A stretch of 64,000 nt of DNA from Pseudomonas syringae KCTC 12500 (lineage in GTDB: Bacteria > Pseudomonadota > Gammaproteobacteria > Pseudomonadales > Pseudomonadaceae), in NCBI RefSeq assembly GCF_000507185.2, contig NZ_AYTM02000002.1, forward strand, positions 829,501-893,500. Reading direction: 5' to 3'. The notes beneath the pieces are model-generated. The model was not told the origin of the DNA, made no database searches, and worked only from the letters and a program-made list of their open reading frames with translations. Of the stretch, positions 1 through 64,000 are shown piece after piece. How positions within the stretch are numbered: position 1 is the first letter of the stretch; the number at the start of each line of letters is the position of its first letter. Both the position numbers and the translations under genes were made by a program.

Positions 1-129
1 CTGGGCATCGACATGAACCTCATCTACAGCGGCTCCAGCCTGAGCGGCGGCGATTGCAGCGTTTACAGCGGCCACAACGCACGCTGTGACGGGACGTTTA
101 CCCTCAAAGCGGTGCGTTCATTCTTTTAA
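1..129 (+). CDS. C-terminal end of a probable outer-membrane protein (5' end outside window)
   Basis: The reading frame is open from base 1 to a TAA at 127-129 and gives the last 42 residues of a protein. The tail has two cysteines, many Gly/Ser/Asn residues and ends in two phenylalanines after Arg-Ser. A terminal aromatic residue is typical of outer-membrane beta-barrels, so a surface protein is plausible, but the fragment is too short to name a family. It lies 69 bases upstream of the lipoprotein gene on the same strand. Confidence 0.5.
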   Translation: MGIDMNLIYSGSSLSGGDCSVYSGHNARCDGTFTLKAVRSFF

Positions 130-198
130 AGGCCCAAACCGGTTGAACTGCCAGACGCTACACTCCTCTACCGCACGTCAGTACGCCAAGGAGATGTC

Positions 199-1062
199 AT
201 GCAGTCTTTATTCAAAGCATTCGTCACGCTGTTGATGACCGTTGCACTGCTCGCAGGATGCAATCAGGTAGGACTGGCGTATCGCAACCTCGACGTGATC
301 ATTCCGTGGACGCTCAGCGACTACCTGGACATGAATTCGGAACAGAAAGGCTGGCTGGACGTGCGCCTCAAGCAACATTTGAGCTGGCACTGCAGCACCC
401 AGCTGCCGGAATACCTGACCTGGCTGGACAAGCTCGAAGACATGGTCAAGACCGACCAGGTGACGTACGAAGGGCTGCAGGCTCGTACCAGCGAAGCCAA
501 AGAGGCGATTGCCAAGATCTCGAAGGAAATCACCCCGTCTGCGGTGGAGTTGCTGTCGCGCTTTGATGACAAGCAGGTGCAGGAGATGCAGGAGTCGTTC
601 GCCAAGGATCAGCGCAAGCGCGAAAACAAATACCTCGACCAGCCACTGGAACGCCAGATCGCAGAACGTGCCGACCGTATGCAGAAACGCGTGACGCCGT
701 GGGTCGGCAAGCTCAATCAGGCGCAGAAAGACCGCATTCAGGCCTGGTCTGCATCGCTGGGCGAACAGAACAAGGCCTGGATTGAAAACCGTACGCGTTG
801 GCAAAACCTGTTCCTGGCCACCGTGCAGCAGCGGCAGGCCAGCGACTTTCCGCAACGCATCGCCGCACTACTGCAGGACCGCGAAACGTTCTGGACCCCT
901 GAATACCGCAAGGCCTACGACCAGACCGAGAAAGCCGCGATATCGCTGATCGTCGACATCACCGCCCTGAGCACCCCGGAACAACGCGCCAAATTGCTGA
1001 GCCGCATCGCCGACATGCGCAAAGACTTCACCGACCTCGATTGCCTGAAGTCGCAGAAGTAG
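199..1062 (+). CDS. DUF6279-type lipoprotein
   Basis: This 287-residue protein starts with a classical lipoprotein signal: charged start, hydrophobic core and the lipobox LLAGC with Cys21 as the predicted acylated residue. The mature part is long, charged and mostly helical (many E/K/R/Q), with a conserved-looking YRNLD...WTLSDYLDM segment just after the lipobox. It matches my recollection of the DUF6279 family of Pseudomonas lipoproteins, whose function is not known. The start is supported by AAGGAGA (188-194) ahead of the ATG. No partner is evident; it precedes a structured dispersed repeat. Periplasmic or outer-membrane anchoring is inferred from the signal. Confidence 0.8.
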   Translation: MQSLFKAFVTLLMTVALLAGCNQVGLAYRNLDVIIPWTLSDYLDMNSEQKGWLDVRLKQHLSWHCSTQLPEYLTWLDKLEDMVKTDQVTYEGLQARTSEAKEAIAKISKEITPSAVELLSRFDDKQVQEMQESFAKDQRKRENKYLDQPLERQIAERADRMQKRVTPWVGKLNQAQKDRIQAWSASLGEQNKAWIENRTRWQNLFLATVQQRQASDFPQRIAALLQDRETFWTPEYRKAYDQTEKAAISLIVDITALSTPEQRAKLLSRIADMRKDFTDLDCLKSQK

Positions 1063-1084
1063 TCCGATAGCCCTCTCACCACAG

Positions 1085-1137
1085 CTATCGCACCCATGCT
1101 CCGGGTGGGTATGCCGTTCCGGACGCTCTGCGTCCTG
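1085..1137. repeat. Dispersed two-hairpin repeat, copy 1
   Basis: This intergenic unit contains two potential small hairpins: CCCA...TGGG, and GGACGC-TCT-GCGTCC at about 1121-1135. An almost identical unit occurs at 57624-57675. Both copies lie just after the stop codon of a + strand gene. The pattern resembles the GC-rich dispersed repeats common in Pseudomonas intergenic DNA. Confidence 0.7.
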
Positions 1138-1168
1138 CCCGGAATCGGCATGCGCGGGGTCGGCGGTG

Positions 1169-1471
1169 TTAGGCGATCTGGGGCTTTTTGGCGATGGTGT
1201 CGAAGAGCGCGGGGTCAAGGGGGTCGCCGACCTGCTCATTGAGCACCTGACGTGGGTGGTCATTCCCCGGAATGCTGCTGTCGATCAAAGCCAGCAGGCT
1301 CGCGCCGCGCTTTGTCAGCATGTACGTCGAGCCACCTCCGCCTTCCTCGCGAGGGCGCGGTTCGATGTAGCTGCGATTGAGCAGCGTCTCGAATTCAGTG
1401 GATGTCGAGGCGGTGCCGTTGTTCTGCACATCGTGCAACAAACGCTCGATAAGATCCCAGTTGTAAGTCAT
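1169..1471 (-). CDS. Small conserved-type protein, possible DUF2513-like winged-helix
   Basis: This 100-residue protein begins MTYNWDLIERLLHDVQ, resembling the start of DUF2513-type small regulatory proteins (M..WDLIR.LL). It continues with a segment (EFETLLNRSYIEPRP...STYMLTKRGASLLALI) that reads like a winged helix-turn-helix with a C-terminal wing ('LT..G..LL'). A glycine-rich stretch (EEGGGGS) interrupts it near residue 43. The coding frame has the GC-rich third positions of the region. A small DNA-binding protein is an inference from the fold-like pattern only. Nothing in the context points to a target. Confidence 0.55.
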   Translation of the reverse strand: MTYNWDLIERLLHDVQNNGTASTSTEFETLLNRSYIEPRPREEGGGGSTYMLTKRGASLLALIDSSIPGNDHPRQVLNEQVGDPLDPALFDTIAKKPQIA

Positions 1472-1655
1472 TTCTCTAAACCTCCGTCCAGCATGGAATG
1501 ATCACCCATGACCTCCAGCCACGGGCATGCGACTCAAAGGGTGTGACCTGCGAGGCGTATGACGGTTCAGAGAAGCTGGCGGGCGGTGTAGCGAGGCGTT
1601 GTCAGTACTTTAAAGAGGTTGATCGCTCCCGAATGCACGGGAGCGATCACGGCAA

Positions 1656-2993
1656 TCACTCGGCAGCCGGGGCCGGGGTGCTGCGTTTTTTCAGCGGGGC
1701 CATGCCGTCCTGGCTGACCAGGTCAGACTTGGGACGGTTGACCGCCTTGCGTTTGGTCGGCCCTTTGGCCGCGACTTTCTTCTTGTCGCCCTTCGCGTCG
1801 GTCTTTTTCTTCTTGACGCCTACCGCCTTGCCGGAGGCCTTGACCTTCTTCGGCCCGCCGTAGGTGCCTTTGACTTCCTTGATAACGCGACGCTCGAAGC
1901 TCTGCTTGAGGTAGCGCTCCACGCTCGACATCAGGTTCCAGTCGCCATGACAGATCAGCGAGATCGCCAGACCGTCGCTGCCTGCGCGGCCGGTACGCCC
2001 GACGCGGTGGACGTAGTCATCGCCGCTGCGTGGCATGTCGAAGTTGATCACCATGTCCAGACCTTCGACATCAAGGCCGCGAGCCGCCACATCGGTGGCG
2101 ACCATGATTTTCGCGCCGCCTTGCTTGAGACGGTCGATGGCCGCCTTGCGGTCCTTCTGGTCCTTGTCGCCGTGCAGCACGAACGCCTTGTATTCCAGCG
2201 CCACCAGGCGGCCATACAGACGGTCGGCCATGGCCTTGGTGTTGGTGAAGATAATGGCTTTCTGGTAAGTCTCGTTGGCCAGCAGCCAGTTGAGAACCTG
2301 CTCTTTGTGCACGTTGTGGTCAGCAGTGATGATCTGGTGGCGTGTGCCGGAAGCCAGCTCGCTGACGCTGTTGACTTGCAGGTGCTGTGGATCCTTGAGC
2401 ACCTTGCCGATCATTTCCCGCAGGCCAGCGCCGCCGGTGGTTGCCGAGAACAGCATGGTCTGCTCACGACCGGCACATTCGCCGGCCAGACGCTCGACGT
2501 CTTCGGAGAAGCCCATGTCCAGCATGCGGTCGGCTTCGTCCAGTACCAGCACTTCAACGTGCTTGAGGTCCAGATTGCCTGCGTTCAACTGCTCCAGCAG
2601 ACGACCCGGCGTGCCGATCAGAATGTCCGGCACCTTGCGCAGCATGGCGGCCTGAACCTTGAAGTCCTCGCCACCGGTGATCAACCCGGCCTTGACGAAA
2701 GTGAACTGCGAAAAGCGCTCGACTTCCTTGAGCGTCTGCTGAGCCAGCTCACGGGTCGGCAGCAGGATCACCGCACGGATGTCGACGCGAACCTTGGCCG
2801 GGCCGATCAGACGGTTGAGGATCGGCAGCACAAATGCGGCGGTCTTGCCGCTACCGGTTTGCGCAGTCACCCGCAGGTCGCGCCCTTGCAGTGCGAGCGG
2901 AATGGCGGCCGCCTGCACGGGCGTAGGCTCGACAAATTTAAGCTCGGCCACAGCTTTGAGCAGGCGTTCGTGCAGGGCGAATTCGGAAAACAC
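1656..2993 (-). CDS. DEAD-box ATP-dependent RNA helicase
   Basis: This 445-residue RNA helicase unwinds RNA duplexes in the cytoplasm with ATP. Visible motifs in order: Q motif (PTPVQAAAIP, about residues 23-32), motif I AQTGSGKT (44-51), PTRELA, VLDEAD, the SAT motif (FSATTG), then in the second RecA domain ARGLD and HRVGRTGRAG. A lysine-rich tail (KKKK, KKKVAAK) of about 70 residues is typical of extra RNA-binding extensions in SrmB/RhlE-like proteins. I place the start at the GTG at 2991-2993, eight bases after GAGG. An upstream in-frame ATG at 3017 would add eight residues and has no comparable ribosome-binding site. Role in ribosome assembly or cold adaptation is inferred from the family. 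Confidence 0.93.
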   Translation of the reverse strand: MFSEFALHERLLKAVAELKFVEPTPVQAAAIPLALQGRDLRVTAQTGSGKTAAFVLPILNRLIGPAKVRVDIRAVILLPTRELAQQTLKEVERFSQFTFVKAGLITGGEDFKVQAAMLRKVPDILIGTPGRLLEQLNAGNLDLKHVEVLVLDEADRMLDMGFSEDVERLAGECAGREQTMLFSATTGGAGLREMIGKVLKDPQHLQVNSVSELASGTRHQIITADHNVHKEQVLNWLLANETYQKAIIFTNTKAMADRLYGRLVALEYKAFVLHGDKDQKDRKAAIDRLKQGGAKIMVATDVAARGLDVEGLDMVINFDMPRSGDDYVHRVGRTGRAGSDGLAISLICHGDWNLMSSVERYLKQSFERRVIKEVKGTYGGPKKVKASGKAVGVKKKKTDAKGDKKKVAAKGPTKRKAVNRPKSDLVSQDGMAPLKKRSTPAPAAE

Positions 2994-2998
2994 GGGTG

Positions 2999-3316
2999 CT
3001 ACCTCGACGAAAAACAAAAATACAGCTGCATAGCGTAACGGTTTCGAGCGCCGGGGCCGAGTTTCTTTACCACCAAAGGCCGATTTTGTTTACCAACGGG
3101 CGGATAACGGTCATTCGAAACGTTGCAAAACCATAGAGCGCCGTCACGGGGCTGCGCATCCAGCATCAAGACAAAGTCCAAGGTGGTTTCATCGACGTTA
3201 TTTTTACCCTCGCCACACGCATGAAAGCCATGCTCGAACACCGCAAAACTCTGAGTCGCATGCACGGCGGCAGCCAGTCGACGGGTCAAGTCCGGTCGCT
3301 GACACGGCTTAATCAA
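2999..3316 (-). CDS. Possible small hypothetical protein
   Basis: An open frame of 105 codons (TTG start; internal GTG starts are possible) fills the gap between the LysR gene, which it overlaps by eight bases, and the helicase start five bases downstream. The middle part (HACGEGKNNVDETTLDFVLMLDAQ..., then WFCNVSNDRYPPVG) reads like real protein rather than shadow sequence. The C-terminal end (NRYAMQLYFCFSSR) does not. I do not recognise a family. It could equally be a spacer carrying the helicase promoter. Confidence 0.3.
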   Translation of the reverse strand: MIKPCQRPDLTRRLAAAVHATQSFAVFEHGFHACGEGKNNVDETTLDFVLMLDAQPRDGALWFCNVSNDRYPPVGKQNRPLVVKKLGPGARNRYAMQLYFCFSSR

Positions 3317-4214
3317 TGGCCGAGACCATCAGTTCTCGCAGCCAGATATGAGCCGGATCGCGGTGCAAACGCTCTGGCCACAGCATGAGCATTTCAAACC
3401 CGGGAATCGAAAGCGGTGGTTCCTGAACCACGAGCATCGGCTGATTGCGCACCAGCCGTTCAGGCACCACTGCAACCAGGTCGCTGCTGGTCAATGCAGA
3501 CACCAGCGAGCCGAAATGCGGTGCCGACAACACGACCCGCCGACTTAAACCCAGCGCCGCCAAGGCCTGGTCGGTGCTTCCGGCAAAGCCGCCGCCGTTG
3601 GGAGACATGACCGCATGCTCCAGCTCACAGAAACGTGTCAACGATACTGGTCGCGCAAGGTCCGGATGATCATGCCGGGCAGCAAGCACGTAATGCTCAT
3701 GAATCAACGACCGCTGGCGCAGCTTGGGCGGCGCCTCCTCGCGGGTGTGCAACGCCAGATCCAGCCGACCGCTTTCAAGATCCGCGGCCAGGCTGACAGG
3801 GTGCTTGTTCAACAGAGCCAGGCGCGTACCCGGAGCACTGCTGCGCAGCCTGCCGAGCGACGGCCATATCAATGCGATGGTCGCGTAGTCGCTGGCAGCC
3901 ACACGCCAGGTGTGATCGGCCGTTGCCGGATCGAAATCCCGGCCGGGCAGTAACGCAGACTCCAGCGCTGCAAGTGCCTGACGGAGTGGTTCGCGCAGCT
4001 CTTCAGCCCGCGCGGTCGGGGTCATGCCCCGCGGTCCCGGCAACAGCAAGGGATCCTCCAGCACCTGCCTCAGCCTGCCCAATTGCAGGCTGACGGTGGG
4101 CTGGGTCAGGTTCAGCCGATGCGCCGCGCGGGTCACGTTCTGCTCCGAGAGCAATGCATCCAGCGTGACCAGCAGATTGAGGTCGATACGCCGCAAGGTA
4201 TTGTTCATGCACAT
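3309..4214 (-). CDS. LysR-family transcriptional regulator
   Basis: This 301-residue protein has the LysR winged helix-turn-helix at residues 5-65 (LNLLVTLDALLSEQNVTRAAHRLNLTQPTVSLQLGRLR) followed by a periplasmic-binding-like effector domain. It is transcribed away from the quinone-reductase gene beginning 83 bases away, the usual arrangement for a LysR protein that controls its divergent neighbour. That makes the flavoprotein its likely target and an aromatic or quinone-type compound a possible inducer. The ATG at 4212-4214 is used here. A second ATG two codons in (4206-4208) would also fit. The effector molecule cannot be read from sequence. Confidence 0.9.
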   Translation of the reverse strand: MCMNNTLRRIDLNLLVTLDALLSEQNVTRAAHRLNLTQPTVSLQLGRLRQVLEDPLLLPGPRGMTPTARAEELREPLRQALAALESALLPGRDFDPATADHTWRVAASDYATIALIWPSLGRLRSSAPGTRLALLNKHPVSLAADLESGRLDLALHTREEAPPKLRQRSLIHEHYVLAARHDHPDLARPVSLTRFCELEHAVMSPNGGGFAGSTDQALAALGLSRRVVLSAPHFGSLVSALTSSDLVAVVPERLVRNQPMLVVQEPPLSIPGFEMLMLWPERLHRDPAHIWLRELMVSAID

Positions 4215-4296
4215 ACCAAGTGTTTGGGAGATTGATTTCCAGCATACCCGATCGAGTCTGTAGCGTTACCTCATGACAGACAAACCGGAGCCCTTC

Positions 4297-5097
4297 ATGA
4301 ACGTACTTATTGTCTACGCCCACCCAGAACCGCGCTCGCTGAACGGGTCGTTGAAAGACTTCGCCGTCGATCATCTGCAGAACAACGGCCATCAGGTGCA
4401 GGTGTCCGACCTTTACCAGATGGGCTGGAAGGCGATCATCGACGCCAACGATGCACCCGGTCTTGAGAACAACCGCCGCTTTGACCCTGCCCTTGAGTCG
4501 CAACGCGTGTTTGCCGCCGGTATTCAGCCGCCGGACATCGAGGCCGAACAGGCCAGATTGCTCTGGGCAGACGCCGTCATATTCCAGTTTCCGCTCTGGT
4601 GGTTTTCGATGCCTGCGATCATGAAAGGCTGGATAGAGCGTGTATACGCCTGTGGTTTCGCCTACGGCGTGGGCGAGCACAGCGACCAGCACTGGGGTGA
4701 CCGATACGGCGAAGGAACGCTGGCAGGCAAGCGCGCCATGCTGACGGTGACCATGGGCGGCTGGGAGTCCCACTACAGCGAGCGGGGCGTAAACGGGGCG
4801 CTGAACGACGTGCTCTTTCCTATCCAGCACGGCATCCTGTTCTATCCAGGCTTCGATGTGCTCGCGCCCTTCCCTGTGTACCGGGCAGGCAAAGTGGACA
4901 GCGCAACCTTTGCGCGGATTTGCGCCGACTACGGCGACCGCCTGGATACCCTGTTCACCCTCGAGCCCTTGCCCTTTCGCAGGCAGAACGACGGCGACTA
5001 CGAGATCCCGGCACTGAAATTGCGAGCGGATCTTGCACCGGGTCGGCAGGGGCTGGACATTCACCTGCGCGATGAGGATGAGCCGGCGGATCTTTAG
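4297..5097 (+). CDS. NAD(P)H:quinone oxidoreductase (flavodoxin-like fold)
   Basis: This 266-residue cytoplasmic flavoprotein probably reduces quinones or related electrophiles by two electrons using NAD(P)H. The N-terminus MNVLIVYAHPEPRSLNGSL is the typical first strand and flavin-phosphate loop of the NQO/MdaB/KefF group. FQFPLWWFSMPAIMKGWIERV is the conserved flavin-binding and dimer segment, followed by TMGGWESHY. I prefer the ATG at 4297, preceded by CGGAG, over the in-frame ATG at 4273. The family length (about 265-275 residues) agrees. It is divergent from a LysR gene that likely regulates it, and ends at a bidirectional terminator shared with the next convergent gene. Confidence 0.88.
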   Translation: MNVLIVYAHPEPRSLNGSLKDFAVDHLQNNGHQVQVSDLYQMGWKAIIDANDAPGLENNRRFDPALESQRVFAAGIQPPDIEAEQARLLWADAVIFQFPLWWFSMPAIMKGWIERVYACGFAYGVGEHSDQHWGDRYGEGTLAGKRAMLTVTMGGWESHYSERGVNGALNDVLFPIQHGILFYPGFDVLAPFPVYRAGKVDSATFARICADYGDRLDTLFTLEPLPFRRQNDGDYEIPALKLRADLAPGRQGLDIHLRDEDEPADL

Positions 5098-5127
5098 GCA
5101 GATTTGAAACCGTCTCTGACAGATAAC

Positions 5128-5157
5128 GAAAAGACCCTGCTTGTGCAGGGCCTTTTC
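5128..5157. terminator. Bidirectional rho-independent terminator
   Basis: The stem CCCTGC/GCAGGG (5135-5140, 5145-5150) has the loop TTGT, a flanking run GAAAAGA on the left and CCTTTTC on the right, so it can terminate in both directions. It lies between the convergent quinone-reductase and hydrolase genes. Confidence 0.85.
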
Positions 5158-5179
5158 ATACGTATTGCCTTCCGGCGGA

Positions 5180-6208
5180 TTACTTCAGGTTGTTCTTGAA
5201 GAACTCGCCCAGTTTGTCGAACGGGATCAGATCGACCCGATCGTACAGATCCACATGCCCGGCTTCCGGCACGATGATCAGTTGCTTGGGCTGGCCGGCC
5301 AGTTTGTACGCTTCCTCGCTGAACTCCAGAGAGTGCGCCTTTGAACCGGCGATGAACAACATAGGGCGTGGCGAGATGGTCGCGATGTCGTTGAACGGAT
5401 AGAAGTTCATGAACTTGACGTTGCTGGTCAGCGTCGGGTGAGTGGTCAACTCGGGGGACTGGCCTTCGGGCGTGAACTCGCCCCGTGGCGTGCGATAGAA
5501 ATCGTAGAACTCGCGTTCGATCGGGCCGGATTTTTCAGTCAGTTTGTGTACGGTGCCGCTGGTATACGCGGTGTCGCCGCCGCTGTATTCCACGTCGCGC
5601 TGCAATGCCGCCTGCTCAATGATCGTCTTGCGCTGCGCCAGCGTCTGCGAGTGTTTCAGGCCGTTGCGGTTGGCGGCGCCCATGTCATACATGCTCACCG
5701 TGGCAATGGCTTTCATGCGCGGGTCGATCTTCGCGGCACTGATGACAAAGCTGCCACTGCCGCAAATCCCCAGCACGCCGATTCGTTTTTTGTCCACGAA
5801 GGTCTGAGTGCCCAGGAAGTCCACTGCGGCACTGAAGTCTTCGGCGTAGAGATCGGGTGAAACGGCGTTACGCGGCTGGCCTTCGCTCCCGCCCCAGAAC
5901 GACAAATCCAGCGACAAGGTCACAAACCCCTGCTCGGCCAGTTTCTGCGCGTACAGATTGGCACTTTGCTCCTTCACCGCCCCCATCGGATGGCCGACGA
6001 TGATGGCCGGAGCTTTAACGTTCGGGTTCGAGCCTTTGGGTAAAAACAGATTGCCCGCGACTTTCATCTTGTACTGGTTGTTGAACAGCACTTTTTGCGC
6101 AACGACCTTGTCGCTTGTGTAGAAATTATCGGCACCGTGAGACATGTCTGCTCCTGTCGCAGCGTATGAGCTTATTAAAAGCCCAAGCATCAAAAGAATC
6201 TTTTTCAT
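5180..6208 (-). CDS. Exported alpha/beta hydrolase, dienelactone hydrolase/YcjY-like
   Basis: This 342-residue protein has an N-terminal signal peptide (MKKILLMLGLLISSYAATGA) and an alpha/beta-hydrolase core. The HPMG oxyanion strand is near residue 73. The nucleophile elbow reads GICGSGS at 147-153, placing Cys149 where serine hydrolases have Ser, as in dienelactone-hydrolase-like enzymes; Ser151 is the alternative. The acid/base end is PEAGHVDLYD near residue 320. Its ATG overlaps the stop of the upstream MFS gene by four bases (ATGA), so the two are co-translated. The substrate is unknown. An envelope-located partner of an efflux system is inferred from the operon. Confidence 0.85.
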   Translation of the reverse strand: MKKILLMLGLLISSYAATGADMSHGADNFYTSDKVVAQKVLFNNQYKMKVAGNLFLPKGSNPNVKAPAIIVGHPMGAVKEQSANLYAQKLAEQGFVTLSLDLSFWGGSEGQPRNAVSPDLYAEDFSAAVDFLGTQTFVDKKRIGVLGICGSGSFVISAAKIDPRMKAIATVSMYDMGAANRNGLKHSQTLAQRKTIIEQAALQRDVEYSGGDTAYTSGTVHKLTEKSGPIEREFYDFYRTPRGEFTPEGQSPELTTHPTLTSNVKFMNFYPFNDIATISPRPMLFIAGSKAHSLEFSEEAYKLAGQPKQLIIVPEAGHVDLYDRVDLIPFDKLGEFFKNNLK

Positions 6209-7467
6209 GGCGTGTTACCTCGTTGAGAAATTGACCCGCGTTTATCTCGCCCGCCCTGACCGGTGTTGCTTTCCTGCAGGGACGCGTTGTCGCGTGCCGT
6301 CCAGGCCAGCGCGGCCGAACACGCCAGTAACACGCCACCGAATGCGAACGGGCTCCACCAACCAAGGCTGTCAAACAGCGCGCCGCCGATGCCGGCCCCG
6401 GCGGTGATCGCCAATTGAATGGTCGCCACCATCAGGCCGCCGCCCGCCTCGGCATCGTCGGGCAGCGTGCGGCTCAACCAGAGGCCCCAGGCGACTGGTG
6501 CCGGCGTGGCAATCAGGCCCCAGACGGCAAGCACAATGGCGACGGACTGAGGTGAATGACCCAGACCAGTCAGCGCCACGGCCAGCACCGCCATCAGCAG
6601 CGGAATGACGATCAGGCAGGCATACAGGCCTTTGTGCAGCAGCCTGCCGATCAGGTAGGTGCCGACCAGCCCGCTGGCCCCCAGCGCCAAAAGCATCAGG
6701 GACAACGTGTTGACGCTGACCCCGGTGATCTCTTCCAGAAACGGGCGCAGGTAGGTGAAGACGGCGAACTGGCCCATGAACAGCAACAGGATCGCGCTCA
6801 TGCCGACGGCCACTTGCGGGTTACGCAGCAGGCGGAACGGATTGCGTGCCCGGTTGTTCGGCTGGCTGCGCATGGCAGGCAGGCTCAGCCACTGCCAGGC
6901 AAACGCCAGCGCCGCAAGCGGGATGACCAGGAAAAACGCACCACGCCAGCCGATGTACTGGCCCATGAAACTGCCCAATGGCGCGGCGACCGTTGCAGCC
7001 AGCGCATTGCCGCCGTTGATCAATGCCAGGCCCTTGGCGACCGATTGCTTCGGCACCAGCTTCATAACGGTAGCGGTCGACATCGACCAGAAGCCGCCAA
7101 TGGCGATCCCGAGCAGTGCACGGCCTGTCATGAACAACCAGCCGTTGGAGGCCAGCGTAACGATCACGCCAGACACCATCAGCAACAGGCTGAAGCCCAG
7201 CAGCACCGGCTTGCGATCCAGATGCCCGGTCAGTGGCGTGTTCAGCAGGCTGGTCAACACGGCAAAAAAACCGGACATCGAAATCGCCTGCCCTGCCTGC
7301 CCCTGACTGATGCCCAGATCCTGCGCGATGGGTGTCAGCAGGCTGACCGGCATGAACTCCGACGCAATCAGCACCACCACACACAGCGCCATCGAAAACA
7401 CGGCGCCCCAGGCTGGCGGATGTGCTGTCGTCTCAGCCCCCTTTAGCGTTGAATCGAATGCTTGCAT
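6205..7467 (-). CDS. NepI-like MFS efflux transporter
   Basis: This 420-residue inner-membrane protein of the major facilitator superfamily has 12 predicted helices. It resembles E. coli NepI (purine ribonucleoside exporter): WGAVFSMALCVVVLIASEFMPVSLLTP, IAIGGFWSMS and APLGSFMGQYIGWRGAFF all have close counterparts there as I recall it. I use the ATG at 7465-7467 preceded by CAGGA rather than the GTG 12 codons upstream. It is first in a two-gene operon with the exported hydrolase and is divergent from a LysR gene 105 bases away, its probable regulator. Proton-driven export of a small polar metabolite is inferred. Confidence 0.88.
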   Translation of the reverse strand: MQAFDSTLKGAETTAHPPAWGAVFSMALCVVVLIASEFMPVSLLTPIAQDLGISQGQAGQAISMSGFFAVLTSLLNTPLTGHLDRKPVLLGFSLLLMVSGVIVTLASNGWLFMTGRALLGIAIGGFWSMSTATVMKLVPKQSVAKGLALINGGNALAATVAAPLGSFMGQYIGWRGAFFLVIPLAALAFAWQWLSLPAMRSQPNNRARNPFRLLRNPQVAVGMSAILLLFMGQFAVFTYLRPFLEEITGVSVNTLSLMLLALGASGLVGTYLIGRLLHKGLYACLIVIPLLMAVLAVALTGLGHSPQSVAIVLAVWGLIATPAPVAWGLWLSRTLPDDAEAGGGLMVATIQLAITAGAGIGGALFDSLGWWSPFAFGGVLLACSAALAWTARDNASLQESNTGQGGRDKRGSISQRGNTP

Positions 7468-7572
7468 GCGTCCTGACCTGGCGATATTGAAAATAGTCGG
7501 CACAGGTTAGGGCAAAGGTATTAGGATGATTAGACACCACAATTTAAACGCGCTTGTGAGGAGGATTCAGCA

Positions 7573-8466
7573 ATGAGCACACCCAAACTCAATGATCTGC
7601 AAGCCTTTCTGCAGGTAGCACGCGATCAGAGCTTTACCAAGGCGGCCACCAAGCTGGGCGTTACGCCTTCAGCCCTGAGCCACACCCTGCGCGGCCTTGA
7701 AGAGCGCATGGGCCTGCGCCTGCTGGCGAGAACCACCCGCAACGTAGCCCCGACCGAAGCAGGCGAACGGCTGATGCGCTCGATCGGGCCGCTGCTGGAT
7801 CAGATTGCTGCAGAAGTCGAAGTGTTGGGCGAGCTGCGTGACAAGCCCGCCGGCACCATTCGCATTACCTGCTCCGATGACGCCGCAGAAGGCATCATCC
7901 GCCCTATGCTTGCGGGGTTTCTGGCGCAGTACCCGGATATCCAGATCGAGATCTGCATCGACTACGGCTTCACCAATATTGTCAGCGAACGTTTCGATGC
8001 GGGCATCCGTCTGGGTGAATCCATCAGCAAGGACATGATTGCCGTGCGCCTGGGGCCTGACTGGCGCTTGTCAGTGGTCGGGGCGCCGGCCTACTTCGAG
8101 CGACATCCCGTCCCGCTGCAGCCTCAGGACCTGACTCAACACACCTGCATCAACATCCGCCACTCGCCGAACGGCAGCTGCTACGCCTGGGAGTTCGAGA
8201 AGGGCAGCCGCAAGCTCAACATACGCGTCAATGGGCAGTTCACGTCGAACAGCATGATCCATGTGCTCAACGCCGCACTGGACGGCGTGGGCCTGGCCTA
8301 CGTGCCGGACTCCATGGCCGAACCGCACATCGCCAGCGGCCGCCTGAAAGAAGTGCTGGTCGACTGGAGCCCGTATTTCGAAGGCTTTCACTTGTACTAC
8401 CCGAACCGGCGACAGGCGTCGCCGGCGTTCAGTGCGTTTGTCGAGGCGGTGAGGTATCGGGGGTAA
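7573..8466 (+). CDS. LysR-family transcriptional regulator
   Basis: This 297-residue regulator has its DNA-binding domain at residues 1-62 (LNDLQAFLQVARDQSFTKAATKLGVTPSALSHTLRGLEERMG) and a ligand domain of the CrgA/DmlR type (GTIRITCSDDAAEGIIRP). A strong ribosome-binding site (GAGGAGGA, 7558-7565) precedes the ATG. It is divergent from the NepI-like operon, which it probably controls. The last 61 bases of this gene (8402-8462) recur exactly at 11992-12052, and both copies close with the same residues and a stop codon. The end of the gene is therefore one edge of a rearranged block. Confidence 0.92.
   Translation: MSTPKLNDLQAFLQVARDQSFTKAATKLGVTPSALSHTLRGLEERMGLRLLARTTRNVAPTEAGERLMRSIGPLLDQIAAEVEVLGELRDKPAGTIRITCSDDAAEGIIRPMLAGFLAQYPDIQIEICIDYGFTNIVSERFDAGIRLGESISKDMIAVRLGPDWRLSVVGAPAYFERHPVPLQPQDLTQHTCINIRHSPNGSCYAWEFEKGSRKLNIRVNGQFTSNSMIHVLNAALDGVGLAYVPDSMAEPHIASGRLKEVLVDWSPYFEGFHLYYPNRRQASPAFSAFVEAVRYRG
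8402..8462 (+). repeat. 61-bp direct repeat (LysR 3' end), left copy
   Basis: Bases 8402-8462 are identical to 11992-12052, in the same orientation. This copy is inside the LysR gene and continues to TAA; the right copy continues to TAG. The 3590-bp offset is close to the 3619-bp offset of the mscS copies, as expected from one tandem duplication. Confidence 0.95.
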
Positions 8467-8540
8467 TCAGGAGGCTACACTCAGATCCACCAATTTCGTC
8501 GGCAACCGACCTCAGCGGCGTATCAGAAGCTGAGGCCGCT

Positions 8541-9470
8541 TCATAAGGTGGGTAAATCAATATAAATAAAATGCGGGTGCTTCACCACCAATTCCGACCG
8601 ACTGGCACCAGAGTTATATTTAAAAGCACCATAAACAAACAGGTAGATTTTTTGGTCAGGATCAAAAGTATTCAGCTGATTTAGCAATGCACGACCCGCT
8701 GCTCCGACCTCAAAAACCTCTGAAGTTAGCACGACAACCTTCGGAGCTTGCCCGAGGGTTTTCTCTTGTAGAACTAAATAAAAATCTTTCCCGTCCTTAT
8801 CTACGAAAATGACGGGAGCAGTAAATATTTTAGTGCCCACTTTCCCAAGAAATTTAGTGCTATTGAGCTCAAACGAGTAAAAAGCAGAATCGTAGGTGCC
8901 TTCCGGGTTCCATGGCGCTTTCAAGGAACTCATTCTTCTGGATTGAGCAGTCATTTCCAACCACGCCTTGGCAAACCTCTCTACCATCTCTGAACGACCT
9001 TCACTGGCACCAAGGCCAGCCTTGGAGCGCCCGCCAACTCCTGATCCTGTCCGTTGGTCCTGGTTTGCAGAAGCAAGCGAGCTTCCAGATGAGTTCACCG
9101 CTGTACTTGATGGATCTACCCAAACCTGCGGAAAATCTTTTTTCACTGGATTCGCTTTTAGCTGCGAGGATGCGCTGGTAGTTGTTGTAGATGAGGGTTG
9201 GGGCTGTCTGTCGCACCCCTCAGGATGATGCCCCCTGAAGTGAGCAGAGGGTGAAATTTTTCTACCTGCTTTTTCCTTGTCTGGTATAACGATGCTTACC
9301 TTGACGCCACATGAAGGGTTAGCACATTTCACTTTAACAGCGTTATTGGCTGATGCAGATGTCTTGTATAACTCTTCTATCTGGTTTATTCCGACTAAAG
9401 CACCGACACTTCCAAGACTTGGATGATTTTCTGTCAATAACGCTTGTTCATGCATATGTGAAACCCCCAT
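8541..9470 (-). CDS. Unknown protein with zinc-finger-like N-terminus, hopAF1 islet
   Basis: I do not recognise this 309-residue protein. Three parts are visible. Residues 45-90 hold C49-x4-C54, H77, H81/H82 and C86, a plausible zinc site reminiscent of CoiA-like N-terminal domains (CxxxxC...HFRxHHPxxC). Residues 88-165 form a low-complexity Ser/Thr/Gln linker. Residues 165-309 look like a compact alpha/beta domain (FLGKVGTKIFTAPVIFVDKDGKDFYLVLQ). Base composition is clearly more A+T-rich than the core genes around it. No Hrp box precedes it. The ATG at 9468-9470 is used; a second ATG five codons in is possible. It occupies the place where the first duplicated unit should carry the 12072-13184 gene. 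An effector-like or defence role cannot be decided from sequence. Confidence 0.7.
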   Translation of the reverse strand: MGVSHMHEQALLTENHPSLGSVGALVGINQIEELYKTSASANNAVKVKCANPSCGVKVSIVIPDKEKAGRKISPSAHFRGHHPEGCDRQPQPSSTTTTSASSQLKANPVKKDFPQVWVDPSSTAVNSSGSSLASANQDQRTGSGVGGRSKAGLGASEGRSEMVERFAKAWLEMTAQSRRMSSLKAPWNPEGTYDSAFYSFELNSTKFLGKVGTKIFTAPVIFVDKDGKDFYLVLQEKTLGQAPKVVVLTSEVFEVGAAGRALLNQLNTFDPDQKIYLFVYGAFKYNSGASRSELVVKHPHFIYIDLPTL

Positions 9471-9527
9471 ATAAATTTATTCTATCCTCCATGACAATCA
9501 GCATGGAATTCAACCCTTAGCGATATT

Positions 9528-9556
9528 GAACAGGCCTCTATGCCTGTTCTCTTTTT
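9528..9556 (+). terminator. Orphan rho-independent terminator
   Basis: GAACAGGC/GCCTGTTC (9528-9535, 9542-9549) with a six-base loop is followed by TCTTTTT. An outer pair GAATTCAA/TTGAATTC (9507-9514, 9555-9562) could extend the stem. It terminates + strand transcription, but no + strand gene lies just upstream. It is probably left over from a lost gene. Confidence 0.75.
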
Positions 9557-9674
9557 GAATTCTAACGTATTGGCGGAGCACGAAACAGACTGGCGAGACC
9601 AGAGAGTTCTGACCGACCATCATTACAGCGATTATTGTGTGTTCTGTCATGAGGGGGTCGCTCCTTCTGAGCCG

Positions 9675-10302
9675 TAAATGCTTTAATCACGCCCCCCTCT
9701 TCGCTCAACGGGCCCGATGCTTTTATGGATATTCACTCGCTTTGGCTCAATACCCAGGAAATCTGGGACATGCTCGATCAGCACCCGTGGGTACGTACCG
9801 GGCTGGCGCCTGATGTCAGAGTCGTTCCGCAACTGGCGCGGCATGCATCAAGCGTAGCCTGTTCATCGACGCCAGCGGCGTGCGCTTCGTGCGTGACGAT
9901 GAAGAACAGCAACTCATGCAAATCCACCTGCTCACCGACTACATCGGCCGTAAACAGGCCGAATTGCTGGCATAGAACCAGGCACAAGGCAACGTCGCAC
10001 AAATGTCCGCCAACCGCCGCCGCATGACCAACATCGGCACCTTCCGCGCCTACGCCCTGGCGTACCTGAAAAGCCACGTCGACATCAACCCGAACATGAC
10101 CTGCATGGTTCGCCAGCTCGAACCCACCTCACAGGGCATCCCGCTGGAAATCTACTGCTTCACCCGCACCACGGTGTGGGTGGATTACGAGCGGATACAG
10201 GGGGATATTTTCGATTATCTGATTACGGTGATGCCGGAGTTCGGGTTGAATTTGTATCAGCAGCCTAGTGGGGCGGATATGCGGGTGGGGTTGAGGGGGG
10301 AG
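9675..10302 (+). pseudogene. Decayed duplicate of the mscS/ybdG gene at 13344-14654
   Basis: From about base 9675 the sequence matches the leader and coding region of the intact channel gene (from about 13294), and ends matching at 10302/14594. Three lesions are visible. A 653-bp internal deletion joins two CTGGCGC heptamers (13422 and 14075 in the intact gene; 9803-9809 here). A 20-bp deletion falls near 9846. A TGG-to-TAG change at about 9973-9975 stops the frame. All membrane segments and the pore are lost. The remaining codons are nearly identical to the intact copy, so the duplication looks fairly recent. It lies immediately before the hopAF1 promoter region. Confidence 0.92.
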
Positions 10303-10422
10303 ACTGTGAATCAAGCCAAAGCTGACTGGACGAGAGAGCGTTGAGGTTGGGATTTGAAGGTTCTTGGAATGGGGTAGTGATTCCATCGCTCCCCGCTCCC
10401 AGCTATCGTGATTTGGGGATAT

Positions 10423-10450
10423 GGAACCGCTGAAGAGTTTTAGCCACTCA
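10423..10450 (+). promoter_or_regulatory. Hrp box (HrpL-dependent promoter) for hopAF1
   Basis: GGAACC (10423-10428), a 15-base spacer and CCACTCA (10444-10450) match the HrpL promoter consensus GGAACC-N15/16-CCACNNA. The next + strand gene is hopAF1, whose ATG is 258 bases downstream. HrpL is the ECF sigma factor of the P. syringae type III system. Confidence 0.88.
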
Positions 10451-10708
10451 GTAGCTTTCTTTTTTGAGCTACACGCATGCACGTATCCAACTGCTCAGCA
10501 CATACGATCAAACATACCATTCAAACGTGTGCCGCCCGCTCGACATTGAGCAGTGTCGCAATCGAAATCCAAGCATCACATAACCAACAGAAAGCAAACT
10601 AGCGAATTCTATACATTAGACATGTGGGGCCTGGCAATGACCATACTAAGTTTTCGGTTATGTCGCTGCGCGCCTATCGCTTAATCCTACATCGAAGAGA
10701 GAACCGTC
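10451..10708 (+). other. Long untranslated leader of hopAF1
   Basis: The 258 bases between Hrp box and ATG hold no convincing open frame and no nearer Hrp box. They start with a perfect inverted repeat GTAGCT/AGCTAC (10451-10456, 10467-10472) around a T-rich loop, at about the expected transcription start. AGAGAGAA (10695-10702) just before the ATG can serve as a weak ribosome-binding site. Confidence 0.5.
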
Positions 10709-11563
10709 ATGGGACTATGTATTTCAAAACATTCTGGCAGCAGCTACAGCTACAGTGATAGCGACCGTTGGGAAGTGCCTGTAAACCCTTCAAATGCCAG
10801 GCCTGCTTCTAGTCATCAAACGGCATGTGCGAGCGATAGAGCCTCAGACGAGGTGGACGAACGTCCTGCAACATTTTCTCATTTTCAACTCGCGCGGTGC
10901 GGCGAAGATTATACTCTTAGCATGGTTTCTTTAGCAGCTTATCAAGCAGAAAGACGGCATCGCGGTAATTTAATAAAGGATCGTAGTCAATCCGCACTTC
11001 CCTGGGTGCAGGTATATCACTCTGAAACAGGCCTGGATTACAGTTTCCAGATTGACAGAACCACGACTGTCAAAGTGGCCGGATTCAACTACAATGTCCC
11101 CAATAATGGAGAGACTCGGCATTTATACAGTGCCGGCACGAGCCAGGTAAATATGCCTGTCATCACAGACAATATGAGTGCGTGCATTGCTGTCGCGTGT
11201 GCGGCGGAAAACGTAGATGCCGGTACGGGTGAACGTAGGCCGGGGGCGAAAGTTCGCGTATTCCATCTGTTCCCTTTTCGTCGCGAAGACCTTATGCCAA
11301 AACAAGTTTTAGCGTCCGTGCGCGATTATCTGCGGGATATTAAGGAACAGGGGCTAACAATGCGCGCAGCCCTGCATGGAGGAAATAGAGAGGGTGATTT
11401 CTCAGTCAGCACTGCGGAGGCATTGAAAAACCTGCTTGCTGCTGAAGGAATCCCGCTTGAATTCGACGAAACTTGTGCAAACCGAACATCTGAAACACTG
11501 CTTGGCGCCGTTATTCTTAATGACAACTCGACTCAATTCATAAAGCATTTGGTCGCTTTATGA
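10709..11563 (+). CDS. hopAF1: Type III effector HopAF1
   Basis: This 284-residue protein is HopAF1. The N-terminus MGLCISKHS carries Gly2 for myristoylation and Cys4 for palmitoylation, which direct the effector to the plant plasma membrane. A Ser/Asp-rich secretion region follows (residues 8-55). The CheD-like deamidase-superfamily core contains Asp154, Cys159 and His186, the positions of the reported catalytic Cys and His. HopAF1 is known to target plant methylthioadenosine nucleosidases in the Yang cycle and lower pathogen-induced ethylene. Codon use is A+T-richer than the flanks. It is framed by an mscS pseudogene and an IS3 remnant, consistent with horizontal gain. A Hrp box lies 258 bases upstream. 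Confidence 0.96.
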   Translation: MGLCISKHSGSSYSYSDSDRWEVPVNPSNARPASSHQTACASDRASDEVDERPATFSHFQLARCGEDYTLSMVSLAAYQAERRHRGNLIKDRSQSALPWVQVYHSETGLDYSFQIDRTTTVKVAGFNYNVPNNGETRHLYSAGTSQVNMPVITDNMSACIAVACAAENVDAGTGERRPGAKVRVFHLFPFRREDLMPKQVLASVRDYLRDIKEQGLTMRAALHGGNREGDFSVSTAEALKNLLAAEGIPLEFDETCANRTSETLLGAVILNDNSTQFIKHLVAL

Positions 11564-11639
11564 CACGATACTGCAGCTGTCGGCAGCGCTTCGATTTTGC
11601 CTGAACAGTTCCGTAGACGAACCCGCTTGGGGGGGAGCC

Positions 11640-11809
11640 CGACATCGCAAGCAATGGTCGTAGTAGCAAGAGCGAGGTGTCCTTTTTTAAACGGATTTCT
11701 CCCGCTCAAGACGGGCGATACGGGCTTCCAGTTCCTGGATTTTCTGCTGCTCTGGCGTTGAGGCCTCGCGCTTGAATTCAGCGAAGAAGGTACGGCATTG
11801 TTTGATCAT
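11640..11809 (-). mobile_element. Remnant of an IS3-family OrfA
   Basis: The minus strand encodes a basic/leucine-zipper-like end (TPEQQKIQELEARIARLEREK) followed by a TTTAAAAAAGG stretch. One base shift continues as VLKK, mirroring the OrfA C-terminus and A6G slippage site of IS3-group transposases. The frame starts abruptly and no OrfB follows. Only a fragment survives between hopAF1 and the right copy of the 61-bp repeat. Confidence 0.6.
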
Positions 11810-11991
11810 CAGACACCCCTGTCTGGCGATATTCTCGCCTAAATGAGTGTCCGGAATCATTAGACCACTACAAGGCGGATTGATATCAAGCCAGAGCTGA
11901 ATTTGGCATCTCATGAAGTTTCGCATACGAAATACAGTAGCAGCATGATTGGCATTGGCATGGCCCGGATCTGATGCAGCTGCATCTGAGT

Positions 11992-12052
11992 CGAACCGGC
12001 GACAGGCGTCGCCGGCGTTCAGTGCGTTTGTCGAGGCGGTGAGGTATCGGGG
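11992..12052 (+). repeat. 61-bp direct repeat (LysR 3' end), right copy
   Basis: Identical to 8402-8462. It encodes the last residues of the LysR protein (ending EAVRYRG) and reaches a TAG, 20 bases from the stop of the convergent 12072-13184 gene. This is probably the original LysR-to-XAC2610 junction, separated from the LysR gene by the 3.59-kb insertion or duplication. Confidence 0.9.
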
Positions 12053-12071
12053 CTAGCGCCCCGCCGCCTGA

Positions 12072-13184
12072 TTACTGCGCGGCTTTCAACGCATCCGCGA
12101 CCTTGTTCAGCGAACCTTGAGCGGGTTCGGCCAGCAGTTTCAGCTCGGTGGTTTTGCCACGCACCACCACTTGCATGGCGGTGGGCGCACCCTTTGCGTC
12201 ACCCAAGATCCGGTAAGCGGTGTCGCCGCGCACGAAGCTCAATACGTGACTGGTAGCGTCGTACTTCAGTTGCTCACCGTCAGCCTGGGGAAACAGCAGC
12301 CCGACCTGATTCTTGCTGTCCACGGCCGCGTAGAAGACCGGGCTTGCGTCCCCTGAACGGAACAACACAATGCGCTTGCCGGACGGCGCGAGCCTGAATG
12401 ACAGGAGAATCTCACGCTGCTGGTCTTCCTCCCAGACGATGCTGGTGGTGTGCGTCATCTTGCCATTCTGATTGCGACTGACTGTTTCAGTCGGCAGTCC
12501 CGACCCGCCGGTGTGGTCAAGGACCGTCTGCGTTTCCAGAACCGGCTCGCCATTACGGATGCTGTACGTAGACGTCTGGTGCCAGCAGCAACCGTCTTTG
12601 GTCATGGTCTCGATCTTGCGGGCTTTCTCATTCACGCTGAACAGGCCGCAGTTGTTTTGCGCCAGTTGGGTAAACGAATCGCTGTGCCGGAAACCATCGG
12701 CCGTGCCGAGAAATACCTGATACGAGGGGCCGTGATAGCAGCTGTTCTGCCCGTCCATCAAGGCCAGATCCTTGATGCCATCGAAGTTGAAATCCTGATA
12801 GATCAGTACGCTTTGTTCGCCATAGGGCAACTCGTGCACGTTGGTTTTGACCTTGCCGGTTTTCGGGTCAGTGCCGAGCACCAGTTCATCCGACTGCACG
12901 CGAATCAAGGCCGCACCGCTGGCCTTGTCGTACACGTTGATCACGCCGGGACGAAATACATCGTCCTTGGCGGAAATATCCAGCGTCGCACGGTATTTAT
13001 CGGAAAAGTCCTGCAGGGCGTAGTTCTCCCGGGGCGAGCCCGCGAACCCTGCTGCGTCCATTTCACCGTAGGTCGGTAACGCACCGGCGGCACTGACCAG
13101 TGTCGAAGAGGCCAGGCCGACCAGTACCCACAAGGCCTGCAACCCGAGACGTGACGCACAGCGTTGAACGATGGATAGGTGCAA
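12072..13184 (-). CDS. Exported XAC2610-like protein
   Basis: This 370-residue exported protein has a signal peptide ending near residue 33 (LVGLASSTLVSAAG). The centre has an FG-GAP/EF-hand-like segment (YQDFNFDGIKDLALMDGQ, about residues 129-146) followed by a cysteine-containing stretch (NSCYHG, NNCGLF, DGCCWH). This is the pattern I associate with XAC2610-family periplasmic proteins of unknown role. The C-terminal third is a second beta-rich domain. It sits between the right LysR 3' repeat and the intact mscS gene, so it belongs to the ancestral core order. The corresponding position in the left unit is taken by the unknown 309-residue gene. Confidence 0.75.
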   Translation of the reverse strand: MHLSIVQRCASRLGLQALWVLVGLASSTLVSAAGALPTYGEMDAAGFAGSPRENYALQDFSDKYRATLDISAKDDVFRPGVINVYDKASGAALIRVQSDELVLGTDPKTGKVKTNVHELPYGEQSVLIYQDFNFDGIKDLALMDGQNSCYHGPSYQVFLGTADGFRHSDSFTQLAQNNCGLFSVNEKARKIETMTKDGCCWHQTSTYSIRNGEPVLETQTVLDHTGGSGLPTETVSRNQNGKMTHTTSIVWEEDQQREILLSFRLAPSGKRIVLFRSGDASPVFYAAVDSKNQVGLLFPQADGEQLKYDATSHVLSFVRGDTAYRILGDAKGAPTAMQVVVRGKTTELKLLAEPAQGSLNKVADALKAAQ

Positions 13185-13343
13185 GACGCGACTCCTTTGA
13201 TAATGAGCGATGAGTTTACTTCAGCAATTGATACAATTTGAAATCATTGCCCATCGTGCACTTCGTGCTCACAGGCCGCCCCGTCCGACCCGGTAAATGT
13301 TCTAATCACGCCCCCCTCCTCGCTCAACGGGCCCGATGCTTTT

Positions 13344-14654
13344 ATGGATATTCACTCGCTTTGGCTCAGGACCCAGGAAATCTGGGACATGCTCGATCAG
13401 CACCCGTGGATACGTACCGGGCTGGCGCTGATCCTGTTGCTGACCGCCGCACTGGTGCTTGGCCGCGTGGCGCGCTTTCTGGTGCTGTATGCCGTGAGGA
13501 TGCTGGGCCGTCAGGCATCGCTGCACTGGATCAACGACTTTCGCCACAACAAGGTTTTCCATCGCCTGGCGCAAATGGTGCCGTCGCTGGTCATTCAATT
13601 CGGCCTGAACCTGGTCCCCGGGCTGAGCGCCACAGGCAAAAACGTCATCGGCAACCTGGCGATGGCCTTCACCATCCTGTTCATGACCCTGGCCATCGGC
13701 GCCCTGCTCAACGCCCTGCTGGACATCTACGCGCGCACCGAACACGCCCGCACGCGCTCCATCAAGGGTTACGTGCAGTTGTCGAAGATGATCCTGTACG
13801 TCTTCGCCGGGATCATCATCGTCGCCACCCTGATCGACCGTTCGCCCCTGCTACTGCTGTCCGGCCTCGGCGCCATGTCGGCGGTCATCCTGTTGGTCTA
13901 CAAAGATACCCTGCTCTCCTTCGTCGCCAGCGTGCAGCTGACCAGCAACGACATGCTGCGCGTCGGCGACTGGATCGAAATGCCGCAGGTCGGCGCAGAT
14001 GGCGACGTGGTGGACATCACCCTGCACACCGTCAAGGTGCAGAACTTCGACAAAACCATCGTCTCCATCCCGACCTGGCGCCTGATGTCAGAGTCGTTCC
14101 GCAACTGGCGCGGCATGCAGCAATCCGGCGGACGGCGCATCAAGCGCAGCCTGTTCATCGACGCCAGCGGCGTGCGCTTCGTGCGTGACGATGAAGAACA
14201 GCAACTCATGCAAATCCACCTGCTCACCGACTACATCGGCCGCAAACAGGCCGAATTGCTGGCCTGGAACCAGGCACAAGGCAACGTCGCACAAATGTCC
14301 GCCAACCGCCGACGCATGACCAACATCGGCACCTTCCGCGCCTACGCCCTGGCGTACCTGAAAAGCCACGTCGATATCAACCCGAACATGACCTGCATGG
14401 TTCGCCAGCTCGAACCCACCTCGCAGGGCATCCCGCTGGAAATCTACTGCTTCACCCGCACCACGGTGTGGGTGGATTACGAGCGGATACAGGGGGATAT
14501 TTTCGATTATCTGATTACGGTGATGCCGGAGTTCGGGTTGAGTTTGTATCAGCAGCCTAGTGGGGCGGATATGCGGGTGGGGTTGAGGGGGGAGTCGGCG
14601 CGGGTGGGGGCTACACCGTTGGTAGAGCCGTTTCCTACAAAACATTCAGGCTGA
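13344..14654 (+). CDS. YbdG-type mechanosensitive ion channel (MscS family)
   Basis: This 436-residue inner-membrane channel opens on membrane tension and releases solutes during hypo-osmotic shock. Several hydrophobic helices lie between residues 24 and 190. The pore-lining helix precedes the MscS beta domain (VYKDTLLSFVASVQLTSNDMLRVGDWIEMPQVGADGDVVDI, about 185-225). The longer C-terminal cytoplasmic domain (NIGTFRAYALAYLKSHVDI..., QGIPLEIYCFT) is that of YbdG rather than short MscS. The ATG at 13344 is conserved in the degenerate copy at 9725. The C-terminal tail beyond GLRGES is strain-variable in look. Confidence 0.92.
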   Translation: MDIHSLWLRTQEIWDMLDQHPWIRTGLALILLLTAALVLGRVARFLVLYAVRMLGRQASLHWINDFRHNKVFHRLAQMVPSLVIQFGLNLVPGLSATGKNVIGNLAMAFTILFMTLAIGALLNALLDIYARTEHARTRSIKGYVQLSKMILYVFAGIIIVATLIDRSPLLLLSGLGAMSAVILLVYKDTLLSFVASVQLTSNDMLRVGDWIEMPQVGADGDVVDITLHTVKVQNFDKTIVSIPTWRLMSESFRNWRGMQQSGGRRIKRSLFIDASGVRFVRDDEEQQLMQIHLLTDYIGRKQAELLAWNQAQGNVAQMSANRRRMTNIGTFRAYALAYLKSHVDINPNMTCMVRQLEPTSQGIPLEIYCFTRTTVWVDYERIQGDIFDYLITVMPEFGLSLYQQPSGADMRVGLRGESARVGATPLVEPFPTKHSG

Positions 14655-14716
14655 ACGGCGCAGACAATGCGTAACTGAAGGCCTAAGATAGATCCACCGC
14701 CAACAGGAGCTTGATC

Positions 14717-14908
14717 ATGAGCGCTCGAATTTCTCCAATCGTGTCGGAGTTTGAAACCGAGGAACAGGCCGCCAGCTACGACAAGTGGTTTCGTGCGCAG
14801 GTCCAGGCGTCAATCAATGATCCGGCACCCAATATTTCACACGATCAGGTCATGGCCGAGATGCGTGCGCTTCTAGAGTCTAAGCAGCCCCCGTCAGATG
14901 CTAGTTGA
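14717..14908 (+). CDS. Antitoxin, 'stability determinant' type
   Basis: This 63-residue protein (MSARISPIVSEFETEEQAASYDKWFRAQ...) matches the short antitoxins annotated as stability determinants that pair with ParE-like toxins. The middle (YDKWFRAQVQASINDP) is a basic helix suited to DNA binding. The end (HDQVMAEMRALLESKQ) is the toxin-binding segment. The start at 14717 is preceded by CAGGAGC. The toxin gene begins 11 bases before its stop, so the two are co-translated. Autoregulation of the pair is expected from the family. A decayed copy of its promoter and 3' part lies at 21066-21178. Confidence 0.8.
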   Translation: MSARISPIVSEFETEEQAASYDKWFRAQVQASINDPAPNISHDQVMAEMRALLESKQPPSDAS

Positions 14909-15179
14909 GTGGCGGCCGGCAGCACGAATGAACCTGAAGCAAATACTTTCCTACATCGCAGACAGAAATATACGAGCAGCCAGCGAACTGGGAATGGCAA
15001 TAGAAGTAGCCACTTCAGCCCTACCTCAACATCCTTACTTGTATCGCCATGGGCGAGTGCCTGGAACAAGGGAAATCGTTGTCCACCCTAATTATCTCGT
15101 TGTTTACAAAGTGACAGATCGGATCGAAGTTCTCGCTGTACTTCACGCCAGGCAAGCCTACCCTACCGACGCTGGGTAG
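14898..15179 (+). CDS. ParE/RelE-family toxin
   Basis: This 93-residue protein of the RelE/ParE fold has the ParE signature pattern: VEWRPAARMNLKQILSYIADRN at the N-terminus, then PYLYRHGRVPGTREIVVHPNYLVVYKV with the central arginines and the YxVxYxV strand, and VLAVLHARQAYP at the end. ParE toxins usually poison DNA gyrase and RelE toxins cleave mRNA. The ending HARQ.YP is closer to ParE. It overlaps the antitoxin gene by 11 bases. The protein is full length with no visible lesion, so the pair is probably active. Confidence 0.85.
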   Translation: MLVEWRPAARMNLKQILSYIADRNIRAASELGMAIEVATSALPQHPYLYRHGRVPGTREIVVHPNYLVVYKVTDRIEVLAVLHARQAYPTDAG

Positions 15180-15454
15180 ATCTTCGATTGAGGTGTTGGT
15201 GCTTATGTCGAATCAGAAAAGGCAATCGATTCTGCGGCAATAGCTACCTAATCAGTCCAGAAATACCGAACCGCCATCTGACTTTGCAGAAAACAACCCA
15301 TGCTGGAGTTGGTAATGTGTGCTCTCAGAACGCTGACGAATTCATGATAACCGAGCTAGCTGCGGGCTATGCTTGACGCCCTATGGTCTGTACAAATCAT
15401 CGTCATCAGAGCATCAAAAGCCATCCATAAAAAAATGACAAATTGGGGGTAAAG

Positions 15455-17575
15455 ATGAATCGCATACTTCATGCTGCAGCGTTTGCAAGCTCCATGATGA
15501 TCGTTGCAGCACCCGCCCAAGCCCGTATTACACAATTGGAGATCCTGCGGACCGAACCCGCTTTCGGAGGCGAAAGCTTCGGGAATACAGGGGCTTACGA
15601 ACGCGTCTTTGCGCGCGCTCATGGTGAATTAGACCCAGGAGCGCCTGAAAACAAGATTATTCAAGACATCGAACTTGCACCCCGTAACGGGCGCGGGATG
15701 GTTGAATACACGACTGATGTTGCAATCCTGCGTCCCGCTGACGTGGCCAAATCGAATGATATTCTTCTCTTTGATGTGCCAAATCGAGGCTCTAAGCGCG
15801 CGATGTTATTGTTCAACGCTGATATGCAGGGTAGTCCAGCAGCGTTCAACAACTTCGAAGTCGCCGGGGACGGTTTTCTACAGCGCCAGGGTACGACGCT
15901 GATCGCGTTTGCCTGGCAGGGGGACGTTGCCCCGGGCGACAACCGCATGATGGTGCAATTGCCGACGGCCATAAATACTGATGGGGCGCCGGTAACAGGT
16001 GTGGTGCGCAGTGAGTTGACCACGCTTTCACCGACCGTCAGCCTTAACCTGTCCGCAGGTTGGTTCACCTCCACGCCGCCTCATACCAGCTATAAATCGG
16101 TTGAAACCGACAATACCAAAGTGCTCGCGAATGGCTTTCGTCCGACGTTGACGGTGCGTTCACGGGCAAATGCGCCCCGACAGGAAATTCCAGTGAATGA
16201 CTGGAAGTTTGGCGATTGCAATACGCCGAACGAAACCCAGATATGCCTACCCGCGGGTTTTCAGCCCGGTAAGCTTTACGAGCTGATTTACCGGGCCAAG
16301 GAGCCGGCGGTAATGGGTATTGGTTTTGCGATCGCACGGGATGTTGGTGCGTTTTTCCAGCAGGCTGAGCATGACGATACCGGTGTGCCCAACCCTGTAG
16401 TGCATGGGCCTAAGGTCAAGTCGATTATCACTGGCTCATCACAGGCCGGACGATTCATCCGCAGCATGATCGCGCTGGGTTTCAACCGCAGCGAGGCAGG
16501 TCAGCGGGTCTATGACGGTGCGATGCCGCATATTGGAGGCGGCCTGATGCCGCTCAACATCCGATTTGCTCAACCTGGTCGGGCGTGGGGCCAGCAGGTC
16601 GATCATGACTCCCCTGCTTACGATTTTCCGTTTACCTATGGCCGGGAAACCGATCCTGTTACCGGACGCTCGCAGGGTTTGCTGGATCGCTGCAACGATA
16701 ACAACACTTGCCCTCTGATATTCCACATGGCAACGGCCCTTGAACTTTGGGAGGGACGCCAGTCGCTTGGCCTTACCGATCCACTCGGCTTGCGCGATGC
16801 ACCTGAACCGGAAAACGTCCGCACCTTTATTATGGCAAGTACGCAGCATGCCCCGCCGTCTTTGCCACTCCCGGCTAACCCACCTTTCGGCCTTTGCCAG
16901 GTTCAATCAAATCCCAATCCACACACCTGGACAATGCGCGCAGCGTTCATCAATCTCGTTGGCTGGGTTCGTGATGATACAGCACCGCCCGCTTCGATGA
17001 AGCCTTCTGTGGCGGACGGTACCCTCGTGCCGGCGGACAGGGTCAGTTTCCCACTCATCCCCGCGACCAATTACGGTAGCGTTTCGCGCCCCGAGCTCCG
17101 CTATACCGGTGCCGTGAATAGCCTGCAAGTTCTTGATTTTGGACCTGGTTTTCGTCCCGAAAACAGCTCTGGCATTCTCACAAACGAGCCGCCGAAATCG
17201 GGGGTTGGCAGTTACGGCCTTTTGGTACCTCAAGTGGATGCAGACGGAATTGATGTGGGTGGCGTTCGGGATGTGTATCTGGGTGCTCCCATCGGGACTC
17301 ACACGGGTTGGAACACCTTCCGCCCCGAGTTTTTTGATGGTGGCTTTTGTAACTTCCAAGGCAGCTTCCTCCCGTTTGCCGCGACGAAGAAAGAGCGAAT
17401 CGTGGCCGGAGACCCTCGCCTTTCCCTGGAGGAACGCTACCCCACGAAGGAGGATTATGTGTCTGCAGTGAGTAAAGCTGCAGACTCGCTGGTTGAAGCG
17501 CGGATGCTGCTTCCTGAAGACCGTGAGCGGCTTGTGAAGGAGGCGCAGGAGAAAGGTGTGCGTGTAGGGCCTTGA
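15455..17575 (+). CDS. Exported alpha/beta-hydrolase domain protein (Abhydrolase_10 type)
   Basis: This 706-residue secreted or periplasmic protein has a signal peptide cut after about residue 23 (MIVAAPAQA). It has the large alpha/beta-hydrolase domain annotated in NCBI as 'alpha/beta hydrolase domain-containing protein'. The nucleophile motif is GSSQAGRF at about 327-334, with Ser329 the likely nucleophile. Cysteines pair plausibly around 255-264 (GDCNTPNETQIC) and 405-412. I use the ATG at 15455, eight bases after GGGGG, not the TTG four codons upstream. The substrate is unknown; an ester is likely. It stands alone after the toxin-antitoxin pair and before IS66 debris. Confidence 0.8.
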   Translation: MNRILHAAAFASSMMIVAAPAQARITQLEILRTEPAFGGESFGNTGAYERVFARAHGELDPGAPENKIIQDIELAPRNGRGMVEYTTDVAILRPADVAKSNDILLFDVPNRGSKRAMLLFNADMQGSPAAFNNFEVAGDGFLQRQGTTLIAFAWQGDVAPGDNRMMVQLPTAINTDGAPVTGVVRSELTTLSPTVSLNLSAGWFTSTPPHTSYKSVETDNTKVLANGFRPTLTVRSRANAPRQEIPVNDWKFGDCNTPNETQICLPAGFQPGKLYELIYRAKEPAVMGIGFAIARDVGAFFQQAEHDDTGVPNPVVHGPKVKSIITGSSQAGRFIRSMIALGFNRSEAGQRVYDGAMPHIGGGLMPLNIRFAQPGRAWGQQVDHDSPAYDFPFTYGRETDPVTGRSQGLLDRCNDNNTCPLIFHMATALELWEGRQSLGLTDPLGLRDAPEPENVRTFIMASTQHAPPSLPLPANPPFGLCQVQSNPNPHTWTMRAAFINLVGWVRDDTAPPASMKPSVADGTLVPADRVSFPLIPATNYGSVSRPELRYTGAVNSLQVLDFGPGFRPENSSGILTNEPPKSGVGSYGLLVPQVDADGIDVGGVRDVYLGAPIGTHTGWNTFRPEFFDGGFCNFQGSFLPFAATKKERIVAGDPRLSLEERYPTKEDYVSAVSKAADSLVEARMLLPEDRERLVKEAQEKGVRVGP

Positions 17576-17760
17576 GCAGGGGTGATCATACCTTCGAAAA
17601 AGAGTTGTCTTAATCCTTGCCGCCTTTCATGCCAGGTCTGGCAAGAAATACCCGGAAGCTCGCGTCATTGCGGCTTTAGGCTCTCGATCGCAAAAACAGG
17701 CTGTTCGCAGGGTCGTTATGCAATGGGAAACGGGCGGCGGCGATTATGAGCTTGACCTAG

Positions 17761-17823
17761 TCCGCGCGGCTGGGTGGGCATGATCCGTATGCGTATCTCA
17801 AGGATGTGCTGCTGGGATTATAA
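17761..17823 (+). mobile_element. Fragment of an IS66-family transposase (3' end)
   Basis: The frame from 17761 reads SARLGGHDPYAYLKDVL and then stops at TAA (17821-17823). This is the conserved C-terminal signature of IS66 transposases (SAKxNGHDPYAYLKDVLxRLP). The rest of 17576-17943 shows no gene; it holds only this fragment and degenerate sequence. Confidence 0.75.
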
Positions 17824-17943
17824 AGGTGTGTTTACTTGTTGAAAATGCTTGCCGGATACAAACCACCGGCAGCGTGATGTCAACTGCGTGAGTAGTAGCT
17901 GATGCCATCGCTATCAGCAGATGGCATCACCGCCACAGGCGAA

Positions 17944-18240
17944 TCATCCACGCGTTTTCAAATGAAGCATTGCATAGTGTTCGTAGTATCCACTCCCGTT
18001 CTTTACGATAGGGTCTTGAGAGGTAATCGCCGCGATATCCTGATCATCCTCGATTTGATACAGCGAAACACCGTAGCTTCCGGCAGGGTCGATTACCGGA
18101 CCGTGGGCCACGATCAATCCCTGCTCCAGCAGCTCATTCAGATAACTGCCGTGTTGACTCATCCACTGACGCTCGTCAGCCGTCATGCTTGTCAGGAAAT
18201 CTGCACGTGGCGGGATATATTTGCAAAGGTAATATTTCAT
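17944..18240 (-). CDS. YciI-family small protein
   Basis: This 98-residue protein has the YCII/DGPF fold pattern: MKYYLCKYIPPRADF, then DERQWMSQHGSYLNELLEQGLIVAHGPV and DPAGSYGVSLYQIEDDQDIAAITSQDP. In the family a conserved His-Asp pair forms a small putative active site. Here His in MSQHGSY and the Asp in VIDPAG fit. YciI proteins are ferredoxin-like dimers, some acting as small dehydrochlorinase or lactonase-like enzymes; no substrate can be assigned. It is followed by an SDR gene on the same strand after 58 bases, in the order SDR then YciI, so they may be co-transcribed. Confidence 0.88.
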   Translation of the reverse strand: MKYYLCKYIPPRADFLTSMTADERQWMSQHGSYLNELLEQGLIVAHGPVIDPAGSYGVSLYQIEDDQDIAAITSQDPIVKNGSGYYEHYAMLHLKTRG

Positions 18241-18298
18241 GAGTTAATTCTCATTGCCTGAATGCATAGGAGTCGAAAAACAGAGTTTTATGGCGATT

Positions 18299-19111
18299 CT
18301 AGAGTTTTTTACCTGATGCAATACTTTTGAATATTGCGCTCTCAAACAGGCTCGGCAGGTAACGCTGAAGGAATAAGATCATTCCGGCCATCTTTGCCAC
18401 TGGATGGCTAAACGGCGGTTTTTTTGTAGCGATGACGTTGACGATAGCGTTCACGACGGCCTGAGGTGATTCTGCCTCGTCGATACCTTTTTGGGTAACC
18501 ACGTTTACTTTTTTACGGTAATTATCGTAGTCAGCAATCTGGCTGCCCGCTACGGAAATGGCATTGCCTCCCAGATTGGTCTTGAACCAACCAGGTTCAA
18601 TCACACTGACATGGATATTGAATTGACTCAATTCAAAGCGCAAAGACTTGAAGTAGCCCTCCACGGCATGTTTGGATGCCGAGTAGTAAGACAAGTTAGG
18701 CGGCCCTATCAGCCCCACCATAGAGCTGACCGTGATTATTTGCCCAGCTTTTTGTTGCCGCAGGTGGGGCAAGACAGCGTTCGTCACTTTGACAGTGCCC
18801 CAGAAGTTTGTTTCAAACTGCTGACGACCTGTTTCTATCGGTGTCTCCTCGGCAAGACCGGTGACCATATAACCCGCGTTATTGACCAACACATCCAAGG
18901 TAGTGATATTTTTAAAAAGCGCTTCAGTAAAAGACTGGATGGAGCCATCGTCATCAACATCCAGACGCAGCAATTTGAACGGAACGCTGCTCGCATACCG
19001 CTCTGGATAACGACTCGTGCCCACAACGTTAAAGCCTTGCTGATGAAGATGAGTCGCAAGCATCAACCCAAAGCCCGATGAAGCACCTGTAATTAAAACT
19101 GTCTTTTTCAT
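18299..19111 (-). CDS. SDR-family oxidoreductase
   Basis: This 270-residue classical short-chain dehydrogenase/reductase has the NAD(P)-binding TGASSGFG motif (residues 7-14), NNAG near 83, catalytic Ser in ITVSSMVG and the YSASK active-site motif. The substrate-binding tail is long and hydrophobic (MAGMILFLQRYLPSLFES), as in SDRs acting on large or membrane substrates. I place the start at the ATG at 19109-19111, preceded by CAGGG. The much longer upstream frame has no matching protein features. It is divergent from an AraC-type gene, a likely regulator, and precedes the YciI gene. Confidence 0.9.
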   Translation of the reverse strand: MKKTVLITGASSGFGLMLATHLHQQGFNVVGTSRYPERYASSVPFKLLRLDVDDDGSIQSFTEALFKNITTLDVLVNNAGYMVTGLAEETPIETGRQQFETNFWGTVKVTNAVLPHLRQQKAGQIITVSSMVGLIGPPNLSYYSASKHAVEGYFKSLRFELSQFNIHVSVIEPGWFKTNLGGNAISVAGSQIADYDNYRKKVNVVTQKGIDEAESPQAVVNAIVNVIATKKPPFSHPVAKMAGMILFLQRYLPSLFESAIFKSIASGKKL

Positions 19112-19373
19112 ACGACTACCCTGACGTGAGAGGAGAGGTGCAAATGCGGTTTTGTCCTCGAAAGTGCTTTGGCCATTCAGCACCTCAGACAGTGCATACA
19201 TTGCCCACACAATGAACAAATGACACTCGCCTAACGCGCCAACCTGACCTCGAAACGCGCCAGTTTTACTAAAGTTTTTCTGGCGCCATTCGCCATTGTC
19301 GTGGCGCGGTTGGCGACCTAAACTGAGCCCCTGAATATTCAAAACCCACCTTCCTCGAGTGAATGAATTTCCC

Positions 19374-20435
19374 ATGACTGGTAAGCGCAGCTCAGCGTTG
19401 GACTACTCGGTTTGGCCAGGGTGGCGGGTATTAATGCAAGATGCAGGGCTGGCAACAGCTCCCGTTCTGCGTCGCGCGCAGCTACCGGGCGACTTGTTTA
19501 CGCGGCAGAACGTTCGACTGGACTCTGCAAACTTCTTCATGCTTTGGAGGGCCATCGAAGCTGAAGCCAAGTCCATAAATGCTGAAGTCCCCGCGCCGTT
19601 GCAAATCGCTCGGGTCATGTCCTCGGACTGGTTTGATCCAGAGCTTTTTGCCGCGCTGTGCAGCGCCAATCTCAGCGGAGCGCTCGACCGGATTGCCAAA
19701 TATGTGAGGCTTATCGCGCCCATGGTCATTCGGGTCGTGCCGACTAAAGCGCACACCACCGTCACCATGGACTTTTTAGACGCCGCTGAACCGCCCGCCG
19801 TATTTTTAGCATTCAAGCTCGTGTTCTTTGTTCAACTGGCACGGCTGGCGACACGTAGTGCCGTGCAGCCGTTACAGGTGAACTGGCCATCACCGTCGAC
19901 GCTTGGCGCGGACCTTGAAGCCTACCAAGCCTACTTCGGCGTTGCCGTAACGCATGCGCCGCAGGCCAGCGTGGTATTTGCAGCGGCGGATGTCGGGCGC
20001 CCTTTCCTGACGGAAAATCACAAAATGTGGTTGTTCTTCGAGCCCGGTCTGCGACAAAGATTGTCTGATCTGGACAGGACATCCGGAATGGTCGAACGGG
20101 TACGTAGCGCACTGCTTGAGTCTTTACCGGCAGGCGCGGTATCGATGCAGGAAATCAGCCGCAAACTGGGCGTCAGTACCCGCACCCTCCAGCGCAGGCT
20201 GCAGGATGAAGGGACGACGTTTCAGCAGACACTGGACACTCTGCGTGAATCACTGGCACGCCACTATCTGCGCAGCACCGCAATGTCGAGTGCCGAGATA
20301 TCGTTTCTTCTGGGATTCGAGGACGCCAATTCATTTGCTCGCGCCTTTCAATCGTGGACAGGAAGTACACCGCGCAAGGTCAGGGCTGAAATGGATAACT
20401 CCCGTCATCCATCGACTGCGCATTCAGAAGAATAG
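19374..20435 (+). CDS. AraC-family transcriptional regulator
   Basis: This 353-residue regulator has an N-terminal ligand-sensing domain of the 'Arabinose_bd' type found in OruR/GbdR-like proteins (LFTRQNVRLDSANFFMLWRAIEAEA). Its C-terminal double helix-turn-helix spans about residues 245-345 (SRKLGVSTRTLQRRLQDEG, then SSAEISFLLGFEDANSFARAFQSWTGSTPRKVR). A GTG at 19359 is an alternative start. Neither start has a strong ribosome-binding site. It is divergent from the SDR gene across about 260 bases and probably controls it. A truncated MFS gene begins directly after its stop. Confidence 0.9.
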   Translation: MTGKRSSALDYSVWPGWRVLMQDAGLATAPVLRRAQLPGDLFTRQNVRLDSANFFMLWRAIEAEAKSINAEVPAPLQIARVMSSDWFDPELFAALCSANLSGALDRIAKYVRLIAPMVIRVVPTKAHTTVTMDFLDAAEPPAVFLAFKLVFFVQLARLATRSAVQPLQVNWPSPSTLGADLEAYQAYFGVAVTHAPQASVVFAAADVGRPFLTENHKMWLFFEPGLRQRLSDLDRTSGMVERVRSALLESLPAGAVSMQEISRKLGVSTRTLQRRLQDEGTTFQQTLDTLRESLARHYLRSTAMSSAEISFLLGFEDANSFARAFQSWTGSTPRKVRAEMDNSRHPSTAHSEE

Positions 20436-20471
20436 AAAGCGCCGAAACCGGTCTATGTTTTTGATTGTTTG

Positions 20472-20864
20472 ATGAGGGTAATGCGGGCGGGACAGGCGCT
20501 GGTACTGTTCGCATTTTTCTTTGTGGTAGAAAGTCGGCTGGCCTCGGCCGTTTGTGTATTGCTGATGGCTGGCTTCGGTTTTGCCAGCGTGTCGCCCATT
20601 CAGCGGCTGGTGATGGACAAGGCTCGTGCGGCCGGAGCACCAAACCTTGCCGCCTCCGTCAACATAGGCCTGTTCAACCTGGGCAACGCAATCGGCGCCT
20701 GGCTAGGTGGCTGGGTGATAGCGGCAGGGTTCGGTTACGCAGCACCCAATTGGGTTGGCGGCATGCTGTCGACGTGCGCGCTGCTACTGGCAATCGCATC
20801 CGGCTGGCTCACCGTGTCTCATGTCGCCAAGCGTAAAGGCGCAATTGCCTGTAATGCGAGTTGA
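20472..20864 (+). pseudogene. Truncated MFS transporter (C-terminal third only)
   Basis: About 130 codons encode the last four or so helices of an AraJ/arabinose-efflux-type MFS permease (VCVLLMAGFGFASVSPIQRLVMDKA, then NLAASVNIGLFNLGNAIGAWLGGWVI). A whole transporter of this class has about 390-400 residues, so two thirds are missing, and no sequence upstream encodes them because the AraC gene ends 36 bases before. The fragment is probably a deletion product and not functional. Confidence 0.85.
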
Positions 20865-21065
20865 TCACGACAACAAGGGTTCGGTGGCGATTATGGAAGA
20901 CTGGACCCTGCCATCACATCCCCATCAGTTGGCATAGCTGGCAATCCGTCACGCCAGAGCAAAATCACGGACCTTATCGACTGGCCGGTCGAGTTGTTCC
21001 GCAAAGAAAATAGTCAGCGATGACAGGCTTCTGCCAGCCCATTATCCGAACATAAGCAGCGCCAT
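20865..21065. other. Intergenic stretch without recognised features
   Basis: I see no open frame with protein-like content, no hairpin terminator and no RNA gene in these 200 bases. They separate the MFS fragment from the antitoxin remnant. Confidence 0.5.
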
Positions 21066-21178
21066 TTCCTACAAACAATTAAGGCCTGAAGGCACAGACA
21101 GTAAACAGACTAACGCCTAAGATAGCCCGACCTACATTGCATATGATCAAGTCATTACTGAAATACAGACTTCTTTAA
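21066..21178 (+). pseudogene. Remnant of a stability-determinant antitoxin locus
   Basis: The sequence parallels the leader of the antitoxin at 14717. TTTCCTACAAA and CCTAAGATAG occur in both with similar spacing (compare 14632-14694). After a gap, bases 21144-21176 encode DQVITEIQTSL, aligning with DQVMAEMRALL of the antitoxin. The N-terminal coding part is deleted and no toxin follows. Confidence 0.65.
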
Positions 21179-21337
21179 TGACGAGACAATACGCAACACA
21201 TTTGCTGTTAAGCACCCGATGGAAATATGTAACTAAACGGCGGACTTGGAAAAAGCTCGCGTCGTCTAACTACGCCAAAAATCCGCACGTACGCTTATCC
21301 ACACATCAAAGATTAAATCCTCAACCAAAGGAATATC

Positions 21338-21775
21338 ATGAAAAAATTACTGATCAGCGCCGCAATGGCTACTTCCCTGCTGGGTGTGTCCCTGGCCTCT
21401 CAAGCATCGGAAAACTGCCCTGCTGTCGCAAAGATCGAACAGGTCTCACCCGGTGTTTACCGTGCGAGCGGCAATGCCGGCGAGTGGACCGGCGTGCTGC
21501 AAGGCGTTGTGACAAAGAAAATGCCTGTGCAGTCCTTTGACCTGGCCATCGCTATTCAAGAGGGTGCAGACGCACCTCAGATGTTGCAACACTGCACCTA
21601 CAGCATCGGTGGACGCGAGGCGCTGGACATGCGTTTCATCGCTAAAAACAATAAGGATTTCACTATAAAAACTGCAGGCAATGCCTGGAAGAAAGAAGAT
21701 GGGCCTTTTGGTCTCGTCTATAACGTGTGTGAAAAAACATCACCTGAAAACTGCAAGTTCACTGTCGTTCAGTAA
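21338..21775 (+). CDS. Small exported protein, DUF3757-like
   Basis: This 145-residue secreted or periplasmic protein has a clear signal peptide (MKKLLISAAMATSLLGVSLASQAS, cleavage near 23-24). The mature part contains four cysteines, suggesting two disulfides, and the pattern ENCPAVAKIEQVSPGVYRASGNAGEWTGVLQG, which resembles DUF3757 proteins of P. syringae. A ribosome-binding site AAAGGAA precedes the ATG. A strong inverted repeat follows the stop. No neighbour gives functional context, and the biochemical role is unknown. Confidence 0.75.
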   Translation: MKKLLISAAMATSLLGVSLASQASENCPAVAKIEQVSPGVYRASGNAGEWTGVLQGVVTKKMPVQSFDLAIAIQEGADAPQMLQHCTYSIGGREALDMRFIAKNNKDFTIKTAGNAWKKEDGPFGLVYNVCEKTSPENCKFTVVQ

Positions 21776-21793
21776 CACGAAATAACCCTTTCG

Positions 21794-21827
21794 CTCTTCA
21801 GCGAGCCTGCAATGGCTCGCTGAAGAG
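21794..21827. terminator. Perfect 14-bp hairpin between convergent genes
   Basis: CTCTTCAGCGAGCC (21794-21807) pairs perfectly with 21814-21827 around the loop TGCAAT. It lacks a long T-run on the right but has CCCTTTCG on the left. It lies between the DUF3757-like and DUF1349 genes and probably terminates both. Confidence 0.75.
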
Positions 21828-21831
21828 TCAC

Positions 21832-22407
21832 TCACGTCAGATCATGCAAATCCTTGCCCAATGCAGGCATGACTTCGAAATGAGAGAACACCACTTCCAG
21901 CCCTCCCCGTTCCGGACTGCAGCACATTGGGCCTACGGCATAAGACTCACTCACGGGGAATGGTGCCAGGCGCAGCAATGGCCAGCGCAGCCCGTCGCTG
22001 GAGTGCTGAATGCGCAGCACGCCCTTGGCGACGGTGACTCGCAGCCAGAGCCCGGATGACGAATCATCAAACGCACCTGTAGCCCAATCGGATTGTCCGC
22101 AGGTTAAAACGCTGCCCAACATCAGGGCTCCGTCGCTGACTTCAACGCCGGTTTTGACCCAGTTGCGCTCGTCAATGCGGACCATCAAGCCCGCTTGATC
22201 ATAAAGTGTCTTGAAATCACCCTGCACATTCACTTGCGCAGTGAAATCACCGGTCACCGAAACACCCAGAAAATGACCGGTGTCGCGACAGAAGCCGTAG
22301 TGCGTCTGCTGCCAGAAATCGGTTTGCGGGTCCGTGGTGACTGTCAGACGCTCGTCCGTCACGCTGCAATGCCGGGGTGGGTTCAGCCAGATGCCTTTGT
22401 CGAACAT
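21832..22407 (-). CDS. DUF1349-family protein (concanavalin-like fold)
   Basis: This 191-residue protein of the DUF1349 family (YesU-like; sometimes called regulation of enolase protein 1) reads: FDKGIWLNPPRHCSVTDERLTVTTDPQTDFWQQTHYGF, GDFTAQVNVQGDFKTLYDQAGLMVRIDERNWVKTGVE, and the final VGPMCCSPERGGLEVVFSHFEV. These strands form a jelly-roll lectin/glucanase-like sandwich in solved members. A role in sugar or glycoside handling is inferred from fold only. There is no signal peptide, so it is cytoplasmic. Its stop is four bases from the shared hairpin. Confidence 0.88.
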   Translation of the reverse strand: MFDKGIWLNPPRHCSVTDERLTVTTDPQTDFWQQTHYGFCRDTGHFLGVSVTGDFTAQVNVQGDFKTLYDQAGLMVRIDERNWVKTGVEVSDGALMLGSVLTCGQSDWATGAFDDSSSGLWLRVTVAKGVLRIQHSSDGLRWPLLRLAPFPVSESYAVGPMCCSPERGGLEVVFSHFEVMPALGKDLHDLT

Positions 22408-22732
22408 GTCGCCTCCTGTGTGGGGTTGTCGAGGGTGATCAAGGGTTTACTGACCCATCTACTCCATATGCATGGACACCTTCCCAGCAATCAAAATCAA
22501 CCGATAACACAGATATCTGACCACACCCTAAAACCTCAAGCACCTCACCCACCCAAGAAAAACGACATTTCCTACGTCCCAAACCCACGTCCACACCCTT
22601 GCCACCCCATCCCTGCCACGCTAACCTCCCCGCCGTTCGCTGCCAAATCAGCGGCCGGATTTAGCGATCCGTTCTATCCAGGCGTGTCAGCGCCCCACAC
22701 ACTGCATCAAGCTAAACTTGAAGTACGTGCTA
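22408..22732. other. Intergenic stretch upstream of the C4-like RNA
   Basis: These 325 bases contain a purine-poor segment (about 22500-22640, rich in CA/CC) and no coding signals. The promoter of the C4-like RNA and antirepressor transcript should lie in its right-hand part, but I cannot name a clear -35/-10 pair. Confidence 0.5.
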
Positions 22733-22808
22733 TGGCGGCTGTGCGTCGGAGACCTTCGGGTCTGCCGGTTTCCTGGATACCGGTTCGCTAACCTTCGCAC
22801 AGCTGCCA
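22733..22808 (+). ncRNA. C4-type antisense RNA upstream of an antirepressor gene
   Basis: The sequence folds as a three-stem cloverleaf. The outer stem is GCTGTGCG/CGCACAGC (22738-22745, 22796-22803), extended by TGGC/GCCA. Hairpin 1 is AGACC-TTCG-GGTCT (22750-22763). Hairpin 2 is CCGGT/ACCGG (22765-22769, 22779-22783). Two single-stranded parts are exact complements of the downstream leader. TCCTGGATA (22771-22779) pairs with TATCCAGGA (22843-22851), which includes the ribosome-binding site of the BRO-N gene. TCGCTAA (22785-22791) pairs with TTAGCGA (22818-22824). This is the known design of phage P1/P7/P4 C4 RNAs, which repress antirepressor synthesis and are cut from the same transcript. 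Confidence 0.82.
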
Positions 22809-22860
22809 CCCATTCGTTTAGCGACGTCTTGTGGCAGTCTCATATCCAGGAGCTGCACCC

Positions 22861-23406
22861 ATGTTCACTGCAACCCCCTGCGTGACCCACACCCCCCATT
22901 TCGAAGCCATCCTCTTCCTCCGCCACCGCCGCACCCTTCGCGCCATTTTTACCGAATCTCAAGCCTGGTTCTGCCTCGCCGACCTTGCCCGTCTGATGGG
23001 CAGGGCGCTGGATGAGCGTGCCACGCTCAAGCTCGATGCGGATCAGCGTCGCGAGGTCTGGCTGGAAGCTCATGGCGAGTGCCAGCGGCAATTGATGATC
23101 AGCGAGTCCGGCGTGCTAGCGCTGCTGGTTCATCATTACGTGCCGGAGAACCGCGCGCTGCGTCAGTGGCTGACGCATGAGGTGCTGACGACCTTGCATG
23201 ATCAACAGAACGTCACGCTGGATAACCCCAGAATGAGCCAGCTGCAATGGCCGGGCACATCGCTGAGCGTGCTGCACTGGCGCAGCGAAACCTGGGTTCG
23301 CTTGCGCGACATGCCGAATGTGGTGGCCGAGGCAGCGCCCCGGCCAAAGCGGCCGTTATGGCGCAGGGTGTTGAAGCGCATCAACACAATGCGCACTGCC
23401 GCCTGA
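22861..23406 (+). CDS. BRO-N domain protein (phage-type antirepressor)
   Basis: This 181-residue protein has a BRO family N-terminal domain: RTLRAIFTESQAWFCLADLARLMGRAL, then QRQLMISESGVLALLVHHYVPENRALRQWLTHEVLTTL, the usual core of phage antirepressors (about residues 20-120). A shorter C-terminal part contains WRSETWVRLRDMPNVV, and no KilA-C or ANT domain is added. The ATG at 22861 follows AGGAG (22848-22852). That same ribosome-binding site is complementary to the loop of the C4-like RNA upstream, so translation is probably repressed by it. No other phage genes are nearby; the pair is a solitary phage-derived cassette. Confidence 0.88.
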   Translation: MFTATPCVTHTPHFEAILFLRHRRTLRAIFTESQAWFCLADLARLMGRALDERATLKLDADQRREVWLEAHGECQRQLMISESGVLALLVHHYVPENRALRQWLTHEVLTTLHDQQNVTLDNPRMSQLQWPGTSLSVLHWRSETWVRLRDMPNVVAEAAPRPKRPLWRRVLKRINTMRTAA

Positions 23407-23484
23407 CCGGTACTGCCTGAACCCCGTTGACACCCTTCCCACCAAAAAACATGATGCATCCACCCTAAAAACCGGAACGCACTC

Positions 23485-24219
23485 ATGAGCGACAAGAAAA
23501 AGCTTTTGCTGACTGGCGCAAGCCGGGGTATCGGTCATGCCACGGTCAAGCATTTCAATGCCGCTGGCTGGGAGGTGTTTACCGCATCGCGGCAGAATTG
23601 GGTAGCTGATTGCCCGTGGGCTGAAGGTCTGCTCAACCACATTCACCTGGACCTGGAAAATATCGACAGCGTCAGCGAGAGCATGGCGGCGATCAAGGAC
23701 AAGCTCGGCGGGCGGCTCGATGCGCTGGTCAACAATGCCGGCGTTTCACCGAAGACCGAGGACGGCGGGCGCATGGGTGTGCTGGAGTCGGATTACAGCA
23801 CCTGGATCAAGGTGTTCAACGTCAATCTGTTCTCTACCGCGCTGCTGGGTCGGGGTTTGTTTGACGAGTTGAAGGCGGCCAAAGGCAGCATCATCAATGT
23901 CACCTCGATCGCCGGCTCTAAGGTTCACCCATTTGCGGGGGTCGCCTACGCCACGTCCAAGGCAGCACTGTCGGCGCTGACACGGGAAATGGCCTTCGAT
24001 TTCGGCCCGCACGGGATACGGGTAAATGCCATTGCGCCGGGTGAAATCGATACGTCGATTCTGTCACCCGGCACCGCCGAGATTGTCGAGCGGCTGGTGC
24101 CGATGCACCGGCTGGGCAAGCCCGAGGAAGTCGCCTCGCTGATCTACTTCCTGTGTACGGCTGGCGCGTCCTACGTGAACGGTGCGGAGATTCACGTCAA
24201 CGGCGGCCAGCACGTCTGA
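23485..24219 (+). CDS. SDR-family oxidoreductase
   Basis: This 244-residue classical short-chain dehydrogenase has the cofactor loop TGASRGIGHA (residues 9-18), NNAGVSP, catalytic Ser in NVTSIAGSK, YATSK with the active Tyr and Lys, and the ending NGAEIHVNGGQHV of FabG-like members. Cofactor preference is probably NADP(H), judging from the Arg after the Gly-rich loop and the Ser-Arg after strand 2 (TASRQN). The substrate is not identifiable. It converges on the EamA pseudogene with only one base between the stops. The ATG is close to the left end of the BRO-N gene (78 bases). Confidence 0.9.
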   Translation: MSDKKKLLLTGASRGIGHATVKHFNAAGWEVFTASRQNWVADCPWAEGLLNHIHLDLENIDSVSESMAAIKDKLGGRLDALVNNAGVSPKTEDGGRMGVLESDYSTWIKVFNVNLFSTALLGRGLFDELKAAKGSIINVTSIAGSKVHPFAGVAYATSKAALSALTREMAFDFGPHGIRVNAIAPGEIDTSILSPGTAEIVERLVPMHRLGKPEEVASLIYFLCTAGASYVNGAEIHVNGGQHV

Positions 24220-24220
24220 C

Positions 24221-25098
24221 TCAACGTGTGCCGGAAACGCTCTCCGGCACGCGTCGCACGCCCAGGCGACTGATCCACACCGACGCCACGATCATCCCGC
24301 CGCCGATCAGCAGGCGGGTGAAGTCCTCATGCTGGTTCCAGATCAGCAGATTGATCAACAGCCCCAGCGGAACATGCAGGTTATTCATCACCGCCAGTGT
24401 GCCGCCGTTGACCATGCACGCGCCTTTATTCCACCAGTACATGCCCAGCGCCGTCGAACACAGACCGAGGAATAGCAGCACGATCCATTGGGTCGGCGCC
24501 TCGGGCAGGTGTTGCGGGTTGCCGAACATCAGGAACGCCGGCAGCACCACGGCCAGTGCGCCGAGGTAGAAGTAGCCGAAGCGTCGGTAATGCGGCAGGT
24601 CGCTCGGGTAGCGCGCCACCAGATGCTTGTACAGCACCTGCCCGGCGGCGTAGGTGAAGTTGGCCAGTTGCAGCAGCAGGAAACCGCCAAGGAAGTCGCC
24701 GTCCAGGCCATCGTAACGTATCACGCCAGCGCCCAGCACCGCGACCACTGCCGCCAGCAATGCCCAAGGGTTGAAGCGTCGGTCAGCGCATCTTCGATCA
24801 ACGTCACGTGTAGCGGCGTGAGGATGGTGAACAGCAGCACTTCCGGCACCGTCAGCACCCTGAAACTCAGGTACAGGCAGACATAGGTCACGCCGAATTG
24901 CAGCGCGCCGATCAGCAGCATGCTGCGCATGAAGCGGGGTTCGACCTGACGCCAGCGGGTCAGCGGAATGAATACCAGACCGGCCAGCACCACGCGGACC
25001 AGCACCGCGAAATAACTGTCGACGTGCCCAGCCAGATAGACACCGATCAGGCTGAATGAAAAAGCCTGAATCAGTGTGACGAAAAGTAGATAACCCAT
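24221..25098 (-). pseudogene. Frameshifted EamA/DMT-family transporter
   Basis: Two overlapping frames make one protein of about 290 residues. The first (25098 down to about 24780) runs MGYLLFVTLIQAFSFSLIGVYLAG to HVTLIEDALTD. The second continues RFNPWALLAAVVAVLGAGVIRYDG to the stop at 24221. Together they give the ten-helix drug/metabolite transporter (EamA) pattern. A single missing base near 24775-24785 breaks the frame between the two EamA repeats. No slippery heptamer is present there, so programmed frameshifting is unlikely. It is either a real pseudogene or a sequencing error. Confidence 0.85.
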
Positions 25099-25365
25099 GC
25101 TCGCCCCCCATTTTTGAAGGGCGCGACCATAGCGGTTGCGTCACTCACTGTCCACTCGACGGCCGCCGCTTTTTGACGCCAAGCCGTCGCCGCGCTCCGC
25201 GTTACCCGTCACAAATATGACAGCCGCATTATTGACGTACATGTCGTCGGTTTCGACGAAAATATAGCCTATATCGGCAACTTTTCCACAGTAAAAGGTC
25301 TTATCATCCCGGCGCTGCAATATTGACTTAATTCATCCACATTCGTCGTCGCCTGGAGTAACACC

Positions 25366-28300
25366 ATGATATTCAACACAAAAGACTTCGGAGCACTGGG
25401 CGACGGCGTCACTGACGATACGGCAGCCATTCAGGCCGCGATCGACGCAGCCGCTGCGGCAGGCGGCGGTGAAGTGGTGATGGGGGCCGGGACCTACGTC
25501 GTGTCCGGTGGCGAGGAGCCTTCGGATGGCTGCCTGATGCTCAAGAGCAACGTCACCCTGTCGGGCGCAGGCATGGGCGAGACGATCATCAAGCTCGCGG
25601 ATGGCTCCGACACCAAGGTGACCGGCATCGTGCGCTCGGCCTATGGCGAAGAAACCCACGACTTCGGCATGAAGAACCTGACGCTGGACGGTAATCGGGA
25701 CGCCACCACCGGCAAGGTGGACGGCTGGTTCAACGGTTACATTCCAGGCTCTGATGGCAAGGATTCGAATGTCACCCTCGACAGCGTCGAGATCAAGGAT
25801 TGCTCGGGCTACGGCTTCGACCCGCACGAGCAGACCGTCAACATGGTGATCAAGAACAGCGTGTCGCATGGCAACGGCCTGGACGGCTTCGTGGCCGATT
25901 ACCTGAGCGACAGCGTGTTTGAAAACAACGTCGCCTATGACAACGATCGCCACGGCTTCAACGTGGTCACCAGCACCCACGACTTCACCCTGAGCAACAA
26001 CGTTGCCTATGGCAATGGCAGCACCGGCATCGTGGTGCAGCGCGGCAGCGAGAACATCCCCTCGCCCGCCAACATCACCATCACCGGCGGCGCGGTATAT
26101 GGCAACGCGGCAGAAGGCGTACTGATCAAGCTGTCCAGCCAGGTCTCGGTGAGCGGCGTGGACATCCACGACAATGGCAACGCCGGCGTGCGCATTTATG
26201 GCAGTTCCGGGGTGGATATCTTCGATAACACCCTGAGCAACAACTCCCTGGGCTCGCCGGTTCCGGAAATCATCATTCAGTCCTACGACGACACCACAGG
26301 CGTGTCCGGCAAGTTCTTCAGCGGCAGCGACAACCTGATCCGTGGCAACACGATCACCGGCAGTGACAACTCCACCTACGGCGTCGCCGAGCGCAACGAA
26401 GACGGCACCGACCGCAACAGCATCGTCGGCAACACCATCAGCCACACCAGCAAGGGGCTGACCCTGGTGTATGGCGATGGCAGCTTTGCAGGTGATGCGT
26501 TCCCGCTGGTGACCGTCAATGGCACCGAGGGCAACGACGTCATTACTGGTGGCGCAGCCCACGAGCAGATCTTCGGTCTGGCGGGCAAGGACACCCTGAA
26601 CGGCGGTTCGGGTGACGACATCCTGGTCGGCGGTGCCGGGGCCGACAAGCTCACCGGCGGCGCGGGGGCCGACACCTTTCGCTTCGATCAGTTGACCGAC
26701 AGCTACCGCACGGCGACCACCAGTTCCACCGACCTGGTCACCGACTTCGACATCAGCCAGGACCGCATCGACCTGACCAACCTGGGCTTCACCGGGCTGG
26801 GCAGCGGCAAGGGCGGTACGCTGAACATCAGCTACAACGCCACACTGGACCGCACCTACATCAAATCACTCGACGCCGATGCCAGCGGCAACCGCTTCGA
26901 GCTGGGCTTGAGCGGCAACCTGAAAGACACGCTCAATGCCAGCCACTTCATCTTTCAGCATGTCGTGGAAGGCACGGCGGGCGGCGATACCCTCACCGGC
27001 ACCGACGGCAATGACGTGCTCAACGGCAATGCCGGCACGGACCGTATCGATGGCGGCGCGGGCGCCGACACGATCACTGGCGGAGCCGATGCCGACACCC
27101 TGACCGGTGGCGCAGGCGCGGACCTGTTCATCTACAACTCGCGCCTGGACAGCTATCGCAATTACACCGCCAGCGGCACCAAGCAGAGCGACACGATTAC
27201 CGACTTCAACCCGGCCGAAGACCGCATCGACCTGTCCAGCATCGGCCTGCGCGGCCTGGGCGACGGCAGCGCCAACACCATCTACCTGTCCGTCAATGCC
27301 GACGGCAGCAAGACCTACATCAAGACCGATGCGGTCGACAGCACAGGCAATCGCTTCGAGATCGCCTTGCAAGGCAATCTGGCCGACAAACTGAGTGCGT
27401 CCAACTTCCTCTTCTCCACCGCAGCCGCCGCCAATCAGGCGCCAGTGCTCAATACGCCGCTGATGGACCAGAACATCACCGAGCTGAAGGCGTTCTCCTA
27501 CGCCGTGCAGCCCGGCAGCTTCAGCGACCCGGACAGCAACACGCTGACCTACAGCGCCACCCTGGCCGATAACAGCGCCCTGCCCGACTGGTTGAAGTTC
27601 GACAGCAAGACCCTGACCTTCAGCGGCACACCGGGCGGCACGGCATCGGGGCTTTACTCGGTATTGCTGACCGCGAGCGACGCGACCGGTGCTTCGGTGG
27701 CCGACAGTTTTGCCATCAATGTGGGCAACGTGACACCGGGGATCCTCACCGGCACCGAGAACGCCGAGGCACTGTACGGCACCGAAGGCAACGACACGAT
27801 TCTGGGCCTGGGCGGTGATGACACGCTGCGTGGCGATAGCGGCGCCGACATCATCAACGGTGGCGCAGGACGCGATGCCCTGTACGGTGGCGCCGATGGC
27901 GACACGTTCGTCTACAGCGCACTGACCGACAGCTACCGCGATTATGACGCTGGCGGACTGACCGCCACCGACACGATCTATGACTTCACCCCCGGCCAGG
28001 ACAAGATAGACGTCTCCGCCTTGGGCTTTCTGGGGCTGGGCAACGGCGAGGATCACACGCTGTACATGACCCTCAACGAGACGGGCGACAAGACCTACAT
28101 CAAGTCCGCCACGGCGGATGCCGACGGCAATCGCTTCGAAATCGCGCTGAGCGGCAACCTGATCGACACCCTGACCGACGCGGACTTCGTCTTTGGCCAG
28201 CGCGAGGCGCAGGAGATTCTCTACCTGCCGACGCTGGGCCAGTCCAATGCGCGCCTGCTGCGCATGACTGAAGACGATAACCAGTCCGGCACCTCGGAAA

Positions 28301-30198
28301 TGGTCAAGGACCTGACCCGCTACACCGATTACGACGTGCGCAGCCAGTTCACCGACGCCAATGGTGATGGCATCGACCTCGCCGTGGGCGGCAGCACCGT
28401 GGTCGGCTACTCGACCGGCACTCAGGATGAACAGCGTGTTTCCTGGTGGCTCGTCGACACCGATGAGCCGGGCCCTGCGCTGTTGCGCGCCACCGAGTTG
28501 CTCAAGTCGCAACTGGCGTCGCTGACCGCCATCGACAAAGTGACCACCGGGATCATCTGGGGTCAGGGCGAAGAAGCCGCTCAGGAAATCGCCCGCGCCA
28601 CTGACAAGCAGGCAGCAGCCGAGCTGTACAAGGCCTCGACCCTGAAAGTGTTCGACTACTTGCACGCGCAGATCGGCGATTTCACCGTGTACATCGCCGA
28701 AACCGGGCACTACCAGGCCGACGCCGCCAAGGCGCGCGGTTACACCGAAGAAAAGATCAACGCCATTGTCGAAGGCACCGGGTACGTCAGAAGCGTTCAG
28801 GAAGCTATTGCCACCGAGCGCGCCGACGTCAAGCTGGCGGTTGACTACACCGACCTGCCCCTGCGTTACGAGGTCAACCCGCTGGTTTACCCCGATGACG
28901 TCTGGCACTTGCATGAAGAGTCCGCCGAGATCGTCGGCCAGCGTCTGGCCGATTTCATCGCCGATGACCTGGGCTTTCATGGCAACGCCGCTGACAACAA
29001 CGACCCGGCGGCCATTTTCGAGAGTGGCCAAAACGAAGGCGGCCACATCTTCGGCACCAGTGACGACGACACGCTGGTCGGCAGTTCCGGCAATGACACG
29101 CTGGACGGCGATCAGGGCGCAGACGACATGAGCGGCGGCGATGGCAACGATATCTACGTAGTCGACAACGCCTTCGATACCGTCACCGAAAGCAACGACT
29201 CGCCCTCGCAGGTGGACACCGTGGTGTCGTCTGTCAGCTGGACGCTGGGCGCCAACCTGGAAAACCTGGTGCTTACCGGCGTGTCTGCCATCAATGGCAC
29301 CGGCAACGCCGTGAAGAACGTCATCATCGGCAATGCCAGCAACAACATTCTCGACGGCGCTGCAGGTGCCGACATGCTGACCGGCGGCGATGGGTCGGAC
29401 AGTTATTATGTCGACGATGCCGCCGACCGGGTGGTCGAGACCAATGCCGATGCAAAAGTGGGCGGCGTGGATACGGTGTACAGCTCGCTGGCCAGCTACA
29501 CGCTGGGGGCCAATCTGGAAAACATCGTCATCAACAGCACCGGGGCCGCCAATGCCACCGGCAATGCTCTGGATAACCTGATTTATGCGGGCGCTGGCGA
29601 CAACGTCATGGACGGGCGTGACGGCAATGACACCGTGTCGTATCTGTTCACCACTGCCGGCGTCACCGTTGCGCTGAACACCAGCGCTCAGCAAGCCACC
29701 GGCGGTTCGGGCCTGGACACACTGAAGGGCACTGAAAACCTGATCGGCAGCCAGTTTGCCGACACCTTGACCGGCAACAAGAACGCCAACACCCTGAGTG
29801 GAGGCGCTGGCAATGACACCTTGTCCGGGGGCGCGGGCGACGACGTGCTGATCGGCGGATCAGGCGCTGACACGCTGATCGGCGGCACCGGCGCAGACCA
29901 CTACGTGTTCAACGGCATCAGCGATACGGGCCTGGGCGGACTGCGCGACATCATCAATGGCTTCAAGACAGTCGAAGGCGACAAGCTGGACTTCTCCGGC
30001 TTCGATGCCCGCCCGCTGACCGATAGCCATGATGCCTTCGTGTTCATCGGCAACGCCGCGTTCAGCGCCCACAACAGCGGTGAACTGCGTTTTGCCGATG
30101 GCGTGCTGTACGGCAACATCGATGACAACGTCGGCGCGGACTTCGAAATCCAGCTCACGGGCGTGCAGACGCTGCAGGCCGCCGACATCATTGTCTGA
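25366..30198 (+). CDS. psmE: PsmE-type mannuronan C5-epimerase/alginate O-acetylhydrolase
   Basis: This 1610-residue secreted, calcium-dependent enzyme converts mannuronate to guluronate in polymeric alginate and removes O-acetyl groups. The A module (residues 1 to about 385) is a beta-helix with YGFDPHEQT at 149-157. Tyr149, Asp152, His154, Lys117 and Asp178 sit at AlgE4 catalytic positions. R modules with RTX nonapeptides (GGAGADxLxGGAGAD) follow at about 390-690, then a cadherin/He_PIG-like domain (about 690-785) and a third R module to about 945. A SGNH acetylhydrolase domain has GQSN (Ser960) and DVWH (Asp1178-His1181). More RTX repeats run to the end. There is no signal peptide; type I secretion is expected, but no transporter is adjacent. 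CTGGAG precedes the ATG. Confidence 0.96.
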   Translation: MIFNTKDFGALGDGVTDDTAAIQAAIDAAAAAGGGEVVMGAGTYVVSGGEEPSDGCLMLKSNVTLSGAGMGETIIKLADGSDTKVTGIVRSAYGEETHDFGMKNLTLDGNRDATTGKVDGWFNGYIPGSDGKDSNVTLDSVEIKDCSGYGFDPHEQTVNMVIKNSVSHGNGLDGFVADYLSDSVFENNVAYDNDRHGFNVVTSTHDFTLSNNVAYGNGSTGIVVQRGSENIPSPANITITGGAVYGNAAEGVLIKLSSQVSVSGVDIHDNGNAGVRIYGSSGVDIFDNTLSNNSLGSPVPEIIIQSYDDTTGVSGKFFSGSDNLIRGNTITGSDNSTYGVAERNEDGTDRNSIVGNTISHTSKGLTLVYGDGSFAGDAFPLVTVNGTEGNDVITGGAAHEQIFGLAGKDTLNGGSGDDILVGGAGADKLTGGAGADTFRFDQLTDSYRTATTSSTDLVTDFDISQDRIDLTNLGFTGLGSGKGGTLNISYNATLDRTYIKSLDADASGNRFELGLSGNLKDTLNASHFIFQHVVEGTAGGDTLTGTDGNDVLNGNAGTDRIDGGAGADTITGGADADTLTGGAGADLFIYNSRLDSYRNYTASGTKQSDTITDFNPAEDRIDLSSIGLRGLGDGSANTIYLSVNADGSKTYIKTDAVDSTGNRFEIALQGNLADKLSASNFLFSTAAAANQAPVLNTPLMDQNITELKAFSYAVQPGSFSDPDSNTLTYSATLADNSALPDWLKFDSKTLTFSGTPGGTASGLYSVLLTASDATGASVADSFAINVGNVTPGILTGTENAEALYGTEGNDTILGLGGDDTLRGDSGADIINGGAGRDALYGGADGDTFVYSALTDSYRDYDAGGLTATDTIYDFTPGQDKIDVSALGFLGLGNGEDHTLYMTLNETGDKTYIKSATADADGNRFEIALSGNLIDTLTDADFVFGQREAQEILYLPTLGQSNARLLRMTEDDNQSGTSEMVKDLTRYTDYDVRSQFTDANGDGIDLAVGGSTVVGYSTGTQDEQRVSWWLVDTDEPGPALLRATELLKSQLASLTAIDKVTTGIIWGQGEEAAQEIARATDKQAAAELYKASTLKVFDYLHAQIGDFTVYIAETGHYQADAAKARGYTEEKINAIVEGTGYVRSVQEAIATERADVKLAVDYTDLPLRYEVNPLVYPDDVWHLHEESAEIVGQRLADFIADDLGFHGNAADNNDPAAIFESGQNEGGHIFGTSDDDTLVGSSGNDTLDGDQGADDMSGGDGNDIYVVDNAFDTVTESNDSPSQVDTVVSSVSWTLGANLENLVLTGVSAINGTGNAVKNVIIGNASNNILDGAAGADMLTGGDGSDSYYVDDAADRVVETNADAKVGGVDTVYSSLASYTLGANLENIVINSTGAANATGNALDNLIYAGAGDNVMDGRDGNDTVSYLFTTAGVTVALNTSAQQATGGSGLDTLKGTENLIGSQFADTLTGNKNANTLSGGAGNDTLSGGAGDDVLIGGSGADTLIGGTGADHYVFNGISDTGLGGLRDIINGFKTVEGDKLDFSGFDARPLTDSHDAFVFIGNAAFSAHNSGELRFADGVLYGNIDDNVGADFEIQLTGVQTLQAADIIV

Positions 30199-30385
30199 TC
30201 GTCCCAAAGCACATAACTCATAAATAGCCCTGGAAACGGGGCTGCACCCTCAGAATATCTGCAAGAGCGACCGGGGTGAGTGACATCCCCCGCAACCCCG
30301 GTGCTACACCAACGCGTTGCGCAAAAACGCGAAGCCTCTGTGCCCCCACCCATAAATTTGTCTTATCCATAAGAGCGCTCTACTC

Positions 30386-30700
30386 TCAGGCGGGCTGACA
30401 GCTGAGCCTGATTCGCAGCTTTATGATGCTGCGATTGAATCGGGATGAAACGTCGAGACTCTTGCCTGCGCCAACCTGCACACGTCGGGTGCGCGGCGCC
30501 TCCGGCCCGTTGATGAACACCACCGAACATTTGGCGTCTACTTCACCGTAGTTGTTGACGGTGATTGACCCGGTATCGTGATAGACGTCGTGAGCAACAT
30601 AATCGATCTTCACGTCCTGGTACTGTTTTTCCACCTCGATGGGGTACGCCAGGGCCGTCACCGGCAACATGACCAGCAGCGCACAACACAGTCGATTCAT
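30386..30700 (-). CDS. Small exported protein of unknown function
   Basis: This 104-residue protein has a signal peptide (MNRLCCALLVMLPVTALA, cut after residue 18) and a short beta-rich mature domain (YPIEVEKQYQDVKIDYVAHDVYHDTGSITVNNYG...). Its RRVQVGAGKSL segment followed by RSIIKLRIRLSC resembles a small immunoglobulin-like fold. Orthologues in Pseudomonas have, as I recall, been mislabelled '3-phosphoglycerate kinase'; nothing here resembles that enzyme. It is divergent from the LysR gene with 67 bases between them. Confidence 0.75.
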   Translation of the reverse strand: MNRLCCALLVMLPVTALAYPIEVEKQYQDVKIDYVAHDVYHDTGSITVNNYGEVDAKCSVVFINGPEAPRTRRVQVGAGKSLDVSSRFNRSIIKLRIRLSCQPA

Positions 30701-30767
30701 TCGGCAATCTCCGAGTCGGGATTGTCAGAGTAGAACAATAAGCCCGTATTTAAAGAGGAATTACAGC

Positions 30768-31691
30768 ATGAAAGCGCCCCGCGTGACTCTCGACCAGTGG
30801 CGCACATTGCAGGCCGTGGTCGATCACGGTGGTTTTGCTCAGGCCGCCGAAGCGTTGCATCGCTCGCAATCATCGGTGAGTTACACCGTGGCGCGCATGC
30901 AGGAGCAACTCGGCGTGCCGTTGTTGCGTATCGACGGGCGCAAGGCGGTGCTGACCGAAGCCGGTGGCGTACTACTGCGCCGCTCGCGGCAACTGGTCAA
31001 GCAGGCCAGCCAGCTGGAAGACCTCGCGCACCATATGGAGCAGGGCTGGGAAGCTGAAGTTCGTCTGGTGATCGACGCGGCGTACCCTTCGGCACGTTTG
31101 GTCAAGGCGCTGACCGCGTTCATGCCACAGAGCCGCGGCTGCCGGGTGCGACTGCGTGAAGAGGTGCTCTCCGGCGTCGAAGAGGTCTTGCTCGAAGGCG
31201 TTGCGGACCTGGCCATCAGCGGCTATAGCATTGCCGGACATCTGGGCACCGAGATGAGCTCGGTCGAGTTCGTCGCCGTCGCGCACCCGGACCACGCCCT
31301 GCATCAGGCCAATCGCGAGCTGACCTTTCAAGACCTGGAAAGCCAGTTGCAGGTCGTCATCCGTGATTCGGGCAGGCAGCAACCCAGGGACTTCGGCTGG
31401 CTGGGTGCGGAACAGCGTTGGACCGTCGGCAGCCTGGGCACCGCCGCGACCTTCGTCAGCAACGGCCTGGGCTTCGCCTGGCTGCCGCGGCACATGATCG
31501 AGCGCGAACTGCGCGAAGGCTTGCTCAAGCCCCTGCGCCTGGACAAGGGCGGCAGCCGCAACCCGACCTTCTATCTTTACTCCAGCAAGGACCGGCCACT
31601 GGGCCCGGCCACGCAGATTCTGATCGATCTGATCCGCAGCTTTGACACGACCCCGCTCACCGCTGCACTCGGCACGCCGCAAAACGCCTGA
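30768..31691 (+). CDS. LysR-family transcriptional regulator
   Basis: This 307-residue LysR regulator has its winged helix at residues 6-66 (VTLDQWRTLQAVVDHGGFAQAAEALHRSQSSVSYTVARMQEQLG) and a ligand domain with DAAYPSARLVKAL. The start is the ATG at 30768 preceded by AAAGAGGAA; a longer in-frame extension upstream covers the neighbour's promoter and is unlikely. It is divergent from the small exported protein and upstream of ppiA. No metabolic enzyme sits beside it, so the regulon cannot be inferred from context. Confidence 0.92.
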   Translation: MKAPRVTLDQWRTLQAVVDHGGFAQAAEALHRSQSSVSYTVARMQEQLGVPLLRIDGRKAVLTEAGGVLLRRSRQLVKQASQLEDLAHHMEQGWEAEVRLVIDAAYPSARLVKALTAFMPQSRGCRVRLREEVLSGVEEVLLEGVADLAISGYSIAGHLGTEMSSVEFVAVAHPDHALHQANRELTFQDLESQLQVVIRDSGRQQPRDFGWLGAEQRWTVGSLGTAATFVSNGLGFAWLPRHMIERELREGLLKPLRLDKGGSRNPTFYLYSSKDRPLGPATQILIDLIRSFDTTPLTAALGTPQNA

Positions 31692-31923
31692 CCGGAGCAG
31701 CCACATGGCACTCTGCGCACAATCAGGGCTGTATGCAGCACTTCAATCGCACGCGGCTGGAATTCATCGCCAGCAACGCAGTCTGAAATCCTGTGCGGTC
31801 CATGGACGTGCAGCCTGATCGCCTGAAGTGCTGCAAACCCGCCAATACGCTGGGCAAAAAAAGCCAAACGTGGTTACCTTGCCGGTCACAGTCGATATCT
31901 CTCAATGAAGGACGTGTTGCCAC

Positions 31924-32487
31924 ATGCTGAAAAAAATCGCTCTCGCCGCCTGCTCCGTGCTGTTCGCCGCCAACCTGATGGCTGCCCCGGATAAAGCCAC
32001 GCACGTGGTACTCGACACCAGCTTCGGCCAGATTGAAATCGAACTCGCAGACACCAAGGCGCCGGTCAGCACCCAGAACTTTCTGGGCTATGTCGACAGC
32101 GGCTTCTACACCAACACCATCTTTCACCGGGTGATTCCGGGCTTCATGGTGCAGGGCGGTGGCTTCACCCCGCAGATAGTTCAGAAGCAGACCAAGGATC
32201 CGATCAAGAACGAAGCCCAGAACGGTTTGCATAACGTGCGTGGCACCATTGCCATGGCGCGTACCTCGGACGTGAACTCGGCCACCAGTCAATTCTTCAT
32301 CAACACCAATGACAATGCCATGCTCGACAACGGCGCGCGCGACTTCGGTTACGCGGTGTTCGGTAAAGTCGTCAAGGGTATGGACGTCGTCGACAACATC
32401 GTCAACGCCCGCACCACTACTCAGAAAGGCATGCAAAACGTGCCAATCGACCCGATCCTGATCAACTACGCCAAACGCGTCAACTGA
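31924..32487 (+). CDS. ppiA: Periplasmic peptidyl-prolyl cis-trans isomerase A (cyclophilin)
   Basis: This 187-residue cyclophilin assists folding of exported proteins by isomerising X-Pro bonds in the periplasm. A signal peptide ([20 protein letters not shown]) is cut after residue 20. The cyclophilin core is complete: [17 protein letters not shown] with the catalytic Arg, [21 protein letters not shown] with the Gln/Phe pocket, and [15 protein letters not shown]. Length equals E. coli PpiA. Here the ABC transporter gene follows after about 100 bases. Expression signals are not obvious; a weak AAGGAC lies just upstream of the ATG. Confidence 0.95.
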
Positions 32488-32588
32488 TCGGGAAACCTGC
32501 ACCGCATGAAGCCTTGGGCTTCGTGCGGTCCGGACGGGAGAGCCTCCACTTATCAAGGAGAACCCACGTTGCGTGGGTGTGATAGCCA

Positions 32589-34421
32589 ATGCTTTATCGT
32601 CGTTTCGAAAAACTGATCGATATCTTCAAAGACGCTCCTACCGCAGCCCCGCCCAATACCGTCTTCGCGTTTTACCTCTACTACCTGCGTCAGGTGTGGC
32701 CGACGTTCACTGCGTTGCTGGTGGTCGGCCTGATCGGTGCGTTGATCGAAGTGTCGCTGTTCAGTTACCTGAGCCGCATCATCGACCTGGCGCAAACCAC
32801 GCCGCCGGAGAATTTCTTCAGCATTCACGCTTCCGAACTGATCTGGATGGTCGTCGTAGCCCTGCTGCTGCGGCCGATTTTCGTCGGCCTGCATGATCTG
32901 CTGGTCCACCAGACGATCAGCCCCGGCATGACCAACCTGATTCGCTGGCAGAACCACAGTTACGTGCTCAAACAGAGCGTCAACTTCTTCCAGAACGACT
33001 TCGCCGGGCGTATCGCTCAGCGCATCATGCAGACCGGCAACTCGTTACGTGACTCGGCCGTGCAGTCGGTGGATGCGCTGTGGCATGTGCTGATCTACGC
33101 GATCAGCGCAATGGTGCTGTTCGCCGAAGCCGACTGGCGCCTGATGATCCCGCTGGGTACCTGGATCGCGGCGTTCATCCTCTCGCTGATGTATTTCGTG
33201 CCGAGGGTCAAGCAGCGCTCGGTGGATTCGTCCGATGCCCGCTCAAGACTGATGGGCCGCATCGTCGACGGCTACACCAACATCACCACGCTCAAGCTGT
33301 TCGCCCACACCAACCACGAGCAGCAGTACGCTCGCGAAGCGATGCGCGATCAAACCGAAAAAAGTCAGCTGGCTGGCCGCGTGGTCACCTCGATGGACAC
33401 CACCATCACCACCATGAACGGCGTACTGATCGTCGCGACCACCGGTCTGGCCCTTTGGCTGTGGACGCAGTCGATGATCTCGGTGGGTGCGATCGCACTG
33501 GCCACCGGTCTGGTCATCCGCATCGTCAACATGTCCGGCTGGATCATGTGGGTGGTCAACGGCATCTTCGAGAACATCGGCACCGTGCAGGACGGCCTGG
33601 AAAGTATCTCGCAGCCCGTCACCGTCAATGACAAACCCGGCGCCCTGCCGCTGAAGATCGAAAACGGCGGCGTCCGGTTCGACGGCGTCGATTTCCATTA
33701 CGGCAATGGCAACGGGATCATTCACAACCTCAACCTGGACATCAGACCGGGTGAGAAGATCGGCCTGATCGGACCTTCCGGCGCGGGCAAGTCGACGCTG
33801 GTCAACCTGCTGCTGCGCATGTACGACGTGCAAGGCGGAAGGATCCTCATCGACGGCCAGGATATTTCCGAAATCACCCAGGAAAGCCTGCGGGCGCAGA
33901 TCGGCATGATCACCCAGGACACCTCGCTGCTGCACCGCTCGATTCGCGAGAACCTGCTGTATGGCAATCCGCACGCAACTGATGAACAGCTCTGGGATTC
34001 GATTCACAAGGCGCGCGCCGACGAGTTCATCCCACTGCTCTCGGACTCCGAAGGTCGCACCGGCTTCGACGCCCATGTCGGTGAGCGCGGCGTCAAGCTG
34101 TCCGGCGGTCAACGCCAGCGTATCGCGATCACCCGCGTGCTGCTCAAGGACGCGCCCATCCTGATCATGGACGAAGCCACCTCGGCACTCGACTCGGAAG
34201 TCGAAGCAGCGATTCAGGAGAGCCTGGAGACGTTGATGCAGGGCAAGACCGTGATCGCCATCGCGCACCGCCTGTCGACCATCGCGCGCATGGATCGCCT
34301 GGTGGTTCTGGAGAAAGGCCAGATCGCCGAAACCGGCACGCACAGCGAACTGCTGGCGCATGGCGGGCTGTATGCACGGCTGTGGCAGCATCAGACCGGT
34401 GGGTTTGTAGGCGTGGATTGA
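32589..34421 (+). CDS. ABC transporter, fused permease and ATPase
   Basis: This 610-residue half-transporter of the MsbA/LmrA/McjD type works as a homodimer exporter in the inner membrane. About six membrane helices occupy residues 30-330. The nucleotide-binding domain follows, with Walker A GPSGAGKST (about 394-402), the Q-loop TQDT, signature LSGGQRQRIA, Walker B ILIMDEATSALDSE and the switch His in IAHRLST. The N-terminus carries an extra 30-residue cytoplasmic start (YRRFEKLIDIFKDAP). No HlyD-type adaptor or TolC gene is nearby, so it is not an obvious PsmE secretion system. The substrate is unknown. A REP array begins right after the stop. Confidence 0.93.
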   Translation: MLYRRFEKLIDIFKDAPTAAPPNTVFAFYLYYLRQVWPTFTALLVVGLIGALIEVSLFSYLSRIIDLAQTTPPENFFSIHASELIWMVVVALLLRPIFVGLHDLLVHQTISPGMTNLIRWQNHSYVLKQSVNFFQNDFAGRIAQRIMQTGNSLRDSAVQSVDALWHVLIYAISAMVLFAEADWRLMIPLGTWIAAFILSLMYFVPRVKQRSVDSSDARSRLMGRIVDGYTNITTLKLFAHTNHEQQYAREAMRDQTEKSQLAGRVVTSMDTTITTMNGVLIVATTGLALWLWTQSMISVGAIALATGLVIRIVNMSGWIMWVVNGIFENIGTVQDGLESISQPVTVNDKPGALPLKIENGGVRFDGVDFHYGNGNGIIHNLNLDIRPGEKIGLIGPSGAGKSTLVNLLLRMYDVQGGRILIDGQDISEITQESLRAQIGMITQDTSLLHRSIRENLLYGNPHATDEQLWDSIHKARADEFIPLLSDSEGRTGFDAHVGERGVKLSGGQRQRIAITRVLLKDAPILIMDEATSALDSEVEAAIQESLETLMQGKTVIAIAHRLSTIARMDRLVVLEKGQIAETGTHSELLAHGGLYARLWQHQTGGFVGVD

Positions 34422-34437
34422 TAGGGCGAGGCTGCCG

Positions 34438-35153
34438 GCCTCTTCGCGAGCAAGCTCGCTCCCACAAGATCTTCACAAGCCATAAAATCTTCAGGGGCAG
34501 TGATCTCCCCGCTACCCCGCCTGTCGGTCAGGTGTACACAGCAGTTGTGTGAGCTTGATCACGAAGGTGCCAGTGCAGTCGCTGAATGTCTTCTGGATAG
34601 CCGCTCACCTGTCGGTCAGGTGTACACCGAACTTGTGGGAGCGAGCTTGCTCGCGAAGAAGCCCGTGCAGTCGCTGAATGTCTTCTGGGTAGCTGCTCAC
34701 CTGTCGGTCAGGTGTACACCGCACTTGTGGGAGCGAGCTTGCTCGCGAAGAGGCCCGTGCAGTCGCTGGATGTCTTCTGGATAGCTGCTCACCTGTCGGT
34801 CAGGTGTACACCGAAGTTGTGTGAGCTTGCTCACGAAGGTGCCAGTGCTGTCGCTGGATGTCTTCTGGATAGCTGCTCACCTGTCGGTCAGGTGTACACC
34901 GCACTTGTGGGAGCGAGCTTGCTCGCGAAGAGGCCCGTGCAGTCGCTGAATGTCTTCTGGATAGCTACTCACCTGCCGGTCAGGTGTACACCGAAGTTGT
35001 GTGAGCTTGCTCACGAAGGTGCCAGTGCAGTCGCTGGATGTCTTCTGGGTAGCCGCTCACCTGTCGGCCAGGTATACACCGAACTTGTGGGAGCGAGCTT
35101 GCTCGCGAAGAGGTCAGTGCAGTCGCTGAATATCTTCTGGCCGGTTACTCCGC
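34438..35153. repeat. Tandem array of REP elements, two alternating unit types
   Basis: After an inverted REP (34438-34466), seven direct units follow, starting at CTGTCGGTCA-like boxes at 34521, 34609, 34701, 34793, 34881, 34973 and 35061. Units are 88 or 92 bases. The 92-base type holds GTGGGAGCGAGCTTGCTCGC, the classical Pseudomonas REP palindrome. The 88-base type holds GTGTGAGCTTGCTCACGAAG, with a shorter stem. Order of types is 88, 92, 92, 88, 92, 88, 92. Unit sequences differ by a few bases only. No gene is present in this 0.7-kb gap. Confidence 0.95.
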
Positions 35154-36272
35154 CTGCCGATACGGCAGCGCGCTGCGCGCATCCTCGGCATAGGCCATTA
35201 CGCCGACGCGCTCCTGCTCCAGAAACTCGCTGACCGCGTCTTTCAGGCCTGGGTGCATCAGGTAATGCCACGAACGGGTGATCTGCGGTTCGAAGCCGCG
35301 GATCAGTTTGTGTTCGCCCTGCGCACCGGCGTCGAAGCGTTGCAGGCCGTGGGCGATGGCGTAGTCCATACCCTGGTAAAAACAGGTTTCGAAATGCAGC
35401 CGGTCGAACTCGGCCAGGCAGCCCCAGTAACGCCCATAGAAACTGTCGTCACCGATCAGGCTGAAAGCCATCGCCACAGGCCGTGAGCCCTGCAGCGCGA
35501 TGACCACACGGATCGATTCGGGCATGCGCTCGGCCAGCAGGCTGAAGAACTCACGCGTCAGGTAAGGCGCCTGCCCGCGCACCTCGTAGGTATTGGAGTA
35601 GCACGCATACACGAAGTCCCACAGCACTTCGCTCATCTGCGCGCCTTCGAGCCATTCAAACTCGATGCCCTGCCCGGCCACCTGTTCACGCTCCTTGCGC
35701 ATCTGTTTGCGCTTGCGCGAACTCAATGCGTCGAGAAAATCCTGGAAATCGCGGTAGCCGCGATTCTGCCAATGAAACTGGCAACCAATCCGTTGCAACC
35801 AGCCCGGTTGGGTTTCAAGCAGGGCATCGGCCGCCGGATCGGTAAAGTTCACGTGCGCGCTCGACAGCCCCTCACGTTGCAGGTACGCCGGCAGCTCGCC
35901 GAGCAACTCGATGCCACCCTGAGGCGTCGCGGACAGAATCCTCGAACCGCCGACCGGGCTGAAAGGCACGGCGACCAGCAGCTTGGGGTAGTAGGCAATG
36001 CCAGCGCGACGGCAGGCGTCTGCCCAGGCGTGATCGAACACGTACTCGCCATACGAATGCCACTTTCGGTAGGCCGGCAACGCCGCCACCAACTGATCGT
36101 TTTCGTAGTGCAGCACATGTTCGGCACGCCAGCCTGATCGTGGGCCGAGGCTGCCGCTATCCTCCAGCGAGCTGAGAAACGCATGCCGCAGGAATGGCTG
36201 ATTGCCAGGGACCAGCGCATCCCATTGGGCAGGCGTGACGGTGGCGAGGCTGTCGATTACGTGAACAGGCAT
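35145..36272 (-). CDS. DUF482/FemAB-like N-acyltransferase
   Basis: This 375-residue cytoplasmic protein of the COG3146/DUF482 family has a double GNAT-like (FemAB-type) fold. Recognisable parts are ADACRRAGIAYYPKLLVAVPFSPVGG, HWQNRGYRDFQDFLDALSSRKRKQMRKER (basic, probably binding an acyl donor) and GRYWGCLAEFDRLHFETCFYQGMDYAI with FDAGAQGEHKLIRGF. It is annotated in databases as a 'peptidogalycan biosynthesis protein'. The acyl acceptor is unknown. It follows the NEL gene by 39 bases on the same strand and may share its transcript. Its 3' end abuts the REP array. Confidence 0.85.
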   Translation of the reverse strand: MPVHVIDSLATVTPAQWDALVPGNQPFLRHAFLSSLEDSGSLGPRSGWRAEHVLHYENDQLVAALPAYRKWHSYGEYVFDHAWADACRRAGIAYYPKLLVAVPFSPVGGSRILSATPQGGIELLGELPAYLQREGLSSAHVNFTDPAADALLETQPGWLQRIGCQFHWQNRGYRDFQDFLDALSSRKRKQMRKEREQVAGQGIEFEWLEGAQMSEVLWDFVYACYSNTYEVRGQAPYLTREFFSLLAERMPESIRVVIALQGSRPVAMAFSLIGDDSFYGRYWGCLAEFDRLHFETCFYQGMDYAIAHGLQRFDAGAQGEHKLIRGFEPQITRSWHYLMHPGLKDAVSEFLEQERVGVMAYAEDARSALPYRQAE

Positions 36273-36311
36273 GCAGGTTCCCCGATAGGCAGACAGGGTG
36301 AAGAATATCCC

Positions 36312-39300
36312 TTATTGAGCCGTCATGTTCACCGCCTCCGCAATCTGCCTGGAAAGAGTGACCGCGAATTCGTTGATCGCTCGCTCACGCTCACGGGAGA
36401 TCACGCCAATCTGCTCGAGGTACTGCTGATCGGATTGCTGGTCAGGCGGCAACTCATCCAGGGCCACCAGGCGCTGATTGAAAGGCTGCTTGACCGGCTC
36501 GAACTCCGGGGCGTAACGAATTTCCAGATAACTCATCCAGAACTCCCGGCTAATCATCGACTGAAAAAACTCAGGGGTGGTTTCGCGATCGATGATTTCG
36601 TTGTAAGCCGCCTGCAAATCCGCTTCGCTCACCCTGGCAATAGCGCGGAACCACATGATTCGCGGCTGGCCCGGCAGTTCAAGCCGCGCTTGCAGACCGA
36701 CGCGATAGGCCAGGCGTACTTCGGCCTCATCGACGCTCTCGCCGCTCGCCTGGCGAAACGCAATCTCGCGCAGGGCAATTTTCTCCACCTGGTCCAGACG
36801 GTCCAGACTGCGGGTCATCCTGAACAGCTTGCGTGGCTGCGCGGACGCCGGCGTGGATGACATGATCGAGAAGATCTGGACGCGCACTTCCATGTCGCCA
36901 AACACCAATGCCAGTCCATCGCCACACGTCTGCGGGTGCGCAGCAACATCGAAGAGCTGGGCACGCAGCTCGGCGTTTACCGACGCCGATTCGATCATCG
37001 ACCAGACCCGCGCAATCAGCTCATCGCGGTTACTTGAAAAGTCGGCCGAGTGTGTCAGATCGCTTAGCATCTGAAAAAAATCCGTGGAGCCGGCACAAGC
37101 GCGCAGGTCTTGCCACAGCCTTGTGCGGGTATTGGCCTGCTCACGATTCAGGCCTAAAAGCCACGGCGCACTGTCAGCCCCGGCCTCAACCGGATTGACA
37201 CTCTGGCTGACACCCCATCGCGGTCGCAGCCTTCCCTCGCGAAACAGCCTGATGCGCTCCAGCGTGGGTGAATTCAACGGATTGCCGTTCAGATGCAAGT
37301 GCAGGCGCGAGGAACTGAGGGAGCGCTCGATGTTATCGAGCTCATCGATGGATATTTCCGAGATGCGATTGTCACGCACATCAATACGAATCAGCTCAGA
37401 CCGAAGCCAGTTCCATGCCGGCAATCTGCTAATGCCGGAGCCGCGCAGAAACAACAGGCGCAGGGAGTTCAGTGCATTGATGGGGACGTCCTCGCCGAGC
37501 GAGCAAAAATTGAGGTCCAGAATTTCCAGGCGGTTCAGGTTCTGCAACGTCGCGTTGGCGGACTCTGTCCAGATCAGCGGATTGTGGCTGATGGACAGCT
37601 CTGCAAGCTGAGGCATTTGCCCTATCGAAGTCGGCAAGGATCGCAGGTCATTGAAGTCCAGGCTCAGCGAACGCAGTCTATTGAAGTTTTTCAGTAATGC
37701 ATCCGCTTGTGGATCGGTAAGCTGCATGGCGCGGGCTTTCAGCACCGCCACATGGTCGAAGTTGGCCGTGATATCCGGTAGTTCTCCGATACGCAGATTA
37801 TCCAGATCGAGCGCGTACCCCAAGAAGTCACCTTGAAAGTTTCGGCACTGAACGCTCAAGCGTTTCCAGCAGTCGTGAATGCGCGTCGCGGCAACCTCCC
37901 TCGGCCGGCGCATCGAAGAAAAGGGCGTTTCCGCGACCCAAGTGTCCAGGGTAACCTGGAGCGTTCGCAGTTCATCGGCGAGGCTGCTCAGTCTTTGCCG
38001 GACGAAAGTCGACAACTCCCTCGCCAGTCCGGTGTGTTCGGCGCGCAACGCGTTCAGGAAACCGGACACCTCTGCATCGGAAAAATCAGGGTATAAGCTT
38101 TTTACCGCAAGCTCCGGCGAGTACCTGGACGCGCCGATGCCCAGACGACGAAAGAAACGTCGCAACCGTCCACTCAGGGGGTAGCCAATACGGCCATGGG
38201 GCAAGCGTTGCGGCCATTTGATACCCGGCTTGATCAGTTGTAATTGCAGAACGGCAGCCATGCGCTCACGTCGTTCGACTGCCGTATTGCGCAACAGGCT
38301 GCGCAGTTGCAGCTCATCCGCATCAGCGGGCAGCTGGATGTCGAGCCGCACTTGCTCAGGAAGCGCCAGCAACAACGCCCTGAAAAACTGCTGATCCACT
38401 TCACTGAGCGACTCGCCCGACGGCTCAAAGCACTGAACACCCTGCTCGGTATTGACCAGCAGCCGGTGCGATGAGGCCTGATCGCTGTCGAGACTGGCTA
38501 TTTCGTCGCCCTCCAGCGAATCCTTCAACAGATCGATCGAAACATCACCACGCCAGCCTGGCACGTACTGCAGCATGCCCAGCCCCGCTGCCCGCGTGTC
38601 CGGATTATCGGTTACCGCCCGATAGAAGCCTTCGTTGGCGCGGTTTATCCGCAGTTGCTGCTGATACTCGCGGGCATGCTCGGCAAGCCCTAGAGGAATG
38701 CGCTTTTCAGTGGTCATTCGCGCTTTGTCTGCATCGCTGGCCATGCCGATGAGTTCGAGCGCCACGCTGCTCGGCAGGCTTTCGAAGTCGCGCTGTATCA
38801 GCTGGACATGCGGGTCGTCGCTGCGACCTTTGAGCGCCTGCATGTCATCCAGCAGGCGCCCGACGTGCGTCTGGGCGTAATCGGCCAGATAGCGCTTGAG
38901 GCCACGCAGTTGAACGGCCCTGTCGGCACGGTCGCTTCCGCTCAGACGAGCGGCTTCATCGGCGGACAGATTTTCCAGCAATTGACCCAGCACCTCAGTG
39001 AGCTGCCCGGTCGGCCCTGTGACATGGGACGACAGCGTCATCTGCGATCCCGCGTTCCACGCTTCCAGCAGCGCGCCTTGGGCGTCGATCAGTAGCAGGC
39101 CGCGGGCCTCATGCCAGCGCGGTGATGACACCAGCAGTTTCAGCCACGGTTCAAGATGAGAAACATGGACATCAGTCACATCGGCGGCCTGAAGAGCGTC
39201 GATGCAGGCGTGCAACTGCCGTTCTGTTTCAACGCGCTGAATGGCGTCCTTCAGCAAGGCCGGAGGCTGGAGGTTCTCGACATGGACCTGGCGCAACAAC

Positions 39301-41207
39301 GCCTCTTGGGTGCCGGTGATGCGCAGGACTTTCTGAATGTCTTCTTCCGGGAACGCATGATACGTCGGGTTCAGGCGTCTGAAAGCCGTTACCTCGTCCC
39401 AACCCATGGGGTTTTCCCATTCATGGCGCCATGCGCCAGCACCGTTGTGTTTGAGCTTCGGCGCGTACGAACGCTCATTCACCGGATGCCTGACGCGCCA
39501 TTGGGTGCCGTCTGCATCGGACTCGACGCGATACAGTTTGCCGTCCAGTGGCAACCAGGTCTTGCCCTCGTGCTCATAAAGCCCAAGGGCGTTGCTGCTC
39601 AGGTTGTCGGGCAACGAAACCGTATGCGCATAGGCATCGATGCTCGGCTTGCCGAGACGTACGGCCCCGTCGACACGCCGTTGCACCAGGCTTTCGATGA
39701 ACATCGAGGGTTGCAGCCCGTTCACCGCAGCCACGACGCCGCCTACCACCAGCATCTGTGCAACGTTTTCGCCGATGTCGTAGACATGTTGCATGGCGTC
39801 TTCGACTTCATCGTGCTTCCAGTCTTCGTAAGCAACGAACGCTTCGCTGGCGAGCTGATAGAGGGCGACCACGGACATGACTTCACCCAGCACCGGCACA
39901 AAGAACCCGGCCACGTTGAACAGGTTCATACCATTGTTTTCAAGGCTTTCGATCAGTGCATCGTGAGCCTGCTGGTCCACCTGAGCGGAAGGCACCGCGA
40001 TAGCCTTTGAGTCGTCATAGGTTTTGGCCAGCAAATGGTCGTATAGCCGCTCGAATGGCGGCTTCGAGAATGGCTGCGCCTGCACGACCAGGTCGGCATC
40101 GGGGTTCAGCTTGCGATCCCTGGCCGGATACAGCCGCGCGTCCAGTTTGGTAAAAAATGCCGAAGCCTGGCCGAGGCTGACGAAACGGCTGAAGTAGCGT
40201 CGATAGTGTTCGCTACCCAACGCCGTAACCAGCCAGACATTGAAGGCCCGCAACGATGCGAACTGCTTGATCGGATGCGAGGGCTCGGAAGGCAGGTAGA
40301 CCAGACAAGGACCGTCATCGGGCCTGGCGTCATCCTGCTGTATCAGCAAAGCACCCTGTAACAGCGAGCCGGGGAACGTGTAGGTGTCGAGCATGTGCAG
40401 TTGGCAATAACGCACGCCCTTGCCATCCCATCGCGGCTGGTCAACGGACTTCACCATGTCCAGCAGGGTCTGGTACGCCGCTTCAGTGATATCGCCTTTC
40501 ATCACAGCGATATGCGCAAGCACCTCGACGGCGGCACGCTCGCTGTCCATGAATGCGCTGGCAACCGCTTGCGCAGCCGGGCCTGGCGGTTTGAACACGC
40601 TGTCCAGATGGGTCTGATACTGGCGGCCCAGATCCAGCTCATGGCAAAAATCAGCGAACTGTTCGAGATCGATCGCCTGACGGTCCCGGTATTCCACCTT
40701 GTAGCGGCGCTGGGCGCTGTCGATCAGCCAGTAGCGCAGGCCACCTGTGCGCAAGATTGCAGAGTAGGGATCGAAGCGGCTTCTGTTGCTCGGAGCGAAG
40801 TTCTGCAAGGCCGCCTGGAGCAGAGTCTGCTCAAGCGGGGCCGGGCTCCAGGTACTGTCGTAGCGCCAGGTCATCAGTTGAAACGCTTCAACGTCGAGGT
40901 CGAGCTTGAAACGTTCGACAAACGCTTTCGACAGCAAGGGCGCTGCAAACTGCTGCGCCGGTAACAGCCGGTTGCGCATTGGCTCCAGCGCCTGCGCGCA
41001 ACGGCGTGCGCTTTGCTGGCTGGCGTGCAGCGCCTGGCGCAGTGCCGTAGACGCGCCCACATACCAGTCTGGCAAGTTGAGCCTGATGAATTCGGTGTTG
41101 GCGTGCTCCGCTTCGAACGGCGCCGCGTCCTGCGGTGGAGGCGTTACAGAGGCGTGTGCAACGGACGATTCTATTGTTTCAAAGGGGTTGTATCTGAGGG
41201 TGAACAT
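36312..41207 (-). CDS. Giant LRR protein with NEL-type E3 ubiquitin ligase domain
   Basis: This protein of about 1631 residues has three parts. Residues 1 to about 1150 form a large helical region of the dermonecrotic-toxin/DUF6543 type. Residues 1185-1350 are leucine-rich repeats (LPTSIGQMPQLAELSISHNPL and several degenerate copies). Residues about 1360-1631 form a NEL domain. Its catalytic motif CxD reads TCGDGLALVF with Cys1428 and Asp1430, the place of the active Cys of SspH/IpaH ligases, which transfer ubiquitin inside host cells. I favour the ATG at 41205-41207; a GTG 20 codons upstream also fits. No Hrp box or signal peptide is seen, so the delivery route is unclear. The C-terminal acyltransferase gene may be co-transcribed. 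Confidence 0.88.
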   Translation of the reverse strand: MFTLRYNPFETIESSVAHASVTPPPQDAAPFEAEHANTEFIRLNLPDWYVGASTALRQALHASQQSARRCAQALEPMRNRLLPAQQFAAPLLSKAFVERFKLDLDVEAFQLMTWRYDSTWSPAPLEQTLLQAALQNFAPSNRSRFDPYSAILRTGGLRYWLIDSAQRRYKVEYRDRQAIDLEQFADFCHELDLGRQYQTHLDSVFKPPGPAAQAVASAFMDSERAAVEVLAHIAVMKGDITEAAYQTLLDMVKSVDQPRWDGKGVRYCQLHMLDTYTFPGSLLQGALLIQQDDARPDDGPCLVYLPSEPSHPIKQFASLRAFNVWLVTALGSEHYRRYFSRFVSLGQASAFFTKLDARLYPARDRKLNPDADLVVQAQPFSKPPFERLYDHLLAKTYDDSKAIAVPSAQVDQQAHDALIESLENNGMNLFNVAGFFVPVLGEVMSVVALYQLASEAFVAYEDWKHDEVEDAMQHVYDIGENVAQMLVVGGVVAAVNGLQPSMFIESLVQRRVDGAVRLGKPSIDAYAHTVSLPDNLSSNALGLYEHEGKTWLPLDGKLYRVESDADGTQWRVRHPVNERSYAPKLKHNGAGAWRHEWENPMGWDEVTAFRRLNPTYHAFPEEDIQKVLRITGTQEALLRQVHVENLQPPALLKDAIQRVETERQLHACIDALQAADVTDVHVSHLEPWLKLLVSSPRWHEARGLLLIDAQGALLEAWNAGSQMTLSSHVTGPTGQLTEVLGQLLENLSADEAARLSGSDRADRAVQLRGLKRYLADYAQTHVGRLLDDMQALKGRSDDPHVQLIQRDFESLPSSVALELIGMASDADKARMTTEKRIPLGLAEHAREYQQQLRINRANEGFYRAVTDNPDTRAAGLGMLQYVPGWRGDVSIDLLKDSLEGDEIASLDSDQASSHRLLVNTEQGVQCFEPSGESLSEVDQQFFRALLLALPEQVRLDIQLPADADELQLRSLLRNTAVERRERMAAVLQLQLIKPGIKWPQRLPHGRIGYPLSGRLRRFFRRLGIGASRYSPELAVKSLYPDFSDAEVSGFLNALRAEHTGLARELSTFVRQRLSSLADELRTLQVTLDTWVAETPFSSMRRPREVAATRIHDCWKRLSVQCRNFQGDFLGYALDLDNLRIGELPDITANFDHVAVLKARAMQLTDPQADALLKNFNRLRSLSLDFNDLRSLPTSIGQMPQLAELSISHNPLIWTESANATLQNLNRLEILDLNFCSLGEDVPINALNSLRLLFLRGSGISRLPAWNWLRSELIRIDVRDNRISEISIDELDNIERSLSSSRLHLHLNGNPLNSPTLERIRLFREGRLRPRWGVSQSVNPVEAGADSAPWLLGLNREQANTRTRLWQDLRACAGSTDFFQMLSDLTHSADFSSNRDELIARVWSMIESASVNAELRAQLFDVAAHPQTCGDGLALVFGDMEVRVQIFSIMSSTPASAQPRKLFRMTRSLDRLDQVEKIALREIAFRQASGESVDEAEVRLAYRVGLQARLELPGQPRIMWFRAIARVSEADLQAAYNEIIDRETTPEFFQSMISREFWMSYLEIRYAPEFEPVKQPFNQRLVALDELPPDQQSDQQYLEQIGVISRERERAINEFAVTLSRQIAEAVNMTAQ

Positions 41208-41327
41208 GGTCGATACCGCTAATGGCTTTGTGAATAGCCAATACGATAAAGACCCAACGGCCTGCACATGACATAACGGGGTATGACAGGCAGCGCCCGT
41301 CTCAAGAGCGCTACCCGTCGAACGCGA

Positions 41328-42449
41328 TCAGCGCTTGCGCAGAATCACGCTGCCGATCGAGTAACCAGCGCCAAACGAACTGAGTACCGCCAGAGCGCCT
41401 TGCGGCAAGTCGTCCTGATAGGTGTGAAACGCAATCACCGAGCCCGCCGAGCTGGTATTGCCATAGGTGTCGAGAATCACCGGCGCTTCTTCGACACTGG
41501 CGTCGCGGCCCAGCAGCTTCTTGACGATCAGATGGTTCATGCTCAGGTTGGCCTGGTGCAGCCAGAAGCGTCTGACGTCAGTGATGTTGATGCCGTTGTC
41601 CTGCAAATGCGCAGCGACTAGCTCGGCGACCATAGGGCACACCTCGCGGAAGACCTTGCGGCCTTCCTGCACGAACAGCTTGTCCGGCGCACTCTGGCCC
41701 TCGTCCGAGGTACGGTTGAGGAAACCGAAATTGTTGCGGATGTTGTTGGAAAACTGGGTCAGCAGCCGGGTGCTGACGATATCGAACTGATAAGGCGACG
41801 TGGCAAGATCGGCGCGCTCGATCACCACCGCCGTGGCGCCATCACCAAAGATGAAGTGGCTGTCACGGTCACGGAAATTAAGGTGTGCGGTGCAGATTTC
41901 CGGGCTGATCACCAGCAAGGCGCGAGCCTGACCCAGTTGCACGCTGTTGCAGGCCGTCTGAATGCCGAAGGTGGCCGACGAACAGGCCACGTTCATGTCA
42001 AACCCGTAACCGGCAACGCCCAGCGCTTGCTGAATCTCGATGGAGATTGCCGGATAGGCGCGTTGCAGGTTGGAGCAGGCAACGATTACACCGTCAATGT
42101 CGGCAGCGGTTTTGCCGGCGCGTTGCAGCGCCTGTCTGGCGGCAGCTACACCCATCTCACAGAGGATCGACCATTCGTCATTGCTGCGCTCCGGCAGGTT
42201 GGGCTTCATGCGCTGCGGATCGAGAATGCCCTCCTTGTCCATGACGAAGCGGCTTTTGATACCCGAAGCCTTTTCGATGAAAGCGGCGCTGGACTCACTC
42301 AGCGCCTGCACGTCGCCACGTTCGATAGCGGCGGCATTATCGCTGTTGAACTGTGCAACATAGGCATTGAAAGACTGCACCAGCTCTTCGTTGGAGATGC
42401 TGTTGGCCGGGGTAAACAGGCCTGTGCCGCTGATGACGACGTTGTGCAC
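41328..42449 (-). CDS. Beta-ketoacyl-ACP synthase III-like (PA3286-type)
   Basis: This 373-residue condensing enzyme of the FabH class has the full Cys156-His298-Asn331 triad: NVACSSATFG, FWLHQAN and YGNTSSAG. It joins an acyl-CoA with malonyl-ACP. The close Pseudomonas relative PA3286 is known to take medium-chain acyl-CoA from beta-oxidation back into fatty-acid synthesis, and it likewise lies near hrpA and the fadD genes, so the same shunt is inferred here. The start is a GTG (42447-42449) after GAGAGGAA. It is longer than E. coli FabH by about 55 residues, mainly an insert between residues 28 and 90. Confidence 0.9.
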   Translation of the reverse strand: MHNVVISGTGLFTPANSISNEELVQSFNAYVAQFNSDNAAAIERGDVQALSESSAAFIEKASGIKSRFVMDKEGILDPQRMKPNLPERSNDEWSILCEMGVAAARQALQRAGKTAADIDGVIVACSNLQRAYPAISIEIQQALGVAGYGFDMNVACSSATFGIQTACNSVQLGQARALLVISPEICTAHLNFRDRDSHFIFGDGATAVVIERADLATSPYQFDIVSTRLLTQFSNNIRNNFGFLNRTSDEGQSAPDKLFVQEGRKVFREVCPMVAELVAAHLQDNGINITDVRRFWLHQANLSMNHLIVKKLLGRDASVEEAPVILDTYGNTSSAGSVIAFHTYQDDLPQGALAVLSSFGAGYSIGSVILRKR

Positions 42450-42690
42450 GGTCGTTCCTCTCTTATTGAGTTGCAGGTAATGACCTGCTCACGCACGGCA
42501 ACTGAAGGCCCACTGCTTTTTGGGACCTGCGTACCAGTGCGACTGTAAAAGCTGCCCGTAACCGGGAGCAGCATTTCATGACACGGTGAAGACAGGCGCG
42601 GAGTGTGCCACAGAGCCCGGTTTTGGCGCTATCGGGCCAATGAATATAGGCACGATAGACGCCTTTCACTTCGTGACAGGAAGCAGCAGA

Positions 42691-45600
42691 TCAGCTCTCC
42701 ACCTGACTCCACTGCTTGCTCAACCGTTTGTCCGACACGGGCATTTTCGTGCCCAGTTGCTGGGCGAACAGCGAGACGCGGTATTCCTCCATCCACCAAC
42801 GGTACAGCGCCAGTTCCGGGTCGCGCTTGCCTTCTTGCGCGTGCTTGTCGGCGCGTGCCTGGTATTGCGTCCACAGACCTGCCAGCTCGATGCTCCACAC
42901 CCGGTCCTTCTGCACCTGAGACGGCAGTTTTTCCAGACGCATCTCGATGGCCTTCAGATAACGCGGCAGCTCCTTGAGCCATACCGCCGGAGTCTCGCGG
43001 ACGAATCCGGGGTACACCAGCTTGCTCAGTTGCGCCTTGATATCGTTGAGCGCCACCGCCTGGGACAGGTCGATCTTGCCTTTGAAGCGCTTTTGCAGAC
43101 CGTGCCACAGCTTGAGAATTTCCAGCGTCAGCTTCGCGAGCCGCTCGGCATGCTCGGTCCAGTCGGCGCGCTTGCGCTCAGCCAGCGACAGCAGGCCGGC
43201 ACCGTCGCGCGGCAACTCGGCTTCACCTTCCAGCACGCAACTGTCGAGGCTGGCCAGCAGGATGTCTTCGATCAACGCATCGATGCGCCCCAGCTCGCGA
43301 TGAAGCAAGGCCAGTTCGGTCTGCCCCGGCAATTTGTTGCGCAGAAACTTGGCGGGTTCGGCCAACTGCTGCAACAGCAAACGCTGCAAGGCGCGGCGAT
43401 GCTGATACTCGGCCTCGGCCTGGGTCGAGAAACGGCCTTCCTTGACCGCTCCGCCCTCTTCGACCAACGCCGGATAAACCGTCATCGACAGCCCGGCGAT
43501 GTTCTGCTGGGTTTTCTGCGCCACCGCAGCGAAGGCCTTGGCCTGCACGGGCTGCTGGCTTTTCGCGGTTTGCGGCACGGCCAGCGCGGCCTGACTCGCC
43601 TCGGCAAAGCGCGCCGTCAGCTCGGCCAGATCGCGCCCCTCACCGAGAAACTTGCCGCTGCCATCGACGATTTCCAGATTCATCTTCAGATGACCTTCAA
43701 GCTGCTGTGCCGCCTCGGCCCAGGCTTCGTCACTGACCCTTACACCGGTCATGCGCAGCAGTTCACGGCCCAGCGCCTGAGGCAATGAGCCCTCGCCGAA
43801 GGTGATGCGCTGCAACGCCGCCTTGATGAAATCCGGGACCGGCACGAAGTTCTTGCGCACCGCCTTGGGCAGGTTGCGAACCAGCGCAATGCACTTGGTC
43901 TCGAGTAACCCCGGCACCAGCCATTCAAGACGCTCGGCAGGCAGCGACAGCAACAACGGCGCGGGAACACGCAAGGTCACGCCGTCACGCGGGTGATTGG
44001 GTTCGAAGTGGTAGCTCAGCGACAGGCTCAGGTCGCCCAGCCGCAGGGTGTCCGGATATTGCGCGGCGGTGACTTCGCTGGCCTCGCGCGCCAGTACGTC
44101 CTCTTCGCGCATGATCAACAGCTGCGGATTCTTCTGGCTTTCGGTTTTGTACCAGCTGTCGAAGGTGGCCGTCTGATGAATCTCGGCCGGAATGCGAGCT
44201 TCGTAGAAGCTGTACAGGGTGTCTTCGTCAGCCAGAATATCGCGGCGTCGAGCCTTGGCTTCCAGCTCGTCGAGCTGTTCCAGCAAGCGGGTATTGGCGC
44301 TCAGGCACTTGGCCCGCGACAGGATATCGCCACGCACCAGGCCTTCAAGAATGAACAGCTCGCGCGAAACCACCGGGTCGATAGGTCCGAAATGCACCGG
44401 GCGACGGCCCACCACGATCAGGCCAAACAGCGTGATCTGTTCGAACGCCACGACCTGCCCGCGCTTCTTCTCCCAGTGCGGCTCGAAGTGGTTTTTCTTG
44501 ATCAGGTGGCCGGCCAGCGGCTCGATCCAGTCCGAATCGATCTTGGCGACCATGCGCGCGTACAGTTTGGTGGTTTCCACCAGTTCGGCGGTCATCAACC
44601 ACTGTGGACGCTTCTTGCCCAATCCGGAGGACGGGTGAATCCAGAAGCGCCGCTGTCGTGCGCCGAGGTAATCGCCCTCGTCGGCCTTTTGCCCGATCTG
44701 ACTCAGCAGACCGGAAAGAATAGCCTTGTGAAACTTAGGGTAATCGGCCGGCTCTTTGTTGACCGTCAGTTGCAGGTCGCGACAGATCAGGCTCAATTGC
44801 CGATGGGAATCGCGCCATTCACGCAGGCGCAGGTAATTCAGGAAATTGCGCCGGCACCAGTTACGCAGCGGACTGGCAGTCAGGGTCTGGCGCTGCTCTT
44901 CGAAGCCGCGCCACAGATTGACCATCCCGGCGAAGTCCGAGTCGGCGTCCTTCCATTGCGCGTGAGCCTGATCCGCAGCCTGCTGACGCTCTGGCGGGCG
45001 CTCGCGCACGTCCTGTACCGACATGGCGCTGGCGACGATCAGCACTTCCTGCAGGCTGCCCTGCTTCGCCGCTTCCAGCAGCATGCGGCCCATGCGCGGG
45101 TCCACCGGCAGGCGAGCCAGCTGGCGGCCCAACGGGGTCAGCTGATTCTCGCGGTTGACCGCCGAGAGCTCCTGCAACAGGTTGAAACCGTCGCTGATCG
45201 CCTTGCCGTCCGGCGGCTCGATGAACGGGAAGTCGGTGATCTCGCCCAGGCGCAGGTGCAGCATCTGCAGGATGACCGCGGCCAGGTTGGTGCGCAGGAT
45301 CTCGGGGTCGGTGAATTCCGGCCGACCGTTGAAATCCTCCTCACTGTACAGACGCACGCACAGGCCGGGCTCGACCCGTCCGCAACGGCCTTTGCGCTGG
45401 TTGGCACTGGCCTGGGACACCGCCTCAATCGGCAGGCGCTGGACCTTGGCGCGATAGCTGTAGCGACTGATGCGCGCCGTACCGGTGTCGATCACGTAAC
45501 GGATGCCCGGTACAGTCAGCGAGGTTTCAGCGACGTTGGTAGCGAGTACGACGCGACGACCAGGGTGCGATTGAAAGATACGCTGCTGCTCGGCCGGCGA

Positions 45601-46602
45601 GAGGCGCGCGTAAAGCGGCAGAATCTCGGTGTGCCTGAGCTGCGCCTTGCGCAGCACCTCGGCGGCATCGCGGATCTCGCGCTCGCCAGGCAGGAACACC
45701 AACACATCGCCTGGGCTCTTGCGCTCGCTGCGCTCGAAGGCCGCCAGTTCGTCCAGCGTGGCCAGAATCGCCTGATCGACGGTCAGGTCCTCTTCAACGC
45801 TGTTGCCGTCTTCGTCCTGCTCGCTGGTCAGCGGGCGATACCAGACGTCCACGGGGAAGGTACGCCCGGACACTTCGATCACCGGCGCATCGTTGAAGTG
45901 CTCGGAAAAGCGCTGCAGGTCGATGGTCGCGGAAGTGATGATGACCTTAAGGTCCGGACGACGCGGCAGCAGGGTCTTCAGATAACCCAGCAGGAAATCG
46001 ATGTTCAGGCTGCGTTCGTGGGCTTCGTCGACGATGATCGTGTCATAGCGCTCGAGAAAGCGGTCGTGCTGGGTTTCGGCCAGCAGAATACCGTCGGTCA
46101 TCAGCTTGATCAGGGTGTTGCTGTCGCTCTGGTCCTCGAAACGCACCTGATAGCCGACCAGCGCACCGAGCGGCGTACCGATTTCCTCGGCAACCCGGCT
46201 GGCCACGCTGCGGGCGGCGATCCGGCGCGGCTGGGTATGACCGATCAGACCGTGCTGACCGCGACCGATTTCAAGGCAGATCTTCGGCAACTGGGTGGTC
46301 TTCCCGGAGCCAGTCTCGCCGGCAATGATCAGCACCTGGTGCTTGAGCAGCGCTTCCTTGATCTCGTCACGCTTGGCCGCGATGGGCAGGTTATCGTCAT
46401 AACGAATCGCCGGGACACTTTCACGCCGCGCCGTGACCTGCGCGCAGGATGCCTGCACGCGCGCAACCCACTGCGCCAGCTTCGCCTCGTCGGGCTTTTT
46501 GCGCAGGTCGTGCAACTGACGGCGCAGACGATGACGTTCGCTGATCATCGCTTGGTCGAGGTTTTTCAGAAGTTGGTCGATAGAGGGCGATTCGTCGGTC
46601 AT
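42691..46602 (-). CDS. hrpA: ATP-dependent RNA helicase HrpA (DEAH box)
   Basis: This 1303-residue DEAH-box RNA helicase (unrelated to the Hrp pilus protein of the same symbol) remodels RNA in the cytoplasm; in E. coli it rescues stalled or collided ribosomes. Motifs in order from about residue 80: GETGSGKTTQLP (I), TQPRRIAA (Ia), DEAHER (II), TSATID (III), FLPGEREI (IV), NVAETSLTVPGI (V) and QRKGRCGR (VI). The long HrpA-specific C-terminal half (OB fold and domain DUF3418, PIEH-like) is present to the end. I use the ATG at 46600-46602; a TTG eight codons upstream is an alternative. The protein is intact. Confidence 0.96.
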   Translation of the reverse strand: MTDESPSIDQLLKNLDQAMISERHRLRRQLHDLRKKPDEAKLAQWVARVQASCAQVTARRESVPAIRYDDNLPIAAKRDEIKEALLKHQVLIIAGETGSGKTTQLPKICLEIGRGQHGLIGHTQPRRIAARSVASRVAEEIGTPLGALVGYQVRFEDQSDSNTLIKLMTDGILLAETQHDRFLERYDTIIVDEAHERSLNIDFLLGYLKTLLPRRPDLKVIITSATIDLQRFSEHFNDAPVIEVSGRTFPVDVWYRPLTSEQDEDGNSVEEDLTVDQAILATLDELAAFERSERKSPGDVLVFLPGEREIRDAAEVLRKAQLRHTEILPLYARLSPAEQQRIFQSHPGRRVVLATNVAETSLTVPGIRYVIDTGTARISRYSYRAKVQRLPIEAVSQASANQRKGRCGRVEPGLCVRLYSEEDFNGRPEFTDPEILRTNLAAVILQMLHLRLGEITDFPFIEPPDGKAISDGFNLLQELSAVNRENQLTPLGRQLARLPVDPRMGRMLLEAAKQGSLQEVLIVASAMSVQDVRERPPERQQAADQAHAQWKDADSDFAGMVNLWRGFEEQRQTLTASPLRNWCRRNFLNYLRLREWRDSHRQLSLICRDLQLTVNKEPADYPKFHKAILSGLLSQIGQKADEGDYLGARQRRFWIHPSSGLGKKRPQWLMTAELVETTKLYARMVAKIDSDWIEPLAGHLIKKNHFEPHWEKKRGQVVAFEQITLFGLIVVGRRPVHFGPIDPVVSRELFILEGLVRGDILSRAKCLSANTRLLEQLDELEAKARRRDILADEDTLYSFYEARIPAEIHQTATFDSWYKTESQKNPQLLIMREEDVLAREASEVTAAQYPDTLRLGDLSLSLSYHFEPNHPRDGVTLRVPAPLLLSLPAERLEWLVPGLLETKCIALVRNLPKAVRKNFVPVPDFIKAALQRITFGEGSLPQALGRELLRMTGVRVSDEAWAEAAQQLEGHLKMNLEIVDGSGKFLGEGRDLAELTARFAEASQAALAVPQTAKSQQPVQAKAFAAVAQKTQQNIAGLSMTVYPALVEEGGAVKEGRFSTQAEAEYQHRRALQRLLLQQLAEPAKFLRNKLPGQTELALLHRELGRIDALIEDILLASLDSCVLEGEAELPRDGAGLLSLAERKRADWTEHAERLAKLTLEILKLWHGLQKRFKGKIDLSQAVALNDIKAQLSKLVYPGFVRETPAVWLKELPRYLKAIEMRLEKLPSQVQKDRVWSIELAGLWTQYQARADKHAQEGKRDPELALYRWWMEEYRVSLFAQQLGTKMPVSDKRLSKQWSQVES

Positions 46603-46775
46603 CAGGCGCGCAGGGTCTTTTTTCAAATGGCAGATGCGGATTGTCGCAGATTGCGGTGGGTCGTGACGATGGTCTGAGGATTGGGCGGTCTATGACGGCA
46701 ACGACGCAGCATCTTCTCTCTTGCACCAGCGCATCAAAAAAGACCAAAATTTAGCACTAACTGGAGTCCTAAATC

Positions 46776-47021
46776 ATGCAAAGCATCCTTGCAGATGTCG
46801 CGGTCAGCGTCTCTGAACTCAAGAAAAATCCGTCAGCGGTCCTGAGTGGCGCTCATGGTTTACCTGTGGCCGTCCTTAATCACAATAAAGTCATGGGCTA
46901 CATGGTCCCTGCCGAGGTGTTTGAAGCAATGATGGAGAGGCTTGATGACCTTGATCTGGCCGAGCTGATCAAATCTCGCCAACATGAAAAGCCGGTGTCG
47001 GTAGATATAGATGACCTTTGA
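46776..47021 (+). CDS. stbD: StbD/Phd-YefM-family antitoxin
   Basis: This 81-residue antitoxin has the Phd/YefM DNA-binding N-terminus (ADVAVSVSELKKNPSAVLSGAHGLPVAVLNHNKVMGYMVPAEVFEAMME) and an acidic toxin-binding tail ending DIDDL. It normally neutralises StbE, a RelE-fold toxin. A ribosome-binding site CTGGAG precedes it. Its stop overlaps the start of the toxin gene (47011), the usual stbDE arrangement. Since the toxin is truncated, this antitoxin is orphaned in cis and may act on another StbE copy or merely persist. Confidence 0.9.
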   Translation: MQSILADVAVSVSELKKNPSAVLSGAHGLPVAVLNHNKVMGYMVPAEVFEAMMERLDDLDLAELIKSRQHEKPVSVDIDDL

Positions 47022-47094
47022 GCTTGAATTTCTGCCCTCGGCCTTGAAGGAGTGGGAAAAGGAAAATACAGGCCATCTGTGCTGTCATGCGTAA
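47011..47094 (+). pseudogene. Truncated StbE (RelE-like) toxin
   Basis: The frame starts like StbE (MTFELEFLPSALKEWEK) and then leaves the family and stops at TAA after 27 codons; a normal toxin has about 85-92 residues. The RelE catalytic strands are missing. Downstream, 47095-47200 does not encode the lost part in any frame that I can read. It is a dead toxin beside a full antitoxin. Confidence 0.85.
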
Positions 47095-47293
47095 ATATCT
47101 GACGGGTTTGTGGGCGTGCATGCACGCTGGAGAAGATTTTGACACAGCCAAGCTTTTCAGCGAAAAGCACCTGATAAAAGCTTGACCGTGAACAGATTAT
47201 CTACAAAAGCCCTGCTCTGCACTCATCGAGATTTTTATATAACGATGAGCGCCTGGCGTGGAAATGAACGTCAATCCGGTTTCGGGCCTGCTC

Positions 47294-48985
47294 TTACTTC
47301 TTCACACCCAGTTTCTTCAATTCCTCGTCACGCAGCTCGCGACGCAGGATCTTGCCGACGTTGGTGGTCGGCAGCACGTCGCGGAATTCGACGCTGCGCG
47401 GCACTTTGTAGCCGGTCAGGTTGGCGCGCATGTGCTCCATGACCTTGTCCTTGGTCAGGGTGACGCCCGGTTTGGCGACCACGAAGACCTTGATGGTCTC
47501 GCCCGACTTCTCGTCCGGGACGCCGATCGCCGCGCATTGAAGCACGCCGGGAAGCGTCGCCAGTACGTCTTCCAGTTCGTTGGGGTACACGTTGAAACCG
47601 GAGATCAGGATCATGTCTTTCTTGCGATCGACAATCCGGATATAGCCGTCAGGCTGGATGATCGCGATGTCGCCGGTCTTCAGCCAGCCTTCGCTGTCGA
47701 TCATTTCATCGGTCGCTTCCTGGCGCTGCCAGTAGCCTTTCATGACCTGCGGCCCCTTGATGCACAGCTCGCCGGTTTCACCGAACGCCAGCTCGTTGCC
47801 CGCATCGTCGATGACCTTGCACAGGGTCGACGGTACCGGAATACCGATGCTGCCCATCTGCACGTACTGAGAAGGATTGACCGTGGCCACCGGGCTGGTC
47901 TCGGTCATGCCGTAGCCTTCGCAGACCTGACAGCCCGTCACCTGCTTCCAGCGCTCGGCAGCGGCCTGCTGCAAGGCCATGCCGCCGGACAAGGTGACTT
48001 TCAACGCCGAGAAATCGAGGTTGCGGAAGCCTTCGTTATTGCACAGGGCCACGAACAGCGTGTTAAGGCCGACAAAGCCGCTGAACTTCCATTTCGACAG
48101 TTCCTTGACCATGGCCGGCAGGTCACGCGGGTTGCTGATCAGGATGTTGTGATTGCCGAGCAGCATCATCGCCATGCAATGAAAGGTGAAGGCATAGATG
48201 TGATACAGCGGCAGCGGCGTGATGATGATCTCACAGCCTTCGTCCAGATTTGACGCCATCAGCGCCCGGCATTGCAGCATATTGGCGATCAGGTTGCGGT
48301 GCGTGAGCATTGCTCCCTTGGCCACGCCGGTAGTGCCGCCGGTGTACTGCAGCACGGCAACATCGGCGCTGCCAGGCGACACCTCGGTCACTGGCTGACC
48401 ACGGCCCTTGCCAAGTACATCGTTGAATTTGACGGCCTTGGGCAAGTGATAGGCCGGGACCATTTTCTTCACGTACTTGATGACGCTGTTGATCAGCAAG
48501 CGCTTGAACGGTGACAGCATGTCGGCCACTTCGGTGACAATCACCTGCCTGATCTGCGTCTTGGGTACGACCTTCTCGGCCAGGTGGGCCATGTTTGCCA
48601 GGCACACCAGCGCCTTGGCACCGGAGTCGTTGAACTGGTGTTCCATTTCCCGCGCGGTGTACAGCGGGTTGGTGTTGACCACGATCAGCCCGGCGCGAAT
48701 CGCGCCAAAGACGGCAATCGGGTACTGCAATACGTTGGGTAGCTGCACGGCGATACGGTCACCCGGCTGCAGGTCGGTATGTTGCTGAATCCAGGCGGCA
48801 AACGCGCCGGACAACTCATACAGTTCGCCGTAGGTGATGGTCTTGCCCAGGTTGCTGAACGCCGGCTTGTCGGCGAAGCGCTGGCAGGACTGCTTCAGGA
48901 CCGCCTGGACGTTAGGGTACTCGTCGGGGTTGATATCGGCAGGGATACCGGACGGGTACTTGTCCTTCCAGAAGTTATCAATCAT
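47294..48985 (-). CDS. fadD1: Long-chain fatty acid-CoA ligase FadD1
   Basis: This 563-residue enzyme activates exogenous fatty acids with ATP and CoA at the inner membrane for beta-oxidation. Adenylate-forming motifs: YTGGTTGVAKGAM, the FACS core GYGMTETSPVA, WLKTGDIA, and the final NVGKILRRELRDEE with the adenylation Lys. The N-terminus MIDNFWKDKYPSGIPADINPDEYPN matches FadD1 of P. aeruginosa closely. fadD2 lies upstream on the same strand with a terminator between, so fadD1 needs its own promoter within 48986-49271. It converges on the StbDE remnant. Confidence 0.95.
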   Translation of the reverse strand: MIDNFWKDKYPSGIPADINPDEYPNVQAVLKQSCQRFADKPAFSNLGKTITYGELYELSGAFAAWIQQHTDLQPGDRIAVQLPNVLQYPIAVFGAIRAGLIVVNTNPLYTAREMEHQFNDSGAKALVCLANMAHLAEKVVPKTQIRQVIVTEVADMLSPFKRLLINSVIKYVKKMVPAYHLPKAVKFNDVLGKGRGQPVTEVSPGSADVAVLQYTGGTTGVAKGAMLTHRNLIANMLQCRALMASNLDEGCEIIITPLPLYHIYAFTFHCMAMMLLGNHNILISNPRDLPAMVKELSKWKFSGFVGLNTLFVALCNNEGFRNLDFSALKVTLSGGMALQQAAAERWKQVTGCQVCEGYGMTETSPVATVNPSQYVQMGSIGIPVPSTLCKVIDDAGNELAFGETGELCIKGPQVMKGYWQRQEATDEMIDSEGWLKTGDIAIIQPDGYIRIVDRKKDMILISGFNVYPNELEDVLATLPGVLQCAAIGVPDEKSGETIKVFVVAKPGVTLTKDKVMEHMRANLTGYKVPRSVEFRDVLPTTNVGKILRRELRDEELKKLGVKK

Positions 48986-49271
48986 TCAGTCGGCTCCGTA
49001 GCGATAGCGAATTCTTCACATCGCCTGAAGCGATGATTTTCTTGTGCTTGGAATTATGCAGTAGACGCTTTTTCCGCTTTATGACTGATCAAAAAGCGCG
49101 CCGAGAGTAGCAGCTTTGCCAAAGGCCGACTAGAGGCATAAGAAGGCCAGACAGTCACTAATAAGACCATAAAATCACATCTGGTCACTTTTAATACATT
49201 TAATAAAACCTCATCACTGCCTCAAAAGCACCGGACCAGAGCGGCCCCTCAGCATAATCGCCTGTTTCCGG
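48986..49271. other. fadD1 promoter region
   Basis: These 286 bases between the fadD2 terminator and the fadD1 ATG are A+T-rich (about 49010-49220) and contain no open frame. I did not find a convincing GAAAC-N4-GTTTC type PsrA site. The fadD1 promoter must lie here, since the upstream gene is terminated. Confidence 0.55.
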
Positions 49272-49311
49272 AAAAAATCGACCCCGTTTGCAGCGATCTG
49301 CAAACGGGGTC
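49272..49311 (-). terminator. Rho-independent terminator of fadD2
   Basis: On the minus strand GACCCCGTTTGCAG (49298-49311 complement) pairs with CTGCAAACGGGGTC (49280-49293 complement) around ATCG: a perfect 14-bp stem, then GATTTTTT. It follows the fadD2 stop by about 28 bases. Confidence 0.92.
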
Positions 49312-49339
49312 AGGTACACAGATGGAGACGATTAAAGGG

Positions 49340-51028
49340 TCAGGCAATGTCCCGAAGCTCGCGGCGCAGAATCTTGCCCACCGGGGTCATTGGCAATGAA
49401 TCACGCAGAACGATCTGCCTGGGCACCTTGTAGCCGGTGAAATTCTCTTTGCAGAAGGCCTTGAGCTCTTCGATGCTCAGCCCCGGGTCTCGCGCCACCA
49501 CGAATAGCTTCACGGCCTCCCCCGAGCGCTCGTCCGGCACGCCGATGCAGGCGCAGTTGGCGACTTTCGGATGGGCCATGACCACGTCTTCGATTTCGTT
49601 GGGGTAGACGTTGAAACCGGACACGATGATCAGGTCTTTCTTGCGGTCGACGATACTGACGAACCCGTCAGCGCCAATCACGGCAATGTCACCGGTCTTG
49701 AACCAGCCTTCGGCGTCCAGGCATTCGGCTGTGGCATCAGGCTGGTTCCAGTAGCCTTTCATGACCTGCGGCCCTTTGATACACAGCTCGCCACGCTCGC
49801 CGAAAGGCAACTCGATGCCATTGTCATCGATGACTTTCATGGCGGTGCCGGGCACGGGAATGCCCACGGTTCCCAAGCGCGCCAGAGTGCCGTAGGGATT
49901 GGCACTGGCAACAGGCGACGTCTCGGTCAGGCCGTACCCTTCGACGATCATGCAGCCGGTGATCTGCGCCCAGCGCTCGGCCGTGGCCTTGACCAGTGCA
50001 GTGCCGCCGGAGTTGGTGCTTTTCAGCGCCGAGAAATCCAGATTCTTGAATTCCGGATGGTTCATGAGCGCAACGAAGAGTGTGTTGAGGCCGATCATGG
50101 CAGTGAACTTCCACTTGCCCAGTTCCTTGATGAAGCCGCCGATATCGCGAGGGTTGGTGATCAGAATGTTGTGATTGCCGCTGATCATCATGCACATGCA
50201 GTTCGCCGTGAACGCGTAGATGTGATAGAGCGGCAGCGGCGCGATCATCACCTCTTTGCCTTCTTCAAACAGCGATCCGCCTTGCGGCCCTTGCTGACGC
50301 ATGCAGGCATAGACCTGCTGCATGTTGGCGACCAGATTGCCATGGGTGAGCATCGCGCCCTTGGCCAGCCCCGTGGTGCCACCGGTGTACTGCAGAACGG
50401 CAACATCCTGCAGACCTCGCGGCACGACCTGCATGCGGCTGTCGCGCCCCAGGCGCAGCGTTCGCTTGAAGCCGACGGCCTGAGGCAGATGGAATTCAGG
50501 GACCATCTTCTTGACCTTGTCGACAATGGTATTGACCAGCCAGCCCTTGGCAGCCGATTGCATGTCGCCCATTTTCACTTCGATCAGGTATTCGATGGCC
50601 GTGTCCGGCAGCACTTCCTGCACCAGCTTGCCGAACAGATTGAGATAGACCAGCGCCCGGGCGCCGGAGTCCTTGAATTGATGGCGCATCTCGCGCGCGG
50701 TGTACAACGGGTTGGTGTTGACCACCGTCAGACCGGCACGCATCGCACCGAATACGGCGATCGGGTACTGCAGGATATTGGGCATCTGTACGGCAATGCG
50801 GTCACCCGGCACCAGTTGCGTGTGCTGCTGCAAATACGCGGCGAAGGCGGCGGAGTGACGCTCGAGTTCCGCGTAGGTCAGCGTCACGCCCATGTTGCTG
50901 AACGCAGGTCGGTCGGCGAATTTCCTGCAGCAGCGCTCAAACACCTCGACGACCGATTGGTAGGTCTGCAGATCCACCTCGGCGTCGACACCCGCCGGAC
51001 GCTTGTCATCCCAGAAGTCAGCTTGCAT
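49340..51028 (-). CDS. fadD2: Long-chain fatty acid-CoA ligase FadD2
   Basis: This 562-residue paralogue of FadD1 has the same motifs: YTGGTTGLAKGAM, EGYGLTETSPVA, WFKTGDIAVIG, and a C-terminal PVGKILRRELRD. It starts MQADFWDDKRPAGVD at the ATG 51026-51028, preceded by GGGATAA; an upstream start at 51052 adds eight residues. In P. aeruginosa the two ligases differ in chain-length preference and both act in degrading fatty acids and lipids taken from hosts. The same split of roles is likely. It is divergent from phaJ1 across 368 bases and ends at a strong terminator. Confidence 0.94.
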   Translation of the reverse strand: MQADFWDDKRPAGVDAEVDLQTYQSVVEVFERCCRKFADRPAFSNMGVTLTYAELERHSAAFAAYLQQHTQLVPGDRIAVQMPNILQYPIAVFGAMRAGLTVVNTNPLYTAREMRHQFKDSGARALVYLNLFGKLVQEVLPDTAIEYLIEVKMGDMQSAAKGWLVNTIVDKVKKMVPEFHLPQAVGFKRTLRLGRDSRMQVVPRGLQDVAVLQYTGGTTGLAKGAMLTHGNLVANMQQVYACMRQQGPQGGSLFEEGKEVMIAPLPLYHIYAFTANCMCMMISGNHNILITNPRDIGGFIKELGKWKFTAMIGLNTLFVALMNHPEFKNLDFSALKSTNSGGTALVKATAERWAQITGCMIVEGYGLTETSPVASANPYGTLARLGTVGIPVPGTAMKVIDDNGIELPFGERGELCIKGPQVMKGYWNQPDATAECLDAEGWFKTGDIAVIGADGFVSIVDRKKDLIIVSGFNVYPNEIEDVVMAHPKVANCACIGVPDERSGEAVKLFVVARDPGLSIEELKAFCKENFTGYKVPRQIVLRDSLPMTPVGKILRRELRDIA

Positions 51029-51396
51029 TATTTTTATCCCTTTTCCCTGCATAGGTCTGAGCGGACGTTAGCAGTTAAAGCACCTCAGGCAAATCATCAT
51101 CCGGGCCTCATCAGCAGCATGAATCTTGTCTCTGTTCAGACTGAAATCTGTCGCCAGCGATACACTGCGCACGGCAATCGGGCTGGTAAAGACACCTGCC
51201 CGATAGCGCAGTAGCCGTATTCACACGACGTTTGCTTATTATTTGCCTTGAATGTGATCCGGGGAGCGCCAGCAAGCGTCTGAATGATCTTGTCCGCGCA
51301 TTGGCGGCGACAGGTCATCAAGTGTTACAAATCAAGGCCAGGTCGGGTTGCACGAACCGGCGCGCTTCAATTCATTTTTATTGTCAGGACAGCCAC
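51029..51396. other. fadD2-phaJ1 divergent intergenic region
   Basis: This 368-base gap between divergent genes should hold both promoters. I see no gene, terminator or repeat in it. Its right third (51220-51390) is more A+T-rich. Confidence 0.5.
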
Positions 51397-51867
51397 ATGA
51401 CTCAAGTCACCAACACGCCTTACGAAGCCCTTGAAGTCGGTCAGACCGCCAGCTACAGCAAGACAGTGGAAGAGCGTGATATTCAGCTGTTCGCCGCGAT
51501 GTCTGGCGACCATAACCCGGTCCACCTGGACGCCGAATACGCCTCCAAGACCATGTTCAAGGAGCGTATTGCCCACGGCATGTTCAGCGGCGCGCTGATC
51601 AGTGCGGCGGTTGCGTGCGAGTTGCCTGGCCCCGGCACCATCTATATCGGTCAACAGATGACCTTCCTCAAGCCGGTAAAACTGGGCGATACCCTGACGG
51701 TGCGCCTGGAAATCCTGGAAAAACTGCCGAAGTTCCGCGTGCGCATCGCCACCCGCGTTTTCAATCAGAACGATGAGCTGGTTGTGGACGGCGAAGCCGA
51801 GATTCTCGCCCCGCGCAAGCAGCAGACCGTCGACCTGACCGTATTGCCCGAGATCACTTTCGGCTGA
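51397..51867 (+). CDS. phaJ1: (R)-specific enoyl-CoA hydratase PhaJ1 (MaoC family)
   Basis: This 156-residue hot-dog-fold hydratase converts trans-2-enoyl-CoA from beta-oxidation to (R)-3-hydroxyacyl-CoA, the precursor for polyhydroxyalkanoate. The MaoC signature is complete: FAAMSGDHNPVHLDAEYA with catalytic Asp and His, then RIAHGMFSGALISAAV. Length and position beside fadD1/fadD2 equal PhaJ1 of P. aeruginosa, which prefers short chains. The ATG at 51397 lies after TCAGGAC. It is monocistronic; the next gene, hopAK1, has its own Hrp promoter. Confidence 0.93.
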   Translation: MTQVTNTPYEALEVGQTASYSKTVEERDIQLFAAMSGDHNPVHLDAEYASKTMFKERIAHGMFSGALISAAVACELPGPGTIYIGQQMTFLKPVKLGDTLTVRLEILEKLPKFRVRIATRVFNQNDELVVDGEAEILAPRKQQTVDLTVLPEITFG

Positions 51868-51948
51868 TACCGCGCACGGGCGTGCGCCACGCAGCGCGCA
51901 CGACCGACCGACTCGCCAGTGGCCTGAACAAAAATTCATGATGCACCC

Positions 51949-51976
51949 GGAACTGCTTTCCTGCGCTTTCCACTCA
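51949..51976 (+). promoter_or_regulatory. Hrp box (HrpL-dependent promoter) for hopAK1
   Basis: GGAACT (51949-51954), a 15-base spacer and CCACTCA (51970-51976) fit the HrpL consensus with one change in the -35 part. It ends 64 bases before the hopAK1 ATG. The -10 part is identical to that of the hopAF1 Hrp box. Confidence 0.9.
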
Positions 51977-52040
51977 GGGAACCAGTAGCACTCCCTATCC
52001 GGATCACGAATTGTTCATCCCACAGGCGGGGAAATCAGCC

Positions 52041-53690
52041 ATGAATACGATCAACAGAAACTATTACCCCGTCTCCGGGACTCCTGCGCAGGATGCTCCG
52101 GCGCAGACCGATCAACTGCAGCTTCAAGGTCAGGGCATCAAGCCGGGCCACAATAGCAACCTGATCGACTTCGGCCTGACACAGCAGGCCAATGGCCCGC
52201 ACTCTTCGCTGAATACACTAGGCTCCAGAGTCCAGCCGACTGACACGAGCACGTCTTCAAACATGCTGGGTGGCAACGGTGAGCAGGTACTGAACAAACT
52301 TGTGCAAGCGATCCGCAACATCCTCAACAGCCTGCTCTCTCTGCTGGAAGGCAATCTACAGAACGGCTCTGGGCCTGCACAGACTCAACGCGCCCAGACG
52401 CCGACACTCGCTCAATCGCCCTCGCCATCGCCATCGCCCTCGTCCTCTTCCTCTTCCTCTTCCTCGTCGCCTTCGACACCTCAGGGCAACGCAGAAAAAC
52501 CCTTTGTGGTGCAGAACGATCACCCTTCAGAAAAACCTGTATCACTGCAAAAAAATACAGAGCCGACGTCCGCTACGCCGTCACAAACAGCAGACCGGAC
52601 GGCCGAGCGAAGCAGTGCCACTCCAGACAAGACACCCGCCAGGCCCGATGCGGTAAACCCGGCAGTGGTCAATGACCCTGCCCTGCCGAAAACCTCGACG
52701 GACACCACCAAGACCGATAACACGGTTAAAGCAGCGAAAACCGTGACCCCGGCAGCGCATGGCCAGGGCGCGGACATGTCCGGCATCGTAGGTTTCGCCA
52801 AAGAGGCCAACACCACCGGCGGTAACGGTGGCGAAGTCGTTACGGTCAATACCGTGGCGGACCTCAAGAAGTACATGGAGGACGATAAAGCCCGCACCGT
52901 CAAACTGGGGGCCAATCTGTCTGCCGACAGCAAAGTGACCATCAACTTTGGCGCCAACAAGACTCTGCTCGGCACCGACAAGGGCAACAGTCTGCACAAC
53001 ATCTACTTGGCCAGCGGCAAGACCGCCAGCAATGACATCTTCCAGAACCTGAACTTCGACCACGACAGCCGTTATCGCGAAAACGGTGACATGCAGATGT
53101 TCATCAGCAGCGGTCAGAAATACTGGATCGACCACAACACCTATTCAGGCACCAAGGATCAGAACCCCAAAGGTCTGGACAAGCTGCTCTATGTCGGCGG
53201 AACGGCAGACAACGTCAGCCTGACCAACTCGAAATTCCAGAACAACGAATATGGCGTGATTCTCGGTCAGCCGGACGACTCCGCTCAAGCCAAGGCCGAG
53301 TACAAGGGCTACCCGCGCATGACCATTGCCAACAACGTGTTCAGCAACCTTGATGTACGAGCACCCGGATTGATGCGTCATGGGCTATTTCATGCTTATA
53401 ACAACTCGATCGACAATTTCCATCTTGGCTTTACCGCGACGGGGGATGCGACCATCCTTTCGCAGGCCAACTATTTCGCAAAAGGAGTGGATGTTTCCGA
53501 CAAGGCCAGCAACTCCGGCGTGCTGGATGACTATGGCGATGCGCACTTCAAGGACATCGGCAGCAATGTCAGCTTCACCCAGAAGTCAGCGGTGACCGCC
53601 TGGACGCCGAGCTATCAGAGCGACATCAAGACCGCCGAAGCCGCCAGAGCCTATGACCTGGCCCATGCCGGCGCCAACACCGTGAACTGA
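52041..53690 (+). CDS. hopAK1: Type III helper HopAK1 (harpin-pectate lyase)
   Basis: This 549-residue protein is HopAK1. Residues 1-110 are harpin-like: glycine/serine/glutamine-rich, cysteine-free, with an amphipathic helix (VLNKLVQAIRNILNSLLSLL, 83-102). Residues 125-245 are a low-complexity Ser/Pro/Thr linker with a ten-Ser run. Residues 250-549 form a pectate-lyase beta-helix of the PL1 type (WIDHNTYSG at 362-370; RAPGLMRHG near 440-448, where PL1 enzymes have their catalytic RxPxxR region). Such proteins help effectors cross the plant cell wall together with HrpZ, HrpW and HopP1. The ATG at 52041 follows CGGGGAAA. A Hrp box lies 64 bases upstream. Enzyme activity is not certain from sequence. 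Confidence 0.95.
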   Translation: MNTINRNYYPVSGTPAQDAPAQTDQLQLQGQGIKPGHNSNLIDFGLTQQANGPHSSLNTLGSRVQPTDTSTSSNMLGGNGEQVLNKLVQAIRNILNSLLSLLEGNLQNGSGPAQTQRAQTPTLAQSPSPSPSPSSSSSSSSSSPSTPQGNAEKPFVVQNDHPSEKPVSLQKNTEPTSATPSQTADRTAERSSATPDKTPARPDAVNPAVVNDPALPKTSTDTTKTDNTVKAAKTVTPAAHGQGADMSGIVGFAKEANTTGGNGGEVVTVNTVADLKKYMEDDKARTVKLGANLSADSKVTINFGANKTLLGTDKGNSLHNIYLASGKTASNDIFQNLNFDHDSRYRENGDMQMFISSGQKYWIDHNTYSGTKDQNPKGLDKLLYVGGTADNVSLTNSKFQNNEYGVILGQPDDSAQAKAEYKGYPRMTIANNVFSNLDVRAPGLMRHGLFHAYNNSIDNFHLGFTATGDATILSQANYFAKGVDVSDKASNSGVLDDYGDAHFKDIGSNVSFTQKSAVTAWTPSYQSDIKTAEAARAYDLAHAGANTVN

Positions 53691-53722
53691 TAGCGCTCGA
53701 TGCAGGGCGTGGCATGCAGACG

Positions 53723-53747
53723 AAAAAAAGGGCGACCGAAGTCGCCC
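53723..53747. terminator. Rho-independent terminator between hopAK1 and the next gene
   Basis: GGGCGAC/GTCGCCC (53730-53736, 53741-53747) with the tetraloop CGAA has seven A's on its left side, so it is a full terminator for minus-strand transcription from 54060. It may also stop hopAK1 read-through as a hairpin. Confidence 0.85.
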
Positions 53748-53901
53748 CAAGTGCCTTGCGTGCTCATTGAATGCAGGTAGGCGCGTGTCCGCCTACAGCG
53801 CATCCGATGGAACAAGACTAAGGCAGCGTGCATAAAGGCGAGTTGATCCAGATCAGCTGTTGTGAAACCAAACTGATCAGATCAGGAGCGTGGAGGCTGG
53901 G

Positions 53902-54060
53902 TCAGCGCTTCTTGGGCTTTTTGCCGGACTTTTTCTGCTTGCTCAACGGCATGGCCTGCTCGAAGGCGTTGCGTACTTCATTGAGGCGCTTGTCATTCAG
54001 ATCGTGGATACGCTTGGCACGCTCGGCGCCCAGGTCGATCAGTTGTGCGTCGTCGCTCAT
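53902..54060 (-). CDS. Small basic conserved protein
   Basis: This 52-residue protein starts MSDDAQLIDLGAERAKRIHDLNDKRLNEVRNAF, a charged amphipathic helix, and ends in a lysine-rich tail (KQKKSGKKPKKR). An upstream in-frame start would add 12 residues without protein-like character. A similar small protein is common in Pseudomonas genomes; no function is known. Binding of nucleic acid through the basic tail is only a guess. A minus-strand terminator lies downstream. Confidence 0.65.
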   Translation of the reverse strand: MSDDAQLIDLGAERAKRIHDLNDKRLNEVRNAFEQAMPLSKQKKSGKKPKKR

Positions 54061-54160
54061 GGCTTGCGGTTCTCGAACACGGGAAATCAGGGCCAATAAT
54101 GCTCAATCGCAGCAGCCCTGACCAGTCCCGTGACCCGTACAGACATGGGCGGTGCAGCGA

Positions 54161-54502
54161 TCAGATCTGAATATCCACCCAAAGCCCCTGACGCGGCTCG
54201 TCGTCGATGAGCGGTACGACGGGTACGGTATTGTCGGCGTTCAGCGAATCACCCGGAACCACCAGCCCCACGTATTCCTCGGCTTCTCCACCGCCATGAG
54301 CCTGCTGCTGTTGCTGCTGGCGCTGTTGCTCTTCACGCAACAGCAACGCGCTGCGTTCAGTATCTTCATTGCGCAGGTCGATGGAGGTCTCGCTGGAGCT
54401 CTGCTGCACTGGCGCGACAGGTGGAATGTCCGGCATGCGTTTGGCCGGATCCAGCTGTGATGTCACTGGCACCACACTTAACGGAAGCATAGGTTGCAGC
54501 AT
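54161..54502 (-). CDS. Low-complexity conserved hypothetical protein
   Basis: This 113-residue protein has proline-rich ends and a glutamine run (about residues 60-68, QRQQQQQQ) between SALLLREE and AHGGGEAEEYVGLVVPGDS. Orthologues in Pseudomonas have been labelled 'aspartate-semialdehyde dehydrogenase', as I recall, but no such domain is present. It probably has no rigid fold in its first half. The ATG at 54500-54502 has AAGAGGAG upstream. It is divergent from rapA. Confidence 0.7.
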   Translation of the reverse strand: MLQPMLPLSVVPVTSQLDPAKRMPDIPPVAPVQQSSSETSIDLRNEDTERSALLLREEQQRQQQQQQAHGGGEAEEYVGLVVPGDSLNADNTVPVVPLIDDEPRQGLWVDIQI

Positions 54503-54735
54503 GGTTTTATCTCCTCTTACCGGGGTGTCGGCCGTGCACGAGGCAACTTGAACCGGGCTGAAATAGCCAGTGATGGTTTATAAGATCTTTTTTGACTCCT
54601 CTCAGTGAAATAAGTGTCATGGAACCAAAAATTCGATAGGTTCCGGCGCTGACCATGAGTTTTTTCACGCTGCCTTTGGCCTTCGGGGCGCGTTCCGTTA
54701 ACATACTCAGCTTTTTCAAGCGGGAGACAGGCAGC

Positions 54736-57582
54736 ATGGCGCAGCAGTATCAACCGGGGCAACGCTGGATTAGTGACAGCGAAGCCGAGCTGGGTTTGGG
54801 CACCGTTCTGGCACAGGACGGCCGCTTGTTGACCGTGCTCTATCCGGCCACTGGCGAAACACGTCAGTACGCACTGCGTAACGCGCCGCTGACCCGAGTG
54901 CGCTTCTCCCCTGGCGACGTGATCACGCACTTCGAAAACTGGAAAATGACCGTTCGCGAAGTCGACGATGTCGATGGCCTGCTGGTCTACCACGGCCTGA
55001 ATGCGCAGAACGAACTGGTCACGCTGCCGGAAACCCAGTTGTCGAACTTCATCCAGTTCCGCTTGGCGACCGATCGTCTGTTCGCCGGCCAGATCGACCA
55101 GCTGTCATGGTTTTCGCTGCGCTACAACACGCTCGAGCACACCAGCCGTCAATTGCAGTCCTCGCTCTGGGGCCTGGGTGGCGTGCGCGCACAGCCTATC
55201 GCCCACCAGTTGCACATCGCTCGCGAAGTCGCGGACCGCATCGCGCCACGCGTTCTGCTGGCCGACGAAGTGGGCCTGGGTAAAACCATCGAAGCCGGTC
55301 TGGTGATCCATCGCCAACTGCTGTCGGGCCGCGCCAACCGCGTACTGATCCTGGTTCCGGAAAATCTGCAGCACCAGTGGCTGGTGGAAATGCGTCGCCG
55401 CTTCAACCTGCAGGTTGCGCTGTTCGACGCCGAGCGTTTCATGGAAAGCGATGCCGGCAACCCGTTCGAAGACACCCAGCTCGCGCTGGTTGCCCTGGAA
55501 TGGCTGGTCGAAGACGAAAAAGCCCAGGACGCCCTGTTTGCGGCGGGCTGGGACTTGATGGTGGTTGACGAAGCGCACCACCTGGTCTGGCACGAAGACA
55601 AGGCCAGCCGCGAATATTCGTTGGTCGAACAGCTGGCCGAAGTCATTGCCGGCGTACTGCTGCTGACCGCGACGCCGGAACAACTGGGCCAGGACAGCCA
55701 CTTTGCCCGTCTGCGCCTGCTGGACCCGAACCGTTTCCACGACCTCAAGGCCTTCCGCGCCGAGAGCGAGAACTATCGCCCGGTGGCTCAGGCCGTTCAG
55801 GAGTTGCTCGACAAGGGCAAGCTGTCCGCTGCGGCGCAAGAGACCATTCACGGCTTCCTGGGTGCCGAAGGCGATTCGCTGCTGGCCGCGGTGAATACCG
55901 GCGACGAAGAAGCCAAATCGCGTCTGATTCGCGAACTGCTCGACCGTCATGGCACAGGCCGCGTGCTGTTCCGCAACACCCGTGCCGCGGTGCAGGGCTT
56001 CCCGGAGCGCAAGCTGCATCAATACCCGCTGCCCTGCCCTGTCGAATACCTCGAATTGCCGGTCGGCGAGCATGCCGATCTTTACCCGGAAGTCAGCTTC
56101 CAGTCGCAATCGGAAGTCAGTGAAGAAGAGCGCTGGTGGCGCTTCGACCCCCGCGTCGACTGGCTGATCGATACCCTGAAAATGCTCAAGCGCGTCAAGG
56201 TGCTGGTCATCTGTGCCCACGCCGAAACTGCCATGGACCTGGAAGATGCGCTGCGTGTGCGTTCCGGCATCCCCGCGACGGTGTTCCACGAAGGCATGAA
56301 CATCCTCGAGCGCGACCGTGCAGCGGCCTACTTTGCAGACGAAGAGTTCGGCGCCCAGGTGCTGATCTGTTCGGAAATCGGCAGCGAAGGCCGCAACTTC
56401 CAGTTCTCCCACCATCTGGTCCTGTTCGATCTGCCGTCGCACCCGGACTTGCTGGAGCAGCGTATCGGGCGTCTGGACCGGATCGGCCAGAAGCACACCA
56501 TCGAGCTGCACGTCCCGTTCCTGGAAACCAGTCCGCAGGCCCGCCTGTTCCAGTGGTATCACGAAGCGCTCAACGCGTTCCTTAATACCTGCCCGACCGG
56601 CAACGCCCTGCAGCATCAGTTCGGCCCGCGCCTGCTGCCGCTGCTGGAAAGCGGTGACGACGACGAGTGGCAAACACTGATCGATGAAGCCCGCAGCGAA
56701 CGCGAGCGCCTGGAAAGCGAACTGCATACCGGTCGCGACCGTTTGCTGGAACTCAATTCCGGCGGCGCTGGCGAAGGCGAAGCGCTGGTCGAAGCGATCC
56801 TCGATCAGGACGATCAGTTCAGCCTGCCGATCTACATGGAAACCCTGTTCGACGCGTTTGGCATCGACAGCGAGGACCATTCGGAAAACGCCCTGATCCT
56901 CAAGCCGAGTGAAAAGATGCTCGACGCCAGCTTCCCGTTGGGCGACGACGAAGGCGTGACCATCACCTACGACCGCAATCAGGCGCTGTCCCGCGAGGAC
57001 ATGCAGTTCATCACCTGGGAGCACCCGATGGTGCAAGGCGGCATGGATCTGGTGCTGTCCGGTTCGATGGGCAACACCGCCGTGGCGCTGATCAAGAACA
57101 AGGCACTCAAGCCGGGCACCGTTCTGCTGGAACTGATCTACGTCAGCGAAGTGGTTGCGCCGCGCTCGCTGCAGTTGGGGCGTTATCTGCCGCCTGCCGC
57201 GCTGCGCTGCCTGCTCGACCCGAATGGCAACGATCTGGCCAGCCGTGTGTCGTTCAACACGCTCAATGATCAGCTCGAAAGCGTACCCCGTGCCAGCGCC
57301 AACAAGTTCATTCAGGCGCAACGTGACCAACTGACCCCGAGGATCAACGCGGGAGAAGAGAAAATCACGCCGAAACACGCAGAGCGCGTTGCCGAAGCGC
57401 AGCGCCGTCTGGCAGCCGATACCGAAGAAGAACTGGCCCGCCTGACGGCATTGCAAGCGGTCAACCCGACCGTGCGCGACAGTGAACTGGTGGCTCTGCG
57501 CGCTCAACGTGAACAGGGTCTGGCCATGCTTGAAAAAGCGGCCCTGCGTCTGGAAGCGATCCGGGTACTGGTCGCAGGCTGA
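54736..57582 (+). CDS. rapA: RNA polymerase-associated ATPase RapA
   Basis: This 948-residue Swi2/Snf2-family ATPase binds core RNA polymerase and recycles it from stalled post-termination complexes. It has two N-terminal Tudor-like domains (residues 1-108), helicase motif [15 protein letters not shown] (about 178-191), motif [16 protein letters not shown] (III), and the second RecA domain with [23 protein letters not shown] and [11 protein letters not shown] (VI). The long C-terminal spacer and RapA_C domain are complete. The start at 54736 follows GGGAGA; the longer frame from 54655 is not protein-like. Gene order with phaJ1 and an NbdA-like gene mirrors P. aeruginosa. Confidence 0.96.
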
Positions 57583-57623
57583 GGGCCGGTTACACACCCA
57601 CCTGCCACGCGATATCCGCCCCC

Positions 57624-57675
57624 CTATCGTGCCCATGCTCCGCGTGGGCATGCCTTTCCGGACGCTCTGCGTCCT
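57624..57675. repeat. Dispersed two-hairpin repeat, copy 2
   Basis: Second copy of the repeat at 1085-1137, with the core TTCCGGACGCTCTGCGTCCT identical in both. It lies 42 bases after the rapA stop, as copy 1 lies soon after a stop codon. Confidence 0.7.
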
Positions 57676-57822
57676 CCCAAGCATAGAGTCCAGACGCGCC
57701 AGCCATCACTTTGATGCCAAATTGGCACCTCGTGTATTGGCAGGATGTAAACAGCTTCTATACTCAGCCTAGAACGCCAGGCCTTCAGCCTTGGCGCCCT
57801 TGCAGTGAGAATAGGGCAAGCT

Positions 57823-60114
57823 ATGGATTGGCTGGGTTTGAACGTATTCGCTGCCCCACCAGCGGACGTGCAATTGTTGATCGACTGTAGTCACAACCTG
57901 TTTCTGGTCGCGCTGGCTTACGGCGTGGCCTGTGCTGCGTGCTTTGCCACGCTGGACATTGCGGACCGTGTCATCCAGGTCGACGCCCTCAAAAGTCGTC
58001 GCCTCTGGAAAGCGCTGGGCGCGCTTTGCCTGGCCGGTGGCGTATGGGCGATGCACTTCATCAGTATGCTGGCCTTCCAGGCACCCCTCAAAATCGCCTA
58101 TGACCTCTCCATCACGCTGATTTCCCTGCTGATCGTATTGATCACCGCATTGGTGGCCATGCGAGCGCTGACTATCCCCGAGCTGACCTTGAAGCGCTGT
58201 CTGATCAGCGCAGTGGTGATGGGGATTGGCATCAGTGTCATGCACTACCTGGGCATGTCGGCCATGCGCTCCACTGCCACGCAGTACTACGAGCCGCGGA
58301 TGTTTGCCCTGTCGATTCTGGTGGCGGTTCTTTCCAGCATTGCGCTCCTGACCCTGTCCCGGCACTTGCGCCAGTACAGCGGCATGTTTCATCAGATGTT
58401 CCGTTACGCGGTCAGCCTTTTGCTGGGCGCAGGCCTGCTGACCATGCACCTGATGGGCATGAAGGCGCTGCAACTGGTAATACCAGAAGGCGTTGCGCTG
58501 CACGGCCCAACTACCGAAAACAGCCAACAGCTGGGGCTTACCATCGCAGCCATCGCCCTGCTGATCATCGCCGGCAGCATCAGTGCAGCAATGGCCGACA
58601 AGAAACTGCAAGGCAAGGAGCATGACCTGCAACGGGTCAATGTGCTGCTCAGCCAGCTTGATCAGGCACGCGTCTCGCTTCAGCAGGTTGCACATTACGA
58701 CCCACTGACCAACCTGATCAACCGTCGCGGCTTCAATCAGATCTTCGCCGAGAAGCTGCAGGAGCACACCTTCAACAAAGGCATGCTTGCGGTGATGTTC
58801 CTTGACATCGACCACTTCAAGCGCATCAACGACAGCCTGGGCCATGACGCGGGTGACGAGCTGCTCAAGGTGATCGCCGAGCGCATCCGCAGCGCTACAC
58901 GTGCCCAGGACGTGGTTGCGCGTTTCGGCGGCGACGAATTCTGCATTCTGCTGAGCATTCCGGACTACGAAGAGGCAAGACATCTGGCTCATCGAGTCAT
59001 GCACAAAATGAAGGAGACCATCGCGCTGGCAGGCAGGCGCATGGTCATGACCACCAGTATCGGCATTGCCGTGTTCCCGCGTGATGGTTCGACCTGCGAT
59101 GAGCTGCTCAAGCACGCGGACCTCGCGCTTTACCAGTCAAAGGACAAAGGGCGCAACGGCGTCAACTTCTTCAACCCGGCGCTCAAGACCAAAGCCAGTC
59201 TGGAACTGCAACTGGAAGAAGAACTGCGCAATGCCTTGCGCGAGGGGAAGGGGCTGCAGGTGTATTACCAGCCTATTGTCGACATGCGCACTGGCCACGT
59301 TGCCAAGCTCGAGGCGCTGGTACGCTGGAATCACCCGCACCACGGCCTGCTGGTACCCGCACGCTTCATCAGCATTGCCGAGACTAACGGCCTGATTGCC
59401 GAGCTGGATAACTGGGTGCTGCGCCGCGCCTGTCACGACCTGCGCACTCTAGGCCAGGAAGGGCTGGAACAGCTGATCATCTCCGTCAACTGTTCAGCGC
59501 TGACGCTGGGCCGCAACGAACTGGTCGAAGAGGTTGAACGGGCGCTGGCCGATGCTGACGCAGCACCTGGACAGCTTGAACTGGAGGTGACCGAAAATGC
59601 CTTGATGGGCAACATCAGCAATACCATCCAGATGCTCAAGCACATTCGCAGCCTGGGTGTTTCACTGTCGATTGACGACTTCGGCACGGGATACTCGTCG
59701 CTCGCCTATCTCAAGCGACTGCCACTGGACACGCTGAAGATCGACCGTTCGTTCATTATCGACATTCCGCAGTCCCCGCAGGACATGGAAATCGTTCAGG
59801 CAATCCTCGTCATGGCGCATACGTTGCGCTTGAAAGTGGTGACCGAAGGCGTCGAAACCCAGGATCAACTGGAGTTTCTCAGGCAGTTTGGCAGTGATTA
59901 CGTACAAGGTTATCTGTTCAGCAGGCCCCAGCCGCTGGAGCGCATCCTGCCTCTAGCCAGACAGATGAACCAGCGCGAGCCCACTACCCGCTGGTCTGCC
60001 CTGCCACAACAGCACAGCGAGGAGTCGGACAGCGAAACACCAGCCATTCCTGATGTGTTTGCCGAACTGCGTGACAATGACGATTTCGCCAGTCCCAGAC
60101 CTGTCCGTACCTGA
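57823..60114 (+). CDS. MHYT-GGDEF-EAL protein, NbdA-like c-di-GMP turnover enzyme
   Basis: This 763-residue inner-membrane signalling protein has an N-terminal MHYT sensor with seven helices and three metal-binding repeats (AMHFISM, VMHYLGM, TMHLMGM), thought to sense NO, O2 or CO through copper. The GGDEF domain has an intact RFGGDEF at 367-373. The EAL domain has EAL at 497-499 and DDFGTGYSS. By order after rapA it corresponds to P. aeruginosa NbdA, whose GGDEF is degenerate as I recall; here the motif is intact, so both synthesis and breakdown of c-di-GMP are possible. The ATG at 57823 follows AGGG; a GTG six codons upstream is an alternative. Confidence 0.93.
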   Translation: MDWLGLNVFAAPPADVQLLIDCSHNLFLVALAYGVACAACFATLDIADRVIQVDALKSRRLWKALGALCLAGGVWAMHFISMLAFQAPLKIAYDLSITLISLLIVLITALVAMRALTIPELTLKRCLISAVVMGIGISVMHYLGMSAMRSTATQYYEPRMFALSILVAVLSSIALLTLSRHLRQYSGMFHQMFRYAVSLLLGAGLLTMHLMGMKALQLVIPEGVALHGPTTENSQQLGLTIAAIALLIIAGSISAAMADKKLQGKEHDLQRVNVLLSQLDQARVSLQQVAHYDPLTNLINRRGFNQIFAEKLQEHTFNKGMLAVMFLDIDHFKRINDSLGHDAGDELLKVIAERIRSATRAQDVVARFGGDEFCILLSIPDYEEARHLAHRVMHKMKETIALAGRRMVMTTSIGIAVFPRDGSTCDELLKHADLALYQSKDKGRNGVNFFNPALKTKASLELQLEEELRNALREGKGLQVYYQPIVDMRTGHVAKLEALVRWNHPHHGLLVPARFISIAETNGLIAELDNWVLRRACHDLRTLGQEGLEQLIISVNCSALTLGRNELVEEVERALADADAAPGQLELEVTENALMGNISNTIQMLKHIRSLGVSLSIDDFGTGYSSLAYLKRLPLDTLKIDRSFIIDIPQSPQDMEIVQAILVMAHTLRLKVVTEGVETQDQLEFLRQFGSDYVQGYLFSRPQPLERILPLARQMNQREPTTRWSALPQQHSEESDSETPAIPDVFAELRDNDDFASPRPVRT

Positions 60115-60263
60115 GGGGGCGGCGCACGGCTCCACCGCCTAAAGAAACAGTGCAGCCCGCGGAACCGCTACCTGCAAGGTGGGTTTTTACGCTACGCGGG
60201 CTGCCGAAAAGTTACCTTCCAACTCACTCCGGAAAACCGCGCGGCACCTGACTGGTGCGCAAA

Positions 60264-60569
60264 TCAATCCTGCGCCCTGCTTTGAATCAAAACCCAAGGT
60301 GCCACTACTACAGCCCAGAGCAGCGGATCTGTCTCCACCAGCTCAAGCGCCTTGGTTTCAGACACCTTGCCAACCCGCCCCTCAGCCAACCATGCAGACA
60401 CCCTGGCTGCATCATTTTCGGCCACTGCCTCGGCGACTTCGATCAAATCCAGAGGCAACTCGACCCACAACAGGGCACCCTTGGCAAAGAATGGTTGCAA
60501 TTCAGTCCAGGTGATTGAGGCGGTTTCGCCAAGCAGTTTGGCATAGAGGGTGCTAGGTTCTTGCGTCAT
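60264..60569 (-). CDS. DUF2288 family protein
   Basis: This 101-residue protein (MTQEPSTLYAKLLGETASITWTELQPFFAKGALLWVELPLDLIEVAEAVA...) matches the DUF2288 family: a small helical cytoplasmic protein with conserved WxELxxFFAxGxLLxV. Function is unknown. In P. aeruginosa a DUF2288 gene also stands beside braC, so the context is conserved. I choose the ATG at 60567-60569 over one four codons upstream. Confidence 0.85.
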   Translation of the reverse strand: MTQEPSTLYAKLLGETASITWTELQPFFAKGALLWVELPLDLIEVAEAVAENDAARVSAWLAEGRVGKVSETKALELVETDPLLWAVVVAPWVLIQSRAQD

Positions 60570-60894
60570 GGGTTTCACCAAAAAGAAAATCGGCGCAATG
60601 ATAGCGCTGACTTTCCCACCGGCAAGCCCAGAAGCAGGCGATTTATCGCAGGGAAGTGCAGATAACCCTATGGATCTGAAGTGATTTCAGACGCTCAAGC
60701 GGTTCGATTCTGTAACTTTCTTTCGATTAAGCGACACCCACAGGTTTGTCCCCAGACGCTCGGCTTTCCAAGCCAGCGAACCGCGCTCTAAACTGTTCCG
60801 GTACAGTTGGCGGCGTGGGACAACCGGTGATCGAATCGGTCCTGGAGCCTTGGCCATCAGGATTATAAAAACTACAACGCAAGAGTGGAGCATC
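60570..60894. other. Upstream region of the bra operon
   Basis: These 325 bases between DUF2288 and braC carry no gene. The last 30 bases before the braC ATG are A-rich (ATAAAAACTACAACGCAAG), which could bind Hfq/Crc as reported for amino-acid transport genes in other pseudomonads; the match to the AAnAAnAA pattern is only partial. Confidence 0.45.
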
Positions 60895-62019
60895 ATGACT
60901 AAGGGTACCAATAAGCTTTCAAGGCTGTTTGCCGCACTGGTTATGGCGGGGGTTGCCAGCCATTCGTTCGCAGCTGACACCATCAAGATCGGCATCGCCG
61001 GTCCCAAGACCGGCCCTGTCGCCGAATACGGCACCATGCAGTTCAATGGCGCCAAGATGGCCATCGAGCAGATCAACGCCAAAGGCGGCGTAGATGGCAA
61101 AAAGCTTGAAGCCGTCGAATACGATGACGCCTGCGATCCGAAACAGGCCGTTGCGGTCGCCAACAAAGTGGTCAACGACGGCGTGAAATACGTGGTCGGT
61201 CACCTTTGCTCCAGCTCCGCCCAGCCAGCCTCCGACGTTTACGAAGACGAAGGCATCATCATGGTGACCCCGGCTGCCACCAGCCCGGAAATCACCGCGC
61301 GCGGCTACAAACTGGTGTTCCGCACCATCGGTCTGGACAGCGCCCAGGGTCCGGCCGCCGGCAACTACATTGCCGACGTCGCCAAGCCGAAAATCGTTGC
61401 AGTCATCCACGACAAGCAGCAGTACGGCGAAGGTATCGCAACAGCCGTCAAGCAGACGCTGGAGAAAAAAGGCGTCAAGGTTGCACTGTTCGAAGGCATC
61501 AACGCTGGCGACAAGGACTTCTCGTCGCTGATCGCCAAGCTCAAGCAGGCCAACGTCGACTTCGTCTACTACGGCGGCTACCACCCTGAGCTGGGCCAGA
61601 TCCTGCGTCAGTCCAAGGAAAAAGGCCTGAATGCCAAGTTCATGGGCCCTGAAGGTGTCGGCAACGAGTCGATCTCGCAAATCGCTGGTGATGCTTCGGA
61701 AGGCCTGCTGGTCACCCTGCCAAAATCCTTCGACCAGGACCCGGCCAACCAGGCACTGACCGAAGCCTTCAAGGCCAAGAGCCAGGACCCGAGCGGCCCG
61801 TTCGTGTACCCGTCCTACTCCGCCGTGCAGGTCATTGCTGACGGCATCGCTGCCGCCAAGTCCGAAGACACCACCAAGGTGGCTGCTGCCATCCATGCCG
61901 GTACCTTCAAGACGCCAATGGGCGAGCTGAGCTACGACGAAAAAGGTGACCTGAAGAACTTCCAGTTCGTGGTCTACGAGTGGCACTTCGGCAAACCCAA
62001 GACCGAAGCCGCCAAATAA
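60895..62019 (+). CDS. braC: Branched-chain amino acid-binding protein BraC
   Basis: This 374-residue periplasmic binding protein of the high-affinity Leu/Ile/Val (and Ala/Thr) ABC importer has a signal peptide cut after SFA (residue 26). The two-lobed Leu/Ile/Val-binding fold follows: IKIGIAGPKTGPVAEYGTMQFNGAKMAIEQINAKGG, VVGHLCSSSAQPASDVYEDE with ligand-contact residues, and VYYGGYHPELGQILRQSKEKG. The ATG at 60895 follows GAGTGGAG. A strong hairpin terminator after the stop probably sets braC expression well above that of the membrane genes by partial read-through. Confidence 0.95.
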   Translation: MTKGTNKLSRLFAALVMAGVASHSFAADTIKIGIAGPKTGPVAEYGTMQFNGAKMAIEQINAKGGVDGKKLEAVEYDDACDPKQAVAVANKVVNDGVKYVVGHLCSSSAQPASDVYEDEGIIMVTPAATSPEITARGYKLVFRTIGLDSAQGPAAGNYIADVAKPKIVAVIHDKQQYGEGIATAVKQTLEKKGVKVALFEGINAGDKDFSSLIAKLKQANVDFVYYGGYHPELGQILRQSKEKGLNAKFMGPEGVGNESISQIAGDASEGLLVTLPKSFDQDPANQALTEAFKAKSQDPSGPFVYPSYSAVQVIADGIAAAKSEDTTKVAAAIHAGTFKTPMGELSYDEKGDLKNFQFVVYEWHFGKPKTEAAK

Positions 62020-62038
62020 GCTGCTTGCGTCAACCCTC

Positions 62039-62071
62039 AAAGCCCACTGCCAGCGCAGTGGGCTTTGTTTT
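62039..62071 (+). terminator. Terminator/attenuating hairpin after braC
   Basis: AGCCCACTGC/GCAGTGGGCT (62041-62050, 62055-62064) with flanking AA/TT pairs and TTTGTTTT after it. It lies inside the bra operon between braC and braD, which suggests differential expression of the binding protein. Confidence 0.88.
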
Positions 62072-62246
62072 ACGAATCCAGGCCCGTACGCACGTTTCGG
62101 CGACCCGAACGGCGTGCACGAGGCCCCCTGAAAATCTTAAAACCGTCAATAGCGGTTCCTTGATAGCGCAACAGGCTACGCATCGACAGAATGCCACCCC
62201 GGCGCAGGTCAGAGAAATGCAGATCAGGTTTTTAGGAGCGCGGTAA

Positions 62247-63170
62247 ATGCCCGAGTTATTCCACTACATGCAGCAGCTGGTCAATGGCCTGACCATTGGC
62301 AGTACGTATGCATTGATCGCCATCGGTTACACGATGGTGTACGGCATCATCGGAATGATCAACTTCGCCCATGGCGAGGTGTACATGATCGGTTCCTATG
62401 TAGCTTTCATGGCCCTCGCCGGTCTGGCGATGCTGGGGATTCACAGCCTGCCGTTGCTGATGATTGCCGGTTTTGCCGCTGCGATCATCGTGACCAGTGC
62501 CTACGGATACAGCATCGAGCGCGTGGCCTACCGTCCGTTGCGCAACAGCAACCGTCTGATTCCACTGATTTCTGCCATCGGCATGTCGATCTTTCTGCAG
62601 AACTCGGTCCAGCTTTCCCAAGGCTCGGGCAACTTCGCCATCCCCAACCTGCTGCCCGGCAGCCTCTCGTTCGGGCCCGGTGGCGCAGAGGAAGTGCTGA
62701 TTTCCTACATGCAGATCGTGGTGTTCGTCGTCACCCTGGTGGCCATGACCGGCCTGACCCTGTTCATCTCCCGCTCGCGAATGGGCCGCGCCTGCCGCGC
62801 CTGCGCCGAGGACATGAAGATGGCCAATCTGCTGGGCATCAACACCAACAACATCATCGCCCTGACCTTCGTGGTCGGTGCTGCACTGGCCGCCGTCGCC
62901 GCCATGCTGCTGAGCATGCAATACGGCGTGATCAACCCCAACGCCGGTTTCCTCGTCGGCCTGAAAGCCTTCACGGCTGCGGTACTGGGCGGTATCGGTT
63001 CGATCCCGGGTGCTGTGCTCGGTGGCCTGGTGCTGGGCGTCGCCGAAGCCTTCGGTGCCGACATTTTTGGTGATCAGTACAAGGACGTCGTGGCTTTCGG
63101 CCTGCTGGTCCTGGTGCTGCTGTTCCGACCGACCGGCATTCTGGGTCGTCCGGAGGTTGAGAAAGTATGA
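62247..63170 (+). CDS. braD: Branched-chain amino acid permease BraD (LivH)
   Basis: This 307-residue inner-membrane permease is one half of the translocation channel for branched-chain amino acids. About eight helices are visible, beginning [41 protein letters not shown], the LivH hallmark. The EAA-like cytoplasmic loop ([28 protein letters not shown]) contacts the ATPases. AGGAG lies upstream of the ATG. Its stop overlaps the braE ATG (ATGA). Confidence 0.95.
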
Positions 63171-64000
63171 GCAAGTCTTTCAAACAGGCGCTGTTCAGCG
63201 CCTTACTGGTCTGGGCCGTGGCCTACCCGGTGTTCGGCCTGAAACTGGCTTTTTCCGGCGTCACCCTGCAAGTGCAGAACGCCAGCCCGCTGACCCTGAC
63301 CATCATTGCCGTGTGTTCGGTCCTGCTGTTTCTGCGCGTATTGTTTGCCGAGCAGATCAGCGGCCTGCGTCGCGGCTCCGACAAGCCGCTGATCCCGCAA
63401 AAGACCAGCGACTTCCTGACCCAGCCGAAAACCCAGCGCTGGGGCCTTGCGGCGCTCATCGTGCTGGCCTTCATCTGGCCATTCTTCGGGTCGCGCGGCG
63501 CGGTGGACATTGCCACGCTGATCCTGATCTACGTGATGCTCGGCCTCGGCCTGAACATCGTGGTCGGCCTGGCAGGTCTGCTTGACCTGGGTTATGTCGG
63601 TTTCTATGCCGTCGGCGCCTACAGCTATGCCCTGCTGTCGCATTATTACGGGCTCGGCTTCTGGATCTGCCTGCCGATCGCGGGATTGATGGCGGCGCTG
63701 TTCGGATTCCTGCTGGGCTTTCCGGTGTTGCGTCTGCGCGGCGACTACCTGGCCATCGTGACGCTGGGGTTCGGCGAGATCATCCGTATCTTCCTGCGCA
63801 ACCTGACTGATATCACTGGCGGTCCGAACGGCATCAGCAACATCGAAAAGCCGACCCTCTTCGGTCTGACCTTCGAGCGCAAGGCCGCTGAGGGCATGCA
63901 GACCTTCCACGAGTTCTTCGGCCTGCCGTACAACTCGATCAACAAGGTCATCTTTCTCTACCTGATCGCCCTGCTGCTGGCGCTGGCGGCGTTGTTCGTC
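63167..64000 (+). CDS. braE: Branched-chain amino acid permease BraE (LivM), 3' end outside window
   Basis: The first 278 codons of LivM-type permease Bra[23 protein letters not shown], a variable N-terminal region with three helices, then [33 protein letters not shown] and [25 protein letters not shown], the conserved core. The frame is open to the window end; about 140 residues are missing. It overlaps braD by four bases. The ATPase genes braF and braG should follow outside the window. Confidence 0.95.

Follow-up and report, generated by a model that had tools for sequence, protein, structure and literature searches.

A probable self-silencing C4 antisense RNA cassette, with matched targets on both sides of the RNA, at a BRO-N gene of Pseudomonas syringae KCTC 12500

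The window is a 64,000-nucleotide stretch of Pseudomonas syringae KCTC 12500 DNA that carries a gene for a protein with a BRO-N domain preceded by a C4 antisense RNA. Read 5' to 3', the locus consists of an element resembling c4-a1b1, the C4 RNA, a second set of targets over the ribosome-binding site and the BRO-N gene, which is the arrangement found for CI of P4. The features are listed in Table 1, where loci other than the window carry L numbers. Elsewhere in the window are a match to the PhrS small RNA and a long open reading frame with repeats that, judged by eye, resemble calcium-binding nonapeptide repeats and perhaps belong to a C5-epimerase-like protein.

Table 1. Positions of the RNA elements, matched sites and genes discussed in the text (window positions unless a locus is named)
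Feature	Position	Strand	Remarks
Probable -35, TTGCCA	22599-22604	+	17-nt spacer; of the window's pairs ahead of a1b1, the one fitting the consensus best
Probable -10, TAACCT	22622-22627	+	transcript start expected near 22634
c4-a1b1-like element (RF03163)	22621-22675	+	44.3 bits (E 5.8e-10), below the gathering score of 46.7
Upstream junction (b) target, TTAGCGA	22661-22667	+	exact complement, 7 nt, of 22785-22791
Upstream loop (a) target, TATCCAGG	22675-22682	+	exact complement, 8 nt, of C4 loop
C4 antisense RNA	22728-22813	+	RF01695 match, 79.2 bits
C4 hairpin loop, antisense segment a'	22771-22779	+	
C4 junction, antisense segment b'	22785-22791	+	
Downstream junction (b) target, TTAGCGA	22818-22824	+	exact complement, 7 nt, of 22785-22791
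C4 5' arm copy, GTGGCAG	22831-22837	+	able to pair with C4 3' arm 22803-22809
Downstream loop (a) target, TATCCAGGA	22843-22851	+	exact complement, 9 nt, of 22771-22779
BRO-N gene, 181 aa	22861-23406	+	PF02498, 37.4 bits, cut-off 25.6
Long open reading frame	25366-30198	+	nonapeptide-like repeats
PhrS small RNA	53868-53721	-	53.8 bits, cut-off 37
Degenerate sRNA-Xcc1-like sites at the third BRO-N gene of the genome	L009 1224-1384 (C2 ~764,117-764,277)		
sRNA-Xcc1 (RF02221) before BRO-N	L065 1282-1365; L066 2121-2203 (-); L165 3787-3869; L167 3788-3870; L522-L551		

An earlier note on this DNA had proposed that a C4-type antisense RNA lies here, and the covariance check bears this out: on the whole window the Rfam C4 model RF01695 scores far above its gathering score of 45 (E 7e-14), while R1, a model of our own built from a set that includes the window sequence, gives 89.1 bits. 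Taken by itself, the 76-nt C4 has a folding energy of -43.1 kcal/mol (z -5.2), with none of 200 shuffles equally stable, and it adopts a three-stem fold that leaves the loop and the junction free; a competing fold is predicted for the long precursor. The exact complementarity of these two segments to the BRO-N leader, also claimed earlier, is of a kind seldom produced by chance, for when the 52-nt leader was dinucleotide-shuffled 20,000 times, the 9-nt match appeared in 22 of the shuffles, the 7-nt match in 125 and both together in one. The downstream loop target overlies the ribosome-binding site and includes AGGA of AGGAG. This two-site picture is correct for both downstream sites and had overlooked a second pair of targets upstream of the C4, for which there were no joint occurrences of the 8-nt and 7-nt matches in 20,000 shuffles. 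The upstream pair lies within or at the edge of the a1b1 match, which scores just below the Rfam cut-off and is composed of a hairpin and a small hairpin displaying the junction target in its loop. A third pairing, between the 3' arm of the C4 and a copy of its 5' arm, is common in these sequences and specific only in part, at least seven pairs (G-U allowed) being found at 65% of 171 loci, compared with 7% of shuffled and 36% of swapped sequences.

The designation of the BRO-N gene as the target of the C4 agrees with the PF02498 match together with the exact complements in the leader. Among the PHROG antirepressor families the protein has a best E of 2.8e-8, and its distant relatives include phage BRO-N proteins; it is a putative antirepressor, a label given by domain similarity only. 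In its sequence comparisons the gene is under purifying selection, with dN/dS of 0.04-0.17 against nine relatives, and stop codons are present in some homologues. The predicted fold (pLDDT 74.5), based on an alignment of 23 sequences from which six top-listed ones were omitted (two because of stop codons, four as surplus), had no PDB match at E 0.001.

A probable promoter precedes the a1b1-like element, and the candidate pair TTGCCA-17-TAACCT is omitted by a strict promoter scan. Of 133 related loci, 75 have their best -10 beginning 34-39 nt ahead of the upstream junction target. An intrinsic terminator stands between a1b1 and C4 at 56 of 132 loci, compared with 3.1% in shuffles; none was detected in this interval at the window locus or at the other six C4 loci of the same genome, and attenuation at these seven would therefore need another signal. 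In the predicted ensemble of the full window leader, the C4 stem has a probability of 0.09 and the upstream junction pairing, in which a1b1 pairs in cis with C4, one of 0.86, the corresponding means over 170 loci being 0.46 and 0.43. Given this cis pairing and the ability of the C4 3' arm to pair with the 5'-arm copy, the uncut precursor may be a two-state switch.

Pairing between a C4 and its own leader is a general property of the loci that were compared. Among 171 distinct loci pooled from the genus, two genomes and the BRO-N loci (8 duplicates of 179 removed), the exact junction word is present downstream at 153, upstream at 160 and on both sides at 151, and these words fall into 24 sequence types, with foreign types fitting both targets in 3 of 4617 trials. 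The 94 distinct genus loci, which remained after 3 duplicate C4-leader pairs of 97 were dropped and which include L011-L040 drawn from the best-scoring among the matches listed, have a junction match of at least 7 nt downstream in 92 cases and upstream in 92, and a loop match of at least 7 nt downstream in 68 and upstream in 56. The rates in swapped leaders (n=2322) are 17.7% and 17.1% for the junction and 6.8% and 6.9% for the loop, downstream and upstream respectively; those for the junction are not lower because many loci share a junction word. At 42 C4 places before BRO-N genes, a match of at least 7 nt is found for the loop downstream at 23 and upstream at 27 and for the junction downstream at 30 and upstream at 37, eight of 50 BRO-N matches having been left out, here and in the pooled set of 171 (one window duplicate, one cut at a contig end and six weak). 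By these comparisons the loop match is looser than the junction match. Specificity extends to copies within a genome: with ties allowed, each of the 20 sampled leaders of genome G019 has its best fit to its own C4, 19 of them uniquely, and in genome G010 17 of 20 do so, 15 uniquely, the samples in the two genomes being the best 20 listed of 42 and of 36 C4.

Close relatives of the window locus retain the pairing by changing its partners together. The sequence TTAGCGA at both targets accompanies GCTAA in the C4 of the window and P. graminis, while TTGACGA at both targets accompanies GTCAA in P. congelans and P. avellanae, so that the same two letters differ between the two groups in the C4, the upstream target and the downstream target. 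In the next closest, P. alliivorans and P. viridiflava, the downstream loop target departs from complementarity at a single position. A different type of change is seen in Pseudomonas sp. KUIN-1, in which 22640-22879 is 42-82% identical per 40 nt, and the next 40 nt 85%, and this divergent stretch is flanked on both sides by at least 90% identity; its C4 and both targets match one another with another set of sequences, and residues 9-181 of its protein are 99% identical to those of the window protein. The earlier note had named loss of the complementarity in relatives that keep the BRO-N gene as evidence against its reading. The closest relatives are matched, and at five distinct BRO-N loci the downstream junction match is gone and the upstream one retained, so that the complementarity has been lost in part there. 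A C4 is present at 29 of the 38 named loci with a relative of the BRO-N gene. Four relatives (L136, L137, L138 and L146) have the downstream flank in common with the window, and in the others the match is limited to the cassette within the flanks that were fetched. The cassette is dispensable, as P. cerasi (L163) lacks 22575-23156, which comprises the C4 and the first half of BRO-N, with the flanks remaining.

The idea that the immunity switch stands alone in the chromosome did not hold, as the KCTC 12500 genome has seven C4 loci, two ahead of BRO-N genes and five ahead of genes of the Pfam family DUF6124; these five are all the DUF6124 genes in the genome. All seven loci have a junction match of at least 7 nt both downstream and upstream, six have a downstream loop match of at least 7 nt (L003, with 5 nt, is the exception), and the upstream loop matches are 8, 8, 7, 4, 7, 7 and 6 nt. 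A C4 was found in 184 of 199 Pseudomonas genomes sampled and DUF6124 in 158 of the same 199, this survey registering no more than 20 C4 and 29 DUF6124 hits for any one genome. In the sample of the order outside the genus, C4 was found in 14 of 114 genomes, with at most six copies each, and DUF6124 in none of the 114. Twelve hand-picked and mostly C4-rich genomes had 7 (KCTC 12500), 36, 42, 29, 33, 32, 43, 27, 1, 4, 10 and 10 copies, as counted among at most 150 scored candidates per genome. A C4 precedes 40 of 44 DUF6124 genes, namely all five in KCTC 12500 together with 21 of the 22 listed for G010 and 14 of the 17 listed for G159, the latter two sets being the best-scoring among the matches listed. 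One DUF6124 protein had no match in 50,697 phage records, and the DUF6124 model, a two-helix hairpin (pLDDT 84.9), had no viral fold match at E 0.001. An unnamed family of about 90 residues (MNRYMPLTG...IPLRDGCD) also follows C4 at L018, L023, L025, L090, L105, L135 and other loci, and one member tested had no Pfam or PHROG match. Some leaders contain a short open reading frame directly before the main gene, after C4 at L123 and L087 and at the sRNA-Xcc1 loci L522-L526, as if translation were coupled in the manner of icd/ant and orf45/anrP.

BRO-N genes also occur behind a second RNA of similar design. Among 13 scanned BRO-N loci without C4, four have sRNA-Xcc1 in its place and nine have neither RNA above the cut-off. 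RF02221 was found in 42 of 199 Pseudomonas genomes at 46 places, 30 of which were fetched, and a BRO-N-like start follows it in 27 of the 30 by a crude motif. At 27 distinct loci, matches of at least 7 nt are present for the loop downstream in 67%, the junction downstream in 89%, the loop upstream in 85% and the junction upstream in 93%, compared with 3-7% in shuffled controls and, for the loop, 18% and 29% in swapped ones; the junction matches are nearly invariant, and the evidence for co-change comes from the loop only. It is likely from these matches that sRNA-Xcc1 is a C4-like antisense RNA with the same four-site design. In Aggregatibacter phage S1249, sRNA-Xcc1 precedes a possible antirepressor gene and has upstream matches only. 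The third BRO-N gene of KCTC 12500 has degenerate sites resembling those of sRNA-Xcc1 both upstream and downstream, and its leader had no Rfam match.

The surroundings of the window locus have no sign of a phage, as had been stated earlier for its neighbourhood. A megablast of 10500-35400 (24.9 kb) against 50,697 phage records gave no match, six neighbouring proteins searched with Pfam and three with PHROGs included no integrase or structural gene, and no tRNA was found in the window. In a distant search, phage similarity was confined to the C4 stretch and covered at most 16% of the query in the ten matches listed of 26. A phage immunity switch is housed by a phage, satellite or prophage whose antirepressor or replication genes it governs, which is not what was found at this locus. 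The C4 stretch itself has distant similarity to 26 phage records, and each of the four that were opened scores with model R1. P4 gives 74.9 bits for C4, 60.8 for isrK and 44.1, just under the cut-off, for a1b1, and in the P4-like element phiAH14b the C4 is followed by a 52-aa family that also follows many chromosomal C4. A further open reading frame of at least 50 aa lies directly behind at 30 of 30 loci of the 52-aa class, as assigned by a text rule, compared with 21 of 46 DUF6124-like loci. In another genus of the order (L252), C4 stands ahead of a BRO-N gene scoring 73.9 bits. The chromosomal DUF6124 and short BRO-N cassettes look like former control units of phages or satellites that have become independent, a direction of descent that we infer from these resemblances.

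The window locus is probably a self-silencing cassette in which the C4 holds its own BRO-N gene off. Since a promoter-like pair lies upstream of a1b1, a1b1, C4, the second targets and BRO-N would all be transcribed together from a single promoter. C4 would be cut from this transcript, as RNase P does in P1/P7, and would stop translation by pairing, through its loop and junction, with the BRO-N mRNA at its ribosome site. Newly started transcripts would be bound by C4 as well, through the a1b1 at their 5' end, and transcription would thereby end before C4 is reached; in many relatives a1b1 precedes an intrinsic terminator. Such a module would silence further copies of the same specificity, and copies of another specificity would be independent of it. 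Promoter use, processing, repression, the timing of the gene's release and the role of the BRO-N protein are parts of this picture that we infer.

It is possible, if rather unlikely, that the cassettes are selfish and toxin-like, encoding harmful proteins for which C4 serves as an RNA antitoxin, and that they spread and persist like a type I toxin-antitoxin pair. That reading concerns only their role, as the C4 mechanism is common to it and to self-silencing. The proteins are small and under the control of an antisense RNA made by the cassette itself, and the C4 copies are dispersed, some in tandem. The kil gene of P4 occupies the place right after C4, and the 52-aa family is the first gene after C4 in phiAH14b. 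Furthermore, the available part of a study of Xanthomonas integrons (PMC12444791) places sRNA-Xcc1, which has the same design, ahead of the toxin gene symE, for which its authors suggested a divergent regulatory mechanism. The PADLOC models, however, hit none of the five proteins tried, DUF6124 is without known function, and unlike in classical type I pairs the RNA and the gene are on the same strand and probably on one transcript.

A role in defence, in which a chromosomal C4 would shut down the antirepressor or early genes that invading phages or satellites of matching specificity bring in, is improbable. Pseudomonas phages and satellites do carry the same C4 design, and many specificities coexist within one genome. 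The loop-junction core of the window is nevertheless absent from all IMG/VR contigs, and among the matches listed C4 was found in 0 of 80 viral contigs with the target pair, a two-site pattern too permissive for viral contigs (at least 80 matches in each of two scans), and the suggestion that the locus is a decoy against incoming phage gained no positive support. Selection on the BRO-N gene itself would be unnecessary for a decoy, and the presence of C4 before 40 of 44 DUF6124 genes, the five of this genome and the best listed of two others, fits control of the adjoining gene.

That the locus is the remnant of a prophage switch still controlling a prophage elsewhere in the genome, as had also been suggested, is very improbable. 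C4 and BRO-N antirepressors are phage parts, and phage BRO-N proteins are distantly related to that of the window; against this, a genome-wide search found the exact target pair at two places, both adjoining the window C4, and control of a distant prophage through exact targets was rejected on that result. Moreover, the nine large open reading frames lying 1.5 kb or less from the genome's six other C4 appear chromosomal (DnaJ domain, RlmJ, PLD, GNAT, NMT1-like, NA37, methyltransferase, DUF6861 and one without a family) and include no integrase. Least probable of all is a non-functional relic retained by chance, for which the truncated P. cerasi copy and the stop codons in some homologues would speak, since in the clade of the window the dN/dS values are low and the sites change together.

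Beyond the window, we lean towards the view that Pseudomonas chromosomes contain a large class of mutually independent, self-silencing C4 cassettes, each with its own targets on both sides and guarding small proteins (DUF6124, DUF3077, short BRO-N proteins and unnamed families). Specificity would be rewritten by concerted change or by a swap of the RNA-leader block while the protein stays, and sRNA-Xcc1 would be a second RNA family of the same four-site design, with BRO-N genes under either. If this is true, such copies reach 43 in one genome (among at most 150 scored candidates), and dozens of C4-gene pairs per chromosome would form a natural collection of RNA repressors and their targets with mutual specificity. 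The link to C4 would be the first regulatory handle on DUF6124, and BRO-N leaders would offer a testable local target for sRNA-Xcc1, as judged from the available parts of the sRNA-Xcc1 literature.

C4 is a classical phage immunity RNA. The available text on C4 of P1/P7 with icd/ant (PMC5320573) describes the same fold, with loop and junction pairing with the leader across the ribosome site of a gene of antirepressor type; the locus described here differs in being chromosomal without a phage, in having many copies in the genus and in that the targets are often DUF6124 or other small proteins. CI of P4 with seqA and seqC likewise has targets on both sides of the antisense RNA (PMC4825925), but P4 uses transcription termination, whereas no intrinsic terminator was detected between a1b1 and C4 in the window. 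In Gifsy-1 (IsrK, STnc1160 and orf45-anrP), a short leader RNA ends at a terminator, with read-through into the antirepressor operon, and matches of the Rfam isrK model overlap with several leaders in Pseudomonas, the one in the window being weak (23.2 bits, cut-off 50). For IsrK itself, activation of translation has been reported (PMC4825925), whereas repression is expected for the window C4. sRNA-Xcc1 precedes some other Pseudomonas BRO-N genes with the same four-site design and is a different RNA family, for which targets are predicted genome-wide or left open in the accessible portions of PMC2996969, PMC12444791 and PMC12189769. The last of these places copies of C4, isrK and sRNA-Xcc1 side by side in Xylella, with genome-wide predicted targets and, in its accessible portion, the designs unlinked, and the accessible text of PMC2864571 lists c4 and c4-a1b1 as motifs of Proteobacteria and phages. 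A search of the literature, with subscription papers and supplements (including that of PMC2864571) outside its range, found no work in which C4 is connected with DUF6124, or the design of C4 with sRNA-Xcc1. The nearest precedent is the group 1 C4-like sRNAs of Acinetobacter baumannii, 21 of which lie in the chromosome of one strain with reads that appear processed; their targets were not identified in the available text of that study (PMC5320573), whereas nearly all C4 sampled in Pseudomonas have a matched leader, which supplies named targets for the question that the study left open. Thus, as far as the accessible literature extends, multi-copy chromosomal C4-like RNAs were already known, and what is new is the self-matched C4 cassette with DUF6124 among its targets.
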